IMG/VR virus record: IMGVR_UViG_3300033145_000192
Coordinates: 1 to 64,000 of that record
Length of the DNA stretch: 64,000 nucleotides
Source of the DNA: a virus
Reading direction: 5' to 3' (one strand)
Position numbers and translations under genes: made by a program. The notes under the pieces are model-generated. The model made no database searches. It had not been told where the DNA came from and worked only from the letters and a program-made list of their open reading frames with translations. This document shows, piece by piece, positions 1 through 64,000 of the stretch; within the stretch, counting starts at the first letter, position 1, and each line of letters begins with the position of its first letter.

Positions 1-22
1 GAGGGCCATAGGAGCCAAAAGA

Positions 23-211
23 ATGAAACGCTACAAGGTCTTTGATATTCACTGGGACACGGACGGTTTCGACCGTGACGTGCTTGAACTACCCCAAGAG
101 GTTGCCGTCTCTATGGACGAGGAGGATGACCCCGAACAGTGCTTGGCTGATAAGCTAAGTGATATCTTCGGTTGGTGTGTCAATTCCCTCGACTATGAGC
201 AAGTAGAGTAA
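23..211 (+). CDS. small acidic hypothetical protein
   Basis: This 62-residue protein has a basic start (MKRYKVFDIHWDTDG) and a strongly acidic middle. No motif is recognised. It ends 8 bases before the DNA ligase start, so the two are probably co-transcribed. A ribosome site (ATAGGAG) lies upstream of the ATG. Function unknown. Confidence 0.7.
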   Translation: MKRYKVFDIHWDTDGFDRDVLELPQEVAVSMDEEDDPEQCLADKLSDIFGWCVNSLDYEQVE

Positions 212-219
212 GGAACAAA

Positions 220-1329
220 ATGAACGAAATCAATGGCAAGAACTGGCCAACCCTTTTCAAATTCGCCAAGAGCGGAGCTATTCAACAGTGGGAAATCACT
301 GCAATCGAGTATTCTGACGGAACCGCCGCATACGAGGTTGAGTATGGCCAGAGTGGCGGAAAGGTCCAGGCTGCTCTCGTTGAGGTAAACGAGGGTAAGA
401 ATCTCGGCAAGGCAAACGAAACCACGCCATTCAAGCAGGCCACACTGGAAGCTGAGTCTAAGTGGAAGAAGCAGCTTGATAAGGGCTATGCCCAGGGTAA
501 GCCCAAGCCCCTTCCTAAGACTGACCCAATGCTTGCTCAGAAGTATTCAGACAGGGCTTCCACGGTCAAGTTTCCGTGTTTCTGGCAGCCAAAGCTGGAC
601 GGCGCTCGCTGTATTGCTCACCGAGATGGTGACAAAATCACGCTATTGAGTCGCCGTGGAAAGGTGCTCGATGCACTTGACCATATCACCGACGTTCTCC
701 TAGACATAATGGAGGATGGCGATGTTTTCGATGGCGAGCTTTATGTGCATGGTGTGCCGTTCCAGCGGGTTATGAGCTGGATTAAGCGCAAGCAGCCTGA
801 TACGGCAAAGGTCGTCTATAACGTCTACGACGTTGTTATCGACAAGCCGTTCAGTGAGCGGTTCAAGGTGTTCTGCGCTCGTATTGCCCTCAAGGGCAAG
901 GGTGTCGTAAGGACCGTTTACACCAAGATGCTTTCCTCTCACAAGGACGTAAAGACGATTCTCGCTAGGGCTGAGAAGCGTGGATATGAGGGCATCATGT
1001 TGCGCGTCGGGGATTGCACCTATCAGTGCGGTCGGCGCAGTAGCGAACTACTCAAGGTCAAGACTTTCTTGGACCAGGAGTTTGAGATTATCGGAGCAGA
1101 GGAAAACAAGGGTCGCCAGAAGGGCCAATGCACCTTTGTCTGCAAGACTGATACCGGGGCTACCTTCAAGGTAAAGCCTATGGGCACTGACGCCCAGCGG
1201 CGCAAATACTGGAAGGACCACAAAAGCCACGTTGGCGAGCAGCTTACAGTAAGGTTCTTTGAGTGGACTACGAGTAAGCCGCCTGTTCCTCGCTTCCCGA
1301 TTGGTGTTGCCATTAGAGACTACGAGTAG
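220..1329 (+). CDS. ATP-dependent DNA ligase with WGR-like N-terminus
   Basis: It seals nicks in duplex DNA through a lysyl-AMP intermediate. Nucleotidyltransferase motif I is KLDGAR at residues 125-130 (K125 the nucleophile), motif III is DGELY near 171-175, motif IV EGIML near 257-261, motif V LLKVK near 277-281, and an OB-fold tail follows. Residues about 8-90 form a WGR-like domain ending in the GKANETTPF motif common in phage ligases, although the W-G-R triad itself is replaced (YGQ). Length of 369 residues is normal for small phage ligases. A WGR-bearing PARP lies 4 kb downstream, so the phage has two WGR-type DNA-end proteins. Confidence 0.95.
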   Translation: MNEINGKNWPTLFKFAKSGAIQQWEITAIEYSDGTAAYEVEYGQSGGKVQAALVEVNEGKNLGKANETTPFKQATLEAESKWKKQLDKGYAQGKPKPLPKTDPMLAQKYSDRASTVKFPCFWQPKLDGARCIAHRDGDKITLLSRRGKVLDALDHITDVLLDIMEDGDVFDGELYVHGVPFQRVMSWIKRKQPDTAKVVYNVYDVVIDKPFSERFKVFCARIALKGKGVVRTVYTKMLSSHKDVKTILARAEKRGYEGIMLRVGDCTYQCGRRSSELLKVKTFLDQEFEIIGAEENKGRQKGQCTFVCKTDTGATFKVKPMGTDAQRRKYWKDHKSHVGEQLTVRFFEWTTSKPPVPRFPIGVAIRDYE

Positions 1330-1469
1330 TGGACAAAAATGTCAGATGTCCTCGTTGTGATAATATCATTGACGTGGACTTTAGCTTTGACATTGAGGAC
1401 AATACTTATCTCTGCAACAGTGGCGCATATCCATGTGGACACCTGTGGGAAAGAGACAGTTACGAATGA
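1329..1469 (+). CDS. 46-residue zinc-ribbon protein (GTG start)
   Basis: A short reading frame starts at GTG, overlapping the ligase stop (TAGTG), and ends in a TGA that overlaps the next ATG (ATGA). It holds a C-x2-C pair near residues 7 and 10 and a C-x6-C pair near 29 and 36, which looks like a zinc ribbon. The two translational overlaps are the best evidence that it is real. The function is unknown. Confidence 0.7.
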   Translation: MDKNVRCPRCDNIIDVDFSFDIEDNTYLCNSGAYPCGHLWERDSYE

Positions 1470-1624
1470 AACGAAGGGCAGTAGTCAAGAAACTACTTAT
1501 AGACGCTTATTCCTACATTGACACTTATGGTGATATCCAAACTGGTCTCATGCTTATCCGTAGGGCACTAGAAGAAGTGGATAAGGAAAAGCAATCCAAG
1601 TGGAAAGAGACACCCACAAAATGA
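1466..1624 (+). CDS. small basic hypothetical protein
   Basis: The ATG at 1466 overlaps the stop of the zinc-ribbon gene (ATGA), so this start is preferred over ATG 1433. The 52 residues are highly charged (MKRRAVVKKLLIDAY at the start) and probably helical. The stop overlaps the next ATG in the same way. Function unknown. Confidence 0.6.
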   Translation: MKRRAVVKKLLIDAYSYIDTYGDIQTGLMLIRRALEEVDKEKQSKWKETPTK

Positions 1625-1809
1625 ATAGTGTCTTGGCTATGGGCTTTGGTCACGTTTTCTTTGAGGCTCCAAAAGATGCAACGCAGAGTGAAGTTATGAA
1701 CCTTGCCTGCGAAGCTATGAATACAACCGGAGAGGATGTTTCACTCATCATCGTATTTGATGGGTTACTTCCAAAGATTCTCTCCAAAACTCACTACTAT
1801 ACAGACTAG
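1621..1809 (+). CDS. hypothetical protein
   Basis: The start is set by the ATGA overlap with the preceding gene. The 62 residues contain an alternating beta/helix pattern (GHVFFEAPKD, VSLIIVFDG) typical of a small alpha/beta fold. No family recognised. Confidence 0.6.
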   Translation: MNSVLAMGFGHVFFEAPKDATQSEVMNLACEAMNTTGEDVSLIIVFDGLLPKILSKTHYYTD

Positions 1810-1817
1810 GAGGCATC

Positions 1818-2087
1818 ATGCCTGAATTCGATATTGTTTACCAGTTTACGGTTACCGGCGTTCGAACTGTTGAGGGCGATACGCCCGAGGCGGCTGTCAC
1901 TGAGCACGCTCAGGATATCACCGATGGTATTTCGGATGAGCTTGGTCCTGGCGCTATGCTCGACAATCTGTCCTCAGCGGTCTATGAGCACGATGAGGAT
2001 ATGCTTGAGAACGATATCGCCTCAATCCAGCAGCGAATTGCCGATGGCCACGAAACCCTGACGCACAGCTATCCGAAGTCACGCTAG
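1818..2087 (+). CDS. acidic hypothetical protein
   Basis: An AGGAGG ribosome site lies 5 bases before the ATG. The 89-residue acidic protein has a beta-rich N-terminal third (FDIVYQFTVTGVRTVEGDTPEAA) similar in style to small phage DNA-mimic or regulator proteins, but no motif identifies it. Confidence 0.7.
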   Translation: MPEFDIVYQFTVTGVRTVEGDTPEAAVTEHAQDITDGISDELGPGAMLDNLSSAVYEHDEDMLENDIASIQQRIADGHETLTHSYPKSR

Positions 2088-2125
2088 GTTCAAAAGCGAC
2101 TCACGAGAGACGAATTTGAAACGAA

Positions 2126-2147
2126 CAGTGTCCATTTGGCGACACTG
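2126..2147 (+). other. intergenic hairpin
   Basis: A perfect 7-bp inverted repeat (CAGTGTC / GACACTG, 8-nt loop) lies in the gap before the small membrane gene. No T-run follows, so it is more likely an mRNA-processing or stability element than a terminator. Confidence 0.4.
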
Positions 2148-2167
2148 ACACGAAGGAATAAGGACTT

Positions 2168-2338
2168 ATGACTGGCACACGATTTGCTCCTGGTAGGCTA
2201 GGAGCCGCGCTAGTTCTGGCACTTTGCATATGGCTGTGGCCACTATGGCTGATATGCTCCTACTGTCATAACGACCTTGTTTACAAGCAGACGTTGTGTG
2301 AAGGGTGCTATATGCACCTGGTTCCACCCGAAAAGTAA
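2168..2338 (+). CDS. 56-residue membrane-anchored zinc-ribbon protein
   Basis: A short frame preceded by an AAGGA site encodes one hydrophobic helix (about residues 12-29). A C-x2-C pair (30, 33) and a second C-x2-C pair (44, 47) follow, so a zinc knuckle would sit just beside the membrane. Function unknown. Confidence 0.6.
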   Translation: MTGTRFAPGRLGAALVLALCIWLWPLWLICSYCHNDLVYKQTLCEGCYMHLVPPEK

Positions 2339-2352
2339 TCGCGGAAAGACAA

Positions 2353-2649
2353 ATGAAAAGTAAACACATCAGCGGAGACAAGGTGCTTGTTAAGGTCCCG
2401 AGTCCCATGCCGCACCCATTCGACAAGTTTTCTTCAGAATGGATTACTTTCATTAGAAGCCGGGATGGAAGCGAAGTCACACTCGAAAGCTGGAAGCTAG
2501 TTAGCGGTCTTAATGGCCGACACTGGGGCTTTACTATCACAGAAAACAAGTCACGTTCATTTGTTAGTAACTGGATACCGAACGAATGGTTAATCAAACA
2601 CACTGACGCCGGACTATACAAGAGTCCATTCAGTGATAGGTGGGTATAG
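2353..2649 (+). CDS. hypothetical protein
   Basis: Start chosen at ATG 2353 (MKSKHISGDKVLV), preceded by a GGAAAG site. An earlier in-frame ATG (2305) lies inside the upstream gene. The 98-residue protein has the layout of a small SH3-like or beta-barrel domain (GDKVLVKVPSP, EVTLESWKLV). No assignment. Confidence 0.6.
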   Translation: MKSKHISGDKVLVKVPSPMPHPFDKFSSEWITFIRSRDGSEVTLESWKLVSGLNGRHWGFTITENKSRSFVSNWIPNEWLIKHTDAGLYKSPFSDRWV

Positions 2650-2650
2650 C

Positions 2651-3379
2651 ATGATACTGAAATTTGGCAAGGGAAACGCAAAGCTAGACAAAACCATTTA
2701 CACATTCAGCCTTCCGGCTGGGTATACTTGCCCCGGTGCAAGCGAGTGTAAGAGTAAGGTCATTGTGGTCAATGGACGCCATAAGGTCCAAGACGGTCCC
2801 AAAACCAAGTTTCGTTGCTTCGCTGCTTCTAGTGAAGTTTTGTATCCTGCGACCTATCGGGCCAGGCAGCATAATCTAACCTTGCTCAAGGCTGCCCGTG
2901 GGCCGAGAGCAATGGCACGGCTTATCAAAGAGAGTATGCCCGCAAAGGCTTCTCATATTCGCCTCCATGTTGCTGGAGATTTCTACAACCAGTCGTATTT
3001 CGACGCATGGCTGCTGGTCGCTAAGACTACTCCAGACGTGGTGTTCTACGCATACACAAAGTCAATCCCGTATTGGCTGAAGCGTAAGGATAGAATGCCC
3101 GACAACTTCGTCCTAACTGCCTCACTTGGCAGTAGGTTTGACAAAATGATTGAGCTTAATGGGCTCCGGTCGGCAAAGGTTGTTTTCACTGAGGCTGAGG
3201 CCGATAGGCTTGGGCTCGAAATCGACCACGACGACAGCCATGCGATATTCAATGGGCCGAGTTTTGCTCTGTTGCTGCATGGTATCCAGCCCGCTGGAAG
3301 CGAGGCAGCTAAGGCAAAGGTGGCCCTCAAGGGCAAGGGTTCATATCCTGTCAAAAAGGTAACAAATGCCTCAAAATAA
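2651..3379 (+). CDS. GP88-family phage protein
   Basis: Matches the conserved phage family known from mycobacteriophage gene product 88. Visible signatures are FGKGNAKLDKTIYTFSLPAGYTCPG at the start (split here by reading), FRCFAASSE, a HVAGDFYNQSYFDAW segment, FYAYTKSIPYW and a C-terminal EIDHDDSHA. The 242 residues are close to full length for the family. Several conserved Cys, His and Asp residues suggest metal binding, but the biochemical role is not established. ATG 2651 is used; 2633 lies in the previous gene. Confidence 0.85.
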   Translation: MILKFGKGNAKLDKTIYTFSLPAGYTCPGASECKSKVIVVNGRHKVQDGPKTKFRCFAASSEVLYPATYRARQHNLTLLKAARGPRAMARLIKESMPAKASHIRLHVAGDFYNQSYFDAWLLVAKTTPDVVFYAYTKSIPYWLKRKDRMPDNFVLTASLGSRFDKMIELNGLRSAKVVFTEAEADRLGLEIDHDDSHAIFNGPSFALLLHGIQPAGSEAAKAKVALKGKGSYPVKKVTNASK

Positions 3380-3686
3380 GAAGTTGATTCGCTATTCGTC
3401 AAACAACTCTGGTGGTAATTGGTGGCTGAAGGACGACGATTGGAAACGCCTCGAACAAAACGGTTGGACCGTCGAATGGGCGAAGGATACGCCTTATCGA
3501 CGTGCTGATAGTGATGGTCGTTGGCTTGGTGCATTGGCTACTGCCTGCTCCAAGAAGTTTCATTCTCTCCTAGAAGCCGCTGCCGAGTTTTCTCGTATCA
3601 CTGGACAAAGCATGGACGAGGAAGGTTGTCCGTGTTGCGGCCCACCGCACTATTTCAGCGAGGAGCGAGAGGATGGAGTGGATTAA
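3366..3686 (+). CDS. conserved phage protein with CPCC motif
   Basis: Overlaps the GP88 gene end by 14 bases. The 106 residues contain a W-rich segment (GGNWWLKDDDW) and a C-terminal GCPCCGPPHYF cysteine cluster. Related-looking small proteins occur in large phages, but the function is not known. Confidence 0.7.
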   Translation: MPQNKKLIRYSSNNSGGNWWLKDDDWKRLEQNGWTVEWAKDTPYRRADSDGRWLGALATACSKKFHSLLEAAAEFSRITGQSMDEEGCPCCGPPHYFSEEREDGVD

Positions 3687-4005
3687 CCTCCAAAAAGGAA
3701 CAAAGTATATCCTTGAGCCCAGGGGGATGAGAAGTAAAGAATTGCTTGCCGCACTAACTGAAGCTGTGGTGGAGCTAATCGAAGAACCGAGTATTCCCCC
3801 AGACCCAGGCGACTTTGCATACAAAGTCCAAATCATTGGTGAATGGCCAAAAGACCTGGCTTCCCAGATATGGGTGCCTGGAGAGTGGCTTCACCCATAC
3901 AGAGAACTGGAAACAAAGCAACTGGTCTGCGCTTGTCCACACTTGGTAGTAATGAATCGAGGGTGTCAATGTGGAGTCCAGAAACCTTATAGGAGTCCTA
4001 GATGA
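3673..4005 (+). CDS. hypothetical protein with C-terminal Cys cluster
   Basis: Overlaps the upstream gene by 14 bases and the downstream gene by 4. The 110-residue protein ends in a C-x-C...C-x-C arrangement (VCACPHL, GCQCGV), which could bind zinc. No other motif seen. Confidence 0.65.
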   Translation: MEWINLQKGTKYILEPRGMRSKELLAALTEAVVELIEEPSIPPDPGDFAYKVQIIGEWPKDLASQIWVPGEWLHPYRELETKQLVCACPHLVVMNRGCQCGVQKPYRSPR

Positions 4006-4325
4006 GCGATAAGAACGACAAACTGTCAGAGGGCTGCCTGGTCATGTTGACCGGATTGCTAATCTTCTGTGTTGGCTGGCCGTGGGGCGGCTATGCGTTT
4101 TCGTATAGCTGGAACACACTGATTGCGCCGTTTGGTCTGCCAGTCATCGGGATTTTGCAGGCTATGGGTATCGTCCTGGTAGGTCGCTATATCGCATGGC
4201 AGCCACAGCCCGAAAACGAGGACGAGGATTCTACTGTGAAGATAATCAAGGCTGCGGCAATCACTTTCCTTCGCCCGCTGTTCCTTATTCTCTTCACCTG
4301 GATTCTCACCTGCTTCATGACTTGA
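4002..4325 (+). CDS. small integral membrane protein
   Basis: Three hydrophobic stretches (about residues 12-32, 42-64 and 85-106) separated by a short acidic loop (PENEDED). It overlaps the upstream stop by 4 bases. It opens a run of four small genes, three of them membrane proteins. Possible roles include envelope remodelling or superinfection control, but no motif shows this. Confidence 0.7.
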   Translation: MSDKNDKLSEGCLVMLTGLLIFCVGWPWGGYAFSYSWNTLIAPFGLPVIGILQAMGIVLVGRYIAWQPQPENEDEDSTVKIIKAAAITFLRPLFLILFTWILTCFMT

Positions 4326-4371
4326 GGTGGGCAGAGGATACTGGCTCAGACAGTTCTGGAAGGATAAGGAA

Positions 4372-4569
4372 GTGGCAGACACAAAAGAGGATACTGTTCC
4401 GCTAAGTGACTCTAACGCCTTAGAACTGATTATCGCAGAAATCGAAGATATGCGCGACCGTTGGTGGAAGCGCCACAACAAGAGAGAATGGTCTCAAGTT
4501 GTAATGAAACTAACCACAGCCAAAGAATGGCTGGAAGCAGCACAAAAGAGTATCAAAGAGGAAACATAA
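4372..4569 (+). CDS. small hypothetical protein (GTG start)
   Basis: Start chosen at GTG 4372 because an AAGGATAAGGA site precedes it at good spacing; GTG 4327 is possible. The product is charged and helical (LELIIAEIEDMRDRWWKRHNKREW). Its stop shares a base with the next ATG (TAATG), indicating translational coupling. Confidence 0.6.
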   Translation: MADTKEDTVPLSDSNALELIIAEIEDMRDRWWKRHNKREWSQVVMKLTTAKEWLEAAQKSIKEET

Positions 4570-4856
4570 TGGACTTCTTCGCTTTTCATGGTGTCCTGTG
4601 GGGCATCCTACTTATCATCGCCTTGACCACGTTCCCACGGCTTTCAATGCTGGGAATGCTTATCTGGGGCGCACTCACGGGTGGTGGGGTGCTTTGGTGG
4701 CTAGGGTTTGTGTTCACTCCTGGTATTGTCGTGGCCTATGAGGCTACTTGCCATTATTGGGATACCAACCCCGTCCTTTGCGTTTTCGCATGGCTCGTGG
4801 CTTTCTGTAGCTTCGGCGGCGAGGCCAAGACCGTGCATAGCAAGAGTAGCAACTAA
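4569..4856 (+). CDS. integral membrane protein
   Basis: The TAATG overlap fixes the start. The 95 residues are dominated by three hydrophobic segments (LLIIALTTF, MLIWGALTGGGVLWWLGFVF, CVFAWLVAFC). The short C-terminal tail is polar. Function unknown. Confidence 0.65.
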   Translation: MDFFAFHGVLWGILLIIALTTFPRLSMLGMLIWGALTGGGVLWWLGFVFTPGIVVAYEATCHYWDTNPVLCVFAWLVAFCSFGGEAKTVHSKSSN

Positions 4857-5074
4857 TGATTGCCGCACTTGTTATCACTGGTGTCCTAGCAGTCGTCCTG
4901 TTCGGTGCAGCCATCTTCAATATGGCTCGCATGGGCAAGAACGTAATGGAGTTTCAGTTCGATGAATTCGGCGGCGGATTCTTCTGGCACTGTATTCTCG
5001 GGGGTTTTGCCGGTTTGTCGTTTACAGCATTTGTGGTGCTGCTAATCGTGCATCTACTCTCAATCTACGCTTGA
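4856..5074 (+). CDS. integral membrane protein
   Basis: The TAATG overlap with the previous gene fixes the start. The protein has an N-terminal helix (residues about 3-24) and a C-terminal hydrophobic segment (about 47-71) flanking a glycine-rich stretch. Its stop overlaps the -35 box of the promoter for the PARP operon. Confidence 0.65.
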   Translation: MIAALVITGVLAVVLFGAAIFNMARMGKNVMEFQFDEFGGGFFWHCILGGFAGLSFTAFVVLLIVHLLSIYA

Positions 5075-5099
5075 ACTTTGGGCACTTTCGAGCTATAAT
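5071..5099 (+). promoter_or_regulatory. sigma70-type promoter upstream of PARP-like gene
   Basis: TTGAAC at 5071-5076 and TATAAT at 5094-5099, 17-bp spacer. Transcription would start about 30 bases before the AGGAGAGCGAAAG ribosome site of the PARP-like gene. Confidence 0.8.
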
Positions 5100-5134
5100 C
5101 TAGGTATGCGAAAGACCTGCAAGGAGAGCGAAAG

Positions 5135-6403
5135 ATGACTGAAATCAATAGAGTTATGCTTATCAAGACCGACGCTGACGAGAACAATAACAAGTTCTGG
5201 GAAGCAATAGTCAACGACGATGGACGAGTAGACTGTCGATGGGGCCGAGTTGGCGCTAATGGACAGTCTAAGTCTTTTAATGGCGGTCAGACATATCTCG
5301 ACAAGAAGATGAGAGAAAAGGCCAAGAAGGGCTATCGTGAGGCAAAGGTAGTTACGGGTTCTAGCTCAACTACCACGACCGTAGCCGACTCCACCCTGAG
5401 AAATATCGCCAAGAAGCAGATTGAGCACAGTAGCCCCGAAACGGCCAAGCTCATCGAATATCTGGTGAAAGTCAATGCACATCAAATTACCAAGGCTTCT
5501 GGTGGTCAACTAAATGTTGATGCTGCCACTGGCATGATTAAGACTCCTCTTGGAGTGCTTACGCAGGAAGCTATTGACGACGCTCGTGACCTACTCATAG
5601 AGCTAAGTAAGTTGCGGGTTCCATCAAAACGAACGACGCCAAAGTTCAAAAGCAGCGTGCAGGATTACCTAATGTTGGTGCCGCAGGTTGTTGGGCGTAA
5701 GCGTGGCTGGCTCGAAACGATGTTTCCCGACACCGATAGCGTGCAGAAGCAGAATGCTTTGCTTGACTCACTTGAGGCAACGCTAGGCGCTATTGCGACT
5801 ACACCACAAGCGGCTGCTATTCCTGCCGACCAGGTGTTCAATGTTAAGTTGGTCCTCGTTGACGACAAGGCGACAAAGGCCAAGATTAACAGGCTCTACA
5901 CTCAGACTAGGAAAAGGATGCACACGAGCTATAAGCTCCAGCCCAAAAGAATCTTCATGGTGGATATCGCGAGGATGGCTGGTGCATTTGACAACGACGG
6001 TGCTAAGGTCGGAAATGTAAAGGAGTTGTGGCACGGCACGCGAGCCTCTAACCTCCTTAGTATTCTGAAGGGTGGCCTTATCATCCCGTCTAGCAATGCT
6101 GGACACGTTACGGGACGTATGTATGGTAATGGCGTCTACTTTAGCGACCAAAGCACCAAGGCATTGAACTATGCTCACGGTTACTGGGGTGGCGGCTATG
6201 ACAACACTTGCTATATGTTCCTAACGGACGTTGCTATGGGCAAGGAATATGTCCCATCTGGATATGGCGATAGACGAAGCCTCCCTCGAAAGGGATATGA
6301 CTCCACGTTTGCTAATGGCGGCCAGTCTGGCGTTGCAAACAACGAGATGATTGTCTATCGTGTTTCTCAATGTAACCTCAAGTTCCTAGTGGAGTTTAGC
6401 TAA
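5135..6403 (+). CDS. PARP1-like ADP-ribosyltransferase (WGR-PRD-ART)
   Basis: Predicted to transfer ADP-ribose from NAD+ to protein or DNA ends. Residues about 5-75 are a WGR domain with the triad W36-G37-R38 in RWGRVGANGQSK. Residues about 95-225 resemble the helical PARP regulatory domain (TPLGVLTQEAIDDA, YLMLVPQVVGRK, DSVQKQNALLDSL). Residues about 295-422 form the catalytic domain with the H-Y-E triad: H300 in LWHGTRASN, Y335 in GNGVYFSD and E404 in NNEMIVYRV. The end (SQCNLKFLVEF) mirrors the PARP1 C-terminus. The three-domain order is that of eukaryotic PARP1 without its zinc fingers. The gene has its own promoter and overlaps the next gene by TAATG. Confidence 0.93.
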   Translation: MTEINRVMLIKTDADENNNKFWEAIVNDDGRVDCRWGRVGANGQSKSFNGGQTYLDKKMREKAKKGYREAKVVTGSSSTTTTVADSTLRNIAKKQIEHSSPETAKLIEYLVKVNAHQITKASGGQLNVDAATGMIKTPLGVLTQEAIDDARDLLIELSKLRVPSKRTTPKFKSSVQDYLMLVPQVVGRKRGWLETMFPDTDSVQKQNALLDSLEATLGAIATTPQAAAIPADQVFNVKLVLVDDKATKAKINRLYTQTRKRMHTSYKLQPKRIFMVDIARMAGAFDNDGAKVGNVKELWHGTRASNLLSILKGGLIIPSSNAGHVTGRMYGNGVYFSDQSTKALNYAHGYWGGGYDNTCYMFLTDVAMGKEYVPSGYGDRRSLPRKGYDSTFANGGQSGVANNEMIVYRVSQCNLKFLVEFS

Positions 6404-7455
6404 TGAGTAAAAACCATAACACTCTCGTTCCCCAAATGCGCCTGGAGTTGCTCAAGCAACTTGGGTTCGATGCAAACAAGACCTATAGGTCAACCGTCGC
6501 ACCAATCGAGGGTAAAATCACAGCGTGTGATACTCGATGTGCGGCATGTAGTTCTGCTTACGACAAAACGAAGAATCAAAGAGATATCTGTTGTCCCATC
6601 TACCTGTATATCGGGACGACACCATTGAGAACGAATCAACTAAAGGAAGTAAAGGAGTCCGATATGTTTGGAGTTGGGTTGGCCCTAGAGGCCGTTTCTG
6701 TGATTGAGAATTTCGTCTCTGAGGACGAGATGTTTACCACCTTCGACGTTACGAAGGAGTTGAGGAACCGTGGGCATACGGTGTTCCATTCCGATGTTCG
6801 TAAGTTCACTCACGGTTTGAGTGGCGCTGGGTCGAGTATCTTCGGGGATTTCACCCGTAATACTCACACCTTCCAGTTGAGTAGCGGGCCGATGACGGCA
6901 GAGCTTTACGCTAACGCTGCTCACCTTGTCGGGACGTATGACCCGTATGCGATTACGAACGATTCGGACGACACTAAGGCCGACAATCCTGATTCTCAGC
7001 CAGCCGTTTCGGTTGTTGTTGATGACGGGAATGACGGTATTCCTGCTGTGCTCGCCCCTGCTGTTTACGTCGCTCCGACTAAGCAGACCCCTAAGCCGCC
7101 TGTCGTTTCCAGGTCGGTTCAGAGGCGTCTCGCTATTCAGAACAAGGCAAAGCCTGCAACTAACGCTCGAACCAATCGTGATGCTCGTGGTCGCCTTTGC
7201 GTTCCGAACGCTATGGTCCGCAAGATGGGCCTCAATCCTGGCGATGTTGCATACATCCACGGCGCAGGCTTTGGCGTCACCGTCAATGCTGCCACGGTTC
7301 CTGGCAACAAGTATATCGCGGCACTTAGGGTTGATAAGGACACCAACGTCCGAATTACCGAGCGTGCTCTCCGCAAGGCCGGTATCAACCGCTCTGAGCC
7401 GTCGCTTGTAGTTTCCTGTGACCAGGCTGGAACCAGCGTGGTCATTACTCGCTAA
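6403..7455 (+). CDS. hypothetical protein with rIIB-type C-terminal domain
   Basis: Translationally coupled to the PARP-like gene (TAATG). The N-terminal half has cysteines near residue 42-65 (CDTRCAACSSAY, DICCP) and a segment resembling a small winged-helix region (FDVTKELRNRGHTVFHSDVRKFTHG). A Pro/Thr/Asp-rich linker follows. The last 95 residues (DARGRLCVPNAMVRKMGLNPGD) resemble the C-terminus of the rIIB homologue at 21.5-22.6 kb and recall AbrB-like swapped-hairpin folds. The role is unknown. Coupling suggests a partner or antagonist of the ADP-ribosyltransferase. Confidence 0.75.
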   Translation: MSKNHNTLVPQMRLELLKQLGFDANKTYRSTVAPIEGKITACDTRCAACSSAYDKTKNQRDICCPIYLYIGTTPLRTNQLKEVKESDMFGVGLALEAVSVIENFVSEDEMFTTFDVTKELRNRGHTVFHSDVRKFTHGLSGAGSSIFGDFTRNTHTFQLSSGPMTAELYANAAHLVGTYDPYAITNDSDDTKADNPDSQPAVSVVVDDGNDGIPAVLAPAVYVAPTKQTPKPPVVSRSVQRRLAIQNKAKPATNARTNRDARGRLCVPNAMVRKMGLNPGDVAYIHGAGFGVTVNAATVPGNKYIAALRVDKDTNVRITERALRKAGINRSEPSLVVSCDQAGTSVVITR

Positions 7456-7507
7456 CCCTCTCATTGGCGAAGGAGCTTGGAGGTAAGCTCTTAAATCCCC
7501 TCCCCTT

Positions 7508-7659
7508 GCGAGAGTAGCTCAAGTTGGTAGAGCGGCGGGGTGATTCCCGTGTTAGTTCTTAGTGACTGACCCATTTAACTTTACCTAGGGAAAGTTGTGG
7601 AATCATGTGTTAGTCTAGACACATGCTAAGACGTGAAGGTTCAAATCCTTCTTCTCGCA
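7508..7659 (+). tRNA. oversized tRNA-like gene (152 nt), identity unclear
   Basis: The acceptor strands pair 7/7 (GCGAGAG / TTCTCGC), the D-arm is normal (GCTC...GAGC) and the T-arm is normal (GAAGG-TTCAAAT-CCTTC). About 80 extra bases lie between D-arm and T-arm. They include a CGGG/CCCG hairpin with loop GTGATT and a perfect 7-bp hairpin CATGTGT/ACACATG. No unique anticodon can be assigned. Confidence 0.55.
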
Positions 7660-7678
7660 TCACTCATAGGGAGAAATA

Positions 7679-8005
7679 ATGACTCAAGACCATGAGCCAA
7701 CTGATTCTGAGATGATTGAGAAACTACAGCGCCAGGAAGGTGAATATGCCAGGCGTCGAGAGTTTCTTGTCAGAAAGCGTAGTCAGAAGTTCAAGAAGAT
7801 AGCCAAGGAGGAAACCTTGCAGCTTCATAATGGTAAATACCTTATGTCGGAATATCCGATTGACCCAGCGGGCGTAAAGGTATATGGAGCAAAGTTCCCT
7901 ATCAATACCGTGGTCATTCATGGCAGAGAAATCCTGTGGACAGGCAGGGGAATGTCTAGGCCACCAGCCAGTGTAACGGTGGAGTATGAGGCATACGACA
8001 AGTAA
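7679..8005 (+). CDS. hypothetical protein
   Basis: 108 residues with a helical charged N-terminal half (EMIEKLQRQEGEYARRREFLVRKR) and a beta-rich C-terminal half. A GGGAGAAATA ribosome site precedes the ATG. It follows directly on the odd tRNA-like gene. No family recognised. Confidence 0.65.
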   Translation: MTQDHEPTDSEMIEKLQRQEGEYARRREFLVRKRSQKFKKIAKEETLQLHNGKYLMSEYPIDPAGVKVYGAKFPINTVVIHGREILWTGRGMSRPPASVTVEYEAYDK

Positions 8006-8006
8006 C

Positions 8007-8243
8007 ATGTGGTTTATTTCCGTTGCTACGCTTGGCGAAGCAGCGGATTTCACTAACTGGCTGCGCGGCAAGCGCAAAATGTTCAATGACACAATGGAGT
8101 TTAGGGATTGGCTTGAGGCATACGAGGCATTTCCTCTTGAAATCTACCTAGACGGTGTTCATTACATATTCAAAACTCGCATGGAGGCGACATTTTTCCT
8201 CCTAGGATTTGAGGCGGCATTAAATGCAATTCGAGGAGCCTAG
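8007..8243 (+). CDS. hypothetical protein
   Basis: Starts 2 bases after the upstream stop at ATG 8007 (MWFISVATLGEAADF). The 78-residue protein is aromatic-rich with a hydrophobic patch (EATFFLLGFEAALNA) near its end. It overlaps the next gene by 20 bases. Function unknown. Confidence 0.6.
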   Translation: MWFISVATLGEAADFTNWLRGKRKMFNDTMEFRDWLEAYEAFPLEIYLDGVHYIFKTRMEATFFLLGFEAALNAIRGA

Positions 8244-8721
8244 ATTTCTGGACGACGAAACGGCGAAGAAGGCGAGAGAGCAAACGACGTTTCCGCTCGC
8301 CAAGCTGGATACTCCAGATAAGAACGAGCGCATCATCTCTAGTAGCTGCTTCGTTAAGCACAACGATATCGAAGAAGAGTTGGCCTTCTATTCTGCACAC
8401 GCCGATAGGCTTGAGGAATACAATCGCCAAACCGCACTAAGGTTGATGCACGTCAAGCAGGATATCAAAACGTCAGCCTTAGTAGACAAATACATAAACA
8501 GAAACAAGCGTCTTAGGGACCTTGACAACGGAGCAAAGAGTAAGTTCGAACTTGATTGGGGTAAAGTCTCTTACACGGGACTTCTGCAATTGATGAACCT
8601 ATTGATGTGCTCTGCGTGTATTATCAGTGGGGCATGGGCTGCTATCGTAGTGGTCTTTCCTGCAATGATGGCATTCAACTTCTATCTCTTGAAAAAAGAT
8701 AGTGAGCAAAAGGACGGTTAG
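8224..8721 (+). CDS. C-terminally anchored membrane protein
   Basis: A soluble charged N-terminal part (about residues 1-110, helical) is followed by two hydrophobic helices (about 117-137 and 138-156) and a short charged tail. The layout suggests a cytoplasmic domain tethered to the inner membrane. Function unknown. Confidence 0.65.
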   Translation: MQFEEPRFLDDETAKKAREQTTFPLAKLDTPDKNERIISSSCFVKHNDIEEELAFYSAHADRLEEYNRQTALRLMHVKQDIKTSALVDKYINRNKRLRDLDNGAKSKFELDWGKVSYTGLLQLMNLLMCSACIISGAWAAIVVVFPAMMAFNFYLLKKDSEQKDG

Positions 8722-8913
8722 GTGGATTTTGACAAGCTAAAGCGTCAGCAACGCTTCAGGAACAAGAACAAGAAGGATAAGAGGCGAAGGCAGTTGGCAA
8801 ACAGGGAAAAGGTTAGTGCTAAGGTGCATAGGCCGAAGTTCTATTTTACCCCAGAAACGCCTGCCGAAGATGTCTATGACGACTACGACGAAGAGTTGGA
8901 CATGGACCAGTAA
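8722..8913 (+). CDS. small protein with basic head and acidic tail (GTG start)
   Basis: Starts at GTG immediately after the upstream TAG. Residues 5-35 are very basic (LKRQQRFRNKNKKDKRRRQ) and the last 15 are acidic (VYDDYDEELDMDQ). Such bipolar proteins can bind nucleic acid, but nothing specific is recognisable. Confidence 0.6.
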   Translation: MDFDKLKRQQRFRNKNKKDKRRRQLANREKVSAKVHRPKFYFTPETPAEDVYDDYDEELDMDQ

Positions 8914-9046
8914 ATCACCATAAACCGGCAACAAATCCCAAAACACACCGCATGAGACCCAGCACCAAGGCCCGCCAGGATGATTTCTGTGTGGGCCTCG
9001 TCGTTGTGCAATTGAATGCAGCATACGATTGCTGAATTTTTCCATG

Positions 9047-9074
9047 TTGACCGCCAAAGAACTCGCACTACAAT
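9047..9074 (+). promoter_or_regulatory. sigma70-type promoter upstream of RuvB-like gene
   Basis: TTGACC at 9047-9052 and TACAAT at 9069-9074, 16-bp spacer, within the 217-base gap 8914-9130. That gap otherwise holds no recognisable gene. Confidence 0.6.
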
Positions 9075-9130
9075 ACTACTAGGAGAACATGGGATAAAGC
9101 GGCTAGTTTGCAAACATACTGGAAGAGGCC

Positions 9131-10066
9131 ATGCAAGAAATGACATTCGACGATTTCGTCGGAAACAAAGGAGCGGTAGCATTTGTAAAGCTACTTGTGT
9201 CACGCGCTGAAGGGGATAAGTTTATTCGCATTCCAGACATGGCTTTCCTTGGACCATCGGGACACGGAAAGACAACGCTGGCTAGGATTGTTGCTAATCA
9301 CCTTGAACGAGGTTTCTGCGCAATCAATAGCACTGTAATCAAAGACCCGTTTCAATTTCGTGGCTATGTCACAAATCCAAAGTGGACAGGCAGCGGAGTA
9401 ATCATTCTCCTAGATGAATGTCATCAGCTAAAGCGCAAGATTCAGGACAATCTGCTATCAGCACTTGAGAGTCCTCGAAAGTTGCATACAGAGCATAGGA
9501 ACCAGATATTCATTGACAGCATTCCAGAGAACGTCAGTTTCGTTTTTGCGACTACTCACGCGGGCCAACTAAAGCCTGCTCTGCGTTCTAGGCTCCGGTC
9601 GATTGAACTTCTGGAGTATAATGAGGCAGAGAGACAAGAGATGACGGTAAAGTATCTGAACCGTCAGCATGGACTTTCTGGAACTCAGTTCGATGTGCAA
9701 GCCGTCTTGCAAATAGCCAAGCGGTCACGCGAAGGACGACATATCACTGTAAATTGCGACGACATAATTGAGCTTATGAAACAGAAGGGAATGACGAAAC
9801 TAACACTCGATGCAGTAGAACAGACCTTCAAAATCAAAGGAATTGATGTGAATGGTCTTTCTCGATTGGACAGGAAGCTCTTGGGATATATGGCAGAGAC
9901 CAAAACCTTTGTCGGCCTTGATACCTTAGAGGCGGCTATGAACATGACAAAGAAGGAGATTAAAGAAACACTTGAGCCTTGGCTGCTCAGGAACAGCTTT
10001 ATCACCCGTCATGCAGCAGGACGCCTTATCACACCGAAGGGCCAACGTGCTCTAAGGAGCAAATGA
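9131..10066 (+). CDS. RuvB-like AAA+ ATPase
   Basis: Resembles the RuvB branch-migration motor in full domain order. Walker A is GPSGHGKT (residues 41-48), Walker B IILLDECH (91-98), sensor-like FVFATTH near 137-143 and an arginine-finger region near RSRLRS. The small lid domain follows, and a C-terminal winged helix (GLSRLDRKLLGYM, VGLDTLEAAM) resembles RuvB domain 3. RuvB acts as a hexamer on Holliday junctions. No RuvA or RuvC is seen here, so the phage protein may use host RuvA or do a clamp-loader-like job. It overlaps the sigma factor gene. Confidence 0.85.
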   Translation: MQEMTFDDFVGNKGAVAFVKLLVSRAEGDKFIRIPDMAFLGPSGHGKTTLARIVANHLERGFCAINSTVIKDPFQFRGYVTNPKWTGSGVIILLDECHQLKRKIQDNLLSALESPRKLHTEHRNQIFIDSIPENVSFVFATTHAGQLKPALRSRLRSIELLEYNEAERQEMTVKYLNRQHGLSGTQFDVQAVLQIAKRSREGRHITVNCDDIIELMKQKGMTKLTLDAVEQTFKIKGIDVNGLSRLDRKLLGYMAETKTFVGLDTLEAAMNMTKKEIKETLEPWLLRNSFITRHAAGRLITPKGQRALRSK

Positions 10067-10716
10067 TGGATTCACAAGAATATCTCGCTGAGAACAGAGG
10101 TCTAGTAGTTTCTCTCGCCTCCAAGTATTTCATGGAGACACCGAAGTTTGACTTCGATGACCTAGTTTCTGTTGGCAATAAAGCCGCGCTAAGAGCACTC
10201 GATACCTTCGACTACGACCGAGGAGAGGCTAAGGTCTCAACGTATGTCCACAAGGCAGTAGAGCACGACATTGCTAACTTCGTTCGCAAAAACAAGTTCG
10301 ACCTATATGTCTCACCATACCAACAGAAGAAAGCCCACAAGAGGCGCACTAGCGGAGAGGCTAATGTGGACTTGTCTAATTTTGGTGCGACCCATTCGCC
10401 TTTGGCTATTCCGCTATCGGGTAATGCCGACGAGAAGGGAGTTCCAATGGCAGAGACGATTCCTTCTGGGGCTCCACCGATTCCAGAGACGCTTATCAAG
10501 AAGGAGCAAATCGACATTCTAATGGAGGAGGTTGACTTGCTTCCAAATCGAGAGCGTGATGTAATCATGGCAAGGTTCTTTGATGGAGCAAGACTGCGTG
10601 ATATTGCGAGCGACTTTGGTGTCAGCAAGCAGAGAGTCCAGCAAATTCAAATGCAGGCACTAAATCGACTAAAGGGCAAGGTCATTCACAGGCTAGATGG
10701 AGCAATGGTCGATTAA
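10066..10716 (+). CDS. sigma-70 family RNA polymerase sigma factor
   Basis: Region 2 spans about residues 5-75 (LVVSLASKYFM, DLVSVGNKAALRALDTFDYDRG, KVSTYVHKAVEHDIANFVRKN). Region 4 is at the C-terminus with a helix-turn-helix (RLRDIASDFGVSKQRVQQIQMQALNRLK). No region 1 or full region 3 is present, as in small alternative sigmas. ATG 10066 is preferred because AAGGAG lies 6 bases upstream; 10063 is also possible. It is a candidate for recognising the TATAAATA promoters on the minus strand (inference). Confidence 0.9.
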   Translation: MDSQEYLAENRGLVVSLASKYFMETPKFDFDDLVSVGNKAALRALDTFDYDRGEAKVSTYVHKAVEHDIANFVRKNKFDLYVSPYQQKKAHKRRTSGEANVDLSNFGATHSPLAIPLSGNADEKGVPMAETIPSGAPPIPETLIKKEQIDILMEEVDLLPNRERDVIMARFFDGARLRDIASDFGVSKQRVQQIQMQALNRLKGKVIHRLDGAMVD

Positions 10717-11103
10717 ATGGATAGCTTCAGAGATTTCCTACGAAAAGTATTGGGGCCAGAGGCACACAAGGAAAATGAAACAAATCTATTTGATGAACCT
10801 CCTAAGTCCAACTGGAGACTTTTGCTAGATTGTGGTATCCTTGACCTAGTAAGAACTGAGCAGGCATTTAACCTGCTGAAATTGATGCCCGATATCAGCA
10901 ATGGACTAGAAGTAACTCCAGAACTGAACGCCTCTTTCGTTGAGGCACTTGAGGCAATTCGGAAAACCTACGAAATGAGACAGCGCGAGGCTAAGAACCT
11001 CATATTTTGGCTCAACGCATACATGAAGGAGTGCAGCAACTATGGCGAAACCAGAGAAGAAAAAAGACCCGAGACTCAAGGGAACCCAACAGAGTCACTG
11101 TAG
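10717..11103 (+). CDS. hypothetical protein
   Basis: Begins right after the sigma factor stop. The 128-residue mixed-charge protein is mainly helical (FVEALEAIRKTYEMRQREAKNL). The end overlaps the next gene by 62 bases in another frame, which is unusually long, so one of the two boundaries may differ. Confidence 0.6.
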   Translation: MDSFRDFLRKVLGPEAHKENETNLFDEPPKSNWRLLLDCGILDLVRTEQAFNLLKLMPDISNGLEVTPELNASFVEALEAIRKTYEMRQREAKNLIFWLNAYMKECSNYGETREEKRPETQGNPTESL

Positions 11104-11506
11104 AGCAACTAAGGGCGTGAATACCAGGAAGCGTGGTCCGGTGTGGGCCAAGCGTCAATACAAGAGGGCCGATGGAACCACTGCAATCCAGCAGATTCAG
11201 GTTCCGCCTGGCTCACAATGGAACCCTGAGCGAATGAGTAAGAAATCTCGTGAGAATGGACTCCCAGAGCCATTCGATGCCCTCCACCTTGAGTGGGATG
11301 AGGAGCTACGAGAGTATGCAGAGGAAGTTGATGGGAAGGTTGAACGAACTAATCTTCCTGGGGACCGATACAGCTACGCCTTGATTGTCAAGGATGCGGC
11401 TGGCGACGATAAGGTTCTGTTTGAGATTGAATCTTCAAAGAATCTCAACTTCGGACCACAGAAGAAATTCAAGAAGAAGGCAGGAAAACCTAGAAAGGAC
11501 TCCTGA
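11042..11506 (+). CDS. basic hypothetical protein
   Basis: 154 residues, lysine/arginine-rich at both ends (MAKPEKKKDPRLKG; KKFKKKAGKPRKDS). The central part contains an RYSYALIVKDAAG beta segment. Basic termini suggest nucleic-acid contact. An AAGGAGTGCAGCAACT stretch precedes the ATG. No family recognised. Confidence 0.65.
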   Translation: MAKPEKKKDPRLKGTQQSHCRATKGVNTRKRGPVWAKRQYKRADGTTAIQQIQVPPGSQWNPERMSKKSRENGLPEPFDALHLEWDEELREYAEEVDGKVERTNLPGDRYSYALIVKDAAGDDKVLFEIESSKNLNFGPQKKFKKKAGKPRKDS

Positions 11507-11898
11507 TGGAAATTCTCGTAATGGTTGGTAGCTGGCTTCTCCCTCTACTAGCGTCACTTTTGACCATCCTTGCTATCGCGGGTGTCAAGAAGTTGATGGA
11601 TAAGTGGAGCGTTGAGCGCAGCGACAAGATTGACGACATGATTGACAGATATGTCCGCATGGGCGTCAATGCTGCTGAGGTTGCTGGCACGAAATACCTT
11701 GAGATGCAAGGCGTCAAGATGGCCAGTGGCGATAAGAAGTCCACGGCTATTTCGGCTGTGCTACGCGAACTTGAGCAGAGCGGAGTCAAGGGTGTCGCAG
11801 AGGAGCTTATTGCTACTAGGATTGAGCATTGGCTAGAGGTCGATGGTAAGAATCCTGGCACGCCTTCGGACCCCACGGTGACTGGAGAGGACGCCTAG
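11506..11898 (+). CDS. putative holin (LL-H superfamily-like)
   Basis: One strong N-terminal membrane helix (about residues 4-28, VMVGSWLLPLLASLLTILAI) is followed by an amphipathic helical region (VRMGVNAAEVAGTKYLEMQG, KKSTAISAVLRELEQSG). This layout is that of phage holins of the LL-H type, which form membrane holes that release endolysin. No endolysin is recognisable nearby, so the assignment rests on topology. Confidence 0.55.
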   Translation: MEILVMVGSWLLPLLASLLTILAIAGVKKLMDKWSVERSDKIDDMIDRYVRMGVNAAEVAGTKYLEMQGVKMASGDKKSTAISAVLRELEQSGVKGVAEELIATRIEHWLEVDGKNPGTPSDPTVTGEDA

Positions 11899-11951
11899 AA
11901 GGAGCATTAGCGACAATTGACGTTAAGGCTCTTACTGAGGCGGCAATCCTC

Positions 11952-12206
11952 TTGGCCAGTGAGAAGTTCAACTTGCGGAATCAACTAGATAATGATATGT
12001 TCAACCATGTCATTTATGTGACCAATAGAGTTCTTCTCCTGGCTAAGAGAGATGGTGTGGATAGAGAATCACTGATTCAGATGGGCAAGTATATTTGGCG
12101 ACTCATCCGTGTAATGCAGGCTTACAACGCAAAGCGCCGGGATGTTACCCTAGAAGAAATCATTGGCATCGTCACTGAGTTCAAAGCGGTATTCACCGGA
12201 GGATAG
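11952..12206 (+). CDS. helical hypothetical protein, start uncertain
   Basis: The frame has no ATG near its start. TTG 11952 is used here. An AAGGAG site at 11899-11904 sits 11 bases before an in-frame ATT at 11916, so an ATT start is possible. The 84-residue product is helical and basic (LLLAKRDGVDRESLIQMGKYIWRLIRVMQAYNAKRR). Confidence 0.5.
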   Translation: MASEKFNLRNQLDNDMFNHVIYVTNRVLLLAKRDGVDRESLIQMGKYIWRLIRVMQAYNAKRRDVTLEEIIGIVTEFKAVFTGG

Positions 12207-12251
12207 GCGCGGCAAGGTTGGACCTATTAAGGTCAAGAGGGTAGGGCAAAG

Positions 12252-13133
12252 GTGAATGAAATTCCCCAACGTGGATTCTATGTAGATACAAATGGACGCA
12301 TTTATCTTGACGGAGTGCGAACGACTCGCAGTTCGCTCTCTGGTCCAGCGTATCGTGGCCCATACAAGGCTGTAATCAAAAAGCCTGGTGAGCACATAAC
12401 AAAGCCAGACACCCCAGCAAAAGACAACTTCAAAGAACTGCAAGACAAAATGGTTGACGAGTTCCGCCATGCAGCTAAGGGTCTAGCTAAGGCTTGGGAT
12501 AGAGGGTGTCAAAACGGTGAGTGGGCTGATAAGGAAGATGATAAGGAATATGAGAAGGAGCGCGAGGCGGAAATGGGCGCGGTCTACGATGGTCGCCAGG
12601 TCACCTTTACTGCGAACGGCAGCCAGGCTATGCCACGTCTAGAGAAGGACTGTGTAGGTGACGAGGTTATCGAGCTTCAAGCCAATGTTGGTGAACTAAC
12701 TGACATTGTGACTGATATTGTTGAGACTGACCTGGGGCTTATCAAGGTCCAAACGGACAGTATGCAGAAGCAACTATCAGCACTCCAGAGCGTCGATATT
12801 GACGACGACTACGAAGGAGAAAAGCTGGATTCGTTCAAGACCAGAACCAAGGACGCAATTCAAGAGGCAGGCTTCGTTCTAGACGATATGGAGAATGCCG
12901 ACCGAATGCTTCAGGCTCGCGAAATGAAAAGGGCTTGCCTGGCAGAAAACAAACGACGCAACATTGGCGCACAGCTTACTGTGCAGGAACGTCTTGCAAA
13001 GTTGCGTGACACTCACGACGAAATTCGGAAGGAACGGGCTAACAAAGCCCCACTTTGGAAGACTTGTATGGTAGTGCTGTTTGGCGTGCTATTAGCAATC
13101 GCTATGCTCGTAGCTATCATCCTTGTCCTCTAG
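12252..13133 (+). CDS. tail-anchored coiled-coil membrane protein (GTG start)
   Basis: A GTG start at 12252 follows AGGGCAAAG. The 293 residues are largely charged and helical (about 60-120, 140-185 and 215-265). A single C-terminal hydrophobic helix (about residues 269-293, MVVLFGVLLAIAMLVAIILVL) ends the protein, so the body would be cytoplasmic with the tail in the membrane. It sits two genes after the holin-like gene, so a lysis-related role is possible but unproven. Confidence 0.6.
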   Translation: MNEIPQRGFYVDTNGRIYLDGVRTTRSSLSGPAYRGPYKAVIKKPGEHITKPDTPAKDNFKELQDKMVDEFRHAAKGLAKAWDRGCQNGEWADKEDDKEYEKEREAEMGAVYDGRQVTFTANGSQAMPRLEKDCVGDEVIELQANVGELTDIVTDIVETDLGLIKVQTDSMQKQLSALQSVDIDDDYEGEKLDSFKTRTKDAIQEAGFVLDDMENADRMLQAREMKRACLAENKRRNIGAQLTVQERLAKLRDTHDEIRKERANKAPLWKTCMVVLFGVLLAIAMLVAIILVL

Positions 13134-13142
13134 GAGAAACAA

Positions 13143-13403
13143 ATGAATAACCAACAGATTCCTTGGGAGCTTGCACGAAGTCTTGAACAACAAAGGACAC
13201 GAACCCCTATGACCCCGGCTGAAAAGGCGCTAAGGCGTCAGTCAAATATCGAGGCAATTGCAGCCAGTTCTCTTGCTGCCGTGATTGATTCACGCCCCAA
13301 GTTTACTGCTGCACAGTGCGTCAACTTTGCTTTTGATGTGGCAACACTTGTTGTTGAAAAGGCAGAGGGTGCAAGGGCTGAACTGGATGAAATCGGTCAG
13401 TAG
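13143..13403 (+). CDS. hypothetical protein
   Basis: Preceded by TAGGAGAAACAA. 86 residues, helical, with an alanine-rich second half (EAIAASSLAAVID, NFAFDVATLVVEKAEGARAEL). No motif. Confidence 0.65.
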   Translation: MNNQQIPWELARSLEQQRTRTPMTPAEKALRRQSNIEAIAASSLAAVIDSRPKFTAAQCVNFAFDVATLVVEKAEGARAELDEIGQ

Positions 13404-13572
13404 ATGCACGACTGAGAGAGAAGCCTTAGACCGTGTAGCTCTATGGCTCACCGATAAAGATGGCTCCTATAGAAATATGAATCTATGGGAAGCCCTTGGT
13501 TGGACTATGGAGGAATACTATGCGTGGGGCGAAAATAAGCAGAACGTGCCGGATAATCTCGATTCTTCTTAG
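13387..13572 (+). CDS. small hypothetical protein
   Basis: ATG 13387 overlaps the end of the previous gene by 17 bases. The 61 residues are acidic and aromatic (LWEALGWTMEEYYAWGENK). The downstream lipoprotein start lies inside this gene's 3' part. Confidence 0.5.
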   Translation: MKSVSRCTTEREALDRVALWLTDKDGSYRNMNLWEALGWTMEEYYAWGENKQNVPDNLDSS

Positions 13573-14020
13573 CCTTCTCATGTGTTTCACCTTAATAGTC
13601 ACGCCTGGTTGCCGCGACTTTAAGCCCGGCTGGGTGAGTGAAGAGTCGTATGCGTCGTATGTTGTTGAAGGTGTAGACGGTCCACTCGGCGGTCACTTTG
13701 ACGGTGAAGAGTGGGTGCCAGATAATCCTGACATAGCGATGACATACAAGATTCCAGACATTGGCGCTGGATTCATCGTAGACTTCAATGACTGGTCAGT
13801 TAGTCCCGCTATACAAGTTGAGCTACTAGAGTTCAATACCTTCATACCATACGTAAACTTCATCAAGGTTGACCTCGGAGTCGCCTATCAGAGAACGTAT
13901 GTCTATGTTGGAAAGCTGTGGACAAGTATCTTTGAGATATCAACTGGCGGCTTTATTGGGTGGAACTATGAAGATGGCGAATTGTGCTATGGAGTGGGCT
14001 TCACCATCATCAAATTCTAA
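13520..14020 (+). CDS. putative phage lipoprotein
   Basis: ATG 13520 opens with a basic N-terminus and a hydrophobic signal (IISILLSLLMCFTLIVTPGC), the last Cys being a plausible lipidation site although the -3 residue is not ideal. The rest is a beta-rich extracytoplasmic-type domain (repeated aromatic strands such as FIPYVNFIKVDLGVAY). Lipoproteins in phages can block superinfection, but nothing here proves that. Confidence 0.6.
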   Translation: MRGAKISRTCRIISILLSLLMCFTLIVTPGCRDFKPGWVSEESYASYVVEGVDGPLGGHFDGEEWVPDNPDIAMTYKIPDIGAGFIVDFNDWSVSPAIQVELLEFNTFIPYVNFIKVDLGVAYQRTYVYVGKLWTSIFEISTGGFIGWNYEDGELCYGVGFTIIKF

Positions 14021-14021
14021 C

Positions 14022-14077
14022 GGGCACAATCTTGCCCCTTAGACCCGAATCAATCCACAATGGGCACAATCTTGCCC
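14022..14077 (+). terminator. tandem hairpins after lipoprotein gene
   Basis: Two copies of GGGCACAATCTTGCCC, each a 5-bp stem (GGGCA/TGCCC) followed by CTTTA-type bases, lie exactly 40 bases apart at 14022-14037 and 14062-14077. The position fits tandem weak terminators or mRNA 3'-end stabilisers. Confidence 0.5.
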
Positions 14078-14088
14078 TTTAGGAAAAC

Positions 14089-14304
14089 ATGAAAGCAAGC
14101 AAGCTAGAGAAAGAAACCCAGTGCTGGTGGGTAGTTGGTATCATGTCTCATACTCGTTGTAGAGATGAACAAACAGCCGGTAGTGGATATTGTCGCTATC
14201 ATCTAAGTGTGATGGAGCGCAACGAACAAGCCAGAAGAGATTACGAGAAAAGAAAAGCCGAGGGCAAGTTAAAGTTCGGTGAACTGAAACGAAGACCCTT
14301 CTAG
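14089..14304 (+). CDS. small zinc-finger-like protein
   Basis: 71 residues with Cys12, Cys24, Cys35 and His38 (CWW..., TRCRDE, GYCRYH), which could form a single zinc site, followed by a basic helical tail. A TAGGAAAAC sequence precedes the ATG. Function unknown. Confidence 0.65.
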   Translation: MKASKLEKETQCWWVVGIMSHTRCRDEQTAGSGYCRYHLSVMERNEQARRDYEKRKAEGKLKFGELKRRPF

Positions 14305-14312
14305 GAGTAACT

Positions 14313-14933
14313 ATGCCAACAGGATATACAGCAGGAATTTACGAGGGCATTTCATTTGGCGATTTCATTCTCCATTGCGCCCGAAACTTCGGTGCCCTTA
14401 TCCACATGAGGGATGATTCGTTCAAAGCCGAGATTCAGGTGCGCGACGACGAGAACACATACTACATCGAGAGGCTGAAGGAGTGCAAAGAGGAGCTTGA
14501 GGAGCTTGAGAATATGGGCGGCGAGGAGGCCGCAAAGCGATGTGACGCTGAAAACGAGCGGCGCTACGCTGAATTTCTGAAGCGGGTTGGAGACAACCAA
14601 AGGAAGCTCACACAGCTAACTGAGATGAGAGCTAAGGCTGATGCCTGGACTCCTCCGTCAAAGGAACACGAGGGCCTAAAGAAGTTCATGCTGTCTCAAA
14701 TTGACGAAACCATTTCGTTCGATTGTGACATACCGAGCCTTCCTAAGCGAATCGGTCCTGCTGAGTGGCTTACGACTGAACTCGACTGCGCTAAAAGCAG
14801 CGTTGAATACAACGAGAAGCAGCTTCGTAAGAACAGGGAAAGAAACAAGGATACAAACGTATGGATTAAGCAGCTTTTCCAGTCCATTGGGAGAGAGGCT
14901 GAATTCAAGAAACTCAAATCTGTAAGTTGGTGA
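14313..14933 (+). CDS. coiled-coil protein of unknown function
   Basis: The 206-residue protein begins MPTGYTAGIYEGISFGDF, a start seen in a widespread phage family of unknown role. Residues about 40-115 are strongly helical and charged (YIERLKECKEELEELENMGG), then a short conserved-looking block (IGPAEWLTTELDCAKSSVEYNEK). TAGGAG precedes the ATG. Confidence 0.7.
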   Translation: MPTGYTAGIYEGISFGDFILHCARNFGALIHMRDDSFKAEIQVRDDENTYYIERLKECKEELEELENMGGEEAAKRCDAENERRYAEFLKRVGDNQRKLTQLTEMRAKADAWTPPSKEHEGLKKFMLSQIDETISFDCDIPSLPKRIGPAEWLTTELDCAKSSVEYNEKQLRKNRERNKDTNVWIKQLFQSIGREAEFKKLKSVSW

Positions 14934-14934
14934 T

Positions 14935-15621
14935 ATGCGTATTGCGATAGCGTCAGACCTTCATGGTCGTTTCGGTAACATAAACTGGCCAAAGGACGCC
15001 GACATTCTTATTCTTGCGGGAGATGTTCTCAAGAACTTCGACCACAACAAAGAGACCGACGCGATAATTCAACTCGATTACATCGAGGAGAGCCTTGACC
15101 CACACTTGAGGCTATTGCGAGAGCTATACAAGCACATCATCTTTATCCCTGGAAATCACGATAGGGTTTTTGAGTTTCATCGGAAAGAGGCGACCAAACG
15201 GTTGTCATCTGCTACCGTGCTGGTTGATGAGTCATTGACAATCGACGGAATACGCTTCTATGGCGCTCCGTGGACTCCTTGGTTCTTTGGGCACCACTGG
15301 TGCTTTAACCTGCCTGAGCATCCGAATAGATACAAAGACAAGGCTAACTTGGTCTGGGGAAACATCCCAGAGAATGTGGACGTTCTGATAACTCATGGAC
15401 CACCGAGAGGAATCTTGGACGAAGCTGGTAAGGGCGTCAGAGTTGGCTGTCAATATCTTCTAGAGAGAGTGAGGGAGATTAAGCCTCCACTCCACGTATT
15501 TGGACACATCCATGAGAATCATGGGCGCGTTGAGAAGAACGGAACCACGTTCATAAATGCGTCAATCGTTACGGGAAACTATCAACCGACCAATCCAGTT
15601 CATGTAGTAGAAATACTTTGA
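14935..15621 (+). CDS. calcineurin-like metallophosphoesterase
   Basis: Two-metal phosphoesterase fold with the signature blocks in order: SDLHGRF (residues 7-13), LAGDVLKNFDH, PGNHDRVFE, ITHGPPRG and FGHIHENHG. The family hydrolyses phosphomonoesters or phosphodiesters, including nucleic acids and cyclic nucleotides. It starts 1 base after the previous stop and is followed within 8 bases by the polynucleotide kinase gene, so a role in end processing is possible. Confidence 0.88.
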   Translation: MRIAIASDLHGRFGNINWPKDADILILAGDVLKNFDHNKETDAIIQLDYIEESLDPHLRLLRELYKHIIFIPGNHDRVFEFHRKEATKRLSSATVLVDESLTIDGIRFYGAPWTPWFFGHHWCFNLPEHPNRYKDKANLVWGNIPENVDVLITHGPPRGILDEAGKGVRVGCQYLLERVREIKPPLHVFGHIHENHGRVEKNGTTFINASIVTGNYQPTNPVHVVEIL

Positions 15622-15628
15622 GGTTGTA

Positions 15629-16555
15629 ATGAGAGAAATCATAATGTTGATGGGCTTTCCGGCCAGCGGCAAGAGCACGCTAACCAAGCAGTATGTCCGC
15701 TCAGGCTATGTGCCTCTCAATCGTGATACGATGGGTGGAACTATTAGCGGACTACACGCAAAGCTGCGTAATCTACTCAGTGACGCTCGAATGGAGCGCG
15801 TCATTCTGGACAACACATACGGGACTGCTGAATCACGCAGCGGTGCGCTGAAGGTTGCAGCGTCGTTCGGTGTGCCAGTCAAGTGCATATGGATGAAAAC
15901 CTCGATTGAGGATGCACAGTTCAATGCCGCCTGGAGAATAAAGTCACTCACTGGAGACATTCTTGCTCCTAAGAGTTGCAACCCACAGATATTCCCGCCT
16001 GTCGTTCTCTTTGCGTATCGCAAGAGGTTCGAGAAGCCGGATATGAGTGAGGGCTTTGCCTCAATCGAAGAGGTTGAGTTTGACAGAGAGATGCCAGCGG
16101 GCTATGACAATGCTGCGACCATCTTCGACTATGATGGAACGCTTCGGGAAACAATCAGCGGCGAGAAGTATCCTCGCACAGCAGATGACGTAAGGCTTCT
16201 ACCAGGAAGAAAAGAGACAGTTGACAAACTGATTGCAAGTGGTGCTATAGTATTGGGTGCCAGCAATCAAAGTGGGATTCATAAGGGGAGTTTGAGTCTT
16301 GCCGACGCAGAACATGCGTTCGCACGAACAAACAGACTATTGGGCCATCAACTCGACGTTCGTTTTTGTCCACATAAGAGCAACCCACTTTCATGTTGGT
16401 GCCGTAAGCCTATGCCTGGTATGGGCGTTGGATTTGTCGTGGACTACAAATTGGACCCGAAAAAGGTTACAATGGTAGGAGACATGACAAGTGACAAAAC
16501 ATTCGCAAGGAGATGTGGATTCAATTTCATCCACGCAAATGACTACTTCTGCTAA
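15629..16555 (+). CDS. polynucleotide 5'-kinase / 3'-phosphatase
   Basis: N-terminal P-loop kinase with GFPASGKST at residues 9-17 and NRDTMGG, and C-terminal HAD phosphatase with DYDGT at 167-171, LGASNQSGI as motif II and CWCRKPMPGM/VGDMTSDK as the later motifs. The enzyme would add 5' phosphate and remove 3' phosphate, producing ligatable ends. The order kinase-then-phosphatase is that of T4 Pnkp, while the CRKP loop recalls the HisB/PNKP HAD branch. An RNA ligase gene follows 1.4 kb downstream, so tRNA repair or tRNA joining is the likely pathway, with DNA repair as alternative. Confidence 0.9.
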   Translation: MREIIMLMGFPASGKSTLTKQYVRSGYVPLNRDTMGGTISGLHAKLRNLLSDARMERVILDNTYGTAESRSGALKVAASFGVPVKCIWMKTSIEDAQFNAAWRIKSLTGDILAPKSCNPQIFPPVVLFAYRKRFEKPDMSEGFASIEEVEFDREMPAGYDNAATIFDYDGTLRETISGEKYPRTADDVRLLPGRKETVDKLIASGAIVLGASNQSGIHKGSLSLADAEHAFARTNRLLGHQLDVRFCPHKSNPLSCWCRKPMPGMGVGFVVDYKLDPKKVTMVGDMTSDKTFARRCGFNFIHANDYFC

Positions 16556-17567
16556 AGCGCCTTTGCTTCCTGCGCTAAAGGAACACGACCTAAGTAAAGT
16601 GGGGCTCTCGCTCGGTGCGGGGGTTGACCCCGATGGTCTAGCTTGCCAAATGGCAATGAAAGCCATCATAAACACAATCAATCCTGATGCAGAAATCCAT
16701 GAGTTCTATCGAGGCGATTGGGACCGCCCACAGAATAGAACCATGAGAGAACTACTAGGACTAAGCCCTCAGTCTTACGACGAGGCGAATGGTCCAGACT
16801 TTACCTGCATCATTTCACTAGACGGCCCTCCCGGCGTTTGCTTCTCTGGTCCACACTTTGTTATCGACCACCACAAGCAAGATGGCACCGCTGCCCCTAA
16901 CACAGATGTTCGGCCCATTGGCGCGTGTTCGTCCATACTATGGGAATACTGCATGGAAGCCGGGGTTGATTTCACTACAGAAGAAGGCGCGAAACTTGCT
17001 ACTGCTCTTGCTATCGGCATATCAACCGACACAAGAGAGATGGAAGTGGATGCCACAAGTGACCTTGATTTTGAGGCAGCAGCGTTTTGCGGTATTCACC
17101 GAGACGCAAAGCTGTTCATGGGAATCAAGAACTATCCGAAGCCTCGCTACTACAAAGACCTGGAATGTCAGGCGTGGGGCAATGCGACCGTTGAGGGCAC
17201 TGTGCTCGTAACGGGCTTGGGCAATCTCCCGAAGGAGCGCAAAGGCGTAGTTTCCTCTCTAGCAGAGGAGTTTGTTGGATACGGTAGCGTGTCTACTGCT
17301 GTCGTCATTGCTATGATTGAAGCGAACATTGCGTTCAGCGTTAGGAGTTTCAACTCCTCAATCAACGTGGACGAATTTGTTAAGACCGTGTTCAGGCATG
17401 GTGGCGGTAAGAGTGGTGCTGGCGCTGGAACTATTCCAATGCCCGAGTTTCTCAAAGAGGGATTGACGGATGAGCTACAGCGTGGAGTGTTTGACGCTCT
17501 ATACAAAGCAATTGCTCATAGAACACTGAAGTATCTTGGTGATGGAGCCAGGTCTAACGGAGAGTAA
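16539..17567 (+). CDS. DHH-family phosphoesterase
   Basis: Start chosen at ATG 16539, overlapping the kinase gene by 17 bases. DHH motif at FVIDHHKQDG, upstream SLDGPP aspartate block, STDTREM motif and C-terminal DHHA1-type glycine block HGGGKSGAGAG. Relatives (NrnA, RecJ, GdpP) degrade short oligonucleotides or cyclic dinucleotides. Location between a polynucleotide kinase and an RNA ligase points to RNA end or nanoRNA turnover; degradation of signalling nucleotides is the alternative. Confidence 0.82.
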   Translation: MTTSAKAPLLPALKEHDLSKVGLSLGAGVDPDGLACQMAMKAIINTINPDAEIHEFYRGDWDRPQNRTMRELLGLSPQSYDEANGPDFTCIISLDGPPGVCFSGPHFVIDHHKQDGTAAPNTDVRPIGACSSILWEYCMEAGVDFTTEEGAKLATALAIGISTDTREMEVDATSDLDFEAAAFCGIHRDAKLFMGIKNYPKPRYYKDLECQAWGNATVEGTVLVTGLGNLPKERKGVVSSLAEEFVGYGSVSTAVVIAMIEANIAFSVRSFNSSINVDEFVKTVFRHGGGKSGAGAGTIPMPEFLKEGLTDELQRGVFDALYKAIAHRTLKYLGDGARSNGE

Positions 17568-17568
17568 C

Positions 17569-17961
17569 ATGACCGGTCGTTTGAATCGCTTTAAGCGTTA
17601 CGGTGGAGATTGGGGACAGCGGGTGCCTATGGTCGATTGCATAAAAGGCAGGCTCTACCATATAGGCTGTCGCAATATGGACTATGGCGTTTATGACGGC
17701 AAGGAAGGATTCATCGGAATCCGCGAAAAGTTCGGACATGAATTCCTGTTTACTGAGTATCATTTTGACCAGGGAGCACCTTTCGGCACCGTTCACACGG
17801 TAATTGATACCGAAATCGACATTCCCGAAGGAATCGAACTCAAAACACTCGTCCACAACGACGACAAGAAAACATTTAGCACATATCAACCGCTGTTTGA
17901 GTGGCTACAGAAGCACGAAACAGTAGAGGAGGCTCAAAATGGGCTACAAGAAAATACCTAA
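17569..17961 (+). CDS. hypothetical protein
   Basis: Starts 1 base after the DHH stop at ATG 17569. The 130-residue protein is rich in aromatic and acidic residues (GCRNMDYGVYDGKEGFIGIREKFGHEFLFTEYH in parts). It overlaps the RNA ligase start by 23 bases, which suggests coupling. No family recognised. Confidence 0.65.
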   Translation: MTGRLNRFKRYGGDWGQRVPMVDCIKGRLYHIGCRNMDYGVYDGKEGFIGIREKFGHEFLFTEYHFDQGAPFGTVHTVIDTEIDIPEGIELKTLVHNDDKKTFSTYQPLFEWLQKHETVEEAQNGLQENT

Positions 17962-18907
17962 CCTATACAGACCAGCCTCATCGCAGGCTGTAATCGGACG
18001 TGAGGCCGTATGGGCTATGGAGAAAATCCATGGAACTTCGGCTCACGTAGGCTTTTCTATCGCTGAGGGACTTCGGTTGTTCGCCGGTGGAATTAAGCAC
18101 GTCACATTTGAACAGATGATTGATGCTCGAATAGGACTCGACGTTATCGACCACAACTTCCGTCACTACATGGAAAACAACGTAGATGAGGTAATCGTCT
18201 ATGGTGAAGCATATGGTGGCAAGTGCCAGGCAATGAGCAACACTTATGGAGACCTTAACTTCGTTGCATTCGAGGTCAAGGTTGATGGTAAGTGGCTAAC
18301 TGTTCCCAAGGCAGAGAAGTGGGCTCGTAAGCTAGGATTTGATTTCGTTCATTACGAGAAGGGTCCTGCTACTGTCGAGTGGCTTGATGCACAGCGAGAC
18401 GCACAGAGCGTTCAGGCCGTTAAGAATGGCTGTGGAGAGGGCAAGGTCCGAGAGGGCATTGTCGTCCGCACGCTTGATGACGAGGTTGACCGCTTTGGTG
18501 AGCGTATCATCGCAAAGCATAAGTGCGACAAATTCAGCGAGACAAGAACTCCTAGAGAAATTGACCCCGAGCAGCAGAAAGTTTGGTCTGACGCCAGAGA
18601 AACTGCTGAGGAGTGGGTTACGGAGATGCGACTTGAGCATGTGCTCGACAAGATGATAGCCAACAAATGGCTAGAGCATCCTCTTGAGCCACGCAATACG
18701 CCCAAGGTCATCGGTGAGATGATTAAGGACGTTCGCATTGAGTCTGGTGTCGGCGGGTCTGACCCAGAGATTGAGTGGAGCAAGCCGATACAAAAGGCAG
18801 TTGGCTCTCGCACAGCACGAGTATTCAAGGACTGGCTGAAAAAGAACATCTGCTTGATTTGTCACTATCCGAACGGGACTCACGAGTCCGAGTGTCCAGA
18901 CAAATGA
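17939..18907 (+). CDS. RNA ligase (Rnl2-like nucleotidyltransferase)
   Basis: Joins 3'-OH and 5'-phosphate RNA ends through a lysyl-AMP. Motif I EKIHGTS with K29, motif III VYGEAYGG (E90), motif IV REGIVVRT (E172) and motif V IAKHKCDKF (K193, K195). The C-terminal third is helical and has a small Cys cluster at the end (CLICHYPNGTHESEC). Length of 322 residues fits Rnl2-type enzymes. Together with the kinase-phosphatase it forms a complete end-healing and sealing set, expected to act on cleaved tRNAs or on the permuted tRNA precursors of this phage. Confidence 0.9.
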   Translation: MGYKKIPNLYRPASSQAVIGREAVWAMEKIHGTSAHVGFSIAEGLRLFAGGIKHVTFEQMIDARIGLDVIDHNFRHYMENNVDEVIVYGEAYGGKCQAMSNTYGDLNFVAFEVKVDGKWLTVPKAEKWARKLGFDFVHYEKGPATVEWLDAQRDAQSVQAVKNGCGEGKVREGIVVRTLDDEVDRFGERIIAKHKCDKFSETRTPREIDPEQQKVWSDARETAEEWVTEMRLEHVLDKMIANKWLEHPLEPRNTPKVIGEMIKDVRIESGVGGSDPEIEWSKPIQKAVGSRTARVFKDWLKKNICLICHYPNGTHESECPDK

Positions 18908-19071
18908 GCGCCATTCCTAAGTGGAGTGAAGTCATTGACTCTATGAGTGATGACGAGAAGGAAGACTTTTTGAAGTGGTGGCGAGCAGTCCCGCCATACA
19001 ATTTCCAGTTTGATATGCAGGCCATCGTTGCGCTTGCATATCAAGCTGGTCGCAAAGATGGGAGCAAATAA
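18904..19071 (+). CDS. small hypothetical protein
   Basis: ATGA overlap with the RNA ligase stop fixes the start. The 55-residue acidic/aromatic protein (MSAIPKWSEVIDSMSDDEKEDFLKWW) is mostly helical. Function unknown. Confidence 0.6.
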   Translation: MSAIPKWSEVIDSMSDDEKEDFLKWWRAVPPYNFQFDMQAIVALAYQAGRKDGSK

Positions 19072-19072
19072 C

Positions 19073-19267
19073 GTGCCAATCTTTGAATCTGACGAGAAAG
19101 CAACAGACAAAGAGTTTAGGCGTCAACAATTAGCCTTGAACGACAAAGTTTTGCGCCTATCATGGAATAGGATGGTGGACGAGCAAGAGGAGCAGCCCGA
19201 TGGAGAGTTCGAAGCTGGAGATTGCTGGGAAACCGAAGAGGACAAACCTGAACCAAAGCCTAACTGA
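19073..19267 (+). CDS. small acidic hypothetical protein
   Basis: GTG 19073 is preferred because GGGAG lies about 8 bases upstream; ATG 19058 in the same frame is possible. The C-terminal half is very acidic (DEQEEQPDGEFEAGDCWETEED). No motif. Confidence 0.5.
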   Translation: MPIFESDEKATDKEFRRQQLALNDKVLRLSWNRMVDEQEEQPDGEFEAGDCWETEEDKPEPKPN

Positions 19268-19382
19268 GTTCGTTAGGGAAAACTGTAAACATACGATTGC
19301 ACAATCACCACCGCCAAGGTTGGTATGCCGGACATGTGCTATTGCGTGGGCTAGGAAAATAAGCGAGGAACAATGGAACTAA
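19200..19382 (+). CDS. small zinc-ribbon-like protein
   Basis: Overlaps the previous frame by 68 bases and the rIIA homologue start by 10. Residues 29-46 contain CKH...CRTC, a possible Cys/His zinc site. The long overlap makes it less certain. Confidence 0.45.
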   Translation: MESSKLEIAGKPKRTNLNQSLTEFVRENCKHTIAQSPPPRLVCRTCAIAWARKISEEQWN

Positions 19383-21517
19383 AGTTTCCTGAGATTAAGA
19401 TTGAAGCAAGTGAAAACTTCAAGACAAAGTCATTCGGATTTGGGGATAAGAGAGTAATCATCAATATCCTGCGCAGCAAGATGTATAGTGACCCCATCTA
19501 TATTATCTGCCAGGAAATCATGTCAAACTCCCGTGATGCTCATAGGGAAGTTGGTGAGGATAAGAAGCCTGTCAAGGTCATCCTGCCGACCAAGTTTGAC
19601 GAGACAATCCATTTCGTTGATTGGGGTCCTGGTATCAACAAGGACCGAATGGAAAACGTGTTTATTCTCTACGGAGAGAGCACTAAGCGTGGAGATAACG
19701 TCCAGACTGGTGGATTTGGTCTTGGTTGCAAGACTCCGTTCGCCTACACTGACTCATTCAATATCACCACCATCACCCAGGAGGGTGACAAGAGGTATCG
19801 TCGGCAGTATTCTGCATACATTGACGAGACCCAGATTGGTGCCATGTCACTCCTTATTGAGACGGAGACCGACGAACATACCGGAACCACCATCTCAATC
19901 CCAGTGAAAACTGCCGACATTCGGACATTTGAGGACAACATCCTTAAGGTCAGTAGGTTTTGGAAGGTTCGTCCAGAACTCAAGAACTCCAAGCGTAGCT
20001 GGCCTACCGAGCAGATTGAGTTTGAGGGAACTAACTGGACGCTCGCAAATGGTAACGGCGGCAGCAGTAGCTACCAATATTACGGCTACAACAGTGGTAA
20101 CCCACTCGTAATCATCGACGGAGTTCAGTATCCACTAAAGACTGACCTTGTTGCGAAAAAGGCAAATGGTGACGCAGCTACTCAGCTTGCTAGGCGCAGT
20201 ATTCGTTTGTTCTTCAACACTGGAGAGCTACAGGTAACTGCTAATAGAGAGGACTTGGACTATCAGCCCGAGGTTATCGACAAAATCGTGAAGCGTCTTA
20301 ACGAATGTGTTGAGGAGCTTCGTGAAAAGATGAATGCCACAGTTGTTAACGCGACCTGTTTGCGTGACGCTATTTCTTCTTGGGAGAAAGCAAAATCCAT
20401 GTATCGCCACCTTGGCATCACGCCGAAGTGGAAGGGACTGGATTTGGTGAGTGAGAAGTCATTTGGTGGCTATTCCAGTAGTCGCCAAGGCACAATCTAT
20501 GTCTATGAGAGACAGCCAACTGGAACAGGTGGAACTGTTAAGTTCAAGGCATACAGGCAGCGTCGTTACGGCAGTCACCCTATCAAGGTTCGCCATGACT
20601 GGGTTCTGGTCGAGCATGACACTGACTCTGAACGCCCTCATATCCGCAGAATTAGGACACTGTTCATTGACAATCCTATTGCGGCTTATGTTGGCATCGT
20701 CAAGTTCAAGGACGACGCAGCAAAGACGGCATGGGAGGGCACATTCAACTGGTCTATGTTGAAGCCTACTATGCTTTCTACTGTCGCCAAGGCAAAGATA
20801 GTCCGTTCTGGCCCACCGAAGGGTTCTAGAGCCAAGATTGTCCCAGTTAAGGAACTAACATCTCGTCGCTCTAGTAGAACTGGAACAGTGTTGGAATGGA
20901 AGAATGCGGACAATAAAGCCGTGACCGACGCTGGTATTTATGTTAAGCTGTATGGTGGTGACGCCTTCCTGGTCGATAAGGCTGGGAAGGAAACCATTGT
21001 CAGTAAGGATAATCTGGAAAGGATTTCCAAGACGCTGGACATTGAGGTTTGGGGTGTTCTTAGTCGGTCAGTGAAGAAGCTGGGCTCTCAGTGGGTCGAT
21101 GTGCATACGCATGTCTGTATTGAAATCGCCAAGCTGGAAGCTGACCAAGGTGTCAAAGATTACATCCTGCTTGGCAAGAAACACTCACTTAGGAACTATG
21201 GAGAGGATTTCTGGAAGTTCCTTCTTAAGCGTGAAGCAAATATCGCTGATGCTACTGGCGTTTTTGCTCAGTATCTTGCTGAGTCGAAGAAGTCTGATGC
21301 TGGTAAGGAAAAGTTGGAAAGATTGCACAAGCTACAGTCAGCTATAAACCTCGAAAGAGTTGCAATCAAATGCGCAGCCATGAAGAAGTTGAAAGAACAA
21401 TTTTGCCAGACATATCCTCTGGCTAATGCAGTAATCCGAGGATTCTACAACGATGTTCTATATGAGGATGTTGCTGATGGAATCATCGACTATGTGAATG
21501 CAAAGGACAAAGAATGA
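19373..21517 (+). CDS. rIIA: rIIA-like protein (GHKL ATPase fold)
   Basis: The N-terminal GHKL ATP-binding domain has the N-box QEIMSNSRDAH (E48, N52), G1 DWGPGI (83-88) and G2 GGFGLGCKTPF (113-123). The rest of the 714 residues is a large transducer-like and helical region with a glycine/serine/tyrosine-rich insertion near 225-245. In T4, rIIA and rIIB are membrane-associated proteins that protect against phage exclusion by prophages, by an unresolved mechanism. The next gene is an rIIB homologue overlapping by 4 bases, as expected for the pair. Confidence 0.85.
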   Translation: MELKFPEIKIEASENFKTKSFGFGDKRVIINILRSKMYSDPIYIICQEIMSNSRDAHREVGEDKKPVKVILPTKFDETIHFVDWGPGINKDRMENVFILYGESTKRGDNVQTGGFGLGCKTPFAYTDSFNITTITQEGDKRYRRQYSAYIDETQIGAMSLLIETETDEHTGTTISIPVKTADIRTFEDNILKVSRFWKVRPELKNSKRSWPTEQIEFEGTNWTLANGNGGSSSYQYYGYNSGNPLVIIDGVQYPLKTDLVAKKANGDAATQLARRSIRLFFNTGELQVTANREDLDYQPEVIDKIVKRLNECVEELREKMNATVVNATCLRDAISSWEKAKSMYRHLGITPKWKGLDLVSEKSFGGYSSSRQGTIYVYERQPTGTGGTVKFKAYRQRRYGSHPIKVRHDWVLVEHDTDSERPHIRRIRTLFIDNPIAAYVGIVKFKDDAAKTAWEGTFNWSMLKPTMLSTVAKAKIVRSGPPKGSRAKIVPVKELTSRRSSRTGTVLEWKNADNKAVTDAGIYVKLYGGDAFLVDKAGKETIVSKDNLERISKTLDIEVWGVLSRSVKKLGSQWVDVHTHVCIEIAKLEADQGVKDYILLGKKHSLRNYGEDFWKFLLKREANIADATGVFAQYLAESKKSDAGKEKLERLHKLQSAINLERVAIKCAAMKKLKEQFCQTYPLANAVIRGFYNDVLYEDVADGIIDYVNAKDKE

Positions 21518-22611
21518 ATTACATCGAAAAGACATATGTTGCCCACCTTATCACTCCCAAGACCATTACGGTGGTATTGGACCAGGGTAATCCGGTCAGC
21601 ATCGTAAAGCACGAAGGAAATGCCGCGAGGTTCGATAACGTCGCAAAGCTGCTTAGGACTGGTCGATACGACGAGATTCCTAGTGCGATTGACCGAGCAC
21701 TCCAGGTTGTTGTTGCCAGCAAGGGCAAGTTCACCGTTTGTGAGGGTATCATCGTCATCGACGGAGAGGATTTGCCTGGCGCACTCAGCGATAAGCTCCT
21801 AGAGCTTGTTGATGCCAACGAGGATACGGTTGCTCTTGAGCATTTCTGGGATAACCTGCGGGAAAACCCCACGGACACTTCGGTTGAGGATTTGTATTCC
21901 TTCCTCGTGGCGAATAACGTGCCGATTACTCGGGACGGTTGCTTCGTCGTCTACAAGCGAGTGAAGGATGATTTCTGGGATAGCTATACCGGAAGGACTC
22001 ACCAGAGTAAGCCCGGTAGCGTCATCGAAATGCCGCGTGACCAGGTTGACAAGAACAGGAACAACACTTGTTCCACTGGCCTGCACGTTGCGGCCTTTGA
22101 GTATGCCTCGAATTTCTCGGGAACCAAGCTCCTAGAGTGCAAGGTTAACCCGAAGGATGTTGTCGCGGTGCCGCCGGATTACGAGAACCAGAAGATGCGT
22201 GTGTGTCGCTATGAGGTTCTGCGCGAAACGTCCGAGAAGTTCGTTGAGGCGATTTATGAGGAGGAGGCTCCTACGCCTCGCCTTGGTGGCGGAAAGTTCA
22301 AGCCGCTACGGCTCTCCCTGGACTCCAGGGGACGCCTCAGAATCCCCGGTAAAGCCGTGCGCCGAGTTGGTGCCGGTGTTGGCGGGTCTGTGACCGCTGT
22401 GGTCACTTCTGGCTCCAGCCGATTTATCCTCATTCAGCCTGACGATGAGTTCGATATCGCTGACCGCTATCGTGCGACTCGTGAGTATACTGTTGAGGAT
22501 GACAACTCTATCAGGATTTCGTCCTCTATGCTTGCTGAAGCCAAGATTGACGAATACGAGGAGTATGTCGTGAGGCTCAAGGGTAACAGCCTGGAGATTC
22601 GAGTAGGCTAA
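21514..22611 (+). CDS. rIIB: rIIB-like protein
   Basis: Partner of the upstream rIIA homologue (ATGA overlap). Conserved rIIB-like blocks are VEDLYSFLVANNVPITRDGCFVVYKRV (read in parts) and a SPG-type basic motif NNTCSTGLHVAAFEYA near residues 186-200. An extra C-terminal domain of about 95 residues (DSRGRLRIPGKAVRRVG) resembles the C-terminus of the protein encoded next to the PARP-like gene. The 365 residues make it somewhat longer than T4 rIIB, the difference being this appended domain. Confidence 0.82.
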   Translation: MNYIEKTYVAHLITPKTITVVLDQGNPVSIVKHEGNAARFDNVAKLLRTGRYDEIPSAIDRALQVVVASKGKFTVCEGIIVIDGEDLPGALSDKLLELVDANEDTVALEHFWDNLRENPTDTSVEDLYSFLVANNVPITRDGCFVVYKRVKDDFWDSYTGRTHQSKPGSVIEMPRDQVDKNRNNTCSTGLHVAAFEYASNFSGTKLLECKVNPKDVVAVPPDYENQKMRVCRYEVLRETSEKFVEAIYEEEAPTPRLGGGKFKPLRLSLDSRGRLRIPGKAVRRVGAGVGGSVTAVVTSGSSRFILIQPDDEFDIADRYRATREYTVEDDNSIRISSSMLAEAKIDEYEEYVVRLKGNSLEIRVG

Positions 22612-23240
22612 TGACACTTACGGAACAACTTGGGGGAACGCGATACCACGGGGTTCAATTTCCCCTGAATCCGTATGATGCTTGGCAAGTTACAGGTGGG
22701 TGCTCGATACTGAGCCCAAAGTGGATGCGACTATGGATGGACGCTCGTAAGAACGACAGGTATGGTGGTGAACCGTGGCTGTGGGGTCTAACGTCCGGTG
22801 GATACGACCCAATCCATCCTGGTCACATCTCGTGTCTCATTGAGTCTGCTAGAGAGATACAAAAGGGGCACACGGGACCAGCGAGCTTGATTGTTGTTGT
22901 GAATGGTGATGAATTTCTCACACGGAAGAAAGGCACGCCATTCCAGCCACTAAAGGTGAGATGCCAAATTATCTCCACTATAAGGTCGGTAGATTACGTA
23001 ATTCCTTTTTCTGCAAGTGACCCAGATGATATGGGTGTAGGCGAAGCATTAGAACGAATACGTCCTCACGCCTTCTTGAAGGGTGGAGATAGATGCAATG
23101 CTGAGAATATCCCCGAGTGGGGTATTTGTAAGAGGCTCAATATAGACCTCATCACCGGCATGGGCGACAAGAAGTTTTGGAGTAGTTCCAATTTTCTTGA
23201 AGAATGGGGCAAGTTCTACCACAACGAAAAGGTCAGCTAA
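22611..23240 (+). CDS. nucleotidylyltransferase (cytidylyltransferase-like)
   Basis: The HxGH-type active site appears as GGYDPIHPGH (residues 63-72), with VVNGDEF, KRK-like region GTPFQPLKVR and the late FLKGGDR motif typical of glycerol-3-phosphate cytidylyltransferase and RfaE-type adenylyltransferases. It would couple CTP or ATP to a small phosphorylated substrate. TAATG overlap joins it to the rIIB gene. The substrate is unknown. Confidence 0.82.
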   Translation: MTLTEQLGGTRYHGVQFPLNPYDAWQVTGGCSILSPKWMRLWMDARKNDRYGGEPWLWGLTSGGYDPIHPGHISCLIESAREIQKGHTGPASLIVVVNGDEFLTRKKGTPFQPLKVRCQIISTIRSVDYVIPFSASDPDDMGVGEALERIRPHAFLKGGDRCNAENIPEWGICKRLNIDLITGMGDKKFWSSSNFLEEWGKFYHNEKVS

Positions 23241-23590
23241 TGGCGAAGCTAACGTGCTTATGGCAAGAAATGCAGATTGAGTTCATAGGTTTGACTGAAG
23301 TAAAGGAAGGAATCTTGCGTGTAGGTGGCAAGGTAAACCGCTCTAACTTCCTTGATGCAGGGAAGAAGAGTCTGATGCCTCTGTTTGCCACGAAGAAACT
23401 TGAGGGGCTGACAATCGGGGATGTCATTAAAATCACCCTATATACCCCGAAGGGTGAGACTGACTACAGAGATACAGAGGATGGCAGAACCACCGTAAGT
23501 TTCAAGGATTGCGGAACTCGATACGAGTTGTGGAATCGAGAAGCGCAGGGCTGGGACAAGATTTTCGAAATTCTCAAGCCAGAGGCTTGA
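23240..23590 (+). CDS. hypothetical protein
   Basis: TAATG overlap with the nucleotidylyltransferase gene. The 116-residue protein is beta-rich (ILRVGGKVNRSNFLDAG, IKITLYTPKGETDY), possibly an OB- or SH3-like fold. Its end lies 3 bases upstream of the promoter for the tmRNA. Confidence 0.6.
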   Translation: MAKLTCLWQEMQIEFIGLTEVKEGILRVGGKVNRSNFLDAGKKSLMPLFATKKLEGLTIGDVIKITLYTPKGETDYRDTEDGRTTVSFKDCGTRYELWNREAQGWDKIFEILKPEA

Positions 23591-23614
23591 CATCTCAAGA
23601 ATTGGCCCTATAAT
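23587..23614 (+). promoter_or_regulatory. sigma70-type promoter for tmRNA region
   Basis: TTGACA 23587-23592 and TATAAT 23609-23614 with a 16-bp spacer ending GGCCC. The tmRNA 5' end lies about 85 bases beyond the -10 box. Confidence 0.85.
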
Positions 23615-23634
23615 TCAATCAGTGAGGCACAGTC

Positions 23635-23706
23635 ATGGTTGAGGTTTTTTGTGCAGGTTTAATCGCAGGACTGTTGTTGGGGTATATTATCTACAGAAGG
23701 GGATGA
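23635..23706 (+). CDS. possible 23-residue membrane micropeptide
   Basis: A short frame (ATGGTTGAGG start) just after the promoter encodes MVEVFCAGLIAGLLLGYIIY plus RRG, a single membrane helix with a positive end. Its stop overlaps the first bases of tmRNA. It may be chance, but two similar micro-frames run into tRNAs elsewhere in the window. Confidence 0.3.
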   Translation: MVEVFCAGLIAGLLLGYIIYRRG

Positions 23707-24065
23707 AACGGCATCGACTCGCATGATGAAATGATGAATGCAGGCCGTGGAAGATACTCGGGCCACGTTAAAAAGGTATCGAAACTTTAATTGCCAAGAA
23801 CGTATTCAAGGCACGCCGTTACTACGGCATCCGCAGCACGGTTCGCCGTGCCGCAATCGTCGCTTAACCGATTGTAGTTAGGTCGTCTCCTAGACGAAAA
23901 TAGGACTCGTGCGGATATTCTCGTAAGCCGCAAGTTGTAAATAACGAGATAGTCGCTGGAACCAAGTAGCCAGATAGGTTGTTGGACCGATAAAACCAAC
24001 CAAGCCTGTGAAGAGTTTGTTGAAGATTGATGTAGAGGACTCGGGTTCGACTCCCGACATCTCCA
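23699..24065 (+). ncRNA. ssrA: tmRNA (one-piece) with unusual tag
   Basis: The acceptor strands pair GGGGATG (23699-23705) with CATCTCC (24058-24064), followed by discriminator A. A T-arm ACTCGGGTTCGACTCCCGA-type precedes the 3' end, and the 5' start matches the tmRNA pattern (GGGGATGAAACGGCATCGAC). The tag frame is 23793-23867: it begins AKNVFKARRYY, ends RRAAIVA and stops at TAA, 24 codons in total. CCA is not encoded. tmRNA rescues stalled ribosomes and tags the peptide for proteolysis. This tag is long and strongly basic, unlike usual ...ALAA tags, though it still ends hydrophobic. Confidence 0.9.
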
Positions 24066-24124
24066 TATTGGTTGTGGCCTCCTTTCGTAGCAGACCCCCG
24101 CTAGCATATCGGGTCATATATGCC

Positions 24125-24207
24125 AGGGATATACGCCACGCGGAGTAGAGCGGTCTTGTTTTCCGGCGCAGCAAGATGTGTGGTGGGTTCGACTCCCACT
24201 ATCCCCA
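24125..24207 (+). tRNA. tRNA-like gene with 13-nt anticodon loop (possible Gly TCC)
   Basis: Acceptor AGGGATA/TATCCCC (first pair A-C mismatched), D-arm with a CGC/GCG stem, T-arm GTGGG-TTCGACT-CCCAC. The anticodon stem TCTTG/CAAGA is perfect, but it encloses TTTTCCGGCGCAG. A TCC anticodon followed by six extra bases is one reading. Identity is uncertain. Confidence 0.55.
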
Positions 24208-24218
24208 TAGGAGTTTGC

Positions 24219-24698
24219 ATGGAACTTGTAACTTATCCGAACAGAAAGCTCAGAACTATAGCATATGAATTAGAGACTTTTCCACCAGGTTTCGATACTA
24301 TCGGAGAGATGTTTTTGCGAGTTATGCGTGAGCATGATGGTATTGCATTAGCATCGACCCAACTGGGTCATAACTTCAGGATGTTCGTTACCGACCTACC
24401 ATTCCCTCATAAAGTCATAATCAATCCGAAATGGGAACCAACCCCATCAGGGTTTCAGTATGCTCGAATGGAAGGATGTTTGAGTTTTCCAGGCTGGCTT
24501 GCGCCAGTTAAGAGGTATGACGCAATTCGTGCAACATACCAGATTCCAAGTGGAGAGAGCTTCAGGGTAGTGCTCAAAGAATTGTATGCCCAAGTATTTC
24601 AACACGAAACAGACCATTTAGATGGGGTCTTACTGATAGACCATCTAACGGAAGCCCAACAGGCAACTTTGGATACGGCCCTCGGTCGTAAGGAGTGA
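24219..24698 (+). CDS. def: peptide deformylase
   Basis: Removes the N-formyl group from nascent proteins. All three metal-site motifs are present: GIALASTQLG (41-50), EGCLSFPG with C87, and QHETDHLDG with H129, E130 and H133. ATG 24219 follows TAGGAGTTTGC and gives 159 residues, normal for the family although short at the C-terminus like other phage and organellar forms. It sits between tmRNA and the initiator tRNA gene, so it belongs to a translation-initiation and quality-control set. Confidence 0.93.
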   Translation: MELVTYPNRKLRTIAYELETFPPGFDTIGEMFLRVMREHDGIALASTQLGHNFRMFVTDLPFPHKVIINPKWEPTPSGFQYARMEGCLSFPGWLAPVKRYDAIRATYQIPSGESFRVVLKELYAQVFQHETDHLDGVLLIDHLTEAQQATLDTALGRKE

Positions 24699-24702
24699 AA
24701 GA

Positions 24703-25065
24703 ATGTTTGACGATAGACTTAAGAAGGGTGTTGTGTTCCGTATTGATACGGACGCGGCTGCTGAGTTTGGCCTTGATGATGGAGCGGAGTTCGCTATTAG
24801 CAGGGATGCTACCGCAACTGAGATTAGGGCATCGCGTTTCAAGGATGGCAAGCCTGCCCGTGGTAGGCCGCGCAAGTTCCCCACGTCAGCCGTAGCTCGT
24901 ATGCTTGGCTTCGATGACCTTGCTTCCAGCGAGGTTGAAGAGGTTGAGGAGACGGATGAGGTTACGAGTGAGGAAGAGACCTCCGACGAGGAGGACGAAG
25001 CTCGCGTAGCCGACCTTATTGCTGGGACCGCTGCTCCGTCTGCGGATGATGGAGAGCCCTGGTAA
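24703..25065 (+). CDS. acidic AT-hook-like protein
   Basis: 120 residues. An AT-hook-type core GRPRK occurs near residues 54-58 (KPARGRPRKFP), suggesting minor-groove binding. The following 45 residues are very acidic (EVEEVEETDEV, SEEETSDEEDEA). The N-terminal part (GVVFRIDTDAAAEFGLDDG) could be a small beta domain. An AAGGAGTGAAAG site precedes the ATG. Possibly a DNA-bound regulator; unproven. Confidence 0.65.
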   Translation: MFDDRLKKGVVFRIDTDAAAEFGLDDGAEFAISRDATATEIRASRFKDGKPARGRPRKFPTSAVARMLGFDDLASSEVEEVEETDEVTSEEETSDEEDEARVADLIAGTAAPSADDGEPW

Positions 25066-25085
25066 TCTAACACAACCGCTGCCCG

Positions 25086-25117
25086 CTCAGGCATGATACC
25101 TCCAAGTCGTGCCTGAG
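25086..25117 (+). other. intergenic hairpin upstream of phoH
   Basis: An 8-bp perfect stem CTCAGGCA/TGCCTGAG, extendable to 11 bp, lies in the 80-base gap before the PhoH gene. No T-run follows, so it is more likely an RNA processing or regulatory element. Confidence 0.45.
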
Positions 25118-25145
25118 TCGGTAGCACCACACGAAAGAGGCAGAA

Positions 25146-25832
25146 TTGAACAGAACTGCTCCTAAGAGGCGTAACAAGCCAAGGCATAATTTCCACGTTA
25201 CAGGGAAAACGCGGGGGCAAAAGCAATACATAGAATCAATTCTCAAGAATGAGGTCACACTTTGTAGTGGCTTTGCTGGAACTGGCAAGACACTCATAGC
25301 TGTGGGAATGGCGATGCATCTGTTTCATCAAGATGACAGCTATTCCAAGATTATTGTTGTTCGCCCTGCAATCGAAGCGTGTAATGAGAAAATAGGGTTC
25401 CTTCCAGGTGGCATCAACGACAAAATGAAGCCACTGGTCGCTCCAATTATGGATAGTCTCAGGTTTTTCATCTCAGATGAGGGATATATTGCGTCCATCA
25501 TGCCAAGTGATATGGGAGTGTCAATCATTGAGATTTGCACACTCGCCTACATGAGAGGCAGGACGTTCAATAACTGCGTCGTCGTCTTTGACGAGGCACA
25601 AAACTCCACACCTGACCAAATGAAACTGTTCCTAACCAGGATTGGAAAGAACTGCAAGGTAATCGTGGAAGGAGACGTAACTCAATCTGATGTGTCTCCT
25701 AACGTCGAAGAAAATGGGCTATTTGATGCAATAGGACGCCTTCACGACCTAGAAGGAATTGGCATCATTGCCCTAGAAAAAAGGGACATTGTCCGAAGTC
25801 GAATCGTGGCAAGGATTTTGGACAGATACTAA
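25146..25832 (+). CDS. phoH: PhoH-like ATPase
   Basis: P-loop ATPase/helicase-like protein. Walker A is GFAGTGKT (residues 42-49), Walker B VVVFDEAQN (D149, E150), sensor motif VEGDVTQ and a C-terminal arginine block (RDIVRSRIV). Phage PhoH proteins are widespread; their biochemical role in RNA metabolism is still debated. The start is TTG 25146 after AAAGAGG. N-terminal residues are basic (MNRTAPKRRNKPRHN). Confidence 0.88.
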   Translation: MNRTAPKRRNKPRHNFHVTGKTRGQKQYIESILKNEVTLCSGFAGTGKTLIAVGMAMHLFHQDDSYSKIIVVRPAIEACNEKIGFLPGGINDKMKPLVAPIMDSLRFFISDEGYIASIMPSDMGVSIIEICTLAYMRGRTFNNCVVVFDEAQNSTPDQMKLFLTRIGKNCKVIVEGDVTQSDVSPNVEENGLFDAIGRLHDLEGIGIIALEKRDIVRSRIVARILDRY

Positions 25833-25838
25833 AGCCCC

Positions 25839-25867
25839 TTGACTCTCGTGGGTCTTGGAGCTATAAT
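25839..25867 (+). promoter_or_regulatory. sigma70-type promoter for tRNA-fMet block
   Basis: TTGACT 25839-25844 and TATAAT 25862-25867, 17-bp spacer, about 60 bases before the initiator tRNA. Confidence 0.85.
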
Positions 25868-25880
25868 CTAAGCAGCACCA

Positions 25881-25906
25881 GAAAGTTCGTTTCGCGACGG
25901 ACTTTC
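25881..25906 (+). other. leader hairpin before tRNA-fMet
   Basis: GAAAGTTCGT pairs with ACGGACTTTC (10 bp, one G-T) around a TTCGCG loop just after the predicted transcription start. Probably protects or directs processing of the tRNA precursor. Confidence 0.5.
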
Positions 25907-25927
25907 GCGGTGTATTAAGAAATACGA

Positions 25928-26002
25928 CGCGTCGTGGAGCAGTCAGGAGTGCTCGCTGGGCTCATAACCCGGAGGCCGCAAGTTCGAATCTTGCCGACGC
26001 TA
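25928..26002 (+). tRNA. initiator tRNA-fMet (CAT)
   Basis: Initiator hallmarks: unpaired first position (C1 opposite T72), acceptor GCGTCG/CGACGC, D-arm beginning TGGAGCAG and three G-C pairs in the anticodon stem (GGG-CTCATAA-CCC). T-arm GCAAG-TTCGAAT-CTTGC. CCA not encoded. Confidence 0.9.
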
Positions 26003-26014
26003 TAGGAGACAAAG

Positions 26015-26104
26015 ATGACTCATAAATGTTCGATTACTACAATTACGTTTAGTGTGAGATTGGCACGACTATATGTCCCTGCCAATTGGGAAGATACTAC
26101 GTAA
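26015..26104 (+). CDS. possible 29-residue peptide
   Basis: A TAGGAGAC ribosome site 5-6 bases before ATG supports translation of a short peptide (MTHKCSITTITFSVRLARLY...). No homology can be judged. Confidence 0.4.
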   Translation: MTHKCSITTITFSVRLARLYVPANWEDTT

Positions 26105-26146
26105 AAAGGGCTTATCGAACTTCGCATTTACTTGCACAAACTGATG

Positions 26147-26178
26147 AGCCCGCACAAGATGCGGGCTTCTTTCGTTTC
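26147..26178 (+). terminator. rho-independent terminator
   Basis: Perfect 8-bp stem AGCCCGCA/TGCGGGCT with CAAGA loop, followed by TCTTTCGTTTC. It would attenuate the fMet transcript before the next genes. Confidence 0.75.
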
Positions 26179-26189
26179 TGGAGAAAATC

Positions 26190-26342
26190 ATGACGGAACA
26201 GGAAAAGGGAACTAGGGCGAGCATTGATGAAAATGGCAACATTGTGTTGGAGATTTTTGGCAACATCTGTTGCAGTTGTTTCAAAGACCTTGTTCCAGAC
26301 GAAGATACTGGACGCCTAGTGTGTCCAGATAGATGTCCATAG
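26190..26342 (+). CDS. 50-residue zinc-ribbon protein
   Basis: CTGGAGAAAATC precedes the ATG. The protein has a CCSC cluster near residues 27-30 and CPDRC near 45-49, enough for a small zinc ribbon. It ends against the next tRNA. Confidence 0.6.
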   Translation: MTEQEKGTRASIDENGNIVLEIFGNICCSCFKDLVPDEDTGRLVCPDRCP

Positions 26343-26433
26343 GGGGCGGTAGCCAACTGGAAAGGCAGCAGGCTTATATCCTGTTTAGTGGCTGATAACC
26401 ACGAGATTCTAGGTTCGAATCCTAGTCGCCCTA
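26343..26433 (+). tRNA. tRNA with two anticodon-like hairpins (TAT and GAT; Ile-type)
   Basis: Acceptor GGGGCGG/TCGCCCT (7 pairs with G-T ends), D-arm GCC...GGC, T-arm CTAGG-TTCGAAT-CCTAG. Between them are two hairpins: GCAGG-CTTATAT-CCTGT (anticodon TAT) and GTGG-CTGATAA-CCAC (anticodon GAT). Both anticodons would read isoleucine codons. Which is functional is unclear. Confidence 0.6.
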
Positions 26434-26501
26434 TGACCGCGTGAGTCATGACGCTATCGGAAATTCGGGGGTTAGCCGATACAAAATAATCCCTCCACCA
26501 T

Positions 26502-26572
26502 GCATCGTTGGGAAAATGGGAATCCGGGAAGCTGCAACCTTCCAGTCGCCAGTTCGATTCTGGCACGGTGCT
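26502..26572 (+). tRNA. tRNA-Cys (GCA)
   Basis: Acceptor GCATCGT/ACGGTGC 7/7, anticodon arm GGAAG-CTGCAAC-CTTCC, T-arm GCCAG-TTCGATT-CTGGC. D-arm short and weak. Confidence 0.85.
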
Positions 26573-26642
26573 TATAATGCCGCTTTATCAACATTCGTAG
26601 GGTAAAGCTAATTTCTGTTCATTAACAATTTAGGTTTCTCTT

Positions 26643-26727
26643 GAGTCATGCGTCTCGCTGGTGCGAGTGTCGGGTTGTAACCCCGGTCCCCTATTGGGGC
26701 AATTAGGTTCGAATCCTGAATGGCTCA
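26643..26727 (+). tRNA. tRNA-Tyr (GTA)
   Basis: Acceptor GAGTCAT/ATGGCTC, anticodon arm TCGGG-TTGTAAC-CCCGG, class II variable arm CCCC-TATT-GGGG, T-arm TTAGG-TTCGAAT-CCTGA. Confidence 0.9.
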
Positions 26728-26911
26728 TTCCGAAAAGATAACCAAAAGGCTGATTGAAAGGTCTGACGAAACGTCTGCGAAAGCACTTGAGTAACAAACG
26801 CATAGGCTCTAGAAACGTAGAACGGGTTAAATGCCCGACAGGCTCTTGAGCAAGTAGCACACGAAGTAGGACGACTAAGTAGATGCTGAGTAGGAAACCT
26901 CAGTAGGGAGT
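26728..26911 (+). other. non-coding spacer with many small hairpins
   Basis: 184 bases without a credible gene. It holds several short stems (GACGAAACGTC, GCGAAAGC, CGGG...CCCG, GAG...CTC around GTAGGAAAC) and five AGTAG repeats in its right half. It may be a structured RNA or degenerate tRNA material. Confidence 0.4.
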
Positions 26912-26993
26912 AAATTTGTAGTGTAATGGAAGCACACCGGCCAGCACATGCGTTAAGGAGCCGGTAGTTTGGGTTCGAATCCCAACGTGATTT
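26912..26993 (+). tRNA. aberrant tRNA-like gene with 18-nt anticodon loop
   Basis: D-arm GTG...CAC, anticodon stem CCGGC/GCCGG enclosing CAGCACATGCGTTAAGGA, T-arm TTGGG-TTCGAAT-CCCAA. Acceptor strands pair only about 5 of 7. No anticodon assigned. Confidence 0.45.
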
Positions 26994-27129
26994 GTAGTGG
27001 GTTGGCGAGGCTGGCAAGCTAAGTCAACTTAATCAAGGATTGCCACATAGAAGTGGAGAAAGCAGAATTGGGTGTTCTGCCTGCAAGGGGTCGCTACCTT
27101 TGTATTGCTTATCAAGCCCCACACGATAC
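26994..27129 (+). other. non-coding spacer with hairpins
   Basis: 136 bases between two odd tRNA-like genes. Hairpins CCAC/GTGG and GCAGAA/TTCTGC, and an imperfect closing stem GTGGGTT with AAGCCCCAC, suggest a folded RNA. No gene seen. Confidence 0.4.
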
Positions 27130-27236
27130 GGAGCGGTAGTGTAATAGTGAGACGTATAAATCCTAGCGGACCTTCACGTCGAGCACGTTGGGTAGACATA
27201 GGCCCAAAGGTGCTGGTGCAACTCCAGCCTGCCCCA
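27130..27236 (+). tRNA. oversized tRNA-like gene (107 nt)
   Basis: Acceptor GGAGCGG/CTGCCCC (one mismatch), T-arm GCTGG-TGCAACT-CCAGC. The interior carries an ACGT-CGAGC-ACGT hairpin and a TTGGG/CCCAA stem with a 10-nt loop in place of a normal anticodon arm. Identity not assignable. Confidence 0.45.
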
Positions 27237-27361
27237 TTTCTAGTTCGGAAGAGTAGACTCGTTGTCTATTACGCCTCAAAGACTTGGCATTTACATGCGG
27301 CGTTCAGCAGTCAAGTCCGGTTCAGAGCCTAAATACGCCGCTCAGAGGGTAGCTAGAATAA

Positions 27362-27432
27362 GGGTCGTTGGTGTAATGGTAGCATGACGGATTCCAAACC
27401 CGTTGGTGAGGGTTCAAGTCCTTTACGGCCCG
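27362..27432 (+). tRNA. tRNA-Trp (CCA)
   Basis: Acceptor GGGTCGT/ACGGCCC, anticodon loop TTCCAAA, T-arm GAGGG-TTCAAGT-CCTTT. Confidence 0.85.
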
Positions 27433-27443
27433 TTTGATATAAG

Positions 27444-27519
27444 CGCGAGGTCGCCTAACCTGTGTATGGCACTGCATTTGGGGTGCAGAATAATCTGGGT
27501 TCGAATCCCAGTCTCGCGA
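27444..27519 (+). tRNA. tRNA-Pro (TGG)
   Basis: Acceptor CGCGAGG/TCTCGCG, anticodon arm CTGCA-TTTGGGG-TGCAG, T-arm CTGGG-TTCGAAT-CCCAG. Confidence 0.88.
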
Positions 27520-27524
27520 TTCTT

Positions 27525-27597
27525 TCTGGAGAAGCACAATTGGAAGTGTGTCCCGTTGTTACCGGGAGGGTTGTGGGTTCGAGTCCCACCTCCAGAG
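27525..27597 (+). tRNA. tRNA-Asn (GTT), copy 1
   Basis: Acceptor TCTGGAG/CTCCAGA, anticodon arm TCCCG-TTGTTAC-CGGGA, T-arm GTGGG-TTCGAGT-CCCAC. Confidence 0.88.
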
Positions 27598-27599
27598 TC

Positions 27600-27671
27600 T
27601 TGCGTGAAGCTCAATGACGAGCACTCCGCTGTTAACGGAAAGGTTAGCGGGTTTGATTCCCGTCGCGTAAG
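27600..27671 (+). tRNA. tRNA-Asn (GTT), copy 2
   Basis: Acceptor TTGCGTG/CGCGTAA, anticodon loop CTGTTAA on stem TCCG/CGGA, T-arm GCGGG-TTTGATT-CCCGT. Two bases from copy 1 but diverged in sequence. Confidence 0.82.
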
Positions 27672-27675
27672 CCAA

Positions 27676-27747
27676 GTCCTGATAGGCTAATGGCAACGCC
27701 GCCGGTTTCAAACACCGGAGTTGAGGGTTCGAATCCCTCTCGGGACA
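27676..27747 (+). tRNA. tRNA-Leu (CAA) with short variable loop
   Basis: Acceptor GTCCTGA/TCGGGAC, anticodon arm CCGGT-TTCAAAC-ACCGG, T-arm GAGGG-TTCGAAT-CCCTC, A73. The 4-nt variable loop is not the long arm usual for bacterial tRNA-Leu. Confidence 0.8.
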
Positions 27748-27759
27748 TAAGGAGACTGA

Positions 27760-28785
27760 ATGCCTACGAAACGAAAGCGGAAGAATAGAGGCCCGCAGAA
27801 GAAGCGGGTTCAACGAAAAGATAAAAGACCACGAGGGCATACAGGGCATCCTAACAACTTGGAAAGAAATGGCAACCAGTTGATACTACTCAATATGGGC
27901 CGAGTCGGAAGTATCTCAATATCGAGAAATGTGGGCTTCAAAAGCACATATGAACTACATGCCTGGGGTCCGAATGATAGTAGAGATTCCACTATCTGTG
28001 TTCCAGTTCCAGAACTTAAAGCAAAAAGAAACAAAAAGTTAATCGCACAACTGGCTAGGGCCAAGCCCAACAATCCACTTAAGGCACTAACGATAGTTAG
28101 AAACTTATGCGACAGGCTGGTTTCGGCATTCTTCTTTTCTCTTAGCTTAGGGAAAAGCGTAGCGCCATCCATACTAGACATACCTCACAGTGGAGAGACT
28201 CATAGTCCGCAAGACTTTCAGGACTACATGCTGAATAACTTTGACTGGAAGTGGACACTGGATTGGTTTGAAAAGAGCTTTGAACCCTTCCTTGGAATAA
28301 ACGTATACAACTATCCTTTTCCACACGAAAAGGGTTGGCTCTTAATTGAAAAGGACGATATCAGGCTGCTAATTCTAAGGACAGAAGAACTTAATAGTGT
28401 GTGGGAAGAAGCTGGACCAAAGCTACTAGGGCAAAAGGTTAAGCCGATGGGGCACACCAATAAAACCGGGACGACCTTCTATGACGAATTCAAAAAGCAT
28501 GGGCAGCTACCACAAGAAATAGTAGACACGTTGCTTGATAGTAAGCTAATGCGTCATTTCTATACTGAAACAGAACGTAAAGCGTTTAGAGCGAAATGGA
28601 CCAATCCTATGGATAAGTTGGCGCACGACATTGTTTTTGATATCATAGATGAGTTGACCGACCGCAGCGGCATTGGCAACGCCTGGTGGGAGATTGACGA
28701 AGATATCCGCGAGGAGATAATCTCCACGCTTGAAAGCAAGGTCAAGAAGAACCTGGAGCAAAACGATGAGACATTGGTGGTTTAG
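27760..28785 (+). CDS. sulfotransferase-like protein
   Basis: P-loop-like 5'-phosphosulfate site GRVGSISISR (residues 47-56) and 3'-phosphate site TIVRNLCDRLVSAFF (R114, S122) match PAPS-dependent sulfotransferases, and VYNYPFPHEKGWLL resembles a conserved block of the capsule-type family. The 341-residue protein has a very basic N-terminus (MPTKRKRKNRG). It lies alone among tRNAs after AAGGAGACTGA. The substrate is unknown; sugar, lipid or tRNA thiolation-like modification cannot be told apart. Confidence 0.65.
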   Translation: MPTKRKRKNRGPQKKRVQRKDKRPRGHTGHPNNLERNGNQLILLNMGRVGSISISRNVGFKSTYELHAWGPNDSRDSTICVPVPELKAKRNKKLIAQLARAKPNNPLKALTIVRNLCDRLVSAFFFSLSLGKSVAPSILDIPHSGETHSPQDFQDYMLNNFDWKWTLDWFEKSFEPFLGINVYNYPFPHEKGWLLIEKDDIRLLILRTEELNSVWEEAGPKLLGQKVKPMGHTNKTGTTFYDEFKKHGQLPQEIVDTLLDSKLMRHFYTETERKAFRAKWTNPMDKLAHDIVFDIIDELTDRSGIGNAWWEIDEDIREEIISTLESKVKKNLEQNDETLVV

Positions 28786-28972
28786 CTGTAAGGTATTTAC
28801 TTGCCTAGTAGTGAGTGATGGTGAAAACCTGGTCACGCGAGAAAGCGCACCGATAGTGCGAAGATTTACTGGCCAACACATAAAGAATCTAGCTGACTGG
28901 TGCAGGAAGCTAGGCAATTTCAGGTGGGAGGAATACAAGGATATCTCTGCATGGAAAAACACGGGGGCGTAA
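28766..28972 (+). CDS. small hypothetical protein
   Basis: ATG 28766 overlaps the sulfotransferase-like gene by 20 bases. 68 residues with N-terminal MRHWWFSCKVFTCLVVSDG and a basic helical end. Its TAA stop lies inside the acceptor stem of tRNA-Leu(TAA). Confidence 0.55.
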   Translation: MRHWWFSCKVFTCLVVSDGENLVTRESAPIVRRFTGQHIKNLADWCRKLGNFRWEEYKDISAWKNTGA

Positions 28973-29038
28973 GTTCCAATTGGCAGAGACTACTGGCTTA
29001 AATCCAGTGCAGTGTGGGTTCGAACCCCACCGCCCCTA
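28963..29038 (+). tRNA. tRNA-Leu (TAA) with short variable loop
   Basis: Acceptor GGGGGCG/CGCCCCT, anticodon arm ACTGG-CTTAAAT-CCAGT, T-arm GTGGG-TTCGAAC-CCCAC, A73, 5-nt variable loop. First 10 bases overlap the upstream coding stop. Confidence 0.82.
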
Positions 29039-29039
29039 C

Positions 29040-29110
29040 GACTTCGTGATGTAACGGAAGCATAGTAGGCTGAAAACCTGCGAGAACCAGTTCGAATCTG
29101 GTCGAAGTCA
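29040..29110 (+). tRNA. tRNA-Phe (GAA), copy 1
   Basis: Acceptor GACTTCG/CGAAGTC, anticodon arm GTAGG-CTGAAAA-CCTGC, T-arm ACCAG-TTCGAAT-CTGGT. Confidence 0.9.
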
Positions 29111-29113
29111 ATA

Positions 29114-29245
29114 TGTGCTAGGGTGAAGGACCCCTAACCTCCGTGTATGCCAATGGCAGGATGTTCAGAAAGTTAGGCTATTCGTGAACGTCATGTGGAT
29201 GCTTTGGTTACGCGACCAAGGCGGATACTTACACACCTTAGCACA
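29114..29245 (+). ncRNA. structured RNA closed by a 12-bp stem
   Basis: TGTGCTAGGGTG at the left pairs with CACCTTAGCACA at the right (11 of 12 positions). Inside are CCTAAC/GTTAGG, TGCC-AAT-GGCA and TTGGT-TACGCG-ACCAA helices. It lies between two tRNA-Phe genes and contains no tRNA arms. Function unknown. Confidence 0.5.
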
Positions 29246-29254
29246 GATATACAT

Positions 29255-29325
29255 GGGTCAATAGCTCAACGGTAGAGCGTTCGGCTGAAGACCGAATAAT
29301 CGTGGTTCAATTCCACGTTGGCCCA
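29255..29325 (+). tRNA. tRNA-Phe (GAA), copy 2
   Basis: Acceptor GGGTCAA/TTGGCCC, D-arm GCTC...GAGC, anticodon arm TTCGG-CTGAAGA-CCGAA, T-arm CGTGG-TTCAATT-CCACG. Confidence 0.9.
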
Positions 29326-29433
29326 AATGCGGAGAAGCGAGTGCAAGTCTCGTATTTGTCACATAACTACATCGCGAGTAGGTGGCAGATTGGTGCATAT
29401 AGTAGCACGCCGTAACAAATTCATGATAGACAC
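29326..29433 (+). other. spacer with isolated T-arm-like hairpin
   Basis: GCGAG-TGCAAGT-CTCGT looks like a tRNA T-arm but has no normal 5' half; CAAAT/ATTTG flank it. A GTGC/GCAC hairpin follows. It may be tRNA remnant or part of an RNA with an unusual order. Confidence 0.4.
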
Positions 29434-29461
29434 TTGACATTTCAGAACTTGGCCCTATCGT
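29434..29461 (+). promoter_or_regulatory. promoter-like sequence overlapping tRNA-Glu
   Basis: TTGACA 29434-29439 and TATCGT 29456-29461 (16-bp spacer) match the promoter before tmRNA, but the -10 element is inside the tRNA-Glu(CTC) acceptor stem. Confidence 0.4.
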
Positions 29462-29524
29462 CTAGTTAGGTTAGGACAGCAGACTCTCAATCTGCAAACG
29501 GGGGTTCGAATCCCCCTAGGGTCA
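29451..29524 (+). tRNA. tRNA-Glu (CTC)
   Basis: Acceptor GGCCCTA/TAGGGTC, anticodon arm GCAGA-CTCTCAA-TCTGC, T-arm GGGGG-TTCGAAT-CCCCC. Confidence 0.88.
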
Positions 29525-29546
29525 TTAAGTCAAGTGGAGGTAATGG

Positions 29547-30599
29547 ATGGCTACTATTCTCATCATTGGAACTGGAACGATTGGAGAACCTCTTATCGGA
29601 CTCTTTTGCACACATGCGAAAGACTTCGGTATAGATGAAATCCTCTTTCATAAAAGAACGCCGCTCAAAACGGATAGGTCAAAGGTCTTATCCCTTCAAA
29701 AAAGAGGAGCGTTGCTTTGTGTTGATAAGAGCACACGGACTTCCTTTCGTGCTCTTGGGATTGAACCGAAATACACACTCACAGAGGCAATGAATAAGGC
29801 AGATGTAGTTATCGACTGCACTCCATGTGGAAACAAAAATAAGGAGGCGTGGTATAGACATCAAGACTGGACCAAGGGATTTATTGCACAAGGCTCCGAA
29901 AAGGGCTTTGGCAAACCCTATGCTTTTGGAATAAACGATTCGGCGCTCATGCCAGAGATGGACAGGTATATTCAAGTCGTATCGTGCAACACGCATAACC
30001 TAGCAGCGATTATCCAAGTGTTGGCAGCAACTTCTACTGGATACAATGGGATACGAGAAGCGAACTTCCTATGTATCCGTCGTGCTAATGACATATCTCA
30101 AGTCAAGGGCTTTATGCCCAGTCCCACTGTCGGTGGACACAATGATAAGAAGTTTGGAACTCATCACGCTGCCGATGCACACAGACTGCTGTCTACTAAT
30201 GGACATGACGTAAAGATGTTCTCATCTGCACTGAAACTAAACACGCAATACATGCACACAATCTATTTCAACATTGAAATGAAAGACGCATTGGACCTGG
30301 AGTCCATACAAGACCAAATAGATTTGAGCCCTAGAATAGCTTGGACACACAAGAAGTCTGCAAACGAAGTGTTTTCTTTTGGTCGTGACCACGGACATTA
30401 CGGGCGTATACTGAACCAAACAGTATTCTGCCTACCATCACTAAGTGTTGTTGGCAACAAGGTCGTAGGATTTTGTTTCACTCCCCAGGATGGTAACTCA
30501 TTGGTATCGTCCGTAGCTAGTGCGCTGTGGCTACTAGACCCAGATGGCTATAAGAGTAAGCTGAGTGTTCTATACAACTACTTTTTCAACGAAATCTAA
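29547..30599 (+). CDS. glyceraldehyde-3-phosphate dehydrogenase-like oxidoreductase
   Basis: Rossmann NAD(P) site GTGTIGEP (residues 8-15), DVVIDCTPCG motif (86-95) and catalytic cysteine C147 in VVSCNTHN, the pattern of GAPDH, most like archaeal-type enzymes. The 350-residue length is typical. A GTGGAGG site precedes ATG 29547. A central-carbon enzyme inside a tRNA island is unexpected; a special aldehyde substrate rather than glycolysis is possible. Confidence 0.75.
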   Translation: MATILIIGTGTIGEPLIGLFCTHAKDFGIDEILFHKRTPLKTDRSKVLSLQKRGALLCVDKSTRTSFRALGIEPKYTLTEAMNKADVVIDCTPCGNKNKEAWYRHQDWTKGFIAQGSEKGFGKPYAFGINDSALMPEMDRYIQVVSCNTHNLAAIIQVLAATSTGYNGIREANFLCIRRANDISQVKGFMPSPTVGGHNDKKFGTHHAADAHRLLSTNGHDVKMFSSALKLNTQYMHTIYFNIEMKDALDLESIQDQIDLSPRIAWTHKKSANEVFSFGRDHGHYGRILNQTVFCLPSLSVVGNKVVGFCFTPQDGNSLVSSVASALWLLDPDGYKSKLSVLYNYFFNEI

Positions 30600-30610
30600 C
30601 AGGAATAAAA

Positions 30611-30874
30611 ATGCGAAACTACAAAGACGTATTGGGCGTGCTTGGTAAAAGACATACAGAGGTTTGGTATTCTGTGTGTAGCGGAGGCGATGGAGCACAA
30701 CAGTTAGTTTGGTTTCTGACTGAGGATGAGGCGAAGAAGGGTATGTTCGATGAAGACGATGACATGTGGGTATCATGTGTCGGTCGCACAGAGACATATT
30801 GTGGCTCCAACGTCCATAAGGAAGCCATCGAAAACAGTGAGTCAATTAGAACCACCAACGCACAGTTGGTATAA
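30611..30874 (+). CDS. hypothetical protein
   Basis: 87 residues, acidic, one possible small alpha/beta domain (EVWYSVCSGGDGAQQLVWFLTEDEAKKG). AGGAATAAAA precedes the ATG. No family recognised. Confidence 0.65.
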   Translation: MRNYKDVLGVLGKRHTEVWYSVCSGGDGAQQLVWFLTEDEAKKGMFDEDDDMWVSCVGRTETYCGSNVHKEAIENSESIRTTNAQLV

Positions 30875-30899
30875 CCATCTTTTTCAAAGGAGTATTGTC

Positions 30900-31176
30900 A
30901 TGACGAGGAGCAGCTTTTAGCAACAAAGAGCTTAGGTCCAAGGAAATTCGTTTCAAGCCATCAACGGCAGAGAATGACCTGAAGACTAAGCGCAAACAAG
31001 TAAAGAAGTTTCTAGCAAAGGGCCACAAGGTCAAAATCACAGTCGTCTTTAGGCGCTGGCAGAAGAAAACAATGCTAGAGATTGCCAAAGAGAAGATGGA
31101 GCAGTTTGCCGCTCTAGGGCGCGTTACTACGCCAGCCAGATGGCAGGGCAACAAACTGACACTAACCATGAATTAA
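30900..31176 (+). CDS. IF3 C-terminal-domain-like protein, +1 frameshift needed
   Basis: The sequence after 30919 reads KELRSKEIRFKP, then KKFLAKGHKVKITVVFRRW and LEIAKEKMEQF, a clear match to the C-terminal domain of translation initiation factor IF3 (30S P-site region). This frame has no ATG, GTG or TTG start. An ATG at 30900 with AAAGGAG 8 bases upstream opens frame 0 for ATG-ACG-AGG-AGC-AGC-TTT and meets TAG at 30918. Slipping +1 on TTTT (TTT to TTT) enters the IF3 frame and gives 91 residues. The site has an internal AGGAG just upstream of the stop, as in the bacterial RF2 gene. A sequencing indel or an ATT start at 30946 are alternatives. Confidence 0.75.
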
Positions 31177-31187
31177 CACATGGTTAA

Positions 31188-31274
31188 GGACGCGGGTCCG
31201 GTTGGTCGAGGAGCATGTCCGGAAAACATGTATAGCGCGGAAGCGTTACAAGGGTTCGAATCCCTTCCCGTCCG
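31188..31274 (+). tRNA. tRNA-Ser (GGA)
   Basis: Acceptor GGACGCG/CCCGTCC (one mismatch), anticodon arm CATGT-CCGGAAA-ACATG with C at position 33, class II variable arm AGCGC-GGAA-GCGTT, T-arm AAGGG-TTCGAAT-CCCTT. Confidence 0.85.
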
Positions 31275-31288
31275 TAATAGGAGGCAGC

Positions 31289-32425
31289 ATGAAAGTAGTA
31301 ATACTTGGCGCAGCAGGAATGCAAGCAAGAGCGATTTATCAGGACCTTCTAGTGCAGGATGACGTTGAGGCAATACATCTCGTTGATTTGTCGTTTCCAC
31401 AACTTACTGCACTATCGAATGAGTTTCCGCACAACGGGAAAATCGTTCAAGTTCATGCAGCAGACCTCAGAAATGTAAGTTCAGTGGCCACAATAATGGG
31501 GTGGTGTGACGTAGCGATTAGCTGTGCGCCATACGACTTCAACTATGCTCTAGCAGTTCAGGCAATCGACAGCAAATGCTCGTTCGTTGACCTGGGTGGC
31601 AACAATGACATAGTTAGGTTGCAACTGGAGTTGAGCCACAAAGCAAGTGAAGCAGGAGTCCTAATCGTTCCTGACTGTGGACTAGCGCCAGGGGTGCCGT
31701 CAATTCTCACGGCGCAAGTTGTGAGAGACTTTGATACCGTTGACACGGTAGAGATTCTGTGCGGCGGATTGCCACAGCCCAAGTATCGTGATGGTTACCT
31801 GGACTACTCGTTGGTCTTTAGCGTGCAAGGATTGATTAACGAGTATACCGAAGACGCAATGACAATCGTTGATGGAAAGAAGGTGCAAATACCTTCACTT
31901 CTAGGAGATGTTGAGCCATTCGGGCACGACAACCTAGAGCTAGAAGCGGCTGTTACATCTGGCGGGATTTCTACATTGCCAGATACATTTGAGAGCGAAA
32001 TAAAGAACTTGGGCTACAAGACGCTCAGGTATCCTGGGCACTGGAATACTTTCAAGTTGCTTAAACAGCTTGGTGTGTTCTCTGTAAGCTCTCTCAGGCC
32101 GATATTTGAGAGACAACTCAAGGCGATACTAGATAAGAAACTGCCGGATATGGTTGTGTTTGCGCTAAGAGCAGACGGTCATACCGATGGAAAATTCTGC
32201 TACAGAGACTTCTACTTTAGGTTTGACCAGCCAAACGATGACACTACGGCAATGGCCGCAGCAACAGGCTGGTCGGCTTCGATTGTGGCCTTGATGATTG
32301 GACGCGGACAGACTATAATTGAGTGTGGAGCGATTCCACAAGAGATTTGTGTGGACCCAGAGCTTTTTATTGAAGAGTATGCTGCAAGGGGAATCAACAT
32401 AGAGGTAACAGACAATGACTCATAG
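31289..32425 (+). CDS. saccharopine dehydrogenase-like oxidoreductase
   Basis: N-terminal Rossmann fold with VVILGAAGMQARA (residues 3-15), ISCAPYDFNYALAVQA, FVDLGGN and DCGLAPGVP, the pattern of saccharopine reductase/lysine 6-dehydrogenase and carboxyspermidine-type enzymes. ATG 31289 follows TAGGAGGCAGC. The enzyme would act on an imine or amino acid using NAD(P). It is the second dehydrogenase in the tRNA island, 1.7 kb after the GAPDH-like gene; a joint pathway is possible but not shown. Confidence 0.8.
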   Translation: MKVVILGAAGMQARAIYQDLLVQDDVEAIHLVDLSFPQLTALSNEFPHNGKIVQVHAADLRNVSSVATIMGWCDVAISCAPYDFNYALAVQAIDSKCSFVDLGGNNDIVRLQLELSHKASEAGVLIVPDCGLAPGVPSILTAQVVRDFDTVDTVEILCGGLPQPKYRDGYLDYSLVFSVQGLINEYTEDAMTIVDGKKVQIPSLLGDVEPFGHDNLELEAAVTSGGISTLPDTFESEIKNLGYKTLRYPGHWNTFKLLKQLGVFSVSSLRPIFERQLKAILDKKLPDMVVFALRADGHTDGKFCYRDFYFRFDQPNDDTTAMAAATGWSASIVALMIGRGQTIIECGAIPQEICVDPELFIEEYAARGINIEVTDNDS

Positions 32426-32696
32426 AGGCGAACCTAACCCTGAAGATTTGGACCTGACGTGGCCACAGCGAATTGTGAAGTCGATGATGACAGGCAGTCT
32501 GATGCTTGTCGGTGGCATTGTTCTGATTCTTCTATCGCCAATCTTTTCGATTAAAGCAGTGCTAACTGCAAAGAGAACTGATTGGGAAGCGACCAAGAAG
32601 TGGCTTGATGATGCAACAAAGAAGATAGAGGATATGGGCAACCCAGATTCCGATGCGGACTGGAAGAAAGACCACGATGACCAGTATGGCCCATAA
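32415..32696 (+). CDS. single-pass membrane protein
   Basis: Overlaps the preceding gene by 11 bases. A hydrophobic helix at about residues 27-48 (LMLVGGIVLILLSPIFSIKAV) is flanked by charged parts; the C-terminal tail is acidic. Function unknown. Confidence 0.65.
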   Translation: MTHRGEPNPEDLDLTWPQRIVKSMMTGSLMLVGGIVLILLSPIFSIKAVLTAKRTDWEATKKWLDDATKKIEDMGNPDSDADWKKDHDDQYGP

Positions 32697-32844
32697 CTGT
32701 AGCTTTACCGTATACTTGAAAGAACCTGTCTATGTTGTGTTTGAGTGCTACATCTGTAAAGACGTAGAGATGTGCTACGAAGACATTACGATTGAGGATT
32801 CTGAAACAGCGTATGAACTATTCAAATCAAGGCACGAACACTAA
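32686..32844 (+). CDS. small hypothetical protein with CxxC
   Basis: ATG 32686 overlaps the previous gene by 11 bases. 52 residues, beta-rich, with FECYICKD (C-x2-C) and a later Cys (MCYED). Ends directly before tRNA-Ser(TGA). Confidence 0.5.
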   Translation: MAHNCSFTVYLKEPVYVVFECYICKDVEMCYEDITIEDSETAYELFKSRHEH

Positions 32845-32845
32845 C

Positions 32846-32934
32846 GGAAGGTATCCGGCTGGATGAGGAACTGGTTTTGAAAACCAGCAAAGCGGCGTCA
32901 AACCGTTTTATGGGTTCGAGTCCCATACCTTCCT
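32846..32934 (+). tRNA. tRNA-Ser (TGA)
   Basis: Acceptor GGAAGGT/ACCTTCC, anticodon arm CTGGT-TTTGAAA-ACCAG, class II variable arm GCGG...CCGT, T-arm ATGGG-TTCGAGT-CCCAT. Confidence 0.9.
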
Positions 32935-32944
32935 TCGATAACCC

Positions 32945-33081
32945 GTGTGAGCTAAGGTCCATCGTAAGATGGGGCGAGGTGTTCATTTGATGCCTGCTCC
33001 TGGCCAACCGTAAGTGCAAGATACGGCCAAGCCATGAAACAGGAGGGACATCGGGGAAGCAAAAGGTCAAACGGCTTACAC
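32945..33081 (+). ncRNA. structured RNA closed by an 8-bp stem
   Basis: GTGTGAGC pairs with GCTTACAC. Inside are a GTAA tetraloop hairpin CCATC-GTAA-GATGG, a CTCCTG/CAGGAG helix and a GGCC/GGCC-flanked arm with a TGCAAG loop. Located between tRNA-Ser and tRNA-Ala. Function unknown. Confidence 0.5.
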
Positions 33082-33086
33082 ATTTC

Positions 33087-33158
33087 GGGGGCTTAGTGAT
33101 AATGGGAGCACACTGCGCTTGCAACGCGGAAGTAGGGGTTCGATTCCCCTAGCCTCCA
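33087..33158 (+). tRNA. tRNA-Ala (TGC)
   Basis: Acceptor GGGGGCT/AGCCTCC, anticodon arm CTGCG-CTTGCAA-CGCGG, T-arm AGGGG-TTCGATT-CCCCT. Confidence 0.88.
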
Positions 33159-33218
33159 ATGAGATGTCATCAATACTAGTTGGAAACATCTCTGATAATT
33201 AGTTCATGGCTAGTTATC

Positions 33219-33283
33219 GCTCGTTAGTTTAATAGAAAAACGCCAGGAACACTGGAGACCGTGGTGCAATTCCATGACGGGCC
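33219..33283 (+). tRNA. aberrant tRNA-like gene with 5-nt anticodon loop
   Basis: Acceptor GCTCGT/ACGGGC, D-arm GTT...AAC, T-arm CGTGG-TGCAATT-CCATG. The anticodon arm is only CCAG-GAACA-CTGG, so no standard anticodon exists. Confidence 0.45.
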
Positions 33284-33301
33284 ATTAGATAAGGAGCTAT
33301 A

Positions 33302-33553
33302 GTGATTTACTTTGCAATCAAAGACGAAGACACTGGAAAGTATTTCAGATGGGGCGGATGGAGTAACATCTGGCGTGACCAGGCATACTCTAGTGACATA
33401 GACGAAGCACATCTCTATGCTACTGAGTGTGGTGCTCGCACACAGATTACCACCGCAAAAAACAAGGCTAAGAATCGGTCATGGATAGTGAATATCCCGA
33501 CCAACTTGAAAGTAGTGCCCATTGGGCAATACAGGATTGAAAATCCAAAATAG
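33302..33553 (+). CDS. hypothetical protein (GTG start)
   Basis: AAGGAGCTATA precedes GTG 33302. 83 residues, W-rich N-terminal part (YFRWGGWSNIWRDQAYS) and a basic C-terminal part. No family recognised. Confidence 0.6.
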   Translation: MIYFAIKDEDTGKYFRWGGWSNIWRDQAYSSDIDEAHLYATECGARTQITTAKNKAKNRSWIVNIPTNLKVVPIGQYRIENPK

Positions 33554-33625
33554 GCCCCCTTCGTTCAACGGACAGGACTACTGGCTTCTAACCAGTGAAT
33601 GAGGGTTCGATTCCTTCAGGGGGTA
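33554..33625 (+). tRNA. tRNA-Arg (TCT)
   Basis: Acceptor GCCCCCT/AGGGGGT, anticodon arm ACTGG-CTTCTAA-CCAGT, T-arm GAGGG-TTCGATT-CCTTC. Starts 1 base after the previous stop. Confidence 0.88.
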
Positions 33626-33642
33626 TTAAAGGAGTAAGGCGC

Positions 33643-33864
33643 ATGACTGCAAAAAAAAGAGATAGCACTGTTGAACTCACTGCGACATTTGAAGCATGGC
33701 AAATAGCAGAGGCACTAAAGGCATACTACAAGTTGCCCGAGGATGCAACTGTTGATTTCAGACTCAAGGACCAGCACGACAACGACCCTAGAGGTGGTAG
33801 TAGCTGGAAGGTGTTTGGAAATGCTGTGGTCAAGTTCAAGAAGAAACTGGGGGAAGTATTGTGA
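33643..33864 (+). CDS. hypothetical protein
   Basis: AAAGGAG lies upstream of ATG 33643. 73 residues, mixed charge (TFEAWQIAEALKAYYKLPEDATVDF), possibly a small DNA- or protein-binding fold. No identification. Confidence 0.6.
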   Translation: MTAKKRDSTVELTATFEAWQIAEALKAYYKLPEDATVDFRLKDQHDNDPRGGSSWKVFGNAVVKFKKKLGEVL

Positions 33865-33944
33865 GTCTTGCTTCGGTGTTGGGGTTCATTATCCTAACAC
33901 TAATTGCAATATGGATTCTCAAAGTTATTGCCGAGTTCGTATAA
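33861..33944 (+). CDS. possible 27-residue membrane micropeptide
   Basis: GTG overlaps the preceding stop (GTGA). The product (SLASVLGFIILTLIAIWILK then VIAEFV) is one membrane helix. Its stop is inside tRNA-Thr(CGT). Confidence 0.4.
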   Translation: MSLASVLGFIILTLIAIWILKVIAEFV

Positions 33945-34000
33945 CGGAATTATGACTGTTTCGTAATCAGTAAACAGGGGTTCGACTCCCCTACTCGGCT
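33930..34000 (+). tRNA. tRNA-Thr (CGT)
   Basis: Acceptor GCCGAGT/ACTCGGC, anticodon loop TTCGTAA on stem ACTG/CAGT, T-arm AGGGG-TTCGACT-CCCCT. Confidence 0.85.
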
Positions 34001-34066
34001 TCCAATCCATGGGCGGGTTTAGACATTCCACACAAAGATGTCCGAATAGGGTGACGAGGCCCTTAT

Positions 34067-34140
34067 GGTGGCGTAGCTCAATTTGGTAGAGTAGCGGCCT
34101 GTCGAGCCGAAGGTTGCGGGTTCGAGTCCCGTCGTCACCG
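34067..34140 (+). tRNA. tRNA-Asp (GTC), copy 1
   Basis: Acceptor GGTGGCG/CGTCACC, anticodon arm CGGC-CTGTCGA-GCCG, T-arm GCGGG-TTCGAGT-CCCGT. Confidence 0.88.
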
Positions 34141-34143
34141 TTT

Positions 34144-34218
34144 GGAGATGTAGAGAGGCAGCGGATGCCCTTCACCCTGTCACGGTGAGTTGCGCGGGTT
34201 CGAGTCCCGTCATCTCCG
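34144..34218 (+). tRNA. tRNA-Asp (GTC), copy 2
   Basis: Acceptor GGAGATG/CATCTCC, anticodon arm TCACC-CTGTCAC-GGTGA, T-arm GCGGG-TTCGAGT-CCCGT. The D-arm region is a GGCA/TGCC hairpin and slightly long. Confidence 0.82.
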
Positions 34219-34220
34219 TA

Positions 34221-34282
34221 TGAAGGTCTATTTGGGATTGGTAAGGATACCCTTGGTTCCCAATAACGAGGTATCACCTTCA
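34221..34282 (+). ncRNA. small RNA closed by a 7-bp stem
   Basis: TGAAGGT pairs with ACCTTCA. Inside, TTGGGA/TCCCAA encloses GGTA-AGGA-TACC. Size and closing stem resemble a tRNA lacking D and T arms, but no anticodon arm can be named. Confidence 0.4.
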
Positions 34283-34302
34283 GATTCTAAAGCGAGGTTG
34301 AA

Positions 34303-34488
34303 ATGAAACTATTAGCACTTTATGCGATATACAAGATTGCTTCTCGCACACATCCCAGGATTTATGTAAGAAGCACTCAGTATAACGAAGACCATGTTCC
34401 GTGGGCAAGACTTTGCGTGGATATGGCACCTTTCGCTGAAGACTTTGAAATAATACACGGTCCACCGGTATTCAAGGACCGTTCATAA
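34303..34488 (+). CDS. small hypothetical protein
   Basis: GCGAGGTTGAA precedes the ATG. 61 residues, no motif (MKLLALYAIYKIASRTHPR...). It ends just before tRNA-Thr(TGT). Confidence 0.55.
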   Translation: MKLLALYAIYKIASRTHPRIYVRSTQYNEDHVPWARLCVDMAPFAEDFEIIHGPPVFKDRS

Positions 34489-34492
34489 CATT

Positions 34493-34563
34493 GCCCCTCT
34501 AGTATAGTGGCATTATGCTGGTTTTGTAATCCAAGGACGTGGGTTCGATTCCCACGGGGGGCT
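34493..34563 (+). tRNA. tRNA-Thr (TGT)
   Basis: Acceptor GCCCCTC/GGGGGGC, anticodon loop TTTGTAA, T-arm GTGGG-TTCGATT-CCCAC. Anticodon stem is short (TGG/CCA). Confidence 0.85.
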
Positions 34564-34566
34564 TTG

Positions 34567-34725
34567 ATGGAATCATTGCTGTGGTTTGTAGCTGTCGTTG
34601 TTTGGGTTGGCGGAACACTCAGTTGGTTCGAATGGAAATACAACAAAGGGCGTGAACAATGCACGACTTTGAAATCTTCTACGACGCAGACTGTCCAGTC
34701 TGTAGACGAATCGCGGAGTGGGTAG
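34567..34725 (+). CDS. small membrane protein
   Basis: 52 residues: membrane helix at about 4-22 (LLWFVAVVVWVGGTLSWF) and a polar tail. The tail overlaps the next gene by 67 bases, which lowers confidence in the annotated end. Confidence 0.45.
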   Translation: MESLLWFVAVVVWVGGTLSWFEWKYNKGREQCTTLKSSTTQTVQSVDESRSG

Positions 34726-35012
34726 AAAGAGTCGATACCAGAGGAGCGATTTGCCTCTCCGATATCAACGAAGAGGGCTACATGCTAGAACTTCTAGGTG
34801 TAGAGATGAGCGAGGCTTACAGAGTAGTTCATGCGTTGCGGCAAACTACCACGATAAACTACGTCGTCACTAAGGGTCCGAATGTGGCGAGGATTACCTT
34901 CGACATACTCGGATACCGAAGACTACATCGGTTCATCAGTATGCCGGTAGTCCGACACATATTTGACGCAGGGTTTAACTTTGTAAGCAGATACAGACGA
35001 TTTGGATGGTGA
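34659..35012 (+). CDS. DCC-type thiol oxidoreductase-like protein
   Basis: The N-terminal block FEIFYDADCPVCRR (C12, C15) is the signature of the DCC/DUF393 family, predicted thiol-disulfide oxidoreductases. The 117-residue length and the later DILGYRRLHRF segment also fit. Function in phages is unknown. The stop lies inside tRNA-Ser(GCT). Confidence 0.75.
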   Translation: MHDFEIFYDADCPVCRRIAEWVERVDTRGAICLSDINEEGYMLELLGVEMSEAYRVVHALRQTTTINYVVTKGPNVARITFDILGYRRLHRFISMPVVRHIFDAGFNFVSRYRRFGW

Positions 35013-35090
35013 AACGGACAGGGTGCCGTAGCGGTCTGCTAAACCGACTGGCCATATAAAGTGGTCGTGGTTCGAGTCCACCTCCATCCG
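35004..35090 (+). tRNA. tRNA-Ser (GCT)
   Basis: Acceptor GGATGG/CCATCC, D-arm ACGG...CCGT, anticodon arm GCGGT-CTGCTAA-ACCGA, long variable arm GGCCA...TGGTC, T-arm GTGG-TTCGAGT-CCAC. Confidence 0.87.
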
Positions 35091-35107
35091 TGAAAGGAAT
35101 CCGCAAA

Positions 35108-35341
35108 ATGGACGCAAAGAAGATTGAGAATGCTGGTAACTATCTCGCACTATACGAAGAGTATACGGAAATCACTGAGGCAATTGCCGTAATGCTTGAT
35201 AAGCAAACTGATATCCACCAAAGACTCTGTGGTGCATCGAAAGAGTTTCTTGAACTAAACGATGAGGAACTTACCAGACTTCTTTTCTACTTTGATTCTA
35301 TTGCGCAGGACGCAAGGAGAGTGCTAGATGGCAACACTTAA
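35108..35341 (+). CDS. hypothetical helical protein
   Basis: ATG 35108 after AAAGGAATCCGC. 77 residues, acidic and helical (LALYEEYTEITEAIAVMLDKQTDIHQRL). It overlaps the next gene by 14 bases. Confidence 0.65.
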   Translation: MDAKKIENAGNYLALYEEYTEITEAIAVMLDKQTDIHQRLCGASKEFLELNDEELTRLLFYFDSIAQDARRVLDGNT

Positions 35342-35534
35342 CGTAACACATGACGGGCAATCTCAGGACATTTGTGAGCTTGACTATGCTACCTCCGATG
35401 AGGACGTAAGGAGAATAGCAGTTGAGGCACTCAGCTTGAGACCAAACATTTTCATCAACTTCGTCGTTGACAGGTTCAGCGTCGAACAAGGAGAGCGCAT
35501 CTATCTACGTCCAAAGGTTCCGTTCGGCTGCTAG
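35328..35534 (+). CDS. hypothetical protein
   Basis: 68 residues, begins with a beta hairpin-like stretch (MATLNVTHDGQSQDICELDY). Overlaps the previous gene end. GGAGAGTGCTAG precedes the ATG. No family recognised. Confidence 0.65.
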   Translation: MATLNVTHDGQSQDICELDYATSDEDVRRIAVEALSLRPNIFINFVVDRFSVEQGERIYLRPKVPFGC

Positions 35535-35551
35535 CAGCGGCGGGACCACTC

Positions 35552-35623
35552 GGGGCTATAGTGTAATGGATAACACGAGACGCTACGAACGTTTTAATCT
35601 AGGTTCGAATCCTAGTAGTCCTA
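35552..35623 (+). tRNA. tRNA-Arg (ACG)
   Basis: Acceptor GGGGCTA/TAGTCCT, anticodon arm AGACG-CTACGAA-CGTTT, T-arm CTAGG-TTCGAAT-CCTAG. Confidence 0.88.
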
Positions 35624-35652
35624 TCAAGTATCTGGCCGACTAGTGCTCACAC

Positions 35653-35723
35653 GCAAACCACTCTTAATGGATAAGAATTTGGCTTAAAACCAAGCATAGC
35701 GGGTTCGATTCCCGCACCTTTAT
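35653..35723 (+). tRNA. degenerate tRNA-Leu (TAA)-like gene
   Basis: D-arm TCTT/AAGA, anticodon arm TTTGG-CTTAAAA-CCAAG and T-arm GCGGG-TTCGATT-CCCGC are good, but the acceptor strands (GCAAACC and ACCTTTA) do not pair. Probably a pseudo-tRNA, or its true 5' strand lies elsewhere. Confidence 0.5.
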
Positions 35724-35749
35724 AGCATTATTCACTCGGATACTTACTT

Positions 35750-35821
35750 GGCCCTATCCTCCAACGGTTAGGAGACGAGGTTTTCACCCTCGCAATCGGG
35801 GTTCGATTCCCCGTAGGGTCA
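35750..35821 (+). tRNA. tRNA-Glu (TTC)
   Basis: Acceptor GGCCCTA/TAGGGTC, D-arm CTCC...GGAG, anticodon arm CGAGG-TTTTCAC-CCTCG, T-arm CGGGG-TTCGATT-CCCCG. Confidence 0.92.
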
Positions 35822-35909
35822 TTACGCCTCCTGGTGTGCCAGGAACAAAGAGTATGCACACTGCTTACAATTTGCATTGACATCATCAAACATGGACTTG
35901 CAGGCGTAA
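35822..35909 (+). ncRNA. structured RNA closed by a 7-bp stem
   Basis: TTACGCC pairs with GGCGTAA. A strong hairpin TCCTGG-TGTG-CCAGGA lies just inside. It fills the whole gap between tRNA-Glu and tRNA-Ile. No tRNA arms. Function unknown. Confidence 0.45.
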
Positions 35910-35914
35910 AACTT

Positions 35915-35985
35915 GGGGCTATCGTTCAACGGTAGGACATTACTCTGATAAGGTAAAGATGAAAGTTCGATTCTTTCTAGCCCTA
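35915..35985 (+). tRNA. tRNA-Ile (GAT)
   Basis: Acceptor GGGGCTA/TAGCCCT, D-arm GTTC...GGAC, anticodon arm TTACT-CTGATAA-GGTAA, T-arm GAAAG-TTCGATT-CTTTC. Confidence 0.88.
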
Positions 35986-36001
35986 TATTAAGGAGGCTTC
36001 A

Positions 36002-36223
36002 ATGCCAGATGCAGAACAGCAGAATCTTATCGTTGAGTTAAGATTGAAGCTGGCAACACCAAGAATATCAGCGGTATCGTTGGCCAACGGGATACGAAAA
36101 ATTATCCTGGCAAAGTGGCCAGAATGCCAAGTAGAACTCAAGGGAATTGCCATCAACTGGATAGCTGATGCAGATATTCAAGATGATAGTGATGAAGAAT
36201 GTGATTGTGACCACGGGGAGTAG
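36002..36223 (+). CDS. hypothetical protein
   Basis: AAGGAGGCTTCA precedes the ATG. 73 residues with an acidic Cys-containing tail (DDSDEECDCDHGE). The stop codon lies inside tRNA-Pro. No family recognised. Confidence 0.65.
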   Translation: MPDAEQQNLIVELRLKLATPRISAVSLANGIRKIILAKWPECQVELKGIAINWIADADIQDDSDEECDCDHGE

Positions 36224-36287
36224 CGCAGCCTGGTAGCGCACCTGGTTTGGGACCAGGGGGTCGCAGGTTCAAATCCTGTCTCCCCGA
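36214..36287 (+). tRNA. tRNA-Pro (TGG), copy 2
   Basis: Acceptor CGGGGAG/CTCCCCG, D-arm GCGC...GCGC, anticodon arm CCTGG-TTTGGGA-CCAGG, T-arm GCAGG-TTCAAAT-CCTGT. This copy looks like a standard bacterial gene. Confidence 0.93.
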
Positions 36288-36303
36288 TAGAAGGGTGGCG
36301 AAT

Positions 36304-36504
36304 ATGTTGAGTAATAGCGAACTGTTTTGGAAACACGTAGAATGCTGTAAGGTATGCAACCAGCACCCACAAAGCGTTGCAAGTTTCTTCTATGAGCCGA
36401 TGTGCAACATCGGGAAGGCGTATCACAAAGCAACAGAATTGCCAAATCAAGATGATAAAGATTCACAAAAAGACTTGGCGCAAGCAACAGTCGAAGTTGG
36501 ATAA
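36304..36504 (+). CDS. small Cys-rich protein
   Basis: ATG 36304. 66 residues with VECCKVCNQH and a later Cys (PMCNIG), a possible zinc knuckle. Overlaps the next frame by 53 bases. Confidence 0.5.
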   Translation: MLSNSELFWKHVECCKVCNQHPQSVASFFYEPMCNIGKAYHKATELPNQDDKDSQKDLAQATVEVG

Positions 36505-36613
36505 GCTAAAGCGCATAGAGCGCCTAGTAGATAGGCACCTTTACAAAGGTGTTCCACTTAAAGACGCTATGCGTGAGATTGTGAATATCTTGTATGAACC
36601 GGACAAGTCCTAG
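36452..36613 (+). CDS. small basic protein
   Basis: 53 residues, strongly basic and helical (MIKIHKKTWRKQQSKLDKLKRIERLVDRH). The end overlaps the convergent minus-strand gene by 4 bases. Plausible nucleic-acid-binding peptide; unidentified. Confidence 0.5.
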   Translation: MIKIHKKTWRKQQSKLDKLKRIERLVDRHLYKGVPLKDAMREIVNILYEPDKS

Positions 36614-37068
36614 TAGGTGTGATATCCAAGTGAGATGGTAAGCGTTCCGCCACCAACGGAGTCTGCAACCTTGGCTTGAACCTGTGTGCCACTAGCCATG
36701 AGCGGAGTTATGACTGGGATAGAGGCCAATACTTGTGCTGGTGGACCAGCTTCTTGCTGTGTTCTTAGTCTTGCAATTTCAACAGTTTCGGCATATAGGA
36801 CCAATTCATAGATACCATCTGCGGTAACACCTTCGACATTGACATAGTGAATATCAAAGATGTCACCCACTACGCCTGCCGGAATAATCTCTGTATAAAC
36901 TCCAAGAGTCCAAGCACTACCATTGGAAACAACTCCAGAGCCCGCACTCAAGGTAGGACATACCTTTGCGACACCATGAATGTGGTCGCTGATAATTTCT
37001 AGTTCTTCAGCATTTTCGGCTATGATGCTGTTAGCTTGGCCAGCTAGGGGATTTAGAGATGTAGACAT
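36610..37068 (-). CDS. probable virion-associated beta-rich protein
   Basis: The 152-residue protein is Gly/Ala/Val-rich and beta-like (TLGVYTEIIPAGVVGDIFDIHYV, GGGTLTISLGYHTY), a composition common in phage capsid decoration or tail proteins. A TATAAATA late-type promoter stands 36 bases upstream on the same strand, and AGGAG precedes the ATG. It is isolated among plus-strand tRNAs. Structural role is inferred from promoter and composition only. Confidence 0.6.
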   Translation of the reverse strand: MSTSLNPLAGQANSIIAENAEELEIISDHIHGVAKVCPTLSAGSGVVSNGSAWTLGVYTEIIPAGVVGDIFDIHYVNVEGVTADGIYELVLYAETVEIARLRTQQEAGPPAQVLASIPVITPLMASGTQVQAKVADSVGGGTLTISLGYHTY

Positions 37069-37103
37069 GATTCAAACTCCTGTTTCAGATGGTCTGTTAC
37101 AGG

Positions 37104-37111
37104 TATTTATA
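37104..37111 (-). promoter_or_regulatory. late-type promoter TATAAATA
   Basis: On the minus strand the motif reads TTCGGTGTATAAATA. The same 15 bases precede the gene at 54.7-55.0 kb. It resembles T4 late promoters. Confidence 0.7.
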
Positions 37112-37134
37112 CACCGAACGCAGAAAGGAAAAAA

Positions 37135-37650
37135 ATGTCGAGCAATACATGGTTTACGTCTGATACTCACTTCGGACACGCGAACATTGTTCGCTATTGC
37201 AATCGACCTTTTGCAAATGTTCGAGAAATGGACGAGGCACTCATTTCCAATTGGAATGAATGCGTTAAACCAAAAGACACGATATATCACCTAGGAGACT
37301 TTGCTTTTCGTGGAGACCCATCGCCTATATTCAGGCGACTCAACGGAGAGAAGTTTCTACTACTAGGAAACCATGATGTTCGTAAAGTAGTCAACAAGCT
37401 ATTTGGCTGGGTAAAGAGCACATACAAATTGCGCTACAATAACCAGCGGATTTGGCTTAGTCACTACGCCCATCTAAGGTGGCCGAATAGCCACCACGGT
37501 TCGTTCCACCTATACGGTCATTCACACGGCCAGCTAGAGGGAATGGGACGTAGCATGGATGTGGGAGTCGATGTCTGGAATTACAGACCAGTGCATATCG
37601 ACGTTGTTCTCGGAACTTTGAAGGGTCTAGACGCAACAGAGCATCATTAA
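37135..37650 (+). CDS. metallophosphoesterase
   Basis: Calcineurin-like phosphoesterase of the short phage/bacterial type. Metal motifs in order: TSDTHFGHANI (residues 8-18), HLGDFAFRG, LLGNHDVRK, LSHYAHLRW and YGHSHGQL. The 171 residues are close to family size. Substrate unknown; relatives include UDP-sugar and cyclic nucleotide hydrolases. The gene is divergent from the preceding minus-strand gene and precedes two tRNA-Lys genes. Confidence 0.88.
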   Translation: MSSNTWFTSDTHFGHANIVRYCNRPFANVREMDEALISNWNECVKPKDTIYHLGDFAFRGDPSPIFRRLNGEKFLLLGNHDVRKVVNKLFGWVKSTYKLRYNNQRIWLSHYAHLRWPNSHHGSFHLYGHSHGQLEGMGRSMDVGVDVWNYRPVHIDVVLGTLKGLDATEHH

Positions 37651-37665
37651 GGGTGCTCAAACCAT

Positions 37666-37736
37666 GGGTCTGTAGTGTTGGGGAACACCTCTGGCTTTTA
37701 ACCAGATACAAGCAGGTTCGACTCCTGTCAGGCCCA
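37666..37736 (+). tRNA. tRNA-Lys (TTT)
   Basis: Acceptor GGGTCTG/CAGGCCC, anticodon arm TCTGG-CTTTTAA-CCAGA, T-arm GCAGG-TTCGACT-CCTGT. Confidence 0.9.
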
Positions 37737-37764
37737 TTGACTTCCCGAGAAGTCGCCCTATAAT
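37737..37764 (+). promoter_or_regulatory. sigma70-type promoter before tRNA-Lys (CTT)
   Basis: TTGACT 37737-37742 and TATAAT 37759-37764, 16-bp spacer ending AGAAGTCGCCC, the same spacer end as the promoter at 48012. It begins 1 base after a tRNA. Confidence 0.85.
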
Positions 37765-37777
37765 TTACACAACAGCC

Positions 37778-37791
37778 TTGTTGCGCAACAA
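37778..37791. promoter_or_regulatory. 14-bp perfect palindrome after promoter
   Basis: TTGTTGCGCAACAA is self-complementary and lies about 14 bases after the -10 box, followed by two more TTGTTG copies. It could be an operator or an RNA hairpin. Confidence 0.5.
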
Positions 37792-37819
37792 CTTTGTTGT
37801 CAACAGATTTGTTGAATAG

Positions 37820-37892
37820 GGGTCCGTAGCAAAATTGGATTGCCCCCGGCTCTTAACCGGAACAAAAGCGGGTTCGAATCCCGCCGGGCCCA
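37820..37892 (+). tRNA. tRNA-Lys (CTT)
   Basis: Acceptor GGGTCCG/CGGGCCC, anticodon loop CTCTTAA on stem CCGG/CCGG, T-arm GCGGG-TTCGAAT-CCCGC. Confidence 0.9.
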
Positions 37893-37915
37893 TAACCTGT
37901 AACTAAGGAGATGTC

Positions 37916-38164
37916 ATGAAGGAAACTGAAACTAAGGTTGACTGGAAGATTCTGGCTACTATCATCGCTGTTGTGGTCGCTGTGTGTTTCACAGTTGGTT
38001 CAGTCTGTATTGACAACAATGTTCGCCAAGAGCGAGTTGAGTCGATTAGGGTTGAGAAGCAGCACGAGATTGAGGTAACTAGGCAGAAGCTCATTGAGTT
38101 TGACAAGTCTCGCAAGCGTAAGATTTGGGAACGAGAAATGTCCCCGAAGGATGGCGGTAAATGA
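37916..38164 (+). CDS. single-pass membrane protein with coiled-coil tail
   Basis: Membrane helix at about residues 11-32 (ILATIIAVVVAVCFTVGSVC) followed by a charged helical region (RQERVESIRVEKQHEIEVTRQK). AAGGAGATGTC precedes the ATG. Topology is compatible with a spanin-like or accessory membrane protein; no proof. Confidence 0.65.
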   Translation: MKETETKVDWKILATIIAVVVAVCFTVGSVCIDNNVRQERVESIRVEKQHEIEVTRQKLIEFDKSRKRKIWEREMSPKDGGK

Positions 38165-38676
38165 GGGATAAGAACTATCCCGTCGAAATTCCATCCTTGC
38201 CTCATATGCGTGTCGATATTAGTCCATATGGAGGTGACGTGTTGCTCATAGTGGAAAGAGGTATTCCGTGTGAATCCCATGCGGAAGTATTCTCTGCCCA
38301 TGTGACCAACTGTCCCGACCTTGAGGACATTAGAGATGCACTGAAGGGGCTGGACGCGAGCATCAAGGCCAGCTATGATAGCTTCATTGCATTAGTCAAC
38401 TCAATCCCAAAACGAGTAAGGTTCAACGAAAGAAAGTTGAGATTCAAGAATTGGGACGTTGTCAATAGAATTGGAGAAGCATACTTCAAGGAACTCGTGA
38501 TGGTCATTGCTATGGAGGGCGAGGACATCGGGATACAGAAGCATGAAGCACACATAAGGGAGATACTAGACCCAGCGGTTGAACATACCCACGACATACG
38601 AGACGCCTGCTATGGATGCGGCTCTGCTGGACGCTGTGGGACTTGTTGCCCTGAGTGTAACCCTCCAAAAGATTGA
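38161..38676 (+). CDS. hypothetical protein with C-terminal Cys cluster
   Basis: ATGA-type overlap with the previous gene. 171 residues; the last 30 contain CYGCGSAGRCGTCCPEC, a likely zinc-binding cluster, and a preceding HTHDIRD segment. The rest is mixed alpha/beta and unidentified. The stop touches tRNA-Val(GAC). Confidence 0.65.
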   Translation: MRDKNYPVEIPSLPHMRVDISPYGGDVLLIVERGIPCESHAEVFSAHVTNCPDLEDIRDALKGLDASIKASYDSFIALVNSIPKRVRFNERKLRFKNWDVVNRIGEAYFKELVMVIAMEGEDIGIQKHEAHIREILDPAVEHTHDIRDACYGCGSAGRCGTCCPECNPPKD

Positions 38677-38746
38677 GTCGCGTAGTGTAAGGGTAGCACG
38701 TCAGTTCGACATACTGATATTGAGAGTTCGAATCTCTCCGTGACTA
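38676..38746 (+). tRNA. tRNA-Val (GAC)
   Basis: Acceptor AGTCGCG/CGTGACT, anticodon arm TCAGT-TCGACAT-ACTGA with C at position 33, T-arm GAGAG-TTCGAAT-CTCTC. Confidence 0.82.
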
Positions 38747-38748
38747 AA

Positions 38749-38821
38749 ACATATTGCCAGGGCCCATAGAGGCATCCGCCAAATGACCGTGCGGAAGTGA
38801 GTGCAAGTTTCACAATATGTT
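38749..38821 (+). tRNA. aberrant tRNA-like gene with 11-nt anticodon loop
   Basis: Acceptor ACATATT/AATATGT is perfect (9 bp with flanking bases). T-arm GTGAG-TGCAAGT-TTCAC, D-like arm GCC...GGC, anticodon stem TCCGC/GCGGA enclosing CAAATGACCGT, and almost no variable loop. Identity unknown. Confidence 0.5.
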
Positions 38822-38822
38822 A

Positions 38823-38855
38823 GGGTGAGCCGTTCCACCGAGGTTCAGTTCACCC
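38823..38855 (+). other. hairpin between tRNA-like genes
   Basis: GGGTGA pairs with TCACCC around a 21-nt loop that has no other assignment. Confidence 0.4.
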
Positions 38856-38862
38856 GGCGCTT

Positions 38863-38949
38863 GGGCGCGTAGCTCAGTCAGGTCAGAGCACTTGTCTTAC
38901 ACACAAGGGGCCGAATAGGTTTACGCAGGTTCAAATCCTGCCGTGCCCA
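38863..38949 (+). tRNA. tRNA-Val (TAC) with 17-nt variable loop
   Basis: Acceptor GGGCGCG/CGTGCCC, anticodon arm CTTGT-CTTACAC-ACAAG, T-arm GCAGG-TTCAAAT-CCTGC. The variable loop GGGCCGAATAGGTTTAC is far longer than the 5 nt usual for Val. Confidence 0.83.
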
Positions 38950-38962
38950 TAGGAGTTTGCGA

Positions 38963-39970
38963 ATGCATATGCGGGAATGTTTGACGTTCGACGATGTATC
39001 ACTTCAACCTCAGTATTCTGAGATATCTTCTAGAGAAGATGTTGTGTTGCATTGCGGCGAGGAACTCAAAAGGTTCTTAAATGTGCCGATTCTTTCGGCA
39101 AACATGAAAAGCATTACCGGCGTAAGTATGTGCCACGCTATGCAGAAGTCTGGTGGCGTGGGAGTTTTACACAGGTTCCATAAGAATGAACACTTCCTGC
39201 GCTCAGACTTGTCTGTTCTAGCAGATACCGGATGTTTCTTTATTCCATCTATCGGAGTGAATGAAACTGAGCTTTGGAAGCTAGAACACTATGCTCAGGC
39301 GGGTTGCAAAGCAATTTGCATTGACGTTGCTCACGGACACCACAAGAAGGTGTGCGAAATGATTCTCAGTGCCAGGCAGGCGATGCCTGAAGCGGTAATA
39401 ATAGCTGGGAATGTCGCCACAAAGGGAGCTACGAGACTTTTGTGTATTGCTGGGGCTGATATCATAAAGGTAGGTATCGGGCCTGGCAGTCATTGCACGA
39501 CTAGAATTGTAACTGGCCACGGGATACCGCAACTAACTGCAATCCTCGACTGTTCGCTAGAAGCGTCCTATCACGAGAAATGCACCATAGCTGATGGAGG
39601 GCTTAGAAATTCAGGAGATATGGCAAAGGCCCTAGCGGCTGGAGCTAGATACCTAATGGTTGGACGCCTGCTTGCGCCAGCTACGGAATCAAATGCAAAG
39701 CTGGTTTACAGAAACGGACGGGCATTTAAGGTCTACATGGGCAGTGCTTCGCATGAAGCGAGAAAGCGAAGTAAATACATAGAGGGTGTCCACTCAGAGG
39801 TTCCATACAACGGTCAGTCTGTTAGCGACATCATTGATGAGCTTTCCGCTGGCTTGAGAAGCTCACTCAGCTACAGTGGCACGCAGAACCTTGAAGAATT
39901 TAGGAAGCATAGAATCTTTGTTAGAATCACTCACAACAGCTACATAGAAGGAACACCACATGGACTCTGA
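38963..39970 (+). CDS. IMP dehydrogenase/GMP reductase family protein
   Basis: TIM-barrel purine enzyme. The catalytic loop GIGPGSHCTTRIVTG has C178, with DVAHGHH, AGNVATKGA and IADGGLRNSGD as the phosphate and NAD sites. There is no CBS domain. ATG 38963 lies 7 bases after TAGGAG. The 335 residues fit GMP reductase size. It would interconvert guanine and hypoxanthine/xanthine nucleotides with NAD(P). Possible roles are purine salvage or control of GTP, or supply for modified guanine; which reaction it runs cannot be told from sequence reading alone. Confidence 0.85.
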   Translation: MHMRECLTFDDVSLQPQYSEISSREDVVLHCGEELKRFLNVPILSANMKSITGVSMCHAMQKSGGVGVLHRFHKNEHFLRSDLSVLADTGCFFIPSIGVNETELWKLEHYAQAGCKAICIDVAHGHHKKVCEMILSARQAMPEAVIIAGNVATKGATRLLCIAGADIIKVGIGPGSHCTTRIVTGHGIPQLTAILDCSLEASYHEKCTIADGGLRNSGDMAKALAAGARYLMVGRLLAPATESNAKLVYRNGRAFKVYMGSASHEARKRSKYIEGVHSEVPYNGQSVSDIIDELSAGLRSSLSYSGTQNLEEFRKHRIFVRITHNSYIEGTPHGL

Positions 39971-40115
39971 CATTGAAGTGAACCTGACTATGGACAATGA
40001 AGGAAACCTTGTAGTTGAGTTCGATGGAGAAGTTGCAGCAAAGTGGTCTAAGAAAGACATGCAGCTTGTCTGGGTAAATCCAGCTTACATGGGTAACTGG
40101 AGAGAAGCGAAGTGA
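39960..40115 (+). CDS. 51-residue acidic protein
   Basis: ATG overlaps the previous gene by 11 bases; AGAAGGAACACC lies upstream. The product (MDSDIEVNLTMDNEGNLVVE at the start) is a short beta-rich acidic peptide. The stop overlaps the next GTG start. Confidence 0.55.
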   Translation: MDSDIEVNLTMDNEGNLVVEFDGEVAAKWSKKDMQLVWVNPAYMGNWREAK

Positions 40116-40549
40116 GCGAAGCCAGTAAACATAGCGCAATGTCACGAACTAAGCCGAGTGCGCCATTCACATGGCTCGCCAAACATGGAGAACTCGTAGG
40201 ACGAATTTTGGATTACGGATGCGGATACGGCATGGACGTTAAGTCTTTCGGCGTAGAGGGCTACGACCCAAATTGGGACGTTCCTCTTCCAGACGGAGAC
40301 TTCGATACCATCGTATGCAACTACGTCCTGAATGTTGTCGATGAAGACGAGCAGAAAGAAATACTGACACACATTAAATCATTGCTATCAGCCGTAGGTA
40401 GAGCGTTTATTGTCGCAAGACGTGACCTTAAGGTCGAAGGCCAAGATGGACGCAAGGGCTATAAGCAGCGAATGGTCTATCTTCCATTCGAAAAGGTTCA
40501 TCATACTTCTGGATATCAAATCTACAGGATGCATAAACATGACATTTGA
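40112..40549 (+). CDS. SAM-dependent methyltransferase (GTG start)
   Basis: Class I methyltransferase core: SAM motif ILDYGCGYGMDV (residues about 32-43), acidic GYDPNWD after strand 2, DTIVCNYVLNVVDE as motif IV and RAFIVARRD. At 145 residues it is compact, like phage small methyltransferases. The GTG start overlaps the upstream stop. The target (nucleic acid or small molecule) is unknown; a tRNA target would fit the neighbourhood. Confidence 0.8.
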   Translation: MSEASKHSAMSRTKPSAPFTWLAKHGELVGRILDYGCGYGMDVKSFGVEGYDPNWDVPLPDGDFDTIVCNYVLNVVDEDEQKEILTHIKSLLSAVGRAFIVARRDLKVEGQDGRKGYKQRMVYLPFEKVHHTSGYQIYRMHKHDI

Positions 40550-40694
40550 TGAATTCTACGAAGACAATAAAGAGCGACTAACTACACATATGACGCAATC
40601 GAAGTTGCGAGTCGCCTTTGAGGCTGGTGTCGAAGAAGGACTAAAGCAAGCTGAAACTGAAGAGTTGGATAAGCTGAAAAACGGAGAAAATTAA
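40539..40694 (+). CDS. small acidic protein
   Basis: ATG 40539 overlaps the methyltransferase by 11 bases. 51 residues, helical and acidic (FDEFYEDNKERLTTHMTQSKLRVAFEAGVEEG). Ends immediately before tRNA-His. Confidence 0.55.
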   Translation: MTFDEFYEDNKERLTTHMTQSKLRVAFEAGVEEGLKQAETEELDKLKNGEN

Positions 40695-40767
40695 CCCGGA
40701 TTGGTGTCAATGGTAGCACGCTTGGCTGTGGACCAGGAGGTGTGAGGTTCAATTCCTCCATCCGGGA
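40695..40767 (+). tRNA. tRNA-His (GTG)
   Basis: Acceptor CCCGGAT/ATCCGGG, anticodon arm TTGG-CTGTGGA-CCAG, T-arm GAGG-TTCAATT-CCTC. The base before position 1 is A, so the usual encoded G-1 is absent. Confidence 0.85.
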
Positions 40768-40779
40768 TAGAGGTGTAAC

Positions 40780-41424
40780 ATGAAAACATATCCGTCAATA
40801 GAGTCTGCAAATTGTGCCAACAAGAGCATAAGCATCATAGCCTTTGACAAGCTAGATGGGTCGAATATCCGTGCCGAATGGAGCGCCAAGCGGGGCTTCT
40901 ACAAATTCGGAACAAGACGAAGGATGATTGACCACACTGACCCTCACCTTGGCCGAGCCGTATTGCTAATCAAAGCTAAGTTCGAGAAAGACTTGGACAA
41001 GGTTTTTCGTCGCGCAAAGCCCATACAACGATTTCAGAAAGGCGCAGTTTGCTTCTTTGAGTTCTTCGGTCCTAGGAGTTTTGCTGGGCAACATGCAAAA
41101 GATGACGAGCACGACATTGTTCTCATTGATGTTGCACCAAACAAGGCTGGACTGATACCTCCAAGAGAGTTCATCAAACTGTTCGGCCATTTGCACATCC
41201 CAGAGATTGTATACGAGGGGCGAGCCGGAAAAGAATTCATTGAGAAAGTTCAGCGTGGCGAGCTTAAAGGCATGACGTTTGAAGGCGTTGTGTGTAAGGC
41301 TCCCAATCCCAATAGGAAAAAGACATCCCAGCCAGTGATGTTCAAGGTAAAGTCTCACGCCTGGCTTGAGCGACTCCGAACATTCTGTGCCGATGACGCA
41401 AAACAGTTTGAGAGATTAGCATGA
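40780..41424 (+). CDS. second RNA ligase-like nucleotidyltransferase
   Basis: Motif I FDKLDGSN (K24), motif III FFEFFGPRSF (E94), motif IV FEGVVCK (E168) and motif V MFKVKSHAWL (K189, K191) are all present, so it should form a lysyl-AMP. At 214 residues it is only the catalytic core with no added domain. It sits directly after tRNA-His within the tRNA array, which suggests work on tRNA ends. Together with the 17.9-kb ligase and the DNA ligase this makes three ligase-fold enzymes in the window. Confidence 0.85.
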   Translation: MKTYPSIESANCANKSISIIAFDKLDGSNIRAEWSAKRGFYKFGTRRRMIDHTDPHLGRAVLLIKAKFEKDLDKVFRRAKPIQRFQKGAVCFFEFFGPRSFAGQHAKDDEHDIVLIDVAPNKAGLIPPREFIKLFGHLHIPEIVYEGRAGKEFIEKVQRGELKGMTFEGVVCKAPNPNRKKTSQPVMFKVKSHAWLERLRTFCADDAKQFERLA

Positions 41425-41642
41425 AAGAGAACCCATTGCCGTGTCCGCGTTGTAACTCCAAGATGGAAGAGTTGTCTATCCCAGGAAACATGCGCAGCTT
41501 CCCTTCAGTAGCCTTGGCGTGCATTAGCAAGGATTGTCTTTGGAACATCCAAGTGACATATGACGAACTAGCTGGTAAGCGTCCAGAAGACGTAATGGAG
41601 AAACTGATAAAGCAATGGAATGAAGGCATCAACGCAAAATAG
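41421..41642 (+). CDS. zinc-ribbon protein (Lar-like)
   Basis: ATGA overlap with the ligase-like gene. 73 residues: LPCPRCNSKME near the start, a second Cys pair (ACISKDCLWN) and a C-terminal MEKLIKQWNEG. This C-x2-C...W-N layout resembles the Lar restriction-alleviation family, but similarity is short. Confidence 0.6.
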   Translation: MKENPLPCPRCNSKMEELSIPGNMRSFPSVALACISKDCLWNIQVTYDELAGKRPEDVMEKLIKQWNEGINAK

Positions 41643-41648
41643 AGACAA

Positions 41649-41722
41649 GTCCACGTAGCCCAATTGGCAGAGGCATCACGCTGAGGGCGTGAAGGTTGGT
41701 GGTTCGAATCCACTCGTGGACA
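41649..41722 (+). tRNA. tRNA-Leu (GAG) with short variable loop
   Basis: Acceptor GTCCACG/CGTGGAC, D-arm GCC...GGC, anticodon arm TCACG-CTGAGGG-CGTGA, T-arm GTGG-TTCGAAT-CCAC, A73. No long variable arm. Confidence 0.83.
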
Positions 41723-41742
41723 TAGCAACTAGAAGGTGAACC

Positions 41743-41841
41743 ATGACAACTTTTATCGTTTCGTTTGTGCTATTCTTTGCCGTATATCAAGTTGGATTTT
41801 GGTTCGGCAAGCAGCAGGAAAGATACTATTCGGGGGATTAG
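41743..41841 (+). CDS. possible 32-residue membrane peptide
   Basis: AGAAGGTGAACC precedes the ATG. The product (MTTFIVSFVLFFAVYQVGFW then FGKQQERYYSGD) is one membrane helix plus a polar tail. Its TAG stop is inside the acceptor stem of tRNA-Ala(GGC). Confidence 0.45.
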   Translation: MTTFIVSFVLFFAVYQVGFWFGKQQERYYSGD

Positions 41842-41904
41842 CTCAGTTGGGAGAGCGTCTGAATGGCATTCAGAAGGCCAAGGGTTCAAGTCCCTTATCC
41901 TCCA
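41832..41904 (+). tRNA. tRNA-Ala (GGC)
   Basis: Acceptor GGGGGAT/ATCCTCC, D-arm GCTC...GAGC, anticodon arm TCTGA-ATGGCAT-TCAGA, T-arm AAGGG-TTCAAGT-CCCTT. Confidence 0.92.
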
Positions 41905-41921
41905 TTGAGAAAGGACATAGC

Positions 41922-42287
41922 ATGAGAAAAACTAGAGTCGGAGATATGGTTTGGGTCCAAAACGAAGCTAGGACCATAACTCGCTTGTTTCAAAATAAGC
42001 ATGGTGGTGGTATAGTAGAGTGGGAATCCAGACATAACATGGGCGCATGTATGGCGTCAATCTGGCAAGAATGGGTCGATGGAGTTGACCTAGAAGAAAA
42101 CAGAGCACGAGCCGCATGTGTTTGCACAAAGAACTTCATCGTGGAAATAATCCGCCCAACGCGGAGTCACTTCGAAGCTGTTGCTGCAAGGATACCGCTC
42201 AAGGCAGTTACAAAGGCAGAAGCACTTGAGAAGGTGCGGAAAAAGTATCCCAACGAGAAACTAAGAGTCTTCTACGCAAGGCGATAG
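41922..42287 (+). CDS. hypothetical protein
   Basis: ATG 41922 after AAAGGACATAG; an earlier in-frame ATG would read through the tRNA. 121 residues, N-terminal small beta-barrel look (VGDMVWVQNEARTITRLFQ) and a C-terminal basic helix. The stop is inside tRNA(CAT). No family recognised. Confidence 0.65.
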   Translation: MRKTRVGDMVWVQNEARTITRLFQNKHGGGIVEWESRHNMGACMASIWQEWVDGVDLEENRARAACVCTKNFIVEIIRPTRSHFEAVAARIPLKAVTKAEALEKVRKKYPNEKLRVFYARR

Positions 42288-42352
42288 GCAGGCTGGAGTC
42301 TGAGGCTATCTCATAAGTAGTCATAAGATGGGTTCAATTCCCATTATCGCTA
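42280..42352 (+). tRNA. tRNA with CAT anticodon (Met or Ile2)
   Basis: Acceptor GGCGATA/TATCGCT, anticodon loop CTCATAA on a 6-bp stem GGCTAT/GTAGTC, T-arm ATGGG-TTCAATT-CCCAT. Elongator Met or lysidine-type Ile cannot be told apart here. Confidence 0.8.
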
Positions 42353-42356
42353 TCGA

Positions 42357-42430
42357 GCCCCGGTATTTCTAATTGGCAACGATGCCTGGCTTAGACCCAG
42401 GAGTTGCGGGTTCAAATCCCGCCTGGGGCA
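42357..42430 (+). tRNA. tRNA-Leu (TAG) with short variable loop
   Basis: Acceptor GCCCCGG/CTGGGGC, anticodon arm CCTGG-CTTAGAC-CCAGG, T-arm GCGGG-TTCAAAT-CCCGC, A73. D-arm weak. Confidence 0.82.
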
Positions 42431-42452
42431 TAACTCACACGGGAAGAGGTGA

Positions 42453-43055
42453 ATGAAACTCGTCGCCTTGTTTATACTATTGATTGCTTTATGTGGTTGT
42501 CATACTCAGCATGACTATATTGCTGGAATGTTACCAAGTAGCATTTGTAATCAACCAGAGCATAGAACAATTGAGACTGTAAAGCGGCACTACTTTGTGC
42601 CAAAGGCGTATGAGAGTATCAGAGACATCCCAGCTTTCTCTGGTCCGAATACGTTGCACTGTCAAGCACTTGGCGTGAATGGATGGACGCATATCGCATC
42701 ATTGTTCACGGGACATTTACCAGGTCGCAGGGTGGTGATAACCAACGATTCGTTTAGTGTTGGGATAACTGGAATCATCCATGAGTATATCCACCAGTTA
42801 GACGATATGGATAGAGACGGGGAGGGTGAATTCTTCGACCACGATGAACTGCCCACCGTTATTTTCCTATTGCGTCGAGACCTAGCCTGGAAGCATCTAC
42901 TAGAGTATGCTGAGGATGGTGCAGACTGGTGGGTAACTGACCTGTTTGGAATAGGCGAGAATTCGGAAATCATCGCATATCTTGCCACGAGAATGACGAC
43001 CAAAGGTGGGCCTGAGTATCTGTGGCGTTTCTTTAGAAAGACACTGAGGCATTAA
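42453..43055 (+). CDS. lipoprotein with HExxH metallopeptidase-like motif
   Basis: N-terminal signal MKLVALFILLIALCGC with lipobox LCGC (Cys16). A putative zinc site HEYIHQLDD lies near residues 109-117 with a downstream acidic/His region (EFFDHDE). The 200-residue protein would be exported and lipid-anchored. AAGAGGTG precedes the ATG. It might act on the cell envelope, for example at exit or superinfection; the catalytic claim rests only on the motif. Confidence 0.65.
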   Translation: MKLVALFILLIALCGCHTQHDYIAGMLPSSICNQPEHRTIETVKRHYFVPKAYESIRDIPAFSGPNTLHCQALGVNGWTHIASLFTGHLPGRRVVITNDSFSVGITGIIHEYIHQLDDMDRDGEGEFFDHDELPTVIFLLRRDLAWKHLLEYAEDGADWWVTDLFGIGENSEIIAYLATRMTTKGGPEYLWRFFRKTLRH

Positions 43056-43056
43056 C

Positions 43057-43545
43057 TTGAAGTATGCAAGACACAAAAGTATCTGTCTGATATCAATGTA
43101 TATTGTGGACGTTGATGCGAATATGGTCCTAGACCATCTGTTTGAAACATCTACCTCAATTCCTCCTACGGTCAAAAAGAAGGATATGATTATTGAGGAA
43201 GAGGAAGTATGTCGCCTAGACCCAGGTGGAATGCTATTCCTCGATGACCCATGGTTCCAGTTTGAGATTGAAGAACACAAGTTCGAAGTTCAACTTTCAA
43301 AGATAGGATGGGTTGTCAACAAGGTGGAAAGAGCCAAGGAGCGTATACCTGGCTGTATGCGTATTGGCATGTGGATGTGGAACATCATCTGTTCAGTGCA
43401 TCTTAGGACTGCACTCCTAGTGAAACTAAACGAGATGGCCCGTAGCGATGCGGCCCTTCACGCACAAATGGATGACTATGCCCGCAAGGCCGAAATGGAG
43501 AAAACCATTCCGATATTCTTTCCAGAGATACCGAGAGAGAAATAA
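43057..43545 (+). CDS. hypothetical protein
   Basis: The start is taken as TTG 43057 after GAGGCATTAAC; ATG 43096 is a shorter option. 162 residues, with an acidic N-terminal third and a W-rich middle (MRIGMWMWNIICSVHLRTALL). It ends at the acceptor of tRNA-Asn copy 3. No family recognised. Confidence 0.6.
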   Translation: MKYARHKSICLISMYIVDVDANMVLDHLFETSTSIPPTVKKKDMIIEEEEVCRLDPGGMLFLDDPWFQFEIEEHKFEVQLSKIGWVVNKVERAKERIPGCMRIGMWMWNIICSVHLRTALLVKLNEMARSDAALHAQMDDYARKAEMEKTIPIFFPEIPREK

Positions 43546-43617
43546 TCCGACATAGCTCAATGGTAGAGTAGGTGGCTGTTAACCACTTGGTTCTAGGTTC
43601 GAGTCCTAGTGTCGGAG
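43546..43617 (+). tRNA. tRNA-Asn (GTT), copy 3
   Basis: Acceptor TCCGACA/TGTCGGA, D-arm GCTC...GAGT, anticodon arm GGTGG-CTGTTAA-CCACT, T-arm CTAGG-TTCGAGT-CCTAG. Confidence 0.9.
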
Positions 43618-43633
43618 TTAAAGGAGTGAGGAC

Positions 43634-43843
43634 ATGCCAACGTATGACTATCGGTGTAGACACTGCCAGTTTGAATTTGATAACTTTCAGTCAATGACAT
43701 CGGAACCACTACGAACATGTCCAAACTGCAACCTAGAGATGCTTGAGCGGAAGATAGGACCAGGTGGGGCCTTCATATTTAGGGGGCCTGGGTTCTACTG
43801 TAACGACTACAAGAAAAAGAAGCGAGAGAAGAATGAACCCTGA
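43634..43843 (+). CDS. FmdB-family zinc-ribbon protein
   Basis: Begins MPTYDYRCRHCQFEFDNFQS and has CPNCN near residue 29-33, the classic FmdB putative regulatory zinc ribbon. Length of 69 residues fits. AAAGGAGTGAGGAC precedes the ATG. The role of the family is unclear; phages often carry copies. Confidence 0.8.
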   Translation: MPTYDYRCRHCQFEFDNFQSMTSEPLRTCPNCNLEMLERKIGPGGAFIFRGPGFYCNDYKKKKREKNEP

Positions 43844-44186
43844 GCAAGAACTTTCACTATTCAATGGTGTCATAAAGCTACTCGGCACATACTCTCACCC
43901 AAGAGATGTCATAAAGAGATTAGCATACTTCTATAAGGAAGAAACAGTGTTGTATGAGCAAGACCTCAGAATTAAGAGGCTTGTCGATGCAATGGATAGC
44001 GCGGTCAAAGAGTGGGATGTTCCACTCGGTTGTCCATCAATACGCAAAGTTGACCTAACAGAACAAGAGAAGAAGCTGATTCGCGGCAGCAAGTTCATTG
44101 CAGCTATCAAGCTGGTTCGTCAGAGAACTGGCTTCAATCTCAAAGACTCCAAGATGATAGTAGACAACTATCGCTTTGGCAGATAG
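43833..44186 (+). CDS. protein with ribosomal L7/L12 C-terminal-like domain
   Basis: The last 45 residues (LIRGSKFIAAIKLVRQRTGF then NLKDSKMIVDN) closely follow the pattern of the bL12 C-terminal domain (KIAVIKAVRE-TGLGLKEAK), which recruits translation factors to the ribosome. The N-terminal 70 residues are helical and unrelated to the normal L12 dimer domain. ATG 43833 overlaps the FmdB-like gene. It may dock on the ribosome or compete for translation factors; large phages are known to carry L7/L12-like genes. Confidence 0.72.
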   Translation: MNPEQELSLFNGVIKLLGTYSHPRDVIKRLAYFYKEETVLYEQDLRIKRLVDAMDSAVKEWDVPLGCPSIRKVDLTEQEKKLIRGSKFIAAIKLVRQRTGFNLKDSKMIVDNYRFGR

Positions 44187-44191
44187 TCACC

Positions 44192-44275
44192 GGGCCGGTG
44201 GCGGAATTGGCAGACGCGCAGGGTTTAGGACCCTGTTCCCTTCGGGGAGTGAGGGTTCGAGTCCCTCTCGGCCCA
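44192..44275 (+). tRNA. tRNA-Leu (TAG), class II
   Basis: Acceptor GGGCCGG/TCGGCCC, D-arm typical of Leu, anticodon arm CAGGG-TTTAGGA-CCCTG, variable arm TCCC-TTC-GGGGA, T-arm GAGGG-TTCGAGT-CCCTC. This is a standard bacterial-type Leu tRNA, unlike the four short-loop copies. Confidence 0.93.
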
Positions 44276-44288
44276 TAAGGAGAATGAT

Positions 44289-44474
44289 ATGAAGTATGCG
44301 AATGAAATCAAGTTCACAATTGCATTCCTGGTATTTGGCGTATTGTTCGCTATTGCCTGCGGAGTAGTAGGAACACTTTTGCCAGCCAGTCCAATTCAAA
44401 TCGCATTGGGCATCATAGCTGCGGCATTGGGACTACCTGGCCTAATCGGCACACTCGTTTGTCTGATGGGCTAG
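44289..44474 (+). CDS. small two-helix membrane protein
   Basis: Two hydrophobic segments (about residues 8-31 and 36-60) joined by a short PASPIQ turn. AAGGAGAATGAT precedes the ATG. Function unknown. Confidence 0.65.
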   Translation: MKYANEIKFTIAFLVFGVLFAIACGVVGTLLPASPIQIALGIIAAALGLPGLIGTLVCLMG

Positions 44475-44500
44475 GCTGCAAGAACAAATAAATTCAGCCC

Positions 44501-44528
44501 TTGAATGTCAGGGGCATCGACCTATAAT
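44501..44528 (+). promoter_or_regulatory. sigma70-type promoter
   Basis: TTGAAT 44501-44506 and TATAAT 44523-44528, 16-bp spacer. It drives the gene starting at 44577 and possibly the permuted tRNA region beyond. Confidence 0.8.
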
Positions 44529-44576
44529 CTGATGGACAGGACAAAAAATTCCCCACAGGGGAGGAGAGGTATTGTT

Positions 44577-45320
44577 ATGACGAAGAAGGAAACCAAGCTC
44601 AACCAGGTTCTCGCAATCGAAAAGGGCGTCAAGGCACGCACCAGCGGAACTGTCACCAAGCTCTATCACATGGTCCAGAAGCCAGTTTTGCTGGTCGGAC
44701 TAGCGAAGAACTATCAGCCTCTAAACGAGGATGGCCAGCACTATCCACCTGAGCGTCAGAGGGTTCAGGTCAGGGCAGAGGATACTCTCAAGGATACCCG
44801 AAAGGCTCTTGCAGAGTTGTTTGATATCACAGCCAGGAAGGACTGGGCAAACTGTGAGGCTAGGGCTGCGGTCGTGGTCAATGGCCAGGAGCTTGTTTCC
44901 AACGTCCCAGTAACGTATCTGCTCTTCCTCGAAAAGCAGCTTACCGACCTTCGCACCCTAGTCTCCAAGATTCCGGTCTTGGATGGTTCCGAGGAATGGA
45001 AGATGGACCTGGCAACAGGGCTCCATAAGACAGACCCAACCAAGACTACTAGGACTCAAAAGGTCCAGAAGCCAATCGTCCTTTATGATGCGACCGAGGA
45101 GCATCCAGCACAAACTCAGCTAATCACTGAGGACATTGTTGTAGGACATTGGACCACGGTGAAGCAGTCAGGTGCGCTACAGGCCGACCGAAAGGTTGAT
45201 GTGCTTGAGCGTATTGAGACTCTGCTAGAGGCAGTCAAGTTTGCCCGTGAAACGGCGAACAGCAATGATGCGCCAAAGCAGCAGGTTGCTGACGCTTTGT
45301 TCGGATACATCTTGGGCTAA
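44577..45320 (+). CDS. conserved phage protein (actinophage-type family)
   Basis: Resembles a family common in large actinophages: LNQVLAIEKGVKART near the start, PVTYLLFLEKQLTDLRTLV in the middle, and ATEEHPAQTQLI and AVKFARETAN later. 247 residues, no catalytic motif that I can name. A strong GAGGAGAGG site and its own sigma70 promoter suggest high expression. It may be a structural or host-takeover protein; function unknown. Confidence 0.8.
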   Translation: MTKKETKLNQVLAIEKGVKARTSGTVTKLYHMVQKPVLLVGLAKNYQPLNEDGQHYPPERQRVQVRAEDTLKDTRKALAELFDITARKDWANCEARAAVVVNGQELVSNVPVTYLLFLEKQLTDLRTLVSKIPVLDGSEEWKMDLATGLHKTDPTKTTRTQKVQKPIVLYDATEEHPAQTQLITEDIVVGHWTTVKQSGALQADRKVDVLERIETLLEAVKFARETANSNDAPKQQVADALFGYILG

Positions 45321-45340
45321 GGCTCAAGTAAGGCTCGGTC

Positions 45341-45374
45341 GTCTAAATAAAAAGACTCCCCTCATAGGGAGGGG
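45341..45374 (-). terminator. minus-strand rho-independent terminator
   Basis: CCCCTC/GAGGGG hairpin followed on the minus strand by AGTCTTTTTATTT. It would stop leftward transcription entering the end of the 44577 gene. On the plus strand no T-run follows. Confidence 0.6.
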
Positions 45375-45442
45375 CAATGTAGGTGAAAGTCCTACCTGAG
45401 TCATAAGGATAACAGACTGAATCTTAGATTTAGACTGAATGG

Positions 45443-45547
45443 CGATATGTCATTGGAGGTTCGAATCCTTCCCTGCCCAATACGTGGGCGGGTTCCCAAA
45501 CTGGCAAAGGGAACGGCGGTAACTAACCCGTCGTTGACAAAATATCG
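45443..45547 (+). tRNA. circularly permuted tRNA candidate A
   Basis: Upstream part: T-arm GGAGG-TTCGAAT-CCTTC (45455-45471), acceptor strand CCTGCCC (45472-45478), A73 at 45479. Six bases later comes the 5' part: acceptor GGGCGGG (45486-45492, pairs 7/7), TT, D-arm CCC/GGG with a GG-containing loop, and hairpin AACGGCGG-TAACTAAC-CCGTCGTT. The halves are tied by CGATAT/ATATCG (45443-45448 with 45542-45547) and GTC/GAC, as if the break were in the variable arm. The anticodon is uncertain (AAC in the 8-nt loop is one reading). Confidence 0.6.
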
Positions 45548-45606
45548 TGCTTTAGACTTAGCTTATTATCCTAAGTTGAGTATCGCAGGAGGTAGCTATA
45601 TCAAAT

Positions 45607-45772
45607 GTAACTGACAAACCAAGCCTGAGACACGGGTTCGAATCCCGTCTGGTCGATTGGACTGACAGCTTGTCTGTCGGACTGAACAGTGAGTAAGGGG
45701 AAACACACAAAACTTCCTATAACGACCGGTAGCTTAGTGGCAAAGCGTAGGTTTTCAGATTAACGCAGTTAC
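45607..45772 (+). tRNA. circularly permuted tRNA candidate B
   Basis: Upstream part: CCTG anticodon-stem strand (45624-45627), T-arm ACGGG-TTCGAAT-CCCGT (45632-45648), acceptor CTGGTCG (45649-45655), A73. After a 66-base spacer with a GACAG/CTGTC hairpin comes the 5' part: acceptor CGACCGG (45723-45729, pairs 7/7), TA, D-arm GCTT-AGTGGCA-AAGC and TAGG (45748-45751). GTAACTG (45607-45613) pairs perfectly with CAGTTAC (45766-45772) beyond the anticodon stem. The 5' loop side begins TTTTC, so a UUC (Glu) anticodon is possible but not certain. Confidence 0.65.
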
Positions 45773-45835
45773 TTAAACGTCGATAGTTACGTAATGTGCC
45801 TGTAACCAATATTGACTAACATCATAATTGTTAAA

Positions 45836-45869
45836 GGGGGCGGCGAACACGGTTAGGTTTCTCGCCCCC
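45836..45869 (+). other. GC-rich hairpin after permuted tRNA
   Basis: GGGGGCG pairs with CGCCCCC around a 20-nt loop; only ATTTC follows, so termination is uncertain. The flanking 45773-45835 stretch holds no recognisable gene. Confidence 0.5.
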
Positions 45870-45874
45870 ATTTC

Positions 45875-45946
45875 GACCTTATCGTCCAACGGATAGGACA
45901 GGAGTTTCCTAAACTTCAAATCTGGGTTCGAATCCCAGTAGGGTCA
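45875..45946 (+). tRNA. tRNA-Arg (CCT)
   Basis: Acceptor GACCTTA/TAGGGTC, D-arm GTCC...GGAC, anticodon arm GGAGT-TTCCTAA-ACTTC, T-arm CTGGG-TTCGAAT-CCCAG. Confidence 0.88.
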
Positions 45947-46016
45947 TTTCAAAACTAGCTGATTGAAACCATTTGTCCTAGGCAACATTTGGAAGTAGAT
46001 GTTACGGTTTGGGAGT

Positions 46017-46087
46017 AGGGTCGTAGTGTAATAGCAACATACCCGTCGTTGAGGCGGGAGATGCGGGTGCAACTCCCGTCGAGTCTG
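46017..46087 (+). tRNA. tRNA-Gln (TTG)-like
   Basis: Acceptor AGGGTCG/CGAGTCT (one mismatch), anticodon arm CCCGT-CGTTGAG-GCGGG, with G instead of T at position 33, T-arm GCGGG-TGCAACT-CCCGT. Confidence 0.7.
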
Positions 46088-46098
46088 TAGGAGTAATC

Positions 46099-46269
46099 AT
46101 GGCAATTGATATTGAGCACTGGTTTAAGAAAGTAAAGAGGTCTAAGGGACACCACGTAAGCAGAATGCAAGTTCCCCCAAATACAATGCAAGAACTCCTA
46201 GAAGAACTAAAAGCACTGAGACCGGCACCAAAGCCAGTGGAAGAAGAGTATGAAGAAGACGACACCTAA
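46099..46269 (+). CDS. 56-residue charged protein
   Basis: TAGGAGTAATC precedes the ATG. Basic first half (WFKKVKRSKGHHVSR) and acidic end (PVEEEYEEDDT). Overlaps the next gene by 20 bases. Function unknown. Confidence 0.6.
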   Translation: MAIDIEHWFKKVKRSKGHHVSRMQVPPNTMQELLEELKALRPAPKPVEEEYEEDDT

Positions 46270-46558
46270 GCTCTATACGGGCTTTAGAGAAAACGAAAGA
46301 ATCTATAGGCATGTCTGTGACGAATCGAAGGCCGCAGGGGCACAGAGGAATCACAGAAACGAGTCTCGCGTAATGCTTGGGCCATTTGGTCTTGGTGTCC
46401 TCAATATGGACATTGATGCTGATTGGGCTGGAGACCAAAAGAACAAAAGCATCTATCTCCCAGGAGCAACATGTTGCCCTTATTGTGGAATAGACATTGC
46501 GAACCTATTGAAACAGGCGAATGAGGCGGCAAGACACGCCTCGACATTGCCCCATTAG
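46250..46558 (+). CDS. hypothetical protein with C-terminal CCPYC
   Basis: 102 residues. The C-terminal GATCCPYCGIDIANLL resembles half of a zinc ribbon; Cys23 upstream (RHVCDESK) may complete it. The stop lies inside tRNA-Thr(GGT). No family recognised. Confidence 0.65.
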   Translation: MKKTTPKLYTGFRENERIYRHVCDESKAAGAQRNHRNESRVMLGPFGLGVLNMDIDADWAGDQKNKSIYLPGATCCPYCGIDIANLLKQANEAARHASTLPH

Positions 46559-46619
46559 CTCAATGGTAGAGCTTATCCTTGGTATGGATATGAACAGGGT
46601 TCGATTCCCTGATGGGGCT
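46549..46619 (+). tRNA. tRNA-Thr (GGT)
   Basis: Acceptor GCCCCAT/ATGGGGC, D-arm GCTC...GAGC, anticodon arm TATCC-TTGGTAT-GGATA, T-arm CAGGG-TTCGATT-CCCTG. Confidence 0.92.
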
Positions 46620-46630
46620 TGAGGTGAACC

Positions 46631-47275
46631 ATGGACACGAGATTCAGAAGATTGCAAAGAAGCCACGCACAAGAACCCAGTGATATTCAAACACACGCGA
46701 GGCTTCTCTCATCTGCGATTCGCTCAGGATTTTTGAATTTTCATCACGTCCTCCTCTGCGCTTTTTTGGGGCACCACGCGGCACGGCTCACGATGATAAA
46801 TGAGGCGAAGCATGACGGGGTCATCTATAACGGCAAGAAGATTCCGAACATGGAAATTACGCACTTGATAGGTAACATTCCTCAATGGGGAAGAGAACCT
46901 GCAAGGAGAGCGGGCCTTGCTGTCACGAGAATGTGCATAGAACACCTAAAATCGGTCGGCCAAACTGGCTCGTTCTACACCCTGGCGATACAAGGAGCCG
47001 ATGAAGCAGAGCGCGTAATCAAACACGATACTCCAGACAAAGAGCTATGGGCAATAATCCGCCGCATTCAAGGCCAGCGGGCCAGCCCTATGCCTACTAG
47101 GAGAGAGAAGGTGGGTGCGTGTGAACGCATGATAGCGAACTTTCTCATTGATTGTGCCGCATCAGGAAAACACACTGGACTACTAAAGGCATCGACTGCC
47201 TGGTTTGATGATAACAAACTTGAGGCAGCGGTAAGAGCAGAGCTATATCCATGGGCTCTAGGAGAATACATATGA
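46631..47275 (+). CDS. hypothetical protein
   Basis: 214 residues, basic N-terminal region with His-rich stretch (FHHVLLCAFLGHHAARL) and a helical C-terminal half. TTGAGGTGAACC precedes the ATG. No motif recognised. It overlaps the SLOG gene by 4 bases. Confidence 0.65.
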   Translation: MDTRFRRLQRSHAQEPSDIQTHARLLSSAIRSGFLNFHHVLLCAFLGHHAARLTMINEAKHDGVIYNGKKIPNMEITHLIGNIPQWGREPARRAGLAVTRMCIEHLKSVGQTGSFYTLAIQGADEAERVIKHDTPDKELWAIIRRIQGQRASPMPTRREKVGACERMIANFLIDCAASGKHTGLLKASTAWFDDNKLEAAVRAELYPWALGEYI

Positions 47276-47700
47276 GGGTCATCATTTGCGGCAGTCGTGG
47301 CATTAAGGGACCAGAGGGCATGAAGCACGTAATGGACGCCATCAAGGCGAGCGGCTTTGTAGTGACCGAAGTTGTTACTGGTCAGGCCGAAGGTGTCGAT
47401 GAACTAGCTGATGCTTGGGCTAAAGAGGCTGGAATAGACAGAGTTGTTTTCCCAGGAAACTGGAAAGGCAAGGGCAAGTCTGCTGGCTATAAGCGCAATC
47501 AGAAAATGGCATGGTATGTGTCACTATTCATGGACCAGGACAATCCCCCAGAGAACCTCAAGGGTGGGTGCATTGCGGTCTGGAATGGTTCTTCTAGAGG
47601 AACTGGACACATGATTGACATAGCGACGGAGAATTGTCTTCCGCTATACGTTCACACCGTTAAGAAAGATGTGGAGGAAGCTGCTCCAGCGAGTTCCTAA
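47272..47700 (+). CDS. SLOG-domain (YspA/DUF2493-like) protein
   Basis: Rossmann-like SLOG fold: MRVIICGSRGI at the start, VVTGQAEGVDELADAWAKEAGI in the middle and GYKRNQKMAWY later, the usual nucleotide-binding pattern. These proteins bind small nucleotide ligands and some generate or sense nucleotide signals. 142 residues is typical. The 3' end overlaps the convergent minus-strand gene by 41 bases. With a PARP-like enzyme in the same phage, an NAD-derived ligand is conceivable but not supported by direct evidence. Confidence 0.78.
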   Translation: MRVIICGSRGIKGPEGMKHVMDAIKASGFVVTEVVTGQAEGVDELADAWAKEAGIDRVVFPGNWKGKGKSAGYKRNQKMAWYVSLFMDQDNPPENLKGGCIAVWNGSSRGTGHMIDIATENCLPLYVHTVKKDVEEAAPASS

Positions 47701-47980
47701 TATCACCAGGACCTTCGGTGACTTCTTTCACAACAGTATTTATCTTCACTTCACTACAATCAGACTTTTTAATGTATTCCGACATATGCTGGGTGAATAC
47801 CCTTCTTGTCCTATAGTCGAGACGATTCTTCGCCTCTTCTACCGACTGAATGGTATGAGACAACATATCTTCGATATCATCGGCACGCTTGGCTTCAGCC
47901 CTGGCCTTCCTCCATTCGAAGTATGCCTTCACCGCAGCCGCAATTGTCGTTAGAAGTAGGATAATTCCCTCTATACTCAT
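47660..47980 (-). CDS. single-pass membrane protein, holin-like topology
   Basis: Start ATG at 47980, preceded by CGGAGGAAAG. N-terminal helix (about residues 4-20, EGIILLLTTIAAAVKAYF) then a basic helical region (EWRKARAEAKRADDIED). Topology resembles the membrane protein at 54.7-55.0 kb. It is the only minus-strand gene between 37 and 51 kb. Holin, spanin or unrelated; unproven. Confidence 0.55.
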   Translation of the reverse strand: MSIEGIILLLTTIAAAVKAYFEWRKARAEAKRADDIEDMLSHTIQSVEEAKNRLDYRTRRVFTQHMSEYIKKSDCSEVKINTVVKEVTEGPGDIRNSLEQLPPHLS

Positions 47981-48011
47981 GAGCTTTCCTCCGAAAGTTA
48001 ATACACACATG

Positions 48012-48039
48012 TTGACTTTCATAGAAGTCGCCCTATATT
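48012..48039 (+). promoter_or_regulatory. sigma70-type promoter
   Basis: TTGACT 48012-48017 and TATATT 48034-48039, 16-bp spacer ending AGAAGTCGCCC as in the 37737 promoter. Drives the small gene at 48134 and the downstream tRNAs. Confidence 0.8.
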
Positions 48040-48133
48040 CAGAATGGCACAACAAGAAAGGTTACTCTCGGAGACTCCTTGTCAATCTCCAAAGCGTTAG
48101 ACTAAAATCAAACAATCAACCACGGGAGTTTTG

Positions 48134-48322
48134 ATGAGTTACATTGACCATCCTGTTCTTTATACCGATGATTTTACTGACGACACTTGGCTATTGCTAA
48201 TGGAAAGGGCGAATGGTCGAGACGGATTCTGGAGACGGTATGCTAGGCGTAAAATGCGCCGTGCGGTTCGAGAACTTCTCAGAGGAGTTAGACCGCGAAT
48301 AGCAATGGGGTGGTGTAACTAA
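48134..48322 (+). CDS. small basic hypothetical protein
   Basis: ATG 48134 after ACGGGAGTTTTG. 62 residues with an acidic start and a very basic end (WRRYARRKMRRAVRELLRGVRPR). First gene after the promoter at 48012. Unidentified. Confidence 0.6.
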   Translation: MSYIDHPVLYTDDFTDDTWLLLMERANGRDGFWRRYARRKMRRAVRELLRGVRPRIAMGWCN

Positions 48323-48588
48323 GAAATAAGAGAGCTTTGCGCTCTAGCTTTGCAAACTTTGTCATAAAAGGTGTTATACGCCTAGACCCGGCACGCTTGA
48401 CGCGCCCGTCTGCTTAACAACACAAACAACACATTAAAGAGAGCACTAAAGCGCGAAGCACTCATCCAAAATCGGAGGTTCGGTGTATAGAATTATCAGA
48501 TGGATACATACGAAATCGGGACGTTAAGACAGGTCGTAATGCGACAACGGGGTTTGTAGGTGCCCCTCGTGATTCCAAAACCTACTTT
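48323..48588 (+). other. non-coding stretch with hairpins
   Basis: 266 bases without a credible gene. It begins with AGAGAGC-TTT-GCGCTCT, a terminator-like hairpin followed by AGCTTTGC, and contains a CGCGCC/GCGCG-rich part and a GTAGG...CCTAC arm near 48556-48584. No tRNA could be built. Confidence 0.4.
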
Positions 48589-48661
48589 GCAGCCATGGTG
48601 TTTAACGGTAGCATGTGAGGCTTCCAACCTCTTGGTTCGGGTTCGAATCCCGATGGCTGCT
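48589..48661 (+). tRNA. tRNA-Gly (TCC)
   Basis: Acceptor GCAGCCA/TGGCTGC, anticodon arm TGAGG-CTTCCAA-CCTCT, T-arm TCGGG-TTCGAAT-CCCGA. Confidence 0.9.
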
Positions 48662-48662
48662 T

Positions 48663-48752
48663 ATCGAATTGAGTCATCTATCACGTTACGGATGTCTCCG
48701 TCCTAGGTATTCTTGCCAAAAGACGTTCTCTTAGAAAGAAAATGAATTCGAT
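48663..48752 (+). ncRNA. structured RNA closed by an 8-bp stem
   Basis: ATCGAATT pairs perfectly with AATTCGAT across 90 bases, directly after tRNA-Gly. Internal ACGGA/TCCGT hairpin. No tRNA arms. A GCGGC/GCCGC hairpin follows before tRNA-Gln. Confidence 0.45.
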
Positions 48753-48799
48753 GGGTTGGCGGCATTGTTCCAAGCAACTCCCTATCCAAGCCGCTATTT

Positions 48800-48871
48800 T
48801 GCTCTATGGTGTAACCGGCAGCACGGAAGACTCTGAATCTTTTAGTCTTGGTTCGAATCCAAGTAGAGCAG
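48800..48871 (+). tRNA. tRNA-Gln (CTG)
   Basis: Acceptor TGCTCTA/TAGAGCA, anticodon loop CTCTGAA on stem AAGA/TCTT, T-arm CTTGG-TTCGAAT-CCAAG. Confidence 0.9.
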
Positions 48872-48888
48872 TAATATGGAGGTGAGAC

Positions 48889-49023
48889 GTGGAAGCATTC
48901 CTAGTGATTGTTGGATTGGTATTTATCGTTTGTCTTGTGGCCAACAGGGGACAAGAGAAAAGTGACGAAAAATACGAGAAGTATCTTGAAGAACTTGAAG
49001 CAGAACATGGTAAGTGGGATTAA
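48889..49023 (+). CDS. 44-residue membrane protein (GTG start)
   Basis: GGAGGTGAGAC precedes GTG 48889. One helix (AFLVIVGLVFIVCLVA) and a charged helical tail (EKSDEKYEKYLEELEAEH). Ends 3 bases before tRNA-Gln(TTG). Function unknown. Confidence 0.6.
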   Translation: MEAFLVIVGLVFIVCLVANRGQEKSDEKYEKYLEELEAEHGKWD

Positions 49024-49026
49024 CAT

Positions 49027-49097
49027 TGCCTCATGATGTAAGGGCAGCATAGCAGACTTTGAATCTGTTTGTCTTGGTTCGAATCCAAGTGGGGCAG
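49027..49097 (+). tRNA. tRNA-Gln (TTG)
   Basis: Acceptor TGCCTCA/TGGGGCA, anticodon loop CTTTGAA on stem CAGA/TCTG, T-arm CTTGG-TTCGAAT-CCAAG. Confidence 0.9.
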
Positions 49098-49099
49098 TA

Positions 49100-49178
49100 G
49101 TGTGGTCCAGTCTAAATAAGTCACAGAAGCAGCGGGCAATTTCATGCATCAAGCACCACTGGTAAGTGACAGCCACAC
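49100..49178 (+). ncRNA. structured RNA closed by a 6-bp stem
   Basis: GTGTGG/CCACAC closes the element; CCAGT/ACTGG and GTCAC/GTGAC lie inside. It fills the gap between tRNA-Gln and tRNA-Gly. The internal pairs cross, so alternative folds or a pseudoknot are possible. Confidence 0.4.
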
Positions 49179-49180
49179 AT

Positions 49181-49252
49181 GCGGACGTAGCTCAACGGTA
49201 GAGCATCACGTTGCCAACGTGAAGGTTGCCGGTTCGAATCCGGTCGTCCGCT
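49181..49252 (+). tRNA. tRNA-Gly (GCC)
   Basis: Acceptor GCGGACG/CGTCCGC, anticodon arm TCACG-TTGCCAA-CGTGA, T-arm GCCGG-TTCGAAT-CCGGT. Last tRNA of the island. Confidence 0.93.
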
Positions 49253-49270
49253 TCACAAGGGAGTATAGCA

Positions 49271-49744
49271 ATGGCGCGGATTAGCTTAGTGGTTTGTGAC
49301 TTGTGCAAAGAAAACATAGAGGGTGCTGCTGTTTACGGCATCGCCCTCATTCGCTATAATGACACAGGTGAGGAGTATAAGGAGAACAAGGGAGAGATTT
49401 GTCCGAATTGCTACCGCTCTCTGGTCAGCAGATTAAATAAAGAAGTGGAGCCTGCATCCTGGCTTCCTCCTCGCGCCCAGCAAGCCCCCAGCAATTCACG
49501 ACAATCCCTTCGCTGCGTCGGAGTGCAGGACGATGGGTCAGGAGTCGTCGGCGTGTCAGACGCCGTGGAGCGCCCGCCAGGTTCAAAAAAACTGTGCGAG
49601 GGCGAGTTCAAAGTGCCATCACAGGCGCATATAGTTCCAAGAGAGAAACCTAATTGTAAGCACGACCGCAAGAGTTTTGCGGATAACGGTGAACTCATTT
49701 GCTTAGAGTGTTCAGAGCTACTGGGGAAAGTGGAGAGTGCATGA
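49271..49744 (+). CDS. hypothetical protein with two zinc-ribbon halves
   Basis: ATG 49271 after AAGGGAGTATAGCA. N-terminal VCDLCKENIEG plus ICPNCYRS form one likely zinc site; C-terminal NCKHDR...LICLECSE forms another, separated by a low-complexity linker. 157 residues. Function unknown. Confidence 0.65.
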   Translation: MARISLVVCDLCKENIEGAAVYGIALIRYNDTGEEYKENKGEICPNCYRSLVSRLNKEVEPASWLPPRAQQAPSNSRQSLRCVGVQDDGSGVVGVSDAVERPPGSKKLCEGEFKVPSQAHIVPREKPNCKHDRKSFADNGELICLECSELLGKVESA

Positions 49745-50055
49745 CAGAATACGAAGAATCCGACGAACCAGTCCTGTCTGAAGAAGATAGAGAATTCTTG
49801 ATAAAAGCAATGAAGGACATGGAAGTTTTGATAGAGTCTACCAGAGAACCGATGGACTCTAAAGTGCTAGGACTACTAGAGATAGCACACGATATGCTGT
49901 TTGAGCAAATCGAACTTGACAAATTCTATACATGGGGACCGGCGCTTGAAGTAGAGCACGCCAGCACTCACCAACCGGAAGGGAAGAAATTCCTTTTCAT
50001 CAAAGAAGAAGAGGAACCACCTTCAGCGGAGGAGCTAGAGAACTGGTTCAAATAG
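49741..50055 (+). CDS. acidic hypothetical protein
   Basis: ATGA-type overlap with the previous gene fixes ATG 49741. 104 residues, very acidic, helical (EEDREFLIKAMKDMEVLIEST, EIAHDMLFEQIELD). No family recognised. Confidence 0.65.
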   Translation: MTEYEESDEPVLSEEDREFLIKAMKDMEVLIESTREPMDSKVLGLLEIAHDMLFEQIELDKFYTWGPALEVEHASTHQPEGKKFLFIKEEEEPPSAEELENWFK

Positions 50056-50063
50056 GAGATGAT

Positions 50064-50609
50064 ATGAATACTGCCCAAACTACAGATACCGTAACTAACG
50101 CACATAGAGCATTGGTGCTTAACACAGCATGGATGCCAATTGAGACTGTTACTTGGGAGGATGCATTCAAGATGGTCTTTAATGGTCGAGCAAAGGCCAT
50201 TGATTACTACGATGTTATCGTTCGCACTCCTAACGACGAGTTCTTCGTTCCTGCCGTATTGGTATTGAACGACTACTTCCAGGTTCCAAAGCGCACAGTC
50301 ATCTACTCCAAGAGGCTCGTTTGTGAGCGTGACAACTGGACGTGTCAATACTGCCGCAAGAAGCTAACGACCAAGTCAGCGACAATTGACCACGTTCGTC
50401 CTAGATGTCTTGGAGGCCGTAGTAATTTCGAGAACTGTGTTGCTAGCTGTGAGCCCTGTAACTCTCGTAAGGCAAACAAGCCTTTGAGCAGGACAAAGTT
50501 CAAGCTAATTAAGCAACCTCGTAGGCCATTCATCCATCCACTCCAGGGTAAAATCAAACAAGTCAGGCCAGAGTGGGAGCCTTACTTGGAGGCTATTCTG
50601 AAGCGATGA
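50064..50609 (+). CDS. HNH endonuclease
   Basis: HNH core with zinc Cys pairs: RDNWTCQYCRKKL, ATIDHVRPRCLGGRSN and SCEPCNSRKANK. The N-terminal segment (ALVLNTAWMPIETVTWEDAFKM) is the usual lead-in of stand-alone bacterial/phage HNH proteins. 181 residues. It would cut or nick double-stranded DNA; homing, packaging or host DNA attack are options. TAGGAGATGAT precedes the ATG. Confidence 0.88.
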   Translation: MNTAQTTDTVTNAHRALVLNTAWMPIETVTWEDAFKMVFNGRAKAIDYYDVIVRTPNDEFFVPAVLVLNDYFQVPKRTVIYSKRLVCERDNWTCQYCRKKLTTKSATIDHVRPRCLGGRSNFENCVASCEPCNSRKANKPLSRTKFKLIKQPRRPFIHPLQGKIKQVRPEWEPYLEAILKR

Positions 50610-50788
50610 AATGTAAACTGACGGTCACAATAGGTGACGACAATTCTCTGTTGGTAGCACTAGATAACCCCGGTGAGGTGTCCCCCATGACTCTCGCCGG
50701 GGCTCTAGATTTGGTCAAATTGAGCTTGCATCAGCAAAGCCTTGATGCTATCGTAGAAGTCGATAAGGAGGTTGGAGATGACAGTTAA
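50606..50788 (+). CDS. small hypothetical protein
   Basis: ATGA overlap with the HNH gene. 60 residues, beta-alpha pattern (KLTVTIGDDNSLLVALDNPG, LAGALDLVKLSLHQQS). No motif. Confidence 0.6.
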   Translation: MKCKLTVTIGDDNSLLVALDNPGEVSPMTLAGALDLVKLSLHQQSLDAIVEVDKEVGDDS

Positions 50789-51065
50789 GCATATTCCATC
50801 AAACGCGGGGAAAAAGCCGCTTTCATATGACCCGGTAGAACTCGTGAAGAAGAGGCTTACCAAGGCTCTACGTCCTCATTTCAAAGGAAAGACTGCTGAA
50901 AAGCGTTTAGAAAAAGCCGTAAAGGATTCTATTGAAGCTATAGCGCCACTAATTACGACACAAGAAGTAACAGGCCAAAAGCTGGGTGGAACGGTTATGA
51001 CTGAAGCCGCTTCTTCCCGAAACCCCCACACAGGCAACTTCGGAGTTGCACCGAGGAATATATGA
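50778..51065 (+). CDS. hypothetical protein
   Basis: ATG 50778 lies 6 bases after AAGGAGG. 95 residues, basic first two thirds (VKKRLTKALRPHFKGKTAEKRLEKAVKDS). Overlaps neighbours on both sides. Unidentified. Confidence 0.6.
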   Translation: MTVKHIPSNAGKKPLSYDPVELVKKRLTKALRPHFKGKTAEKRLEKAVKDSIEAIAPLITTQEVTGQKLGGTVMTEAASSRNPHTGNFGVAPRNI

Positions 51066-51394
51066 GCGACGAGAGCCACGAGTCGATTGACCAAGAGGCA
51101 TTGGATAAGCTAGAAGCCATGCGCGGTCAACTTCAAGAAACGGTTGATGAGTCGGGTGTTCCAGAGAAGCAAGGTGAGGTATTCCCGCTGGACATTGAGG
51201 ACCAACTCAGACTTGAGAATATGATGCTCAAGGAGTCACAATCCAAGATGGCAATTCAACTTGCGAATATGTCTGCCAAGGAGGCACGAGATGTATTCCA
51301 ACGACACATACTTGCAAAGCATGGAATTGACCCAACTATGTTCACATTCCAGATAGACCCAGGCGACAAGACGCTAATCATCTCGCCCAAGTAA
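51062..51394 (+). CDS. hypothetical helical protein
   Basis: ATGA overlap with the previous gene. 110 residues, acidic and helical (DQEALDKLEAMRGQLQETVDE, NMMLKESQSKMAIQLANMSAKEARD). Possibly oligomeric coiled coil. Function unknown. Confidence 0.65.
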   Translation: MSDESHESIDQEALDKLEAMRGQLQETVDESGVPEKQGEVFPLDIEDQLRLENMMLKESQSKMAIQLANMSAKEARDVFQRHILAKHGIDPTMFTFQIDPGDKTLIISPK

Positions 51395-51684
51395 TGCCCG
51401 CAGAGTGCGCCGCAAACGAGTGTTCTTCCAAAAATGACAATACCGCCCACTATTCTAAGGATTGGGGCGGTGTTCGTTATTACTGCGTTGACTGTTGGCC
51501 CAATGCAATGGCTTTCTTTACCCAAGTCAGCCGATGTAAGGAGTGCGTGATAAATCACCACGCAGCCTATGACCCCGACACGCGCACGAAGCACACCGTC
51601 AAATTCCTAGGCAAATTCTACGAATTGTGCGCTGAACATCTAGGGGTATATGATGAGGCGGTGGATTATTTTAACGCCTCTTGA
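51394..51684 (+). CDS. Cys-rich zinc-binding protein
   Basis: TAATG overlap with the previous gene. Cys residues in three pairs (ECAANEC, YYCVDCW, SRCKEC) plus a later ELCAEH suggest one or two zinc sites in 96 residues. It ends convergent with the minus-strand block, overlapping it by 14 bases. Confidence 0.65.
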   Translation: MPAECAANECSSKNDNTAHYSKDWGGVRYYCVDCWPNAMAFFTQVSRCKECVINHHAAYDPDTRTKHTVKFLGKFYELCAEHLGVYDEAVDYFNAS

Positions 51685-52273
51685 CTCGCTTGATATGTGT
51701 GCTGCACAGGCGCTTCTCGCTAGAAGTTAGCGGGGCAAATAGCTTCTTTTGATTTAGGAAGCGTGGGTTCTTGAGCGTGATATGGGTTGGTTGGATTGAC
51801 ATTCTCCAATCATTCCTGTTTTCCCAACTCCACTTAATACTCATCATGTAGCCTAGAGCGCCTTTCAAATACGACTTCTTGTCGAATTTCACCCCAAGCT
51901 CTGTGCCAGCGATGTATCCCCTGACCTCTGCATCCCATTCAATCCACAACATCGAATTACGTGCGGCCTTCCATTCGTTGTCTGTAAGCTCACAGCGTCC
52001 GTGAATCCATTCCCAGTGGATATCGTAGGTTTGACACACAGCCTCTATTGCTGGAAGGAATCCATCCAGCCATTGAAGGTAATGTCCGTATTCATGGAGA
52101 AGTGTAGCGGTCTTTTTCTTAATAGTATCCCGCCTGGTGGCCATAACGATGATAGGCCCCGCCTCGGTCACTGTGAACGTGCCTGCGGAGCCCTCAACGT
52201 AGTCGCGGTTTTTGTATATTCGAATTCTACACCCCTCGCTTTTAACATGAGCGATGAGTTCATCGAATGTCAT
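51671..52273 (-). CDS. putative zinc metallopeptidase-like protein
   Basis: HExxH-type motif LLHEYGHYLQWL near residues 57-68, with surrounding helices as in small phage metallopeptidase-like proteins. 200 residues, basic C-terminus (STHIKRVKRR). Overlaps the upstream gene by 1 base. In a virion block, such proteins can process head or tail proteins, but the substrate is unknown. Confidence 0.65.
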   Translation of the reverse strand: MTFDELIAHVKSEGCRIRIYKNRDYVEGSAGTFTVTEAGPIIVMATRRDTIKKKTATLLHEYGHYLQWLDGFLPAIEAVCQTYDIHWEWIHGRCELTDNEWKAARNSMLWIEWDAEVRGYIAGTELGVKFDKKSYLKGALGYMMSIKWSWENRNDWRMSIQPTHITLKNPRFLNQKKLFAPLTSSEKRLCSTHIKRVKRR

Positions 52274-52698
52274 TAGCTCTCCTGTTGACCACCCATCCTA
52301 TTAGGTGCGCGAGTTGCTGTGTCAGTCCCATATGGAATGTATGTTTGCTTCCTAGCAATATACTTCAAAAGTGGGGTTCTTTCATCATCTAGGTTATAGT
52401 AGGCGGTAACAGATACGTCTCCCGCCACATCTACATACCCATTCAGCCCGCTGCCAATCGTGAGTCTCAAACCATCCTTGCCACCAACGTCATCCCAAAC
52501 GAATGTTCCAGAACCAGGAATTGGAATTGGGGAACAAATCGGTGCAGCATTGTCTCTGAGCGTAAGAACTCGGACTCCAGCCTCTTGGTTGACGGCTACA
52601 ATCTGAGTAAGCACTGGAGCAAATCCGCTCGCAGCAACGATGATAGGAGTTCCAGAAGGAAAGAGAGTATTTACTGTCGCAATTGCAGTGTTTGTCAT
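52273..52698 (-). CDS. probable virion-associated protein
   Basis: 141 residues, beta-rich and glycine/valine/threonine-rich (GTFVWDDVGGKDGLRLTIGSGLNGYVDVAGDVSVTAYYN in parts), as in phage decoration or head-fibre proteins. The promoter position and neighbours support a structural role. No motif. Confidence 0.6.
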   Translation of the reverse strand: MTNTAIATVNTLFPSGTPIIVAASGFAPVLTQIVAVNQEAGVRVLTLRDNAAPICSPIPIPGSGTFVWDDVGGKDGLRLTIGSGLNGYVDVAGDVSVTAYYNLDDERTPLLKYIARKQTYIPYGTDTATRAPNRMGGQQES

Positions 52699-52728
52699 GT
52701 GTCCACCTCTTAACTATTGATTAGCGGA

Positions 52729-53172
52729 CTATACCCTGTCAATTAGTCCAGCATCGCCTGCGCCATCGCTGGCACTGTTGCGTCTGACAATCCTTCTACC
52801 AGTGTTTACTGTGTGTTCCTGTGGCTTGTCTGGGGATAGAGCCGTTGGGACTACTGGATTTGTCTTGTTACCTGCTAGGTCAACCTTGAGCGAACGAGCC
52901 TGGACCAAGTCCTCTCGTGGTGCTCTCGCGTCAACAACTCTACCAGGCAATGTCATTCCGACGACCTTCTCTTCGTAATACGTGACTACGCCACTTTGCG
53001 TAACAATACTACCAGACCCAATTGCTCTAACTGGGGCAGCGGTTACGATGCGGTTAGGAATGTCATCATTGGCAGCAGTCTTAACGATATGTCTGCCCTG
53101 ATTACGGAATGCATAGTTAGCCGTAGCATACTTGTTAACTACAGCAATACCATTTCCACTTAATGAACCCAT
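52729..53172 (-). CDS. MGS-family protein 1 (probable structural paralogue)
   Basis: Begins MGSLSGNGIAVVNKYATANY. Two neighbours begin MGSRN and share the pattern of short aromatic and Arg-Asn motifs (GRRIVRRNSASDGAG at the end). Rich in Val, Ala and Arg, without catalytic motif. Likely a repeated structural protein family; inferred. Confidence 0.6.
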   Translation of the reverse strand: MGSLSGNGIAVVNKYATANYAFRNQGRHIVKTAANDDIPNRIVTAAPVRAIGSGSIVTQSGVVTYYEEKVVGMTLPGRVVDARAPREDLVQARSLKVDLAGNKTNPVVPTALSPDKPQEHTVNTGRRIVRRNSASDGAGDAGLIDRV

Positions 53173-53184
53173 TTTTCACTCTCC

Positions 53185-53709
53185 TTATTCGGTGTCGTAT
53201 GGTGTGATGTCAGTATCGGTTGTGCCATCAGCACCACCAACTGCAATACCAGTGGCATCAAAAATATCTGGGTCTGACTGGTTAGCAGCCGCAAGATTTC
53301 TGTCATTGTCGTTGAAGAACACCTTGCGCTCCAAGACAGTTCTCATAGGTGCAGTTGATACTACGCCGCTTTGTGCTACACCAGCAACCCTGTCACTAAT
53401 GGATGTATGAACACCCAAAGCTCTTGTTACCTTATGCACCGGCTGTGCCGCAAAATCACCATCTGGGTCGGTAAACTTCAAATACTCTTGGCTATGGTCA
53501 GCAGTTCTCTGTGCATTCGTCATGTCATCAGGGCAAAACCTGAGTGGGTCAGTCAACGGAGTTGTGCTGATAATACCCGTGCTAGGAACACTGGCCGTTT
53601 GCTCATCGACTTGCGAATTTCTCGTCTTGACGACATTGGCACGGCTATAGTTCCACAGGATGTTATTCGCCTGTGTAATGCGAGTTCCATCTGAATTTCG
53701 GCTACCCAT
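53185..53709 (-). CDS. MGS-family protein 2
   Basis: 174 residues starting MGSRNSDGTRITQANNILWNY, paralogous in layout to its neighbours. Repeated STxP...RV segments (VSTAPMRTVLERKVFFND). GGAGACATC on the coding strand lies before the ATG. Structural role inferred. Confidence 0.6.
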   Translation of the reverse strand: MGSRNSDGTRITQANNILWNYSRANVVKTRNSQVDEQTASVPSTGIISTTPLTDPLRFCPDDMTNAQRTADHSQEYLKFTDPDGDFAAQPVHKVTRALGVHTSISDRVAGVAQSGVVSTAPMRTVLERKVFFNDNDRNLAAANQSDPDIFDATGIAVGGADGTTDTDITPYDTE

Positions 53710-53717
53710 GATGTCTC

Positions 53718-54125
53718 CTAGCTGTTTTTTCTAGCGACCAGGCCATCATTATCACTGTTTCTGATAACGACACGAGCGCCGGTTTGCATAGCCCTGTATT
53801 GGCTTACACCCTTATTGGCAATTTCTTCCTCAATGGCTGAGGTGGGCACGTATCTCGCACCCACTCTTCCATGGAGTCCATCATTATCACTCTGCGCAAC
53901 CTTTTGCTTATGAGCAAGGCCGATAGTAGAGCGTTGAACAACCTGAACGTCGGGTTGGGTTCCTAATGCAGCGGAATCTCTAGCGTGCAGAGGCGTGTCT
54001 GCCTTGGTGCTTTGTGACCTTGAAAAAGGCACACCAGAGGCAATAACCTGCCTTTGCCCAATGTTATACACACTGGCATTATGTTTTGGAACTACTGAAA
54101 CCCCAGTGGCATTTCTAGAACCCAT
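53718..54125 (-). CDS. MGS-family protein 3
   Basis: 135 residues starting MGSRNATGVSVVPKHNASVY. It repeats NSDNDGL and QSDNDGLHGR motifs, also echoed in the neighbours (RNSASDG). Third member of the tandem family. Structural role inferred. Confidence 0.6.
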   Translation of the reverse strand: MGSRNATGVSVVPKHNASVYNIGQRQVIASGVPFSRSQSTKADTPLHARDSAALGTQPDVQVVQRSTIGLAHKQKVAQSDNDGLHGRVGARYVPTSAIEEEIANKGVSQYRAMQTGARVVIRNSDNDGLVARKNS

Positions 54126-54139
54126 AAATCACCCCTATC

Positions 54140-54685
54140 TTAGCTATATAGAGGAATGTGGTAAACGCCGCCGTTAACAGTTACTTCTAGCCAATCACCA
54201 CAGTCAACGGAGCCAACTCCGGATGGACCGTTAGGGATAGGTGCAACTGGGCCAGCGCCAGATTCCGTAATTCTATTGTAGGTTGCGGACTGCGTAACTA
54301 CTAGACCGGACATCTGTGCGATATTGGAAATGTCTGCGGTGACCGCATCGACAGAACCAGTAACGTCTACACCGGACATAGTTGCCTGGTTTGTTACGGC
54401 TAGCGTGACGAGTGAAGCGCCACCAGTTACGGACAAACCGGATGCAGTTGCTAGGTTAGCAATAACTGCTGTTGGTGTGCCGAGATAGGCTGGCGTGATT
54501 GCTCCAAGACCAATCTCAATCGCTCCACCGCCAGCGTTAACAACCGTTACGCCTTGGGCTCCAGAGATATCGCCAGAAATACTGGCAACTCCATAACCCT
54601 TGGTTAGTAGGTCGTTATCTTCATCAGGTGCAGTCGTTGTCTTGTTTAGCAACCTTTTGATGTTTTCCTTTGAAATCTTACTCAT
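54140..54685 (-). CDS. tail-fibre-like beta-repeat protein
   Basis: Start at ATG 54685 (MSKISKENIKRLLN) after CGGAGGGTTAAA. Residues about 70-150 have repeats of the type ATASGLSVTGGASL, NQATMSGVDVTGS and NIAQMSGLVVTQS, roughly every 25-30 residues, as in fibrous phage proteins. C-terminal WLEVTVNGGVYHIPLYS could be a tip domain. 181 residues. Likely a short fibre or fibre-associated protein. Confidence 0.65.
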   Translation of the reverse strand: MSKISKENIKRLLNKTTTAPDEDNDLLTKGYGVASISGDISGAQGVTVVNAGGGAIEIGLGAITPAYLGTPTAVIANLATASGLSVTGGASLVTLAVTNQATMSGVDVTGSVDAVTADISNIAQMSGLVVTQSATYNRITESGAGPVAPIPNGPSGVGSVDCGDWLEVTVNGGVYHIPLYS

Positions 54686-54686
54686 T

Positions 54687-55019
54687 TTAACCCTCCGAAG
54701 GTAGTCTTTCGAGGCGTCTTTCAAGCCTCTCGATTATGGACAAAGTCTTATTCTGGGTTTCACCCATAGCATACAACTTATCGGTAACTTCCTTTTGTGT
54801 CTCCGCCCAACTTCGGGGCACATACCACAAGGGCACTCCATCCATATCATAATGCGTATGGAGGTCATATAGGGTTTTAAGCATCATCTGTTGTTCTTCG
54901 CTAAGGTAATTCTTATCCTTTTCGGAGAACTTGTTGATGAGAAGCTTAACTAGCCCTATAAGCCCTTCCACGACACATACGACAATTGCTACTATAGCAG
55001 CGATAATCCCTGTTGACAT
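54687..55019 (-). CDS. membrane protein, holin-like topology
   Basis: N-terminal helix (about residues 4-28, IIAAIVAIVVCVVEGLIGLVKLLI) followed by a charged helical region ending in LSIIERLERRLERL. First gene after a TATAAATA late promoter, so late expression is expected. Similar topology to the 47.7-kb gene. Holin is one candidate role, not proven. Confidence 0.6.
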   Translation of the reverse strand: MSTGIIAAIVAIVVCVVEGLIGLVKLLINKFSEKDKNYLSEEQQMMLKTLYDLHTHYDMDGVPLWYVPRSWAETQKEVTDKLYAMGETQNKTLSIIERLERRLERLPSEG

Positions 55020-55086
55020 GGCAACTCCTCTGTTTTATACACCAGAGATTGAAAATCACCACCCAAGAAGATTTTTCGGTGGCTAC

Positions 55087-55094
55087 TATTTATA
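55087..55094 (-). promoter_or_regulatory. late-type promoter TATAAATA
   Basis: Minus strand reads TTCGGTGTATAAATA, identical over 15 bases to the motif at 37104-37111. A weaker GGTGTATAAAAC copy lies at 55026-55037, closer to the gene. Confidence 0.7.
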
Positions 55095-55103
55095 CACCGA
55101 ACA

Positions 55104-55553
55104 CTACCATCTTAGAATAATTTCTAGTGCGCGAGTGAATGCGACCATAAGAAGCTCTACTTCATCTAACCCAATTGGGAGTGATGCTCGCTTAAGCTCT
55201 TCACCTTCTTTCGAACTTATGGATAGATAGTAGCTTCGATAGTCAGTCTGCCACTTTAGCTCGATTGTTTTCGTGCCTCTGTCATTCTTGTGAAACAACT
55301 TGAGTGGGGCACCTGGGCTATCGAGGCGGAAATATGCCATCATCTTAGTGATGTCAGCAATTCCGAGCTTTACGACGATTTTCGTATTTACCCAGTCATA
55401 TGGCTTGTCGCTTGCCATTGGGGCGGTCTGCTTTGCGACTTCCAGAAACATGCAATCATTTCGATTTCCTAGCTTAAATTGCGCAACTCCTCCGGTTTGC
55501 TTCTTGTTAGGCTTGTAAATCGCAACATCACGTCTTCTCTCGTTTTCTTCCAT
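55104..55553 (-). CDS. conserved phage protein, possible ssDNA-binding fold
   Basis: Start at ATG 55553 after AAGGAGTTAAAA. 149 residues with an orderly beta pattern (VAQFKLGNRNDCMFLEVAKQ, NTKIVVKLGIADITKMMAYF, TIELKWQTDYRSYYLSISSK). This recalls small PC4/Whirly-like ssDNA-binding or transcription cofactor folds, but the similarity is only by pattern. Function unknown. Confidence 0.55.
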   Translation of the reverse strand: MEENERRRDVAIYKPNKKQTGGVAQFKLGNRNDCMFLEVAKQTAPMASDKPYDWVNTKIVVKLGIADITKMMAYFRLDSPGAPLKLFHKNDRGTKTIELKWQTDYRSYYLSISSKEGEELKRASLPIGLDEVELLMVAFTRALEIILRW

Positions 55554-55633
55554 TTTTAACTCCTTATAAACTGCGAGGTTACAGACTTTTACGTCCACAG
55601 GTAGTATAGCAGGAAGTTGACCGAGCGGCAAGG

Positions 55634-55663
55634 CCAAAAAAAAAGGCCGCCGAAGCGACCTTT
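55634..55663 (-). terminator. strong terminator
   Basis: On the minus strand AAAGGTCGC-TTCG-GCGGCCTTT is followed by a T-run of nine (plus-strand 55636-55644 is all A). It lies just after the stop of the 55666-56199 gene; the plus strand also has TTTCTTT, so it may act both ways. Confidence 0.85.
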
Positions 55664-55665
55664 CT

Positions 55666-56199
55666 TTATATCTCCAGTATTCTCACGCACTTACAAGGTC
55701 GATGTTGAGTCAGTTCGACCTTCAGAGACATTGGCTCAGGGTGACACGTATTCCACACCTCCCCAAGTTTGTTACCCTCAAGCTCGACCGTGCTGCGGGC
55801 TCTCTTGGGCGTAGGGAGATTCTTCATCTTTCCCTTAACCTTGACCCGCCTACTGGCACGCTGCGAGTTCTTGAACTCCTTACTGGGCTCAACCTTCAGC
55901 TTCTTTGGCCTACATGGCGATGGCAAAAAGGTAACTACCCCTCTACCAAAGCAATTCTTGCAGTTCTTCCTGGCATAAAGCACATTGCGGGGCTTTTTGA
56001 TATCAACTGAATCGGGGTCAACACCCAGAGCTTCCGCTGCTTGTTTCAAACCATCTGCGGCCTCATCGGACGTAAAGATACCATCCCCATCAAGAGCCTC
56101 AACAAATGCGGCCTCCAGGGCTTCTATCTTCCTACGGTCCTCTTCCGTTAGTTCCTTCTTAGCCTTCTCAGGCTTCTCTACGTTCTTATTCATTTCCAT
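55666..56199 (-). CDS. hypothetical protein with Cys-pair region
   Basis: 177 residues. Helical acidic N-terminus (EEDRRKIEALEAAFVEALDGDGIF), then KNCKNCFGRGVVTF, a DnaJ-like C-x2-C-x-G-x-G element, and later CKC pairs, suggesting zinc. The middle is basic (SQRASRRVKVKGKMKN). It precedes the strong terminator and ends its operon. Function unknown. Confidence 0.65.
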   Translation of the reverse strand: MEMNKNVEKPEKAKKELTEEDRRKIEALEAAFVEALDGDGIFTSDEAADGLKQAAEALGVDPDSVDIKKPRNVLYARKNCKNCFGRGVVTFLPSPCRPKKLKVEPSKEFKNSQRASRRVKVKGKMKNLPTPKRARSTVELEGNKLGEVWNTCHPEPMSLKVELTQHRPCKCVRILEI

Positions 56200-56455
56200 T
56201 CCTAAAACTCCCTTGTTTCAGTAGACGTTTTATTCTGTCTATCTGCTCCCTATACCCCATGATATCCTCAATGACCTCGTTATAGGCCACCTCGGCATCT
56301 TCAGCTATCCAAGAACCTTCGGTCTTCCATTCGTCCCCGCGCACGGTATTTCGATAAGCAAGAACTTCACGATACCATCTAACAGCAGCGCGGTAGTTCT
56401 TTTTCGTTTGCATCAAAGTTCCGAGCAACTTTTCTCTCGATGGCTTTGTGGACAT
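56186..56455 (-). CDS. hypothetical helical protein
   Basis: ATG 56455. 89 residues, basic and helical (QTKKNYRAAVRWYREVLAYRN, EDIMGYREQIDRIKRLLKQ). Overlaps the next minus-strand gene by 14 bases. No family recognised. Confidence 0.6.
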   Translation of the reverse strand: MSTKPSREKLLGTLMQTKKNYRAAVRWYREVLAYRNTVRGDEWKTEGSWIAEDAEVAYNEVIEDIMGYREQIDRIKRLLKQGSFRNGNE

Positions 56456-56465
56456 CAATCCTCAC

Positions 56466-57059
56466 TTATTTGGCCACCTTTTTTGAATTTAGTTTCTTCA
56501 TAAGGGTGCGACCTTCTGCCTGGGTTAGTTCTGACAAGTCCGCAACCGCCCTCTTAACGAGCTTTAGCACCTGTCCAGCATCGACGTTCTTACGCTTTGC
56601 TACAACTCTAATACCCTGAATGGTCTCATCCTTGATAGGGTCGTTGTCAGTGTCTCCACCCGCAACTGGAGCACTACCAACCTCTTCCGCACTCACACGA
56701 CTGATATTGAAGGCACGACGAAGTGCGCGAGCTTCAGCTTTCGCTTCAGCAACAGCTACTAGGTGTAGTGAATATGGCTTGTCATGTGCGGCGGGCGTTG
56801 CGTCTGCGCTACCAGAAAACCTTGTCCCGTCATGGAACTCATACTGAATTGTGACGGATGCGATGGGATTGTCGCGTGCTGGAGTGTGCCTGATGTCCGA
56901 ATGCACAGCCCTAACGCCACCACGGTTATTGTGAGCCAAACGCTGTAGGCCCCTCAACAAAACGCATGGAGTTCCACCCTTCTCGAATGTTTCACTTGGC
57001 TTCAGGTCATCGGTGTAATCGTGGCCTGGGTTGAATGGGTTCAATAGTTCATCCATCAT
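56466..57059 (-). CDS. conserved protein, possibly ssDNA-annealing type
   Basis: 197 residues. The block IASVTIQYEFHDGTRFSGSADATPA plus LVAVAEAKAEARALRRAF (read in parts) resembles the core of phage Rad52/Erf-like single-strand annealing proteins, and a basic C-terminal tail follows (GRTLMKKLNSKKVAK). It lies beside an HD hydrolase in a DNA-metabolism group. Similarity is by pattern only, so the role is tentative. Confidence 0.5.
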   Translation of the reverse strand: MMDELLNPFNPGHDYTDDLKPSETFEKGGTPCVLLRGLQRLAHNNRGGVRAVHSDIRHTPARDNPIASVTIQYEFHDGTRFSGSADATPAAHDKPYSLHLVAVAEAKAEARALRRAFNISRVSAEEVGSAPVAGGDTDNDPIKDETIQGIRVVAKRKNVDAGQVLKLVKRAVADLSELTQAEGRTLMKKLNSKKVAK

Positions 57060-57065
57060 ATTCTC

Positions 57066-57752
57066 CTAATAGTTAATTCCATCGTAAATTGTTGAAGGCA
57101 CCGAGCCACTGTCGAACTTCTCTACATAGGCGTCCATCATCTCAAGAGAGTGAATGATGTATGCCTCAACAAACTGTGGCAAAACTGGGCTACTCCACGC
57201 CTTTCGTCCATGATGACTAAGGATGATGTGAAGCAACTTGTCAATTTTCTTCTGGGTAAGCCTATGGTCTGGCTTTTCTCTTGTTGTATTGAAGGTATCT
57301 GCGAGTCTCTGAATGTCTAGTATACCAAATGGTATATGGTGATACAGTGACGCTCTTGGCGAATGGTGATACTCGCTTTTTGGGTCACAGTAACAGACTC
57401 CATGAGCCTCTGTGCTTTTTCCATTTGGACAGGTCTTGGTGTAGCAGTGAATCTTTCCTATATCATGGATTAGGGCTCCAGCTACTACCAACTCCTCATT
57501 CACACGCACTCCAAGCATATTGTAGTGTCTGGCGGTCTGTATACCCAGCTTTGCTACACTAATTGAGTGAAATGCCAAGCCACCCTCATAGGCGTGATGT
57601 ATTTTGCGAGACGACGGAGATGCGAGAAATTCATTCAGAAGCCCTTGGCGTCTGCTAAAAACAAACCGCATGAATTGTCTCATCGGGTTGTCGCGCATCG
57701 CGTCAAAGAGCTTGGTCAAGTCCTGCATCGGGTCAAAATCGGGTGCGTTCAT
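57066..57752 (-). CDS. HD-domain phosphohydrolase
   Basis: HD metal site: H in KIHHAYEGGLAFHS, then GALIHDIGKIHCY (HD pair) and ILSHHGRKAW, the pattern of YhaM-type 3'-5' exoribonucleases and nucleotide phosphohydrolases. 228 residues. Expected to hydrolyse nucleic-acid or nucleotide phosphates with two metals. A short Cys-rich insert (TKTCPNGKSTEAHGVCYC) between helices is unusual and may bind zinc. Confidence 0.82.
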   Translation of the reverse strand: MNAPDFDPMQDLTKLFDAMRDNPMRQFMRFVFSRRQGLLNEFLASPSSRKIHHAYEGGLAFHSISVAKLGIQTARHYNMLGVRVNEELVVAGALIHDIGKIHCYTKTCPNGKSTEAHGVCYCDPKSEYHHSPRASLYHHIPFGILDIQRLADTFNTTREKPDHRLTQKKIDKLLHIILSHHGRKAWSSPVLPQFVEAYIIHSLEMMDAYVEKFDSGSVPSTIYDGINY

Positions 57753-57788
57753 GCTAATCCTCCACGGTTTGACTATAGTGCGAAGGCG

Positions 57789-57995
57789 CTACTCGTCAAG
57801 GCGCGTGCTTTCTTTGAGGGCCTCCTCTACGAGCACCCCCAAATCATGTATAAACTCGTGGAATCTATCCCCTGGAATGACTATATCGTCTCCATCAGAG
57901 ACCTCAAGTATACCGGTATGGCGATACAACTTTTCATAAAGTGAAGCAAGCAGGGCTTTTTTGCTTACTCTGATGTTGTGTTTGCTATTCGGCAT
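57789..57995 (-). CDS. small hypothetical protein
   Basis: 68 residues, basic first half, acidic second half (VSDGDDIVIPGDRFHEFIHDLG). It overlaps the following nuclease gene by 11 bases. No motif. Confidence 0.6.
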   Translation of the reverse strand: MPNSKHNIRVSKKALLASLYEKLYRHTGILEVSDGDDIVIPGDRFHEFIHDLGVLVEEALKESTRLDE

Positions 57996-58755
57996 CTAAG
58001 TGATGAACCACCCCTCGTTTACCTGTTTTGATGACCTCGATAATTTGGTTCACAGCCCTACGGCAAAAGGCAAGCGAGTGTGCCGTAGAATGGTCGCGAC
58101 ATCTAATTACTGTCCAGCCAAATCTAGCGAGTGCGTCCTCTTTGCGCTTGTCCTTAGCCATTACTCGTCTCAAGTTTTCTTCTCCATAAATGGGCTCAAA
58201 GTGCGCTGCTCCATCCCACTCAACAGCAACCGATTCGCTAGGAATGGCGATGTCGATTTCCCATTGGTTTCTGGGGCTAAAGTCCGTTGAACGCTGGACG
58301 GTCTTGTATCCTGCTTCAACTAGCAGTTGAGAAACCATGTTCTCATTCTTACTGCCCATTCCACTGTTTTCTCTATTCGCCCTGTGCATCTTGTTGATGT
58401 TCTTTTTCTTTTCTTCTTCGCTCAAGGCTTCCCATTTCTTGATGGCTCGGTCGGCCTGGGCTTGCTTCTTCGCTGCAAGTTGCTCTGGCGTAAGGGCATC
58501 GAGGTGGTCCTGTATTCCTTCAGAAATCCTACGACGCTCTGCTTCGCTGCGCTCCTTACCAGTCATAGGGTGGCCGTGGCGCTCTAGGAAGTTTTTCTGA
58601 GCGGCGCTTTTGCTACGTAGCGGTATTTTGTGCTTGATTAGAGCGCGTCTAACTGTATTTGGATACGTTCCGTGCTCCACACCAATACTACGTGTGCTGC
58701 GGCCTTTGTCCGTATACTCTTCGTCTAGATATTCGTATGTATTCCACTCGCTCAT
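57985..58755 (-). CDS. Vsr/DUF559-like homing-type endonuclease
   Basis: The C-terminal 110 residues carry a Vsr-like PD-(D/E)xK core: WEIDIAIPSESVAVEWDGAAHF followed by DKRKEDALARFGWTVIRCRDHS. The N-terminal part has a helix-turn-helix (STRSIGVEHGTYPNTVRRALIKH) and a basic helical NUMOD-like linker. This is the layout of phage free-standing homing nucleases. 256 residues. It may spread itself into related phages. Confidence 0.8.
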   Translation of the reverse strand: MSEWNTYEYLDEEYTDKGRSTRSIGVEHGTYPNTVRRALIKHKIPLRSKSAAQKNFLERHGHPMTGKERSEAERRRISEGIQDHLDALTPEQLAAKKQAQADRAIKKWEALSEEEKKKNINKMHRANRENSGMGSKNENMVSQLLVEAGYKTVQRSTDFSPRNQWEIDIAIPSESVAVEWDGAAHFEPIYGEENLRRVMAKDKRKEDALARFGWTVIRCRDHSTAHSLAFCRRAVNQIIEVIKTGKRGVVHHLDAE

Positions 58756-59057
58756 TTGCCAAGCCTATTCATATGCGGAGCAATGCGTTTTGCCTCATCA
58801 ACAATCTCATCTTCTGTTACTCCATACTTGTCACAGCAGAATTTGAGACCGAAGCGAAGGTCTTTCATGAACATGCTCCTCTGCTCGTCCTTAATTCCAA
58901 ACACTTCCGGAGCTACTTCCGGAACTTCCGGACTCTTTCCGGTGGCTTCCACTAGATATTCTTGAATCTCTAGTTCAGAAAACTTGTTCGCTCTACGCCT
59001 GGTAACAAAGACAAACTTGACGCCATCAATCGTGCGCTCTTGTGTATTAAACTTCAT
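58752..59057 (-). CDS. hypothetical protein with PEV repeats
   Basis: 101 residues. A short acidic repeat (SPEVPEVAPEVFG) links an N-terminal beta part to a C-terminal helical part (FGLKFCCDKYGVTEDEIVDEAKR). ATGA-type overlap with the nuclease gene. Function unknown. Confidence 0.6.
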   Translation of the reverse strand: MKFNTQERTIDGVKFVFVTRRRANKFSELEIQEYLVEATGKSPEVPEVAPEVFGIKDEQRSMFMKDLRFGLKFCCDKYGVTEDEIVDEAKRIAPHMNRLGK

Positions 59058-59376
59058 TGATATCAGAACTCCTCCACATTATCTTACGCAAGCGTTTGAT
59101 TTCCGCCTTGTTGTCTTCTGTCAACTCTGCTCCATCTTTTGCAGCAGCGACAATAAGGCCAATCTTGTTAGCAGCCCGCGATACAACGCGATACAACTGA
59201 ATTTTTTTACGATGCCGGTCTATATCCTCTACGTCAAATCCAAACGCACGCTTATAGTCTGCAACTGTAGCATTCTGCTCTACCATGCTGAGAAAGGCTT
59301 GGACGGCTGTAACCGATTTTAGAGCACGTTGAAAGTGTGGATTAGTTCCACAACATCCCCTTGGCTTAAACGGCAT
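59047..59376 (-). CDS. hypothetical protein
   Basis: 109 residues, helical, with a GCCGTN turn near the start and a central basic region (KRAFGFDVEDIDRHRKKIQLYR). Overlaps both neighbours by 11 bases. No family recognised. Confidence 0.6.
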   Translation of the reverse strand: MPFKPRGCCGTNPHFQRALKSVTAVQAFLSMVEQNATVADYKRAFGFDVEDIDRHRKKIQLYRVVSRAANKIGLIVAAAKDGAELTEDNKAEIKRLRKIMWRSSDINEV

Positions 59377-60343
59377 TTGATACCCTCTTTAGGTCAGCCT
59401 CCACCATCTCCTTAATCATGGCTTCAAAGGTATACTTAGAACTCCATTCTAACACATTCTTAGCCTTAGTGGGGTCACCAAGGAGAATGTCAACCTCTGC
59501 TGGTCTGTAGAACTGGGGGTCAACATATACATGTTGCCATGGGTCTAGGTCTAGCTCACCAAATGCAATCTCAAGCAATTCTCTGATACTAAAAGCCTTG
59601 CCAGTGGATACGACAAAGTCGTCTGGCGTGTCTTGTTGTAGCATCAGCCACGCTGCCGTCATGTAGTCATAAGCGTGGCCCCAGTCTCTCTTCGCATCAA
59701 GGTTACCAAGGCCCAGTTTATCCTGAAGCCCCAGCTTGATTCGCGCCGCACCATCAGTAATCTTGCGCGTTACAAACTCAATCCCTCTGCGTGGAGACTC
59801 ATGGTTGAACAATATCCCATTGCACGTAAACATATCGTGTGATTCACGATAGTTGCGTGTCATCCAATAGCCGTATACCTTAGCTACTCCGTATGGACTT
59901 CTAGGATGAAATGGGGTCGTTTCCTTCTGCGGCATTTCCTTGACTAGTCCGAACATTTCCGAACTGCTCGCCTGATAATAGCGCGTGTCTGGCTTGACAT
60001 TTCTGAGAGCCTCCAGACAATTCGTCACGCCGATGGCGGTCACCATGCCAGTGTGGACGGGTTCGCGCCAAGACAAAGCCACGAAGGATTGTGCGGCAAG
60101 GTTGTAGAACTCGTCAGGCTCGTGGGCCTCGACCAGTCTGTGCAGGCTGCCTGAATCTGTTACGTCGGCAAACTCAAGCTCAAAGTCTGGATTCTCAAGT
60201 AAATGCTTGATTCTCCAGTCACCTCCACCCGAGCGCCTTCGCGACATTCCAACAACCTTGTAACCCTTCTCTAGAAGGATATCTGCCAAATAACTGCCAT
60301 CCTGACCAGTTATTCCTGTGATGATTGCGACTTTTCTAGCCAT
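59366..60343 (-). CDS. gmd: GDP-mannose 4,6-dehydratase
   Basis: Converts GDP-mannose to GDP-4-keto-6-deoxymannose. NADP site TGITGQDGSYLADILL (near residues 8-23), Y-x3-K catalytic pair in YGVAKVYGYW, the S/T site in QASSSEMFG and the conserved NHESPRRG and RDWGHAYDYM blocks. ATG 60343 lies 5 bases after GAGGAG. 325 residues is full length. It is the central step of GDP-6-deoxyhexose (fucose, rhamnose, perosamine) synthesis and fits the other sugar genes around it. Confidence 0.92.
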   Translation of the reverse strand: MARKVAIITGITGQDGSYLADILLEKGYKVVGMSRRRSGGGDWRIKHLLENPDFELEFADVTDSGSLHRLVEAHEPDEFYNLAAQSFVALSWREPVHTGMVTAIGVTNCLEALRNVKPDTRYYQASSSEMFGLVKEMPQKETTPFHPRSPYGVAKVYGYWMTRNYRESHDMFTCNGILFNHESPRRGIEFVTRKITDGAARIKLGLQDKLGLGNLDAKRDWGHAYDYMTAAWLMLQQDTPDDFVVSTGKAFSIRELLEIAFGELDLDPWQHVYVDPQFYRPAEVDILLGDPTKAKNVLEWSSKYTFEAMIKEMVEADLKRVSNAV

Positions 60344-60519
60344 CCCCACTCCTCATACTGCTTATTTCTAACAACCTCTGCATGCCTCATGAATCTCTTC
60401 CTGGCATCTCCAGTATATCCGTAATAGTCAGCTATCTTCTTTAGGTCTACGGTCGTGTTCTTCACACACTTCAATGCTCTCATGGCAGTTTCTTTCGGGC
60501 TCACATTCCTTCCGGCCAT
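60310..60519 (-). CDS. small basic hypothetical protein
   Basis: 69 residues, basic helical (MRALKCVKNTTVDLKKIADYYGYTGDARKRFMRHAE). Overlaps the dehydratase by 34 bases and the cupin gene by 92. Possible helix-turn-helix. Not certain. Confidence 0.5.
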   Translation of the reverse strand: MAGRNVSPKETAMRALKCVKNTTVDLKKIADYYGYTGDARKRFMRHAEVVRNKQYEEWGWLEKSQSSQE

Positions 60520-60841
60520 AGTCGTCCTCCATTCTCACAACATCTTCAAGTTCAGTAGAGCTGATTTCTACAATTAGCGCATCCGAAGTTGGCGGCGCTT
60601 CTAGTCTATGGACCATCAATGGGGCAATAAGGTATGGAACAAGTTCCTTCATCTTATACTTTACGCTTTCACGAAGCAGAATAGCACATCCGGAGACCAA
60701 GAACATTGTCTCAGTCTTCTTTTCGTGGTATTGCTTTGACAGCCTGCACCCAGATTTTACGTATATCTCTTTTACGACATACCTATCGGTCTTACTAATG
60801 ATTCGTTCATAGCCCCATGGCTTATGAATCACATTCTCCAT
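60428..60841 (-). CDS. cupin-type mannose-6-phosphate isomerase-like protein
   Basis: Single-domain cupin: HKPWGYERIIS near the start, VKSGCRLSKQYHEKKTETMF with the metal His, and PLMVHRLEAPP. This is the C-terminal domain pattern of mannose-1-phosphate guanylyltransferase/isomerase proteins. ATG 60841. 137 residues, with an acidic tail. It would interconvert fructose- and mannose-6-phosphate for GDP-mannose, upstream of the dehydratase. Confidence 0.72.
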   Translation of the reverse strand: MENVIHKPWGYERIISKTDRYVVKEIYVKSGCRLSKQYHEKKTETMFLVSGCAILLRESVKYKMKELVPYLIAPLMVHRLEAPPTSDALIVEISSTELEDVVRMEDDYGRKECEPERNCHESIEVCEEHDRRPKEDS

Positions 60842-61133
60842 TTTCGGTGCTTCCATCTGCTGCCTTGGCATCTTCGGAATCCCGCTCGGCCTTCTCCACA
60901 ATGGCCAACCTTTTGATTTCTTCATCGCGCCTCCTGCGACGTGCGGCTTCTAGCCGTCTTTTTTGGGCCTTTTCTACAATGTATATCGTCTTTAGCTCGT
61001 CACGATATGCTTCAATTTTCACCAGATGCTTTTTCAGTGTTGGGACGCGAATACCAATCCTTGCGAATTCATTCGCTGGCCTGTTTCTGTCACATAGCCA
61101 CAAGAATCTCTCCAGCCAATCTGTTCTGGTCAT
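60822..61133 (-). CDS. hypothetical helical protein
   Basis: 103 residues with a long charged helix (KAQKRRLEAARRRRRDEEIK) and an acidic end. GGAGGTCGTT precedes the ATG on the coding strand. No family recognised. Overlaps the cupin gene by 20 bases. Confidence 0.65.
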   Translation of the reverse strand: MTRTDWLERFLWLCDRNRPANEFARIGIRVPTLKKHLVKIEAYRDELKTIYIVEKAQKRRLEAARRRRRDEEIKRLAIVEKAERDSEDAKAADGSTENGECDS

Positions 61134-61142
61134 AACGACCTC

Positions 61143-61808
61143 CTATATCTGTATTTTAAGACCTTCAAGCCTAATCGTCAGGTTCTTGACAGAGAGGTCT
61201 TCAAATCGCTTCAAATGCCAGGTCCTACACCCTGCCTCTACGGCAGAAATAATACCCTTAGTCATCGAGTCATCTATGGCTAGACACTGCTTAGAGCGCA
61301 GTTTCAGTTCAAGATATGCCTTAATGAAAGGCCATGGGTGTGGCTTTATCCTATCGTGCTTCACATCCGAATTCGTAACCAATACATCGAACTCATCTGA
61401 CAAACCAACCATATTAAGCATCATAGTTGCTGTTGGATAGCTACAGTTCGTAACAATGCCAATCTTCATGCCAATACTCTTGGCATATACTAATACATCA
61501 GTAACGCGCTTCGTAGGCTTACACTTTTCACGAATCAGTTCAACTGTCTTTGTCTGCTTGAATGTGTGGAGTTTGTCTAAAACCCCTTGGTCATCAGGCA
61601 ATCTCTCTAGCTTAACTAGCATAGCTAACTTCTTACGAGAACTCAAGCCGTTAAAGTCTATGTCGTGTTCTTTGTCGGTTAAGGGCTCATAGCCATGCTC
61701 AGTAAGCATCAAGTTGAATGCTTCCTTGTGCCAATCGGCAGCATCGACCAGAACACCGTCCAAATCAAAAAGAATTGCACGGATTCCATGGTCTAGTTTA
61801 TCTTCCAT
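61143..61808 (-). CDS. HAD-superfamily phosphatase (phosphoglucomutase-like)
   Basis: HAD motifs: FDLDGVLVD (nucleophile Asp near residue 15), GIVTNCSYP, KPHPWPFIKA and AIDDSMTKGI. The cap region and 221-residue length match the beta-phosphoglucomutase/phosphatase branch. Likely removes phosphate from a sugar phosphate in the surrounding nucleotide-sugar pathway. Starts 11 bases inside the upstream gene. Confidence 0.85.
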   Translation of the reverse strand: MEDKLDHGIRAILFDLDGVLVDAADWHKEAFNLMLTEHGYEPLTDKEHDIDFNGLSSRKKLAMLVKLERLPDDQGVLDKLHTFKQTKTVELIREKCKPTKRVTDVLVYAKSIGMKIGIVTNCSYPTATMMLNMVGLSDEFDVLVTNSDVKHDRIKPHPWPFIKAYLELKLRSKQCLAIDDSMTKGIISAVEAGCRTWHLKRFEDLSVKNLTIRLEGLKIQI

Positions 61809-62052
61809 ACTGCTTTACCTCATCTATCACGTCAACCTCCCCTGCGATTATAGCGTGACTTATCGCTCGGTCAATGGCAGTTTTTAATTGTGCCCGCTGT
61901 TTGCAAAGCTCTACATCTCTGCTGGCATTTTCAACAATTTCGCTCTTTGTGAAATCTCCTGGTGCTTTGACAATCTCAGCCTTCTTGTCACATACGTTAA
62001 ACAGCTTGATATTAGCGATGCACAGTTCCTCTATGAGTTGGCCAATCTTCAT
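61798..62052 (-). CDS. hypothetical helical protein
   Basis: 84 residues, amphipathic helices (KSEIVENASRDVELCKQRAQLKTAIDRAI). ATGA overlap with the zinc-ribbon gene upstream. Unidentified. Confidence 0.6.
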   Translation of the reverse strand: MKIGQLIEELCIANIKLFNVCDKKAEIVKAPGDFTKSEIVENASRDVELCKQRAQLKTAIDRAISHAIIAGEVDVIDEVKQYGR

Positions 62053-62228
62053 TTGAACTCCAATTTACAAATACGACACCAATTTGGTCTCTCGATGGGG
62101 TAGTTTTCCCATTTCATGTATAAATGACCACATAACGGACATTGGTTATGGGGCCCTGGCGCTGAATGCCAGACAGCCCCACACTTCATGCACTTGTTAT
62201 GGGCTACGTATATTTCACGTTGTCCCAC
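62049..62228 (-). CDS. 59-residue double zinc-ribbon protein
   Basis: GTG start at 62228 (or ATG 62189). Cys pairs CMKCG, CPLCG and CRIC, with conserved-looking VWHSAPGPHNQ and YMKWENYP. The pattern recurs in phage zinc-ribbon proteins. The end overlaps the next start (ATGA). Function unknown. Confidence 0.65.
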   Translation of the reverse strand: MGQREIYVAHNKCMKCGAVWHSAPGPHNQCPLCGHLYMKWENYPIERPNWCRICKLEFK

Positions 62229-63094
62229 GTTGCTAGGTCCAATCCATATCTTTGCAGAACTACCCTATTGCGCTCCTCACACTGAGCCCTCGTGAACTTC
62301 AGTGTGTTTCCGAAGTGCGTAAATCCGCCCCAATGCTGGTGTAGGCCCCACTGTTGCCTACGACTCTTGACGACATGGACACACTCATCAAATGCGCGGC
62401 CATATGGTCCCATCTTGTCTTTGTAAACATCGACCTGTGGGATTAGGGCTTCCCCACTTCCCTCTTCGTGCGTTGCCCTATGAATGTTGCCGATAAGCGC
62501 CCACTCAGTCGCTTTGACTTCTAGGTCACCTATGACGGGCATATCATACATGTAGCCGGTGTGCTTGCAGAAGTGGTGGTCTACGGCAAATAGCTGCGGC
62601 ATAAGCTCATGGCCAAACCACTTGAGGTGATAGTCCTTGCCAAGCCCGCAGGGATTTTCAATGTGCCACGGGCCTCCCGCGCCGAGTTGGTCTGCCGCTA
62701 CTGGCTTGCCGGTTTTCTTCCAGCGCCTAAGCTCGTCAAACAGGCCATCCTCTCCTAGTAGCAAAATGTCTCCGTGCATGTGGAAGATGCTGTCAATTAG
62801 CCCATGCTCTCGTTCCATATCCTTCATCTCAAGCATACCGTGCTCAATCTGTTTCATGATAGAAATGGAGACAAGCACCTTGAAATAAGGTCCAACGATA
62901 TCATCAAGATGCACGACGCGGGTATAAGGGTCGTTATTGTAAGTAATACTACGGTCAGTATCCCCGCTAATAACGAGAACAATAGGAGCGGTGGCAGTAT
63001 TCTTCCACTTAGTCCGTAGCATATCAATTGTAAACTGAACCTCGCGCAATTGGTCAAATGCCGTGATAAGAAACCCAACCTCATTTTTTACCAT
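62204..63094 (-). CDS. glycosyltransferase-like protein
   Basis: ATG 63094 (MVKNEVGFLITAFDQLREV). The N-terminal strands and acidic motif (LVISGDTDRS, IFHMHGDILLLGED) resemble the GT-A nucleotide-diphospho-sugar fold. The middle contains AADQLGAGGPWHIENPCG. Overlaps the nucleotidyltransferase gene by 7 bases. 296 residues. Plausibly transfers the sugar made by the neighbouring enzymes; the acceptor is unknown. Confidence 0.65.
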   Translation of the reverse strand: MVKNEVGFLITAFDQLREVQFTIDMLRTKWKNTATAPIVLVISGDTDRSITYNNDPYTRVVHLDDIVGPYFKVLVSISIMKQIEHGMLEMKDMEREHGLIDSIFHMHGDILLLGEDGLFDELRRWKKTGKPVAADQLGAGGPWHIENPCGLGKDYHLKWFGHELMPQLFAVDHHFCKHTGYMYDMPVIGDLEVKATEWALIGNIHRATHEEGSGEALIPQVDVYKDKMGPYGRAFDECVHVVKSRRQQWGLHQHWGGFTHFGNTLKFTRAQCEERNRVVLQRYGLDLATWDNVKYT

Positions 63095-63882
63095 TCCCAG
63101 CCTTCCTTCTTGCACTTCTTTACGAAGGCATCCAAATCCTCCGGTGTCCCCAATCCATGCATTACGTGAATAGGGTAAACACCAATTCGCTTCTGTAGTT
63201 CAATCATTTCGTTGAACACAGGACAAACGTAGAACTCATCGTTGACGCGGATATTCTTGCCCATCATGCGGTGCGCGGCCTCAACAAAGTCCTTTCCGTG
63301 CCTATACCAATAGATGCCAACGGTTGCACGATTGCTGATGACCTTCTTTTCTGCGACCGCAGTCACATATCCACTGCATGAGTCTACCTTTGCGTAGCTC
63401 CACTTTGGATGTGTAGCGTGGAAGGTGGCCATCGTTGCGTCCAATCCGCGAATTGCGGCATCGTTAATCATGTCCTGTATGTTGTCGCTCTCCTGCCACC
63501 TCACACCGATGTTTTCGAAGTTTCGCAACCAGACAACCTTCGACATGTCATTCCACACAGTCATTTGGTCACTGTTGGCAATGATAAGCGGCTCGTCTGT
63601 GTTGATTCTATCCTCTGCCAACAGAACGGTGCAAGCTGCCCCTTCAGTGATTTCATCTACGTAAATCACATTGGTCGCAAAGCTCATGTGTTGTTTTATG
63701 TAGCTTTCATGCTCTCGTCTGGCCAAGAAAATGAAGCGATATGGCTCATAGGGCGAGAGATTCTCTGTTACGTGCTCAATCATACTGCGGCCACACACGT
63801 CGATAAATGGCTTGGGCACCAGATATCCGGCGTCCGCAAAGCGACTGCCTCTGCCAGCCATAGGTATTACGATATTAAGCAC
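63088..63882 (-). CDS. sugar nucleotidyltransferase (GTG start)
   Basis: Signature IPMAGRGSRFADAGYLVPKPFIDV (read in parts; residues about 6-29) is the NTP-transferase motif with the catalytic Arg and Lys. IIANSDQM follows as the metal/sugar site. GTG start at 63882. 264 residues. It would couple NTP to a sugar-1-phosphate, most like glucose/mannose-1-phosphate nucleotidyltransferases. Overlaps the glycosyltransferase-like gene. Confidence 0.85.
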   Translation of the reverse strand: MLNIVIPMAGRGSRFADAGYLVPKPFIDVCGRSMIEHVTENLSPYEPYRFIFLARREHESYIKQHMSFATNVIYVDEITEGAACTVLLAEDRINTDEPLIIANSDQMTVWNDMSKVVWLRNFENIGVRWQESDNIQDMINDAAIRGLDATMATFHATHPKWSYAKVDSCSGYVTAVAEKKVISNRATVGIYWYRHGKDFVEAAHRMMGKNIRVNDEFYVCPVFNEMIELQKRIGVYPIHVMHGLGTPEDLDAFVKKCKKEGWEW

Positions 63883-64000
63883 AGCACACCTCCATTAGAT
63901 ATTTCGTTATCTGATATGGGTCCGCATTTGCTCCTGGGCGACGGTCTTCGATGTATCCACCGTCACTTTGCTCCACATGCACAGGAATCCTAACAGATGC
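63875..64000 (-). CDS. glutamine synthetase-like protein, C-terminal fragment
   Basis: Only the last 41 residues are in the window; the gene continues beyond 64000. The visible part has SVRIPVHVEQSDGGYIEDRRP and GANADPY, matching the conserved substrate and ATP-site block (R-x-P, EDRRPxANxDPY) of glutamine synthetase. The stop overlaps the next gene start by 8 bases. It would be an ammonia or amine ligase, perhaps making an amide on a sugar or wall precursor. Confidence 0.8.
   Translation of the reverse strand, partial: ASVRIPVHVEQSDGGYIEDRRPGANADPYQITKYLMEVCCA

Follow-up and report, generated by a model that had tools for sequence, protein, structure and literature searches.

A C-domain-only form of translation initiation factor IF3 (mini-IF3) encoded by a phage appears to be made only by ribosomes which initiate at an ATG at position 30900 of the window (the whole stretch of 64,000 nucleotides analyzed here) and which then slip forward by one base, from UUU to UUU, at the stop codon of a short leader. 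We give this reading a probability of about 0.88. The sequence-only reading had proposed that the IF3-like gene was apparently controlled by an RF2-style +1 frameshift, and this was supported by comparison with two other phage genes, one on a 28-kb viral contig from a separate metagenome (L001) and one in a 185 kb record (G013). Programmed +1 frameshifting of mini-IF3 is thus well supported by comparison, and the anatomy of the slip site and its conservation in three phages can be read directly from the aligned sequences.

The window features between 30886 and 31274 described here are on the plus strand. The IF3 frame extends from stop to stop over 30904–31176 and, as had been claimed, lacks a start codon, no ATG, GTG, TTG or CTG being found ahead of the conserved KEIRF motif. 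Its upstream bound is a TGA (30901–30903) which overlaps the leader ATG (ATGA) in the +1, that is the IF3, frame, and since this overlap is present in all three mini-IF3 genes, entry into the IF3 frame from upstream is closed. The good ribosome site ascribed to the ATG was confirmed as AAAGGAG (30886–30892), 7 nt before the ATG; of the 177 ORFs in the genome with at least 120 aa, 113 have AGGA, GGAG or GAGG ahead of a start. The opening ATG-ACG-AGG-AGC-AGC-TTT-TAG-C was also confirmed. The zero-frame leader (30900–30920) encodes MTRSSF* (6 codons) and contains an internal Shine-Dalgarno (SD)-like AGGAG (30906–30910), the first A of which is 9 nt ahead of the slippery codon, followed by the slippery TTT-T (30915–30918), on which a P-site tRNA-Phe at UUU could re-pair with UUU in the +1 frame, and the leader stop TAG (30918–30920), then C. 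A +1 slip on TTTT merges the leader with the C-domain frame (MTRSSFSNKELRSKEIRFKPSTAEN..., 91 aa), giving a predicted fused product with the N-terminus MTRSSF-SNKELRSKEIRF...; 85 codons and a TAA lie beyond the slip (30919–31176).

The +1 frame matched Pfam IF3_C with 58.2 bits (cut-off 34.8, E = 8e-16). An AlphaFold run on the plain +1-frame part, without the leader residues, gave a pLDDT of 82, and the top PDB matches of the model were the IF3 C-domains 1tig (TMq 0.76) and 5lmn_X. The TIGR00168 score was 47 bits, under the cut-off of 60, and the IF3 N-domain (PF05198) was not found in G000 (the viral record which holds the window), G001 or G013. The window product is a C-domain-only mini-IF3, without the N-domain and linker of IF3 (InfC). 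We infer that it binds the 30S platform and affects subunit dissociation or initiation during infection.

The C-domain of L001 was 53% identical to that of the window, and the G013 mini-IF3, obtained in a profile search of phages carrying a mini release factor (IF3_C E = 1e-19), was 43% identical to the window; the three pairwise identities were 53, 43 and 45%. L001 opens with ATG AGG AGA AGT TTT TAA C (leader MRRSF*), its frame after the slip is IF3, and its internal SD (AGGAGAAGTTTT) has its first A 9 nt ahead of the slippery codon, as in the window. Its +1 frame crosses an IF3-type linker (KAQEKKKQKARKVKEIRF) before KEIRF and aligns to solved IF3s. G013 opens with ATG AGA TTT TAA C AAG AAA ATC AAA GAA ATA CGC (leader MRF*), so that the slip falls at codon 3, and the internal SD is absent. 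Common to all three genes were the ATGA overlap, a leader of 3–6 codons, UUU-UA(G/A)-C and F-(S)NK across the slip. The sequence-only reading had named a plain in-frame start in relatives as evidence against itself; none was seen, and both relatives need the same shift. It had also proposed that AGGAGC-AGC-TTTTAG be looked for in relatives, and there TTTT-A(A/G)-C was kept in both, but AGGAG is missing in G013 and both have TAA in place of TAG. All three stops (TAG, TAA and TAA) can be read by RF1, as had been suggested for the TAG, but TAG itself, and with it a restriction to RF1, is not conserved.

Changes between the window and L001 by codon position of the IF3 frame were 31/21/56, an excess at third positions; this frame is stop-free and shows codon-position bias, whereas the other two frames hold 4–8 stops. 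The sequences thus establish that the +1 IF3 frame is under purifying (coding) selection. G000 and the L001 contig have only IF3 in common, and G000 and G013 share 14 of about 230 proteins; because so little is shared, the mini-IF3 layout can be taken as conserved across distant phages. A hairpin was seen about 11–13 nt past the slip in two of the three genes (window, GCUUAG/CUAAGC, 30931–30992, z = -2.6; L001, 7 bp at 4948–4966, about 11 nt past the site, z = -2.2), none was found 3' of the slip site in G013, and the release factor genes described below were inconsistent in this respect. As the hairpins are modest in two of three genes, absent in the third and inconsistent in the release factor genes, a 3' stimulator is possible but unproven and we do not claim one.

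When 2.9 million viral contigs were scanned for the motif GGAG-N(5-9)-ATG-N(0-6)-AGGAG-NNNY-TTTTAR, 57 matches were obtained, and an in-frame stop together with a +1 frame of more than 60 codons was found in L001 only, where that frame is an IF3 homologue. Viral contigs, bacterial genomes and GenBank phages were also scanned at the protein level for further mini-IF3s, and these scans returned full-length forms or L001 only. IF3_N together with IF3_C and ordinary starts was present in phage records G022, G028, G034 and G006, and the IF3 of phage 121Q (gp47) also has an ordinary start. No IF3 was found in the contigs of the TerL relatives G002–G005.

The G000 record is 177,375 bases long and, since about 114 bases are directly repeated at its ends, is probably a complete genome. 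It encodes RIIA/RIIB, an RNA ligase, a DNA ligase and a terminase with distant likeness to those of Bacillus phages. A tRNA island at window positions 24125–49252 holds over 40 tRNAs, including two tRNA-Phe(gaa) and one tRNA-Leu(gag), the tRNAs expected to slip at UUU and CUU. The mini-IF3 gene sits between tRNA-Glu (29450) and a tRNA-Ser (gga) found just 3' of it with ARAGORN and Rfam (31195–31274), which is context and has no part in the mechanism. Its flanks also hold unusual phage cargo, a type II GAPDH-like dehydrogenase (29547–30599) and a saccharopine-dehydrogenase-like protein (31289–32425). A tmRNA was found at 23699–24068 (Rfam 108 bits), for which ARAGORN predicts an unusual, long tag (AKNVFKARRYYGIRSTVRRAAIVA). 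An alternative genetic code in G000 was rejected, as TAG, TGA and TAA all terminate long ORFs (47/57/73).

A search of the whole of G000 for sites that combine an SD, slippery codon and stop with a long +1 frame lacking a start found exactly two prfB-like sites (SD at 8–9 nt, YTT, stop within an ATG frame), both of which lead into +1 frames of at least 80 codons. In 60 runs, first-order Markov genomes had 0.37 such sites per strand, none of which led into a +1 frame of at least 80 codons; the sites in G000 are more than chance. The second site lies outside the window, on the minus strand, in an RF1-like mini release factor gene (G000 146723–147401, equal to L015 2723–3401; frameshift site at 147296). 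Its zero frame starts at ATG 147401, encodes MNVTIEIRAAAGGADAKDLVVKFENVFRKVAAKEHL and ends AAG GAG CAT CTT TAG C, and its +1 frame reads SIELLDRAASYVVLEVGG...GVHRYQRVPPTERRGRVHTS...GSGPGGQ..., an RF1-type protein with domain 1 missing, with GGQ in SGPGGQ and PxT (PPT) in RVPPTE. The protein begins at EIRAAAGG of PCRF and scored 190 bits with TIGR00019 (cut-off 423). The gene does not encode a full-length RF1, domain 1 being absent. An identical site is present in G002 (CTAAGGAGCATCTTTAGCAT). The predicted structure of the mini release factor is of low certainty (pLDDT 74.5, pTM 0.49).

This gene belongs to a phage family which we compiled from an alignment of the leader part (39 loci, L102–L140, one of which is G002) together with G000 (n=40). 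In 30 of the 40 genes a +1 shift at CTT-stop was found at the homologous place, with TGA in 17, TAG in 11 and TAA in 2, and SD cores, where present, were mostly 8–9 nt ahead of CTT. Two of the remaining genes are open without a shift, and one of the unshifted genes, L121, aligned gaplessly through the junction, which gives independent support for +1 as the frame in use. The other eight have an in-frame TGA as if for Trp. An in-frame TGA near the junction was noted in L104, L112, L123, L124, L126, L127, L137, L138 and L096–L099; these are phages in which TGA probably codes for Trp and which bring an RF1-type factor of their own. In a 32-gene tree the identity of the stop changed at least 12 times, while the shift was kept in 30 of 32; the stop switches often while nearly all of the proteins are PxT-type. 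The design recurs in GenBank huge phage LR745208 (AGGGG-T-CTT-TGA-C). An IF3 search in 36 mini release factor records found G013 and three full-length IF3s, and the mini release factor site was TAG in all four; this association is small and kinship may explain it. A separate phage RF-like GGQ domain without PCRF (ArfB-like, 43% identical) was seen at about 5001–5350 of L093, the contig number of which is close to that of G002.

In the proposed mechanism ribosomes that have initiated at ATG 30900 would pause once UAG occupies the A site, and if release is slow the P-site tRNA-Phe would shift by one base, from UUU to UUU, and pair there just as before. The internal AGGAG would pair with the 16S anti-SD and aid the slip, by analogy with prfB. 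We infer that the slip occurs, at what rate it may do so and what the mini-IF3 does. Since the RF1-like gene (CTT-TAG with SD) and the mini-IF3 gene of the one phage both have UAG sites, their products should rise jointly when UAG termination or RF1 activity is limiting. That the phage senses termination efficiency through the mini-IF3 site, as the sequence-only reading had suggested, is a plausible idea, and the sister site in the RF1-like gene lends it weight. Sensing specific for RF1 is less sure because TAG occurs once and TAA twice, the SD is absent in G013 and the stop changes freely in the release factor family; the site may either sense termination generally or simply set a ratio.

The last of these possibilities, a real frameshift acting as a fixed-ratio dampener of expression and not as a sensor of RF1 or termination, is the alternative that survives best, and we hold it to be somewhat improbable yet worth serious consideration. 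It would fit with the failure of the mini-IF3 genes to maintain TAG and with the frequent switching among TGA, TAG and TAA in the mini release factor genes while the shift persists, but at every shifted site a stop is kept and never a sense codon, which would make the output depend on competition with release factors, and the base after the stop is C in all three IF3 sites.

Initiation at the Ile codon of KEIRF as a non-canonical start, with the leader just an upstream minigene, appears very unlikely. E. coli infC has the start codon AUU, and in bacteria the control of infC acts through this start. With this precedent, the ATT at the Ile codon in both the window and L001 and the loose AAGG upstream in both speak for such a start; the codon is ATA in G013, however, a start there would remove part of the C-domain's first strand (E12–17 in the model), and it would leave unexplained the conserved leader, TTTTARC, ATGA and the coding of the linker 5' of the ATT in L001. 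Attenuation by the leader, with MTRSSF* as a regulatory minigene and termination-reinitiation as the route to IF3, would suit the shortness of the leaders (3–6 codons) but is less likely again, as in none of the three genes does the IF3 frame contain a start codon near the stop. One surplus T from an assembly or sequencing error, or a decaying gene, is the least likely of all, for the homopolymer run and the single contig of the window are set against the same layout (at least four T, then a stop) in L001 and G013 from other samples and phages, the purifying selection on the +1 frame and the sister site in the RF1-like gene, present in G002 as well. In-frame readthrough of the TAG was not supported, the zero frame past the TAG being without IF3 sequence.

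For bacterial prfB, +1 frameshifting at the stop codon is textbook knowledge. The mini-IF3 site shares with prfB NUU-U before the stop and C after it, early in the gene, a started zero frame which ends at the stop while a +1 frame with no start of its own continues the protein, and, in the window and L001 and not in G013, an internal SD at 9 nt. It differs in that the product is an IF3 C-domain and not RF2, the codon UUU and not CUU, the stop UAG or UAA and not UGA, and the carriers phages. As the stop is TAG, TAA and TAA and never UGA, we consider that the site would work like that of prfB but is not one. The mini release factor genes of phages share with mini-IF3 a truncated translation factor, a +1 shift at YTT-stop and usually an SD, but have CTT and not TTT, place the slip at codon 32–52 within PCRF and use TGA, TAG or TAA. 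Bacterial infC and jumbo-phage IF3 (121Q gp47) have the same C-domain sequence and fold as mini-IF3, which by comparison has neither the N-domain nor an ordinary start; bacterial infC control is by the AUU start, whereas that of mini-IF3 would be via the frameshift.

The E. coli prfB site (AGGGGG-TAT-CTT-TGA-C) has the same spacing as that from AGGAG to the slippery codon in the window, and pairing of the internal SD with the 16S tail is established for prfB (PMC12421855). A 2025 survey of bacteria found no prfB motif with TAG in 8,164 genomes and no programmed frameshift in prfA (PMC12421855). Every CUU-stop case in the RECODE set is prfB, and UUU before a stop is reported as one of the codons that come next to CUU in slipperiness (PMC10885494). 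Huge phages carry IF3, RF1 and RF2 (PMC7162821), and we found no report in the open-access literature of frameshifting in these genes of huge phages. The G000 mini release factor and RFH/PrfH (PMC1586002) are both release factors without domain 1; the former is a PxT RF1-type and frameshifted, and its prfH score was 83.9 against a cut-off of 166.65.

In phages, stop-codon +1 shifting appears to serve both an initiation factor and release factors of RF1 type, with UAG and UAA besides UGA as stops. We tentatively suggest, at a little under even odds, a phage translation-factor regulon in which mini-RF1 and mini-IF3 would be made only when termination (here at UAG) lags, so that the virus would read how well termination proceeds in its host and adjust release and initiation/recycling jointly. 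If this is true, we know of no earlier initiation factor controlled by a frameshift, nor of any earlier UAG-gated autoregulation of RF1 type. The class of gene will be missed by automatic gene callers, since the frame has no start codon. The phage cases are natural experiments on what a +1 shift needs (CUU versus UUU, with or without an SD, three stops) and suggest that phages sense or manage termination.

What the first reader, a model, noticed from the sequence alone, without database searches (positions are those of the whole stretch)
45607..45772. Circularly permuted tRNA gene (candidate B) in a phage
A T-arm plus 3' acceptor strand (ACGGG-TTCGAAT-CCCGT, CTGGTCG, A73) has no 5' half upstream. 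Its perfect partner, CGACCGG with a normal D-arm, lies 66 bases downstream and in turn has no 3' half downstream. Acceptor pairing is 7/7, the anticodon stem TAGG/CCTG closes across the two halves, and GTAACTG/CAGTTAC adds a 7-bp helix beyond an internal loop. Permuted tRNAs are known from red and green algae and a few archaea; I know of none in phages.
Basis: partly seen in the sequence, partly recalled or inferred. Interest (0 to 1): 0.95.

Follow-up and report, generated by a model that had tools for sequence, protein, structure and literature searches.

The report
Twin tRNA-mimic RNA beside DUF7873
What looked like one back-to-front tRNA gene in a phage is half of a conserved, previously uncatalogued RNA with two tRNA-imitating domains; it sits beside one uncharacterised protein gene in phages of many bacteria and in Streptomyces chromosomes, and probably works as an RNA-protein particle rather than as a tRNA.

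Summary
At 45607-45772 a T-arm and 3' acceptor strand precede a matching 5' acceptor strand and D-arm. A second such module (A, 45455-45511) lies just upstream, after a DUF7873 gene (44577-45320). The same protein-A-B unit recurs in phages of Arthrobacter, Gordonia, Rhodococcus, Klebsiella and Pseudanabaena, in many IMG/VR contigs and in streptomycete chromosomes. 168 of 177 DUF7873 loci carry at least one module downstream, about 400 times the background rate. Acceptor stems and two outer helices show strong compensatory change. A covariance model trained without the window finds it full length (88.6 bits), and in 148 actinomycete genomes hits above 52.4 bits occur only in the 9 with DUF7873. 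It is not a decoding tRNA: U33 is lost (14/61 and 24/61, against 140/143 ordinary tRNAs), and the anticodon side is a conserved stem. The architecture is that of the bacterial Y RNA YrlA, a permuted tRNA mimic on a stem. But no Ro60 is found in this phage record, Ro60-linked Y RNAs match only the tRNA-like core, and the modules come in pairs, often with encoded CCA. Best reading: a new Y-RNA-like family partnered by DUF7873. Function is inferred.

The parts
44577..45320 (+). DUF7873 gene (247 aa; RBS GGAGGAG just upstream), proposed protein partner
   Evidence: Pfam PF25283 E 7.4e-100; AlphaFold2 model mean pLDDT 95, no PDB fold match at E<=0.001; module found downstream in 168/177 loci
45455..45471 (+). 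module A: T-arm GGAGG-TTCGAAT-CCTTC
45472..45492 (+). module A: acceptor 3' strand CCTGCCC, 7-nt loop AATACGT, acceptor 5' strand GGGCGGG
   Evidence: 44 distinct pairing acceptor stems in relatives
45495..45511 (+). module A: D-arm CCC-AAACTGGCAAA-GGG
45592..45599 (+). module B: outer helix P1, 5' strand (pairs with 45783-45790)
45600..45606 (+). module B: internal loop, 5' side ATCAAAT (family pattern AUCGACC)
45607..45613 (+). module B: helix P2, 5' strand GTAACTG
45621..45627 (+). module B: helix P3 5' strand, anticodon-stem equivalent (pairs with 45748-45754)
45632..45648 (+). module B: T-arm
45649..45655 (+). module B: acceptor 3' strand CTGGTCG
45656..45722 (+). module B: 67-nt linker with a hairpin; usually 6-13 nt in relatives
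45723..45729 (+). module B: acceptor 5' strand CGACCGG
   Evidence: 62 distinct pairing acceptor stems in relatives
45732..45746 (+). module B: D-arm GCTT-AGTGGCA-AAGC
45748..45754 (+). module B: helix P3, 3' strand
45766..45772 (+). module B: helix P2, 3' strand CAGTTAC
45773..45782 (+). module B: internal loop, 3' side TTAAACGTCG (family pattern UUAAACGUG)
45783..45790 (+). module B: helix P1, 3' strand ATAGTTAC
45836..45870 (+). terminator-like GC hairpin GGGGGCG...CGCCCCC, likely end of the RNA
   Evidence: sequence; role inferred
45586..45797 (+). module B as a whole: full-length match to covariance model R1, trained without the window
   Evidence: 88.6 bits, E 9.8e-25; 6.4e-25 in own record

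Best explanation
The element is the 3' half of one conserved structured RNA with two tandem modules (A and B). Each module is a T-arm, acceptor stem and D-arm in permuted order, carried on a stem where a tRNA would have its anticodon arm (well supported for B, tentative for A). It is a non-decoding tRNA mimic built like the bacterial Y RNA YrlA. Most likely the stems with conserved internal loops (AUCGACC//UUAAACGUG and repeated CUNA motifs) bind DUF7873, encoded next door, to make a ribonucleoprotein; the two tRNA-like heads then attract a tRNA-binding partner (for YrlA this is PNPase, PMC8394870) or act as decoys for tRNA-attacking nucleases during infection. Shown: sequence, covariation, linkage, loss of the anticodon loop. 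Inferred: protein binding and function.
For: Linkage: 168/177 DUF7873 loci have at least one permuted module and 105 have two or more within 700 nt downstream; background is about 400-fold lower. In 148 actinomycete genomes, hits of model R1 above 52.4 bits fall in exactly the 9 genomes with DUF7873, adjacent to it. DUF7873 is the only sense-strand family shared by most loci. In L001 the RNA lies on the opposite strand near DUF7873, so the link is not that of an mRNA tail. Structure: 61-sequence alignment with compensatory changes in acceptors, T- and D-stems, P1 and P2; P1, P2 and P3 were not used for detection, yet own strands pair better than cross-matched ones (P2 7.37 v 3.80, P1 6.32 v 4.41, P3 5.31 v 3.86). 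tRNA elbow kept: U8 in 99/99 for both modules, T-loop and D-loop GG (T-loop and GG are also detector criteria). Anticodon lost. Rfam's best non-tRNA match to B modules is YrlA, 33-38 bits.
Against: No expression, binding or processing data. DUF7873 has no recognised RNA-binding fold. A few loci (L001/L098, L017, L049, L050) lack a copy directly downstream, though L001, and weakly L017, carry the RNA nearby. YrlA-model scores of 33-38 bits are no higher than those from tandem ordinary tRNAs, so homology with YrlA is not shown, only likeness of plan. Encoded CCA in 45/99 A modules is more than a closed, uncut Y-RNA hairpin should need.
Confidence: 0.7

Rival explanations
1. True circularly permuted tRNA genes: the transcript is spliced between the outer flanks to a circle, then cut at the acceptor stem to give working tRNAs.
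For: Complete tRNA elbow, 7-bp acceptors, U8, an anticodon-stem-like P3 and encoded NCCA in 45/99 A and 24/99 B modules; an RNA ligase is encoded nearby.
Against: U33 absent in most modules; conserved P2 and P1 stems with 7-11 nt loops instead of a BHB motif; no group I intron; the BHB route is known from algae and an archaeon only (PMC3978253).
Confidence: 0.07
2. Two-piece processed RNA like permuted tmRNA: RNase P and 3' processing cut out the acceptor linkers, leaving base-paired pieces with CCA 3' ends that may be aminoacylated.
For: CCA encoded far above chance (45/99 and 24/99 against about 1/64), at about the rate of ordinary tRNA genes in these loci; linkers vary from 5 to over 100 nt and in L046 hold a complete HNH homing endonuclease ORF, as if the linker is removed or irrelevant.
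Against: Many linkers are loops of only 6-8 nt, small for processing; about half of A and three quarters of B modules lack CCA; no tag reading frame was noticed between the modules (not systematically searched).
Confidence: 0.2
3. A canonical Ro60 Y RNA (YrlA) that works with the host's Ro60 protein.
For: Same overall plan; sub-threshold Rfam YrlA matches; 5 of 6 streptomycete-type genomes with the unit also carry a TROVE protein.
Against: Ro60-linked Y RNAs in the same genomes are separate loci and match model R1 only over the tRNA-like core, within about 43-120 of 154; the family tracks DUF7873; Pfam finds no TROVE protein in this phage record.
Confidence: 0.12
4. Decayed tRNA genes or tRNA recombination debris.
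For: It lies in a tRNA-rich phage region.
Against: Preserved pairing by compensatory change across phages of actinobacteria, proteobacteria and cyanobacteria and in chromosomes, at one gene-linked position.
Confidence: 0.01

Closest known systems
Bacterial Y RNA YrlA (Rfam RF02553), partner of Ro60/Rsr
   Same: Permuted tRNA-like domain (T-arm, acceptor hairpin, D-arm) without anticodon arm, on a stem with internal loops; encoded near a protein gene
   Different: Neighbouring gene is DUF7873, not Ro60; two modules in tandem; different conserved loops (AUCGACC//UUAAACGUG, UUAUYGCUC); CCA often encoded; below the Rfam threshold (33-38 bits against 69)
Circularly permuted tRNA genes of algae and an archaeon (PMC3978253)
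   Same: 3' half before 5' half, acceptor strands joined by a linker
   Different: No BHB motif, no anticodon loop, conserved outer stem, found in phages and bacteria
Permuted two-piece tmRNA (RF01849-RF01851; PMC11915505)
   Same: T-arm and 3' acceptor strand, linker, 5' acceptor strand; CCA position sometimes encoded
   Different: True D-stem, two modules per RNA, no tag frame identified; the phage has a separate standard tmRNA at 23699-24068
RYPER (Rsr-YrlA-PNPase RNA degradation machine; PMC8394870)
   Same: Model for a protein joined by a tRNA-mimic tether to a nuclease
   Different: DUF7873 is not matched to Rsr by the Pfam, PDB-sequence or PDB-fold searches run here, and PNPase binding is untested

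Membership tests
Circularly permuted tRNA | 3' half precedes 5' half with pairing acceptor strands | tested here: met
Circularly permuted tRNA | anticodon loop (U33) can be rebuilt by joining the halves | tested here: not met
   U33 14/61 (A), 24/61 (B) against 140/143 ordinary tRNAs
Circularly permuted tRNA | BHB motif at the junction | tested here: not met
   loops of 7 and 11 nt between P3 and a 7-bp P2 in the window; P2 and P1 conserved
Circularly permuted tRNA | circular intermediate and mature charged tRNA | not testable with these tools
   needs RNA from infected cells
YrlA Y RNA | permuted tRNA-like domain on a basal stem | tested here: met
YrlA Y RNA | reaches Rfam RF02553 gathering score | tested here: not met
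   15.5 bits on module A of the window; 33-38 bits on relatives' B modules, threshold 69
YrlA Y RNA | encoded with Ro60/TROVE | tested here: not met
   no TROVE match in own 177-kb record; in streptomycetes Ro60 lies at another locus; completeness of the phage record unknown
YrlA Y RNA | stem and internal loops shared with Ro60-linked Y RNAs | tested here: not met
   Ro60-linked Y RNAs match model R1 over the tRNA-like core only
YrlA Y RNA | binds Rsr and PNPase | not testable with these tools
   binding assay needed
Permuted two-piece tmRNA | T-arm, acceptor and linker layout with CCA position | tested here: met
   NCCA in 45/99 A and 24/99 B modules
Permuted two-piece tmRNA | reaches Rfam permuted-tmRNA thresholds | tested here: not met
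   beta_tmRNA 12.7 bits on window B and 21.9 bits on a relative, threshold 84
Permuted two-piece tmRNA | tag reading frame and pseudoknots | not tested
   no dedicated search; none noticed
Permuted group I intron-exon tRNA | group I intron core around the halves | tested here: not met
   no group I match at E<=10 over 45200-46100
DUF7873 (PF25283) | Pfam profile above cut-off | tested here: met
   334 bits, cut-off 27

The most novel reading that the evidence does not exclude
A two-component device, DUF7873 plus a twin permuted tRNA mimic, whose acceptor linkers are excised by tRNA-processing enzymes so that one RNA presents two tRNA-like heads with CCA ends. It would engage the tRNA machinery (aminoacylation, EF-Tu, PNPase or tRNA-cleaving defences) as a new class of phage- and chromosome-borne RNP, neither tRNA, tmRNA nor Ro60 Y RNA.
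Probability: 0.25. Interest if true: 0.92.

Novelty: new variant of a known kind. Interest (0 to 1): 0.78.

Why it matters
Rfam does not report this RNA above threshold and the protein has no assigned function, yet the pair occurs in phages of actinobacteria, proteobacteria and cyanobacteria and in streptomycete chromosomes. It would show that Y-RNA-like tRNA mimicry is not tied to Ro60, give DUF7873 a testable function, and offer a handle on how phages rich in tRNA genes manipulate host RNA decay or survive tRNA-targeting defence. It also warns that permuted tRNA calls in phages may be tRNA mimics.

Tried and rejected
Permuted group I intron-exon idea: no intron match. Ro60 in the phage: no TROVE match. 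Nucleotide BLAST of the window region against phages: nothing; relatives came through the protein. 'Encoded CCA is enriched over ordinary tRNAs': a first count was wrong because ARAGORN coordinates include CCA; redone, ordinary tRNAs carry it at about 18-38%, so there is no clear excess, only enrichment over chance. YrlA model scores as proof of homology: rejected, because tandem duplicated tRNAs score the same. Structure search of DUF7873: no usable match in PDB; one weak hit (E 1.2e-4, TM about 0.2) among viral models. Single-sequence folding of module B is no better than shuffles. Shared-neighbour search found only DUF7873 plus antisense or overlapping frames and small phage families. An outer helix for module A, between the 5' region and the middle region, has mixed support (36-61 of about 60 sequences pair) and is left tentative.

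Full report
What is there. A second permuted module (A) lies at 45455-45511. By folding energy alone module B is no better than shuffles (z -0.02), while the stretch with A gives z -3.4.

The neighbour that explains it. The ORF directly upstream (44577-45320) is DUF7873 (E 7.4e-100). DNA search against phages gave nothing, but the protein finds 73 phage records from Gordonia, Arthrobacter, Rhodococcus, Rhizobium, Vibrio, Klebsiella/Serratia, Pseudanabaena and Microcoleus phages, 327 encoding stretches in IMG/VR and at least 574 in bacterial genomes; the best 80 kept are mostly streptomycetes. In the annotated phages the gene is usually followed by a largely unannotated gap, which in most of those examined holds permuted modules: two in Arthrobacter, Gordonia, Rhodococcus, Klebsiella and Pseudanabaena phages, one detected in the Rhizobium and Vibrio phages.

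Not chance. A detector for T-arm, acceptor and D-arm in permuted order, excluding ordinary tRNAs, gave 277 hits in the 700 nt downstream of 177 DUF7873 genes (2.24 per kb); 168 loci have one or more and 105 two or more. Background: 0.005 per kb elsewhere on the strand, 0.006 on the other strand, 0.002 in dinucleotide shuffles. Among 99 non-redundant A+B pairs there are 44 different A acceptors and 62 different B acceptors, and U8 is present in all. Several of the nine apparent exceptions do carry the RNA: L132 and L089 have B copies the detector missed, L046 has an HNH homing-endonuclease gene inserted in the acceptor linker of A and a full B copy, and L001 has the RNA on the opposite strand.

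Covariation. In an alignment of 61 RNAs the acceptor, T- and D-stem pairs are standard in 53-61 of 61 sequences, most with several pair types; the detector selects for these. P1 and P2 were not used in detection and also covary: up to six standard pair types occur per position, with 41-58 of about 60 sequences pairing. Pairing a sequence's own strands beats cross-matched strands (P2 7.37 v 3.80; P1 6.32 v 4.41; P3 5.31 v 3.86); for A's P3 4.70 v 3.36. Related sequences raise the cross values, so the contrast is conservative.

Independent model. A covariance model of 27 B modules that excludes the window (R1) finds the window's B full length at 88.6 bits. In 148 actinomycete genomes all hits above 52.4 bits are full length and lie in the 9 genomes that have DUF7873, adjacent to it. 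Nearly all weaker hits listed cover only the tRNA-like core or its surroundings; those examined are Ro60-linked Y RNAs and tandem ordinary tRNAs.

Not a decoding tRNA. Where position 33 would be, U occurs in 14/61 A and 24/61 B modules, against 140/143 ordinary tRNAs in the same loci; position 26 remains mostly a purine. The anticodon side is replaced by P2, P1 and conserved loops. Known permuted tRNAs use a BHB motif and splicing endonuclease (PMC3978253); no BHB and no group I intron is seen here.

What it works like. YrlA has a permuted tRNA-like domain that binds PNPase and a basal stem that binds Rsr/Ro60 (PMC8394870), and its tRNA-like domain has been suggested as an inhibitor of an anticodon nuclease (PMC7790460). 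The plan here is the same, twice. But no TROVE protein is found in this record; in streptomycetes the Ro60-linked Y RNAs are separate loci and match R1 only over the core; Rfam YrlA matches of 33-38 bits are no better than those from tandem tRNAs. So it works like a Y RNA, but membership is not shown. DUF7873 gives a confident model (mean pLDDT 95, pTM 0.70) without a known fold; its long hairpin strands suggest an oligomer, which is inference.

Open point. NCCA follows the acceptor in 45/99 A and 24/99 B modules, similar to ordinary tRNA genes in these loci once ARAGORN's inclusion of CCA is allowed for. With the very variable linkers and the homing-endonuclease insertion this keeps the two-piece, permuted-tmRNA-like reading alive (PMC11915505).

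Prior art. No paper in the held library mentions DUF7873, searches for permuted tRNA with phage gave nothing relevant, and Rfam reports nothing above threshold over the RNA in five loci searched. The library is not complete: key Y RNA papers (Chen 2014, Sim 2020) are not held, so absence of earlier description is not proven.

Noticed in passing
window 7508-7659: Rfam tRNA match (35.8 bits) with about 80 extra nt between D-arm and T-arm, not called by ARAGORN: possible intron-containing or otherwise enlarged tRNA.
   Followed up: partly
window 24125-24207: ARAGORN calls a tRNA with a four-base anticodon (tccg) directly after the phage tmRNA.
   Followed up: no
window 23699-24068: Phage-encoded standard tmRNA with an unusual predicted tag AKNVFKARRYYGIRSTVRRAAIVA.
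   Followed up: no
window 40780-41424: RNA ligase (PF09414) within the tRNA region, possibly tRNA repair.
   Followed up: no
L046 4854-5411: HNH homing endonuclease ORF inserted between the two acceptor strands of module A.
   Followed up: partly
L012 3266-3345: Annotated suppressor tRNA (TTA) in Klebsiella jumbo phages overlaps module B's T-arm; probably a misannotation of this RNA.
   Followed up: partly
L001 7938-8091 (minus): The RNA lies on the strand opposite to its neighbouring DUF7873 gene (119.9 bits).
   Followed up: partly
L002, L003, L006, L140, L089 downstream of module B: A 3' hairpin with a recurring loop (C)GGATATG follows module B; possibly a further conserved domain.
   Followed up: no
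L183, L185, L186, L188, L190: Tandem duplicated ordinary tRNAs give Rfam YrlA matches of about 39-43 bits, a source of false Y RNA calls.
   Followed up: yes
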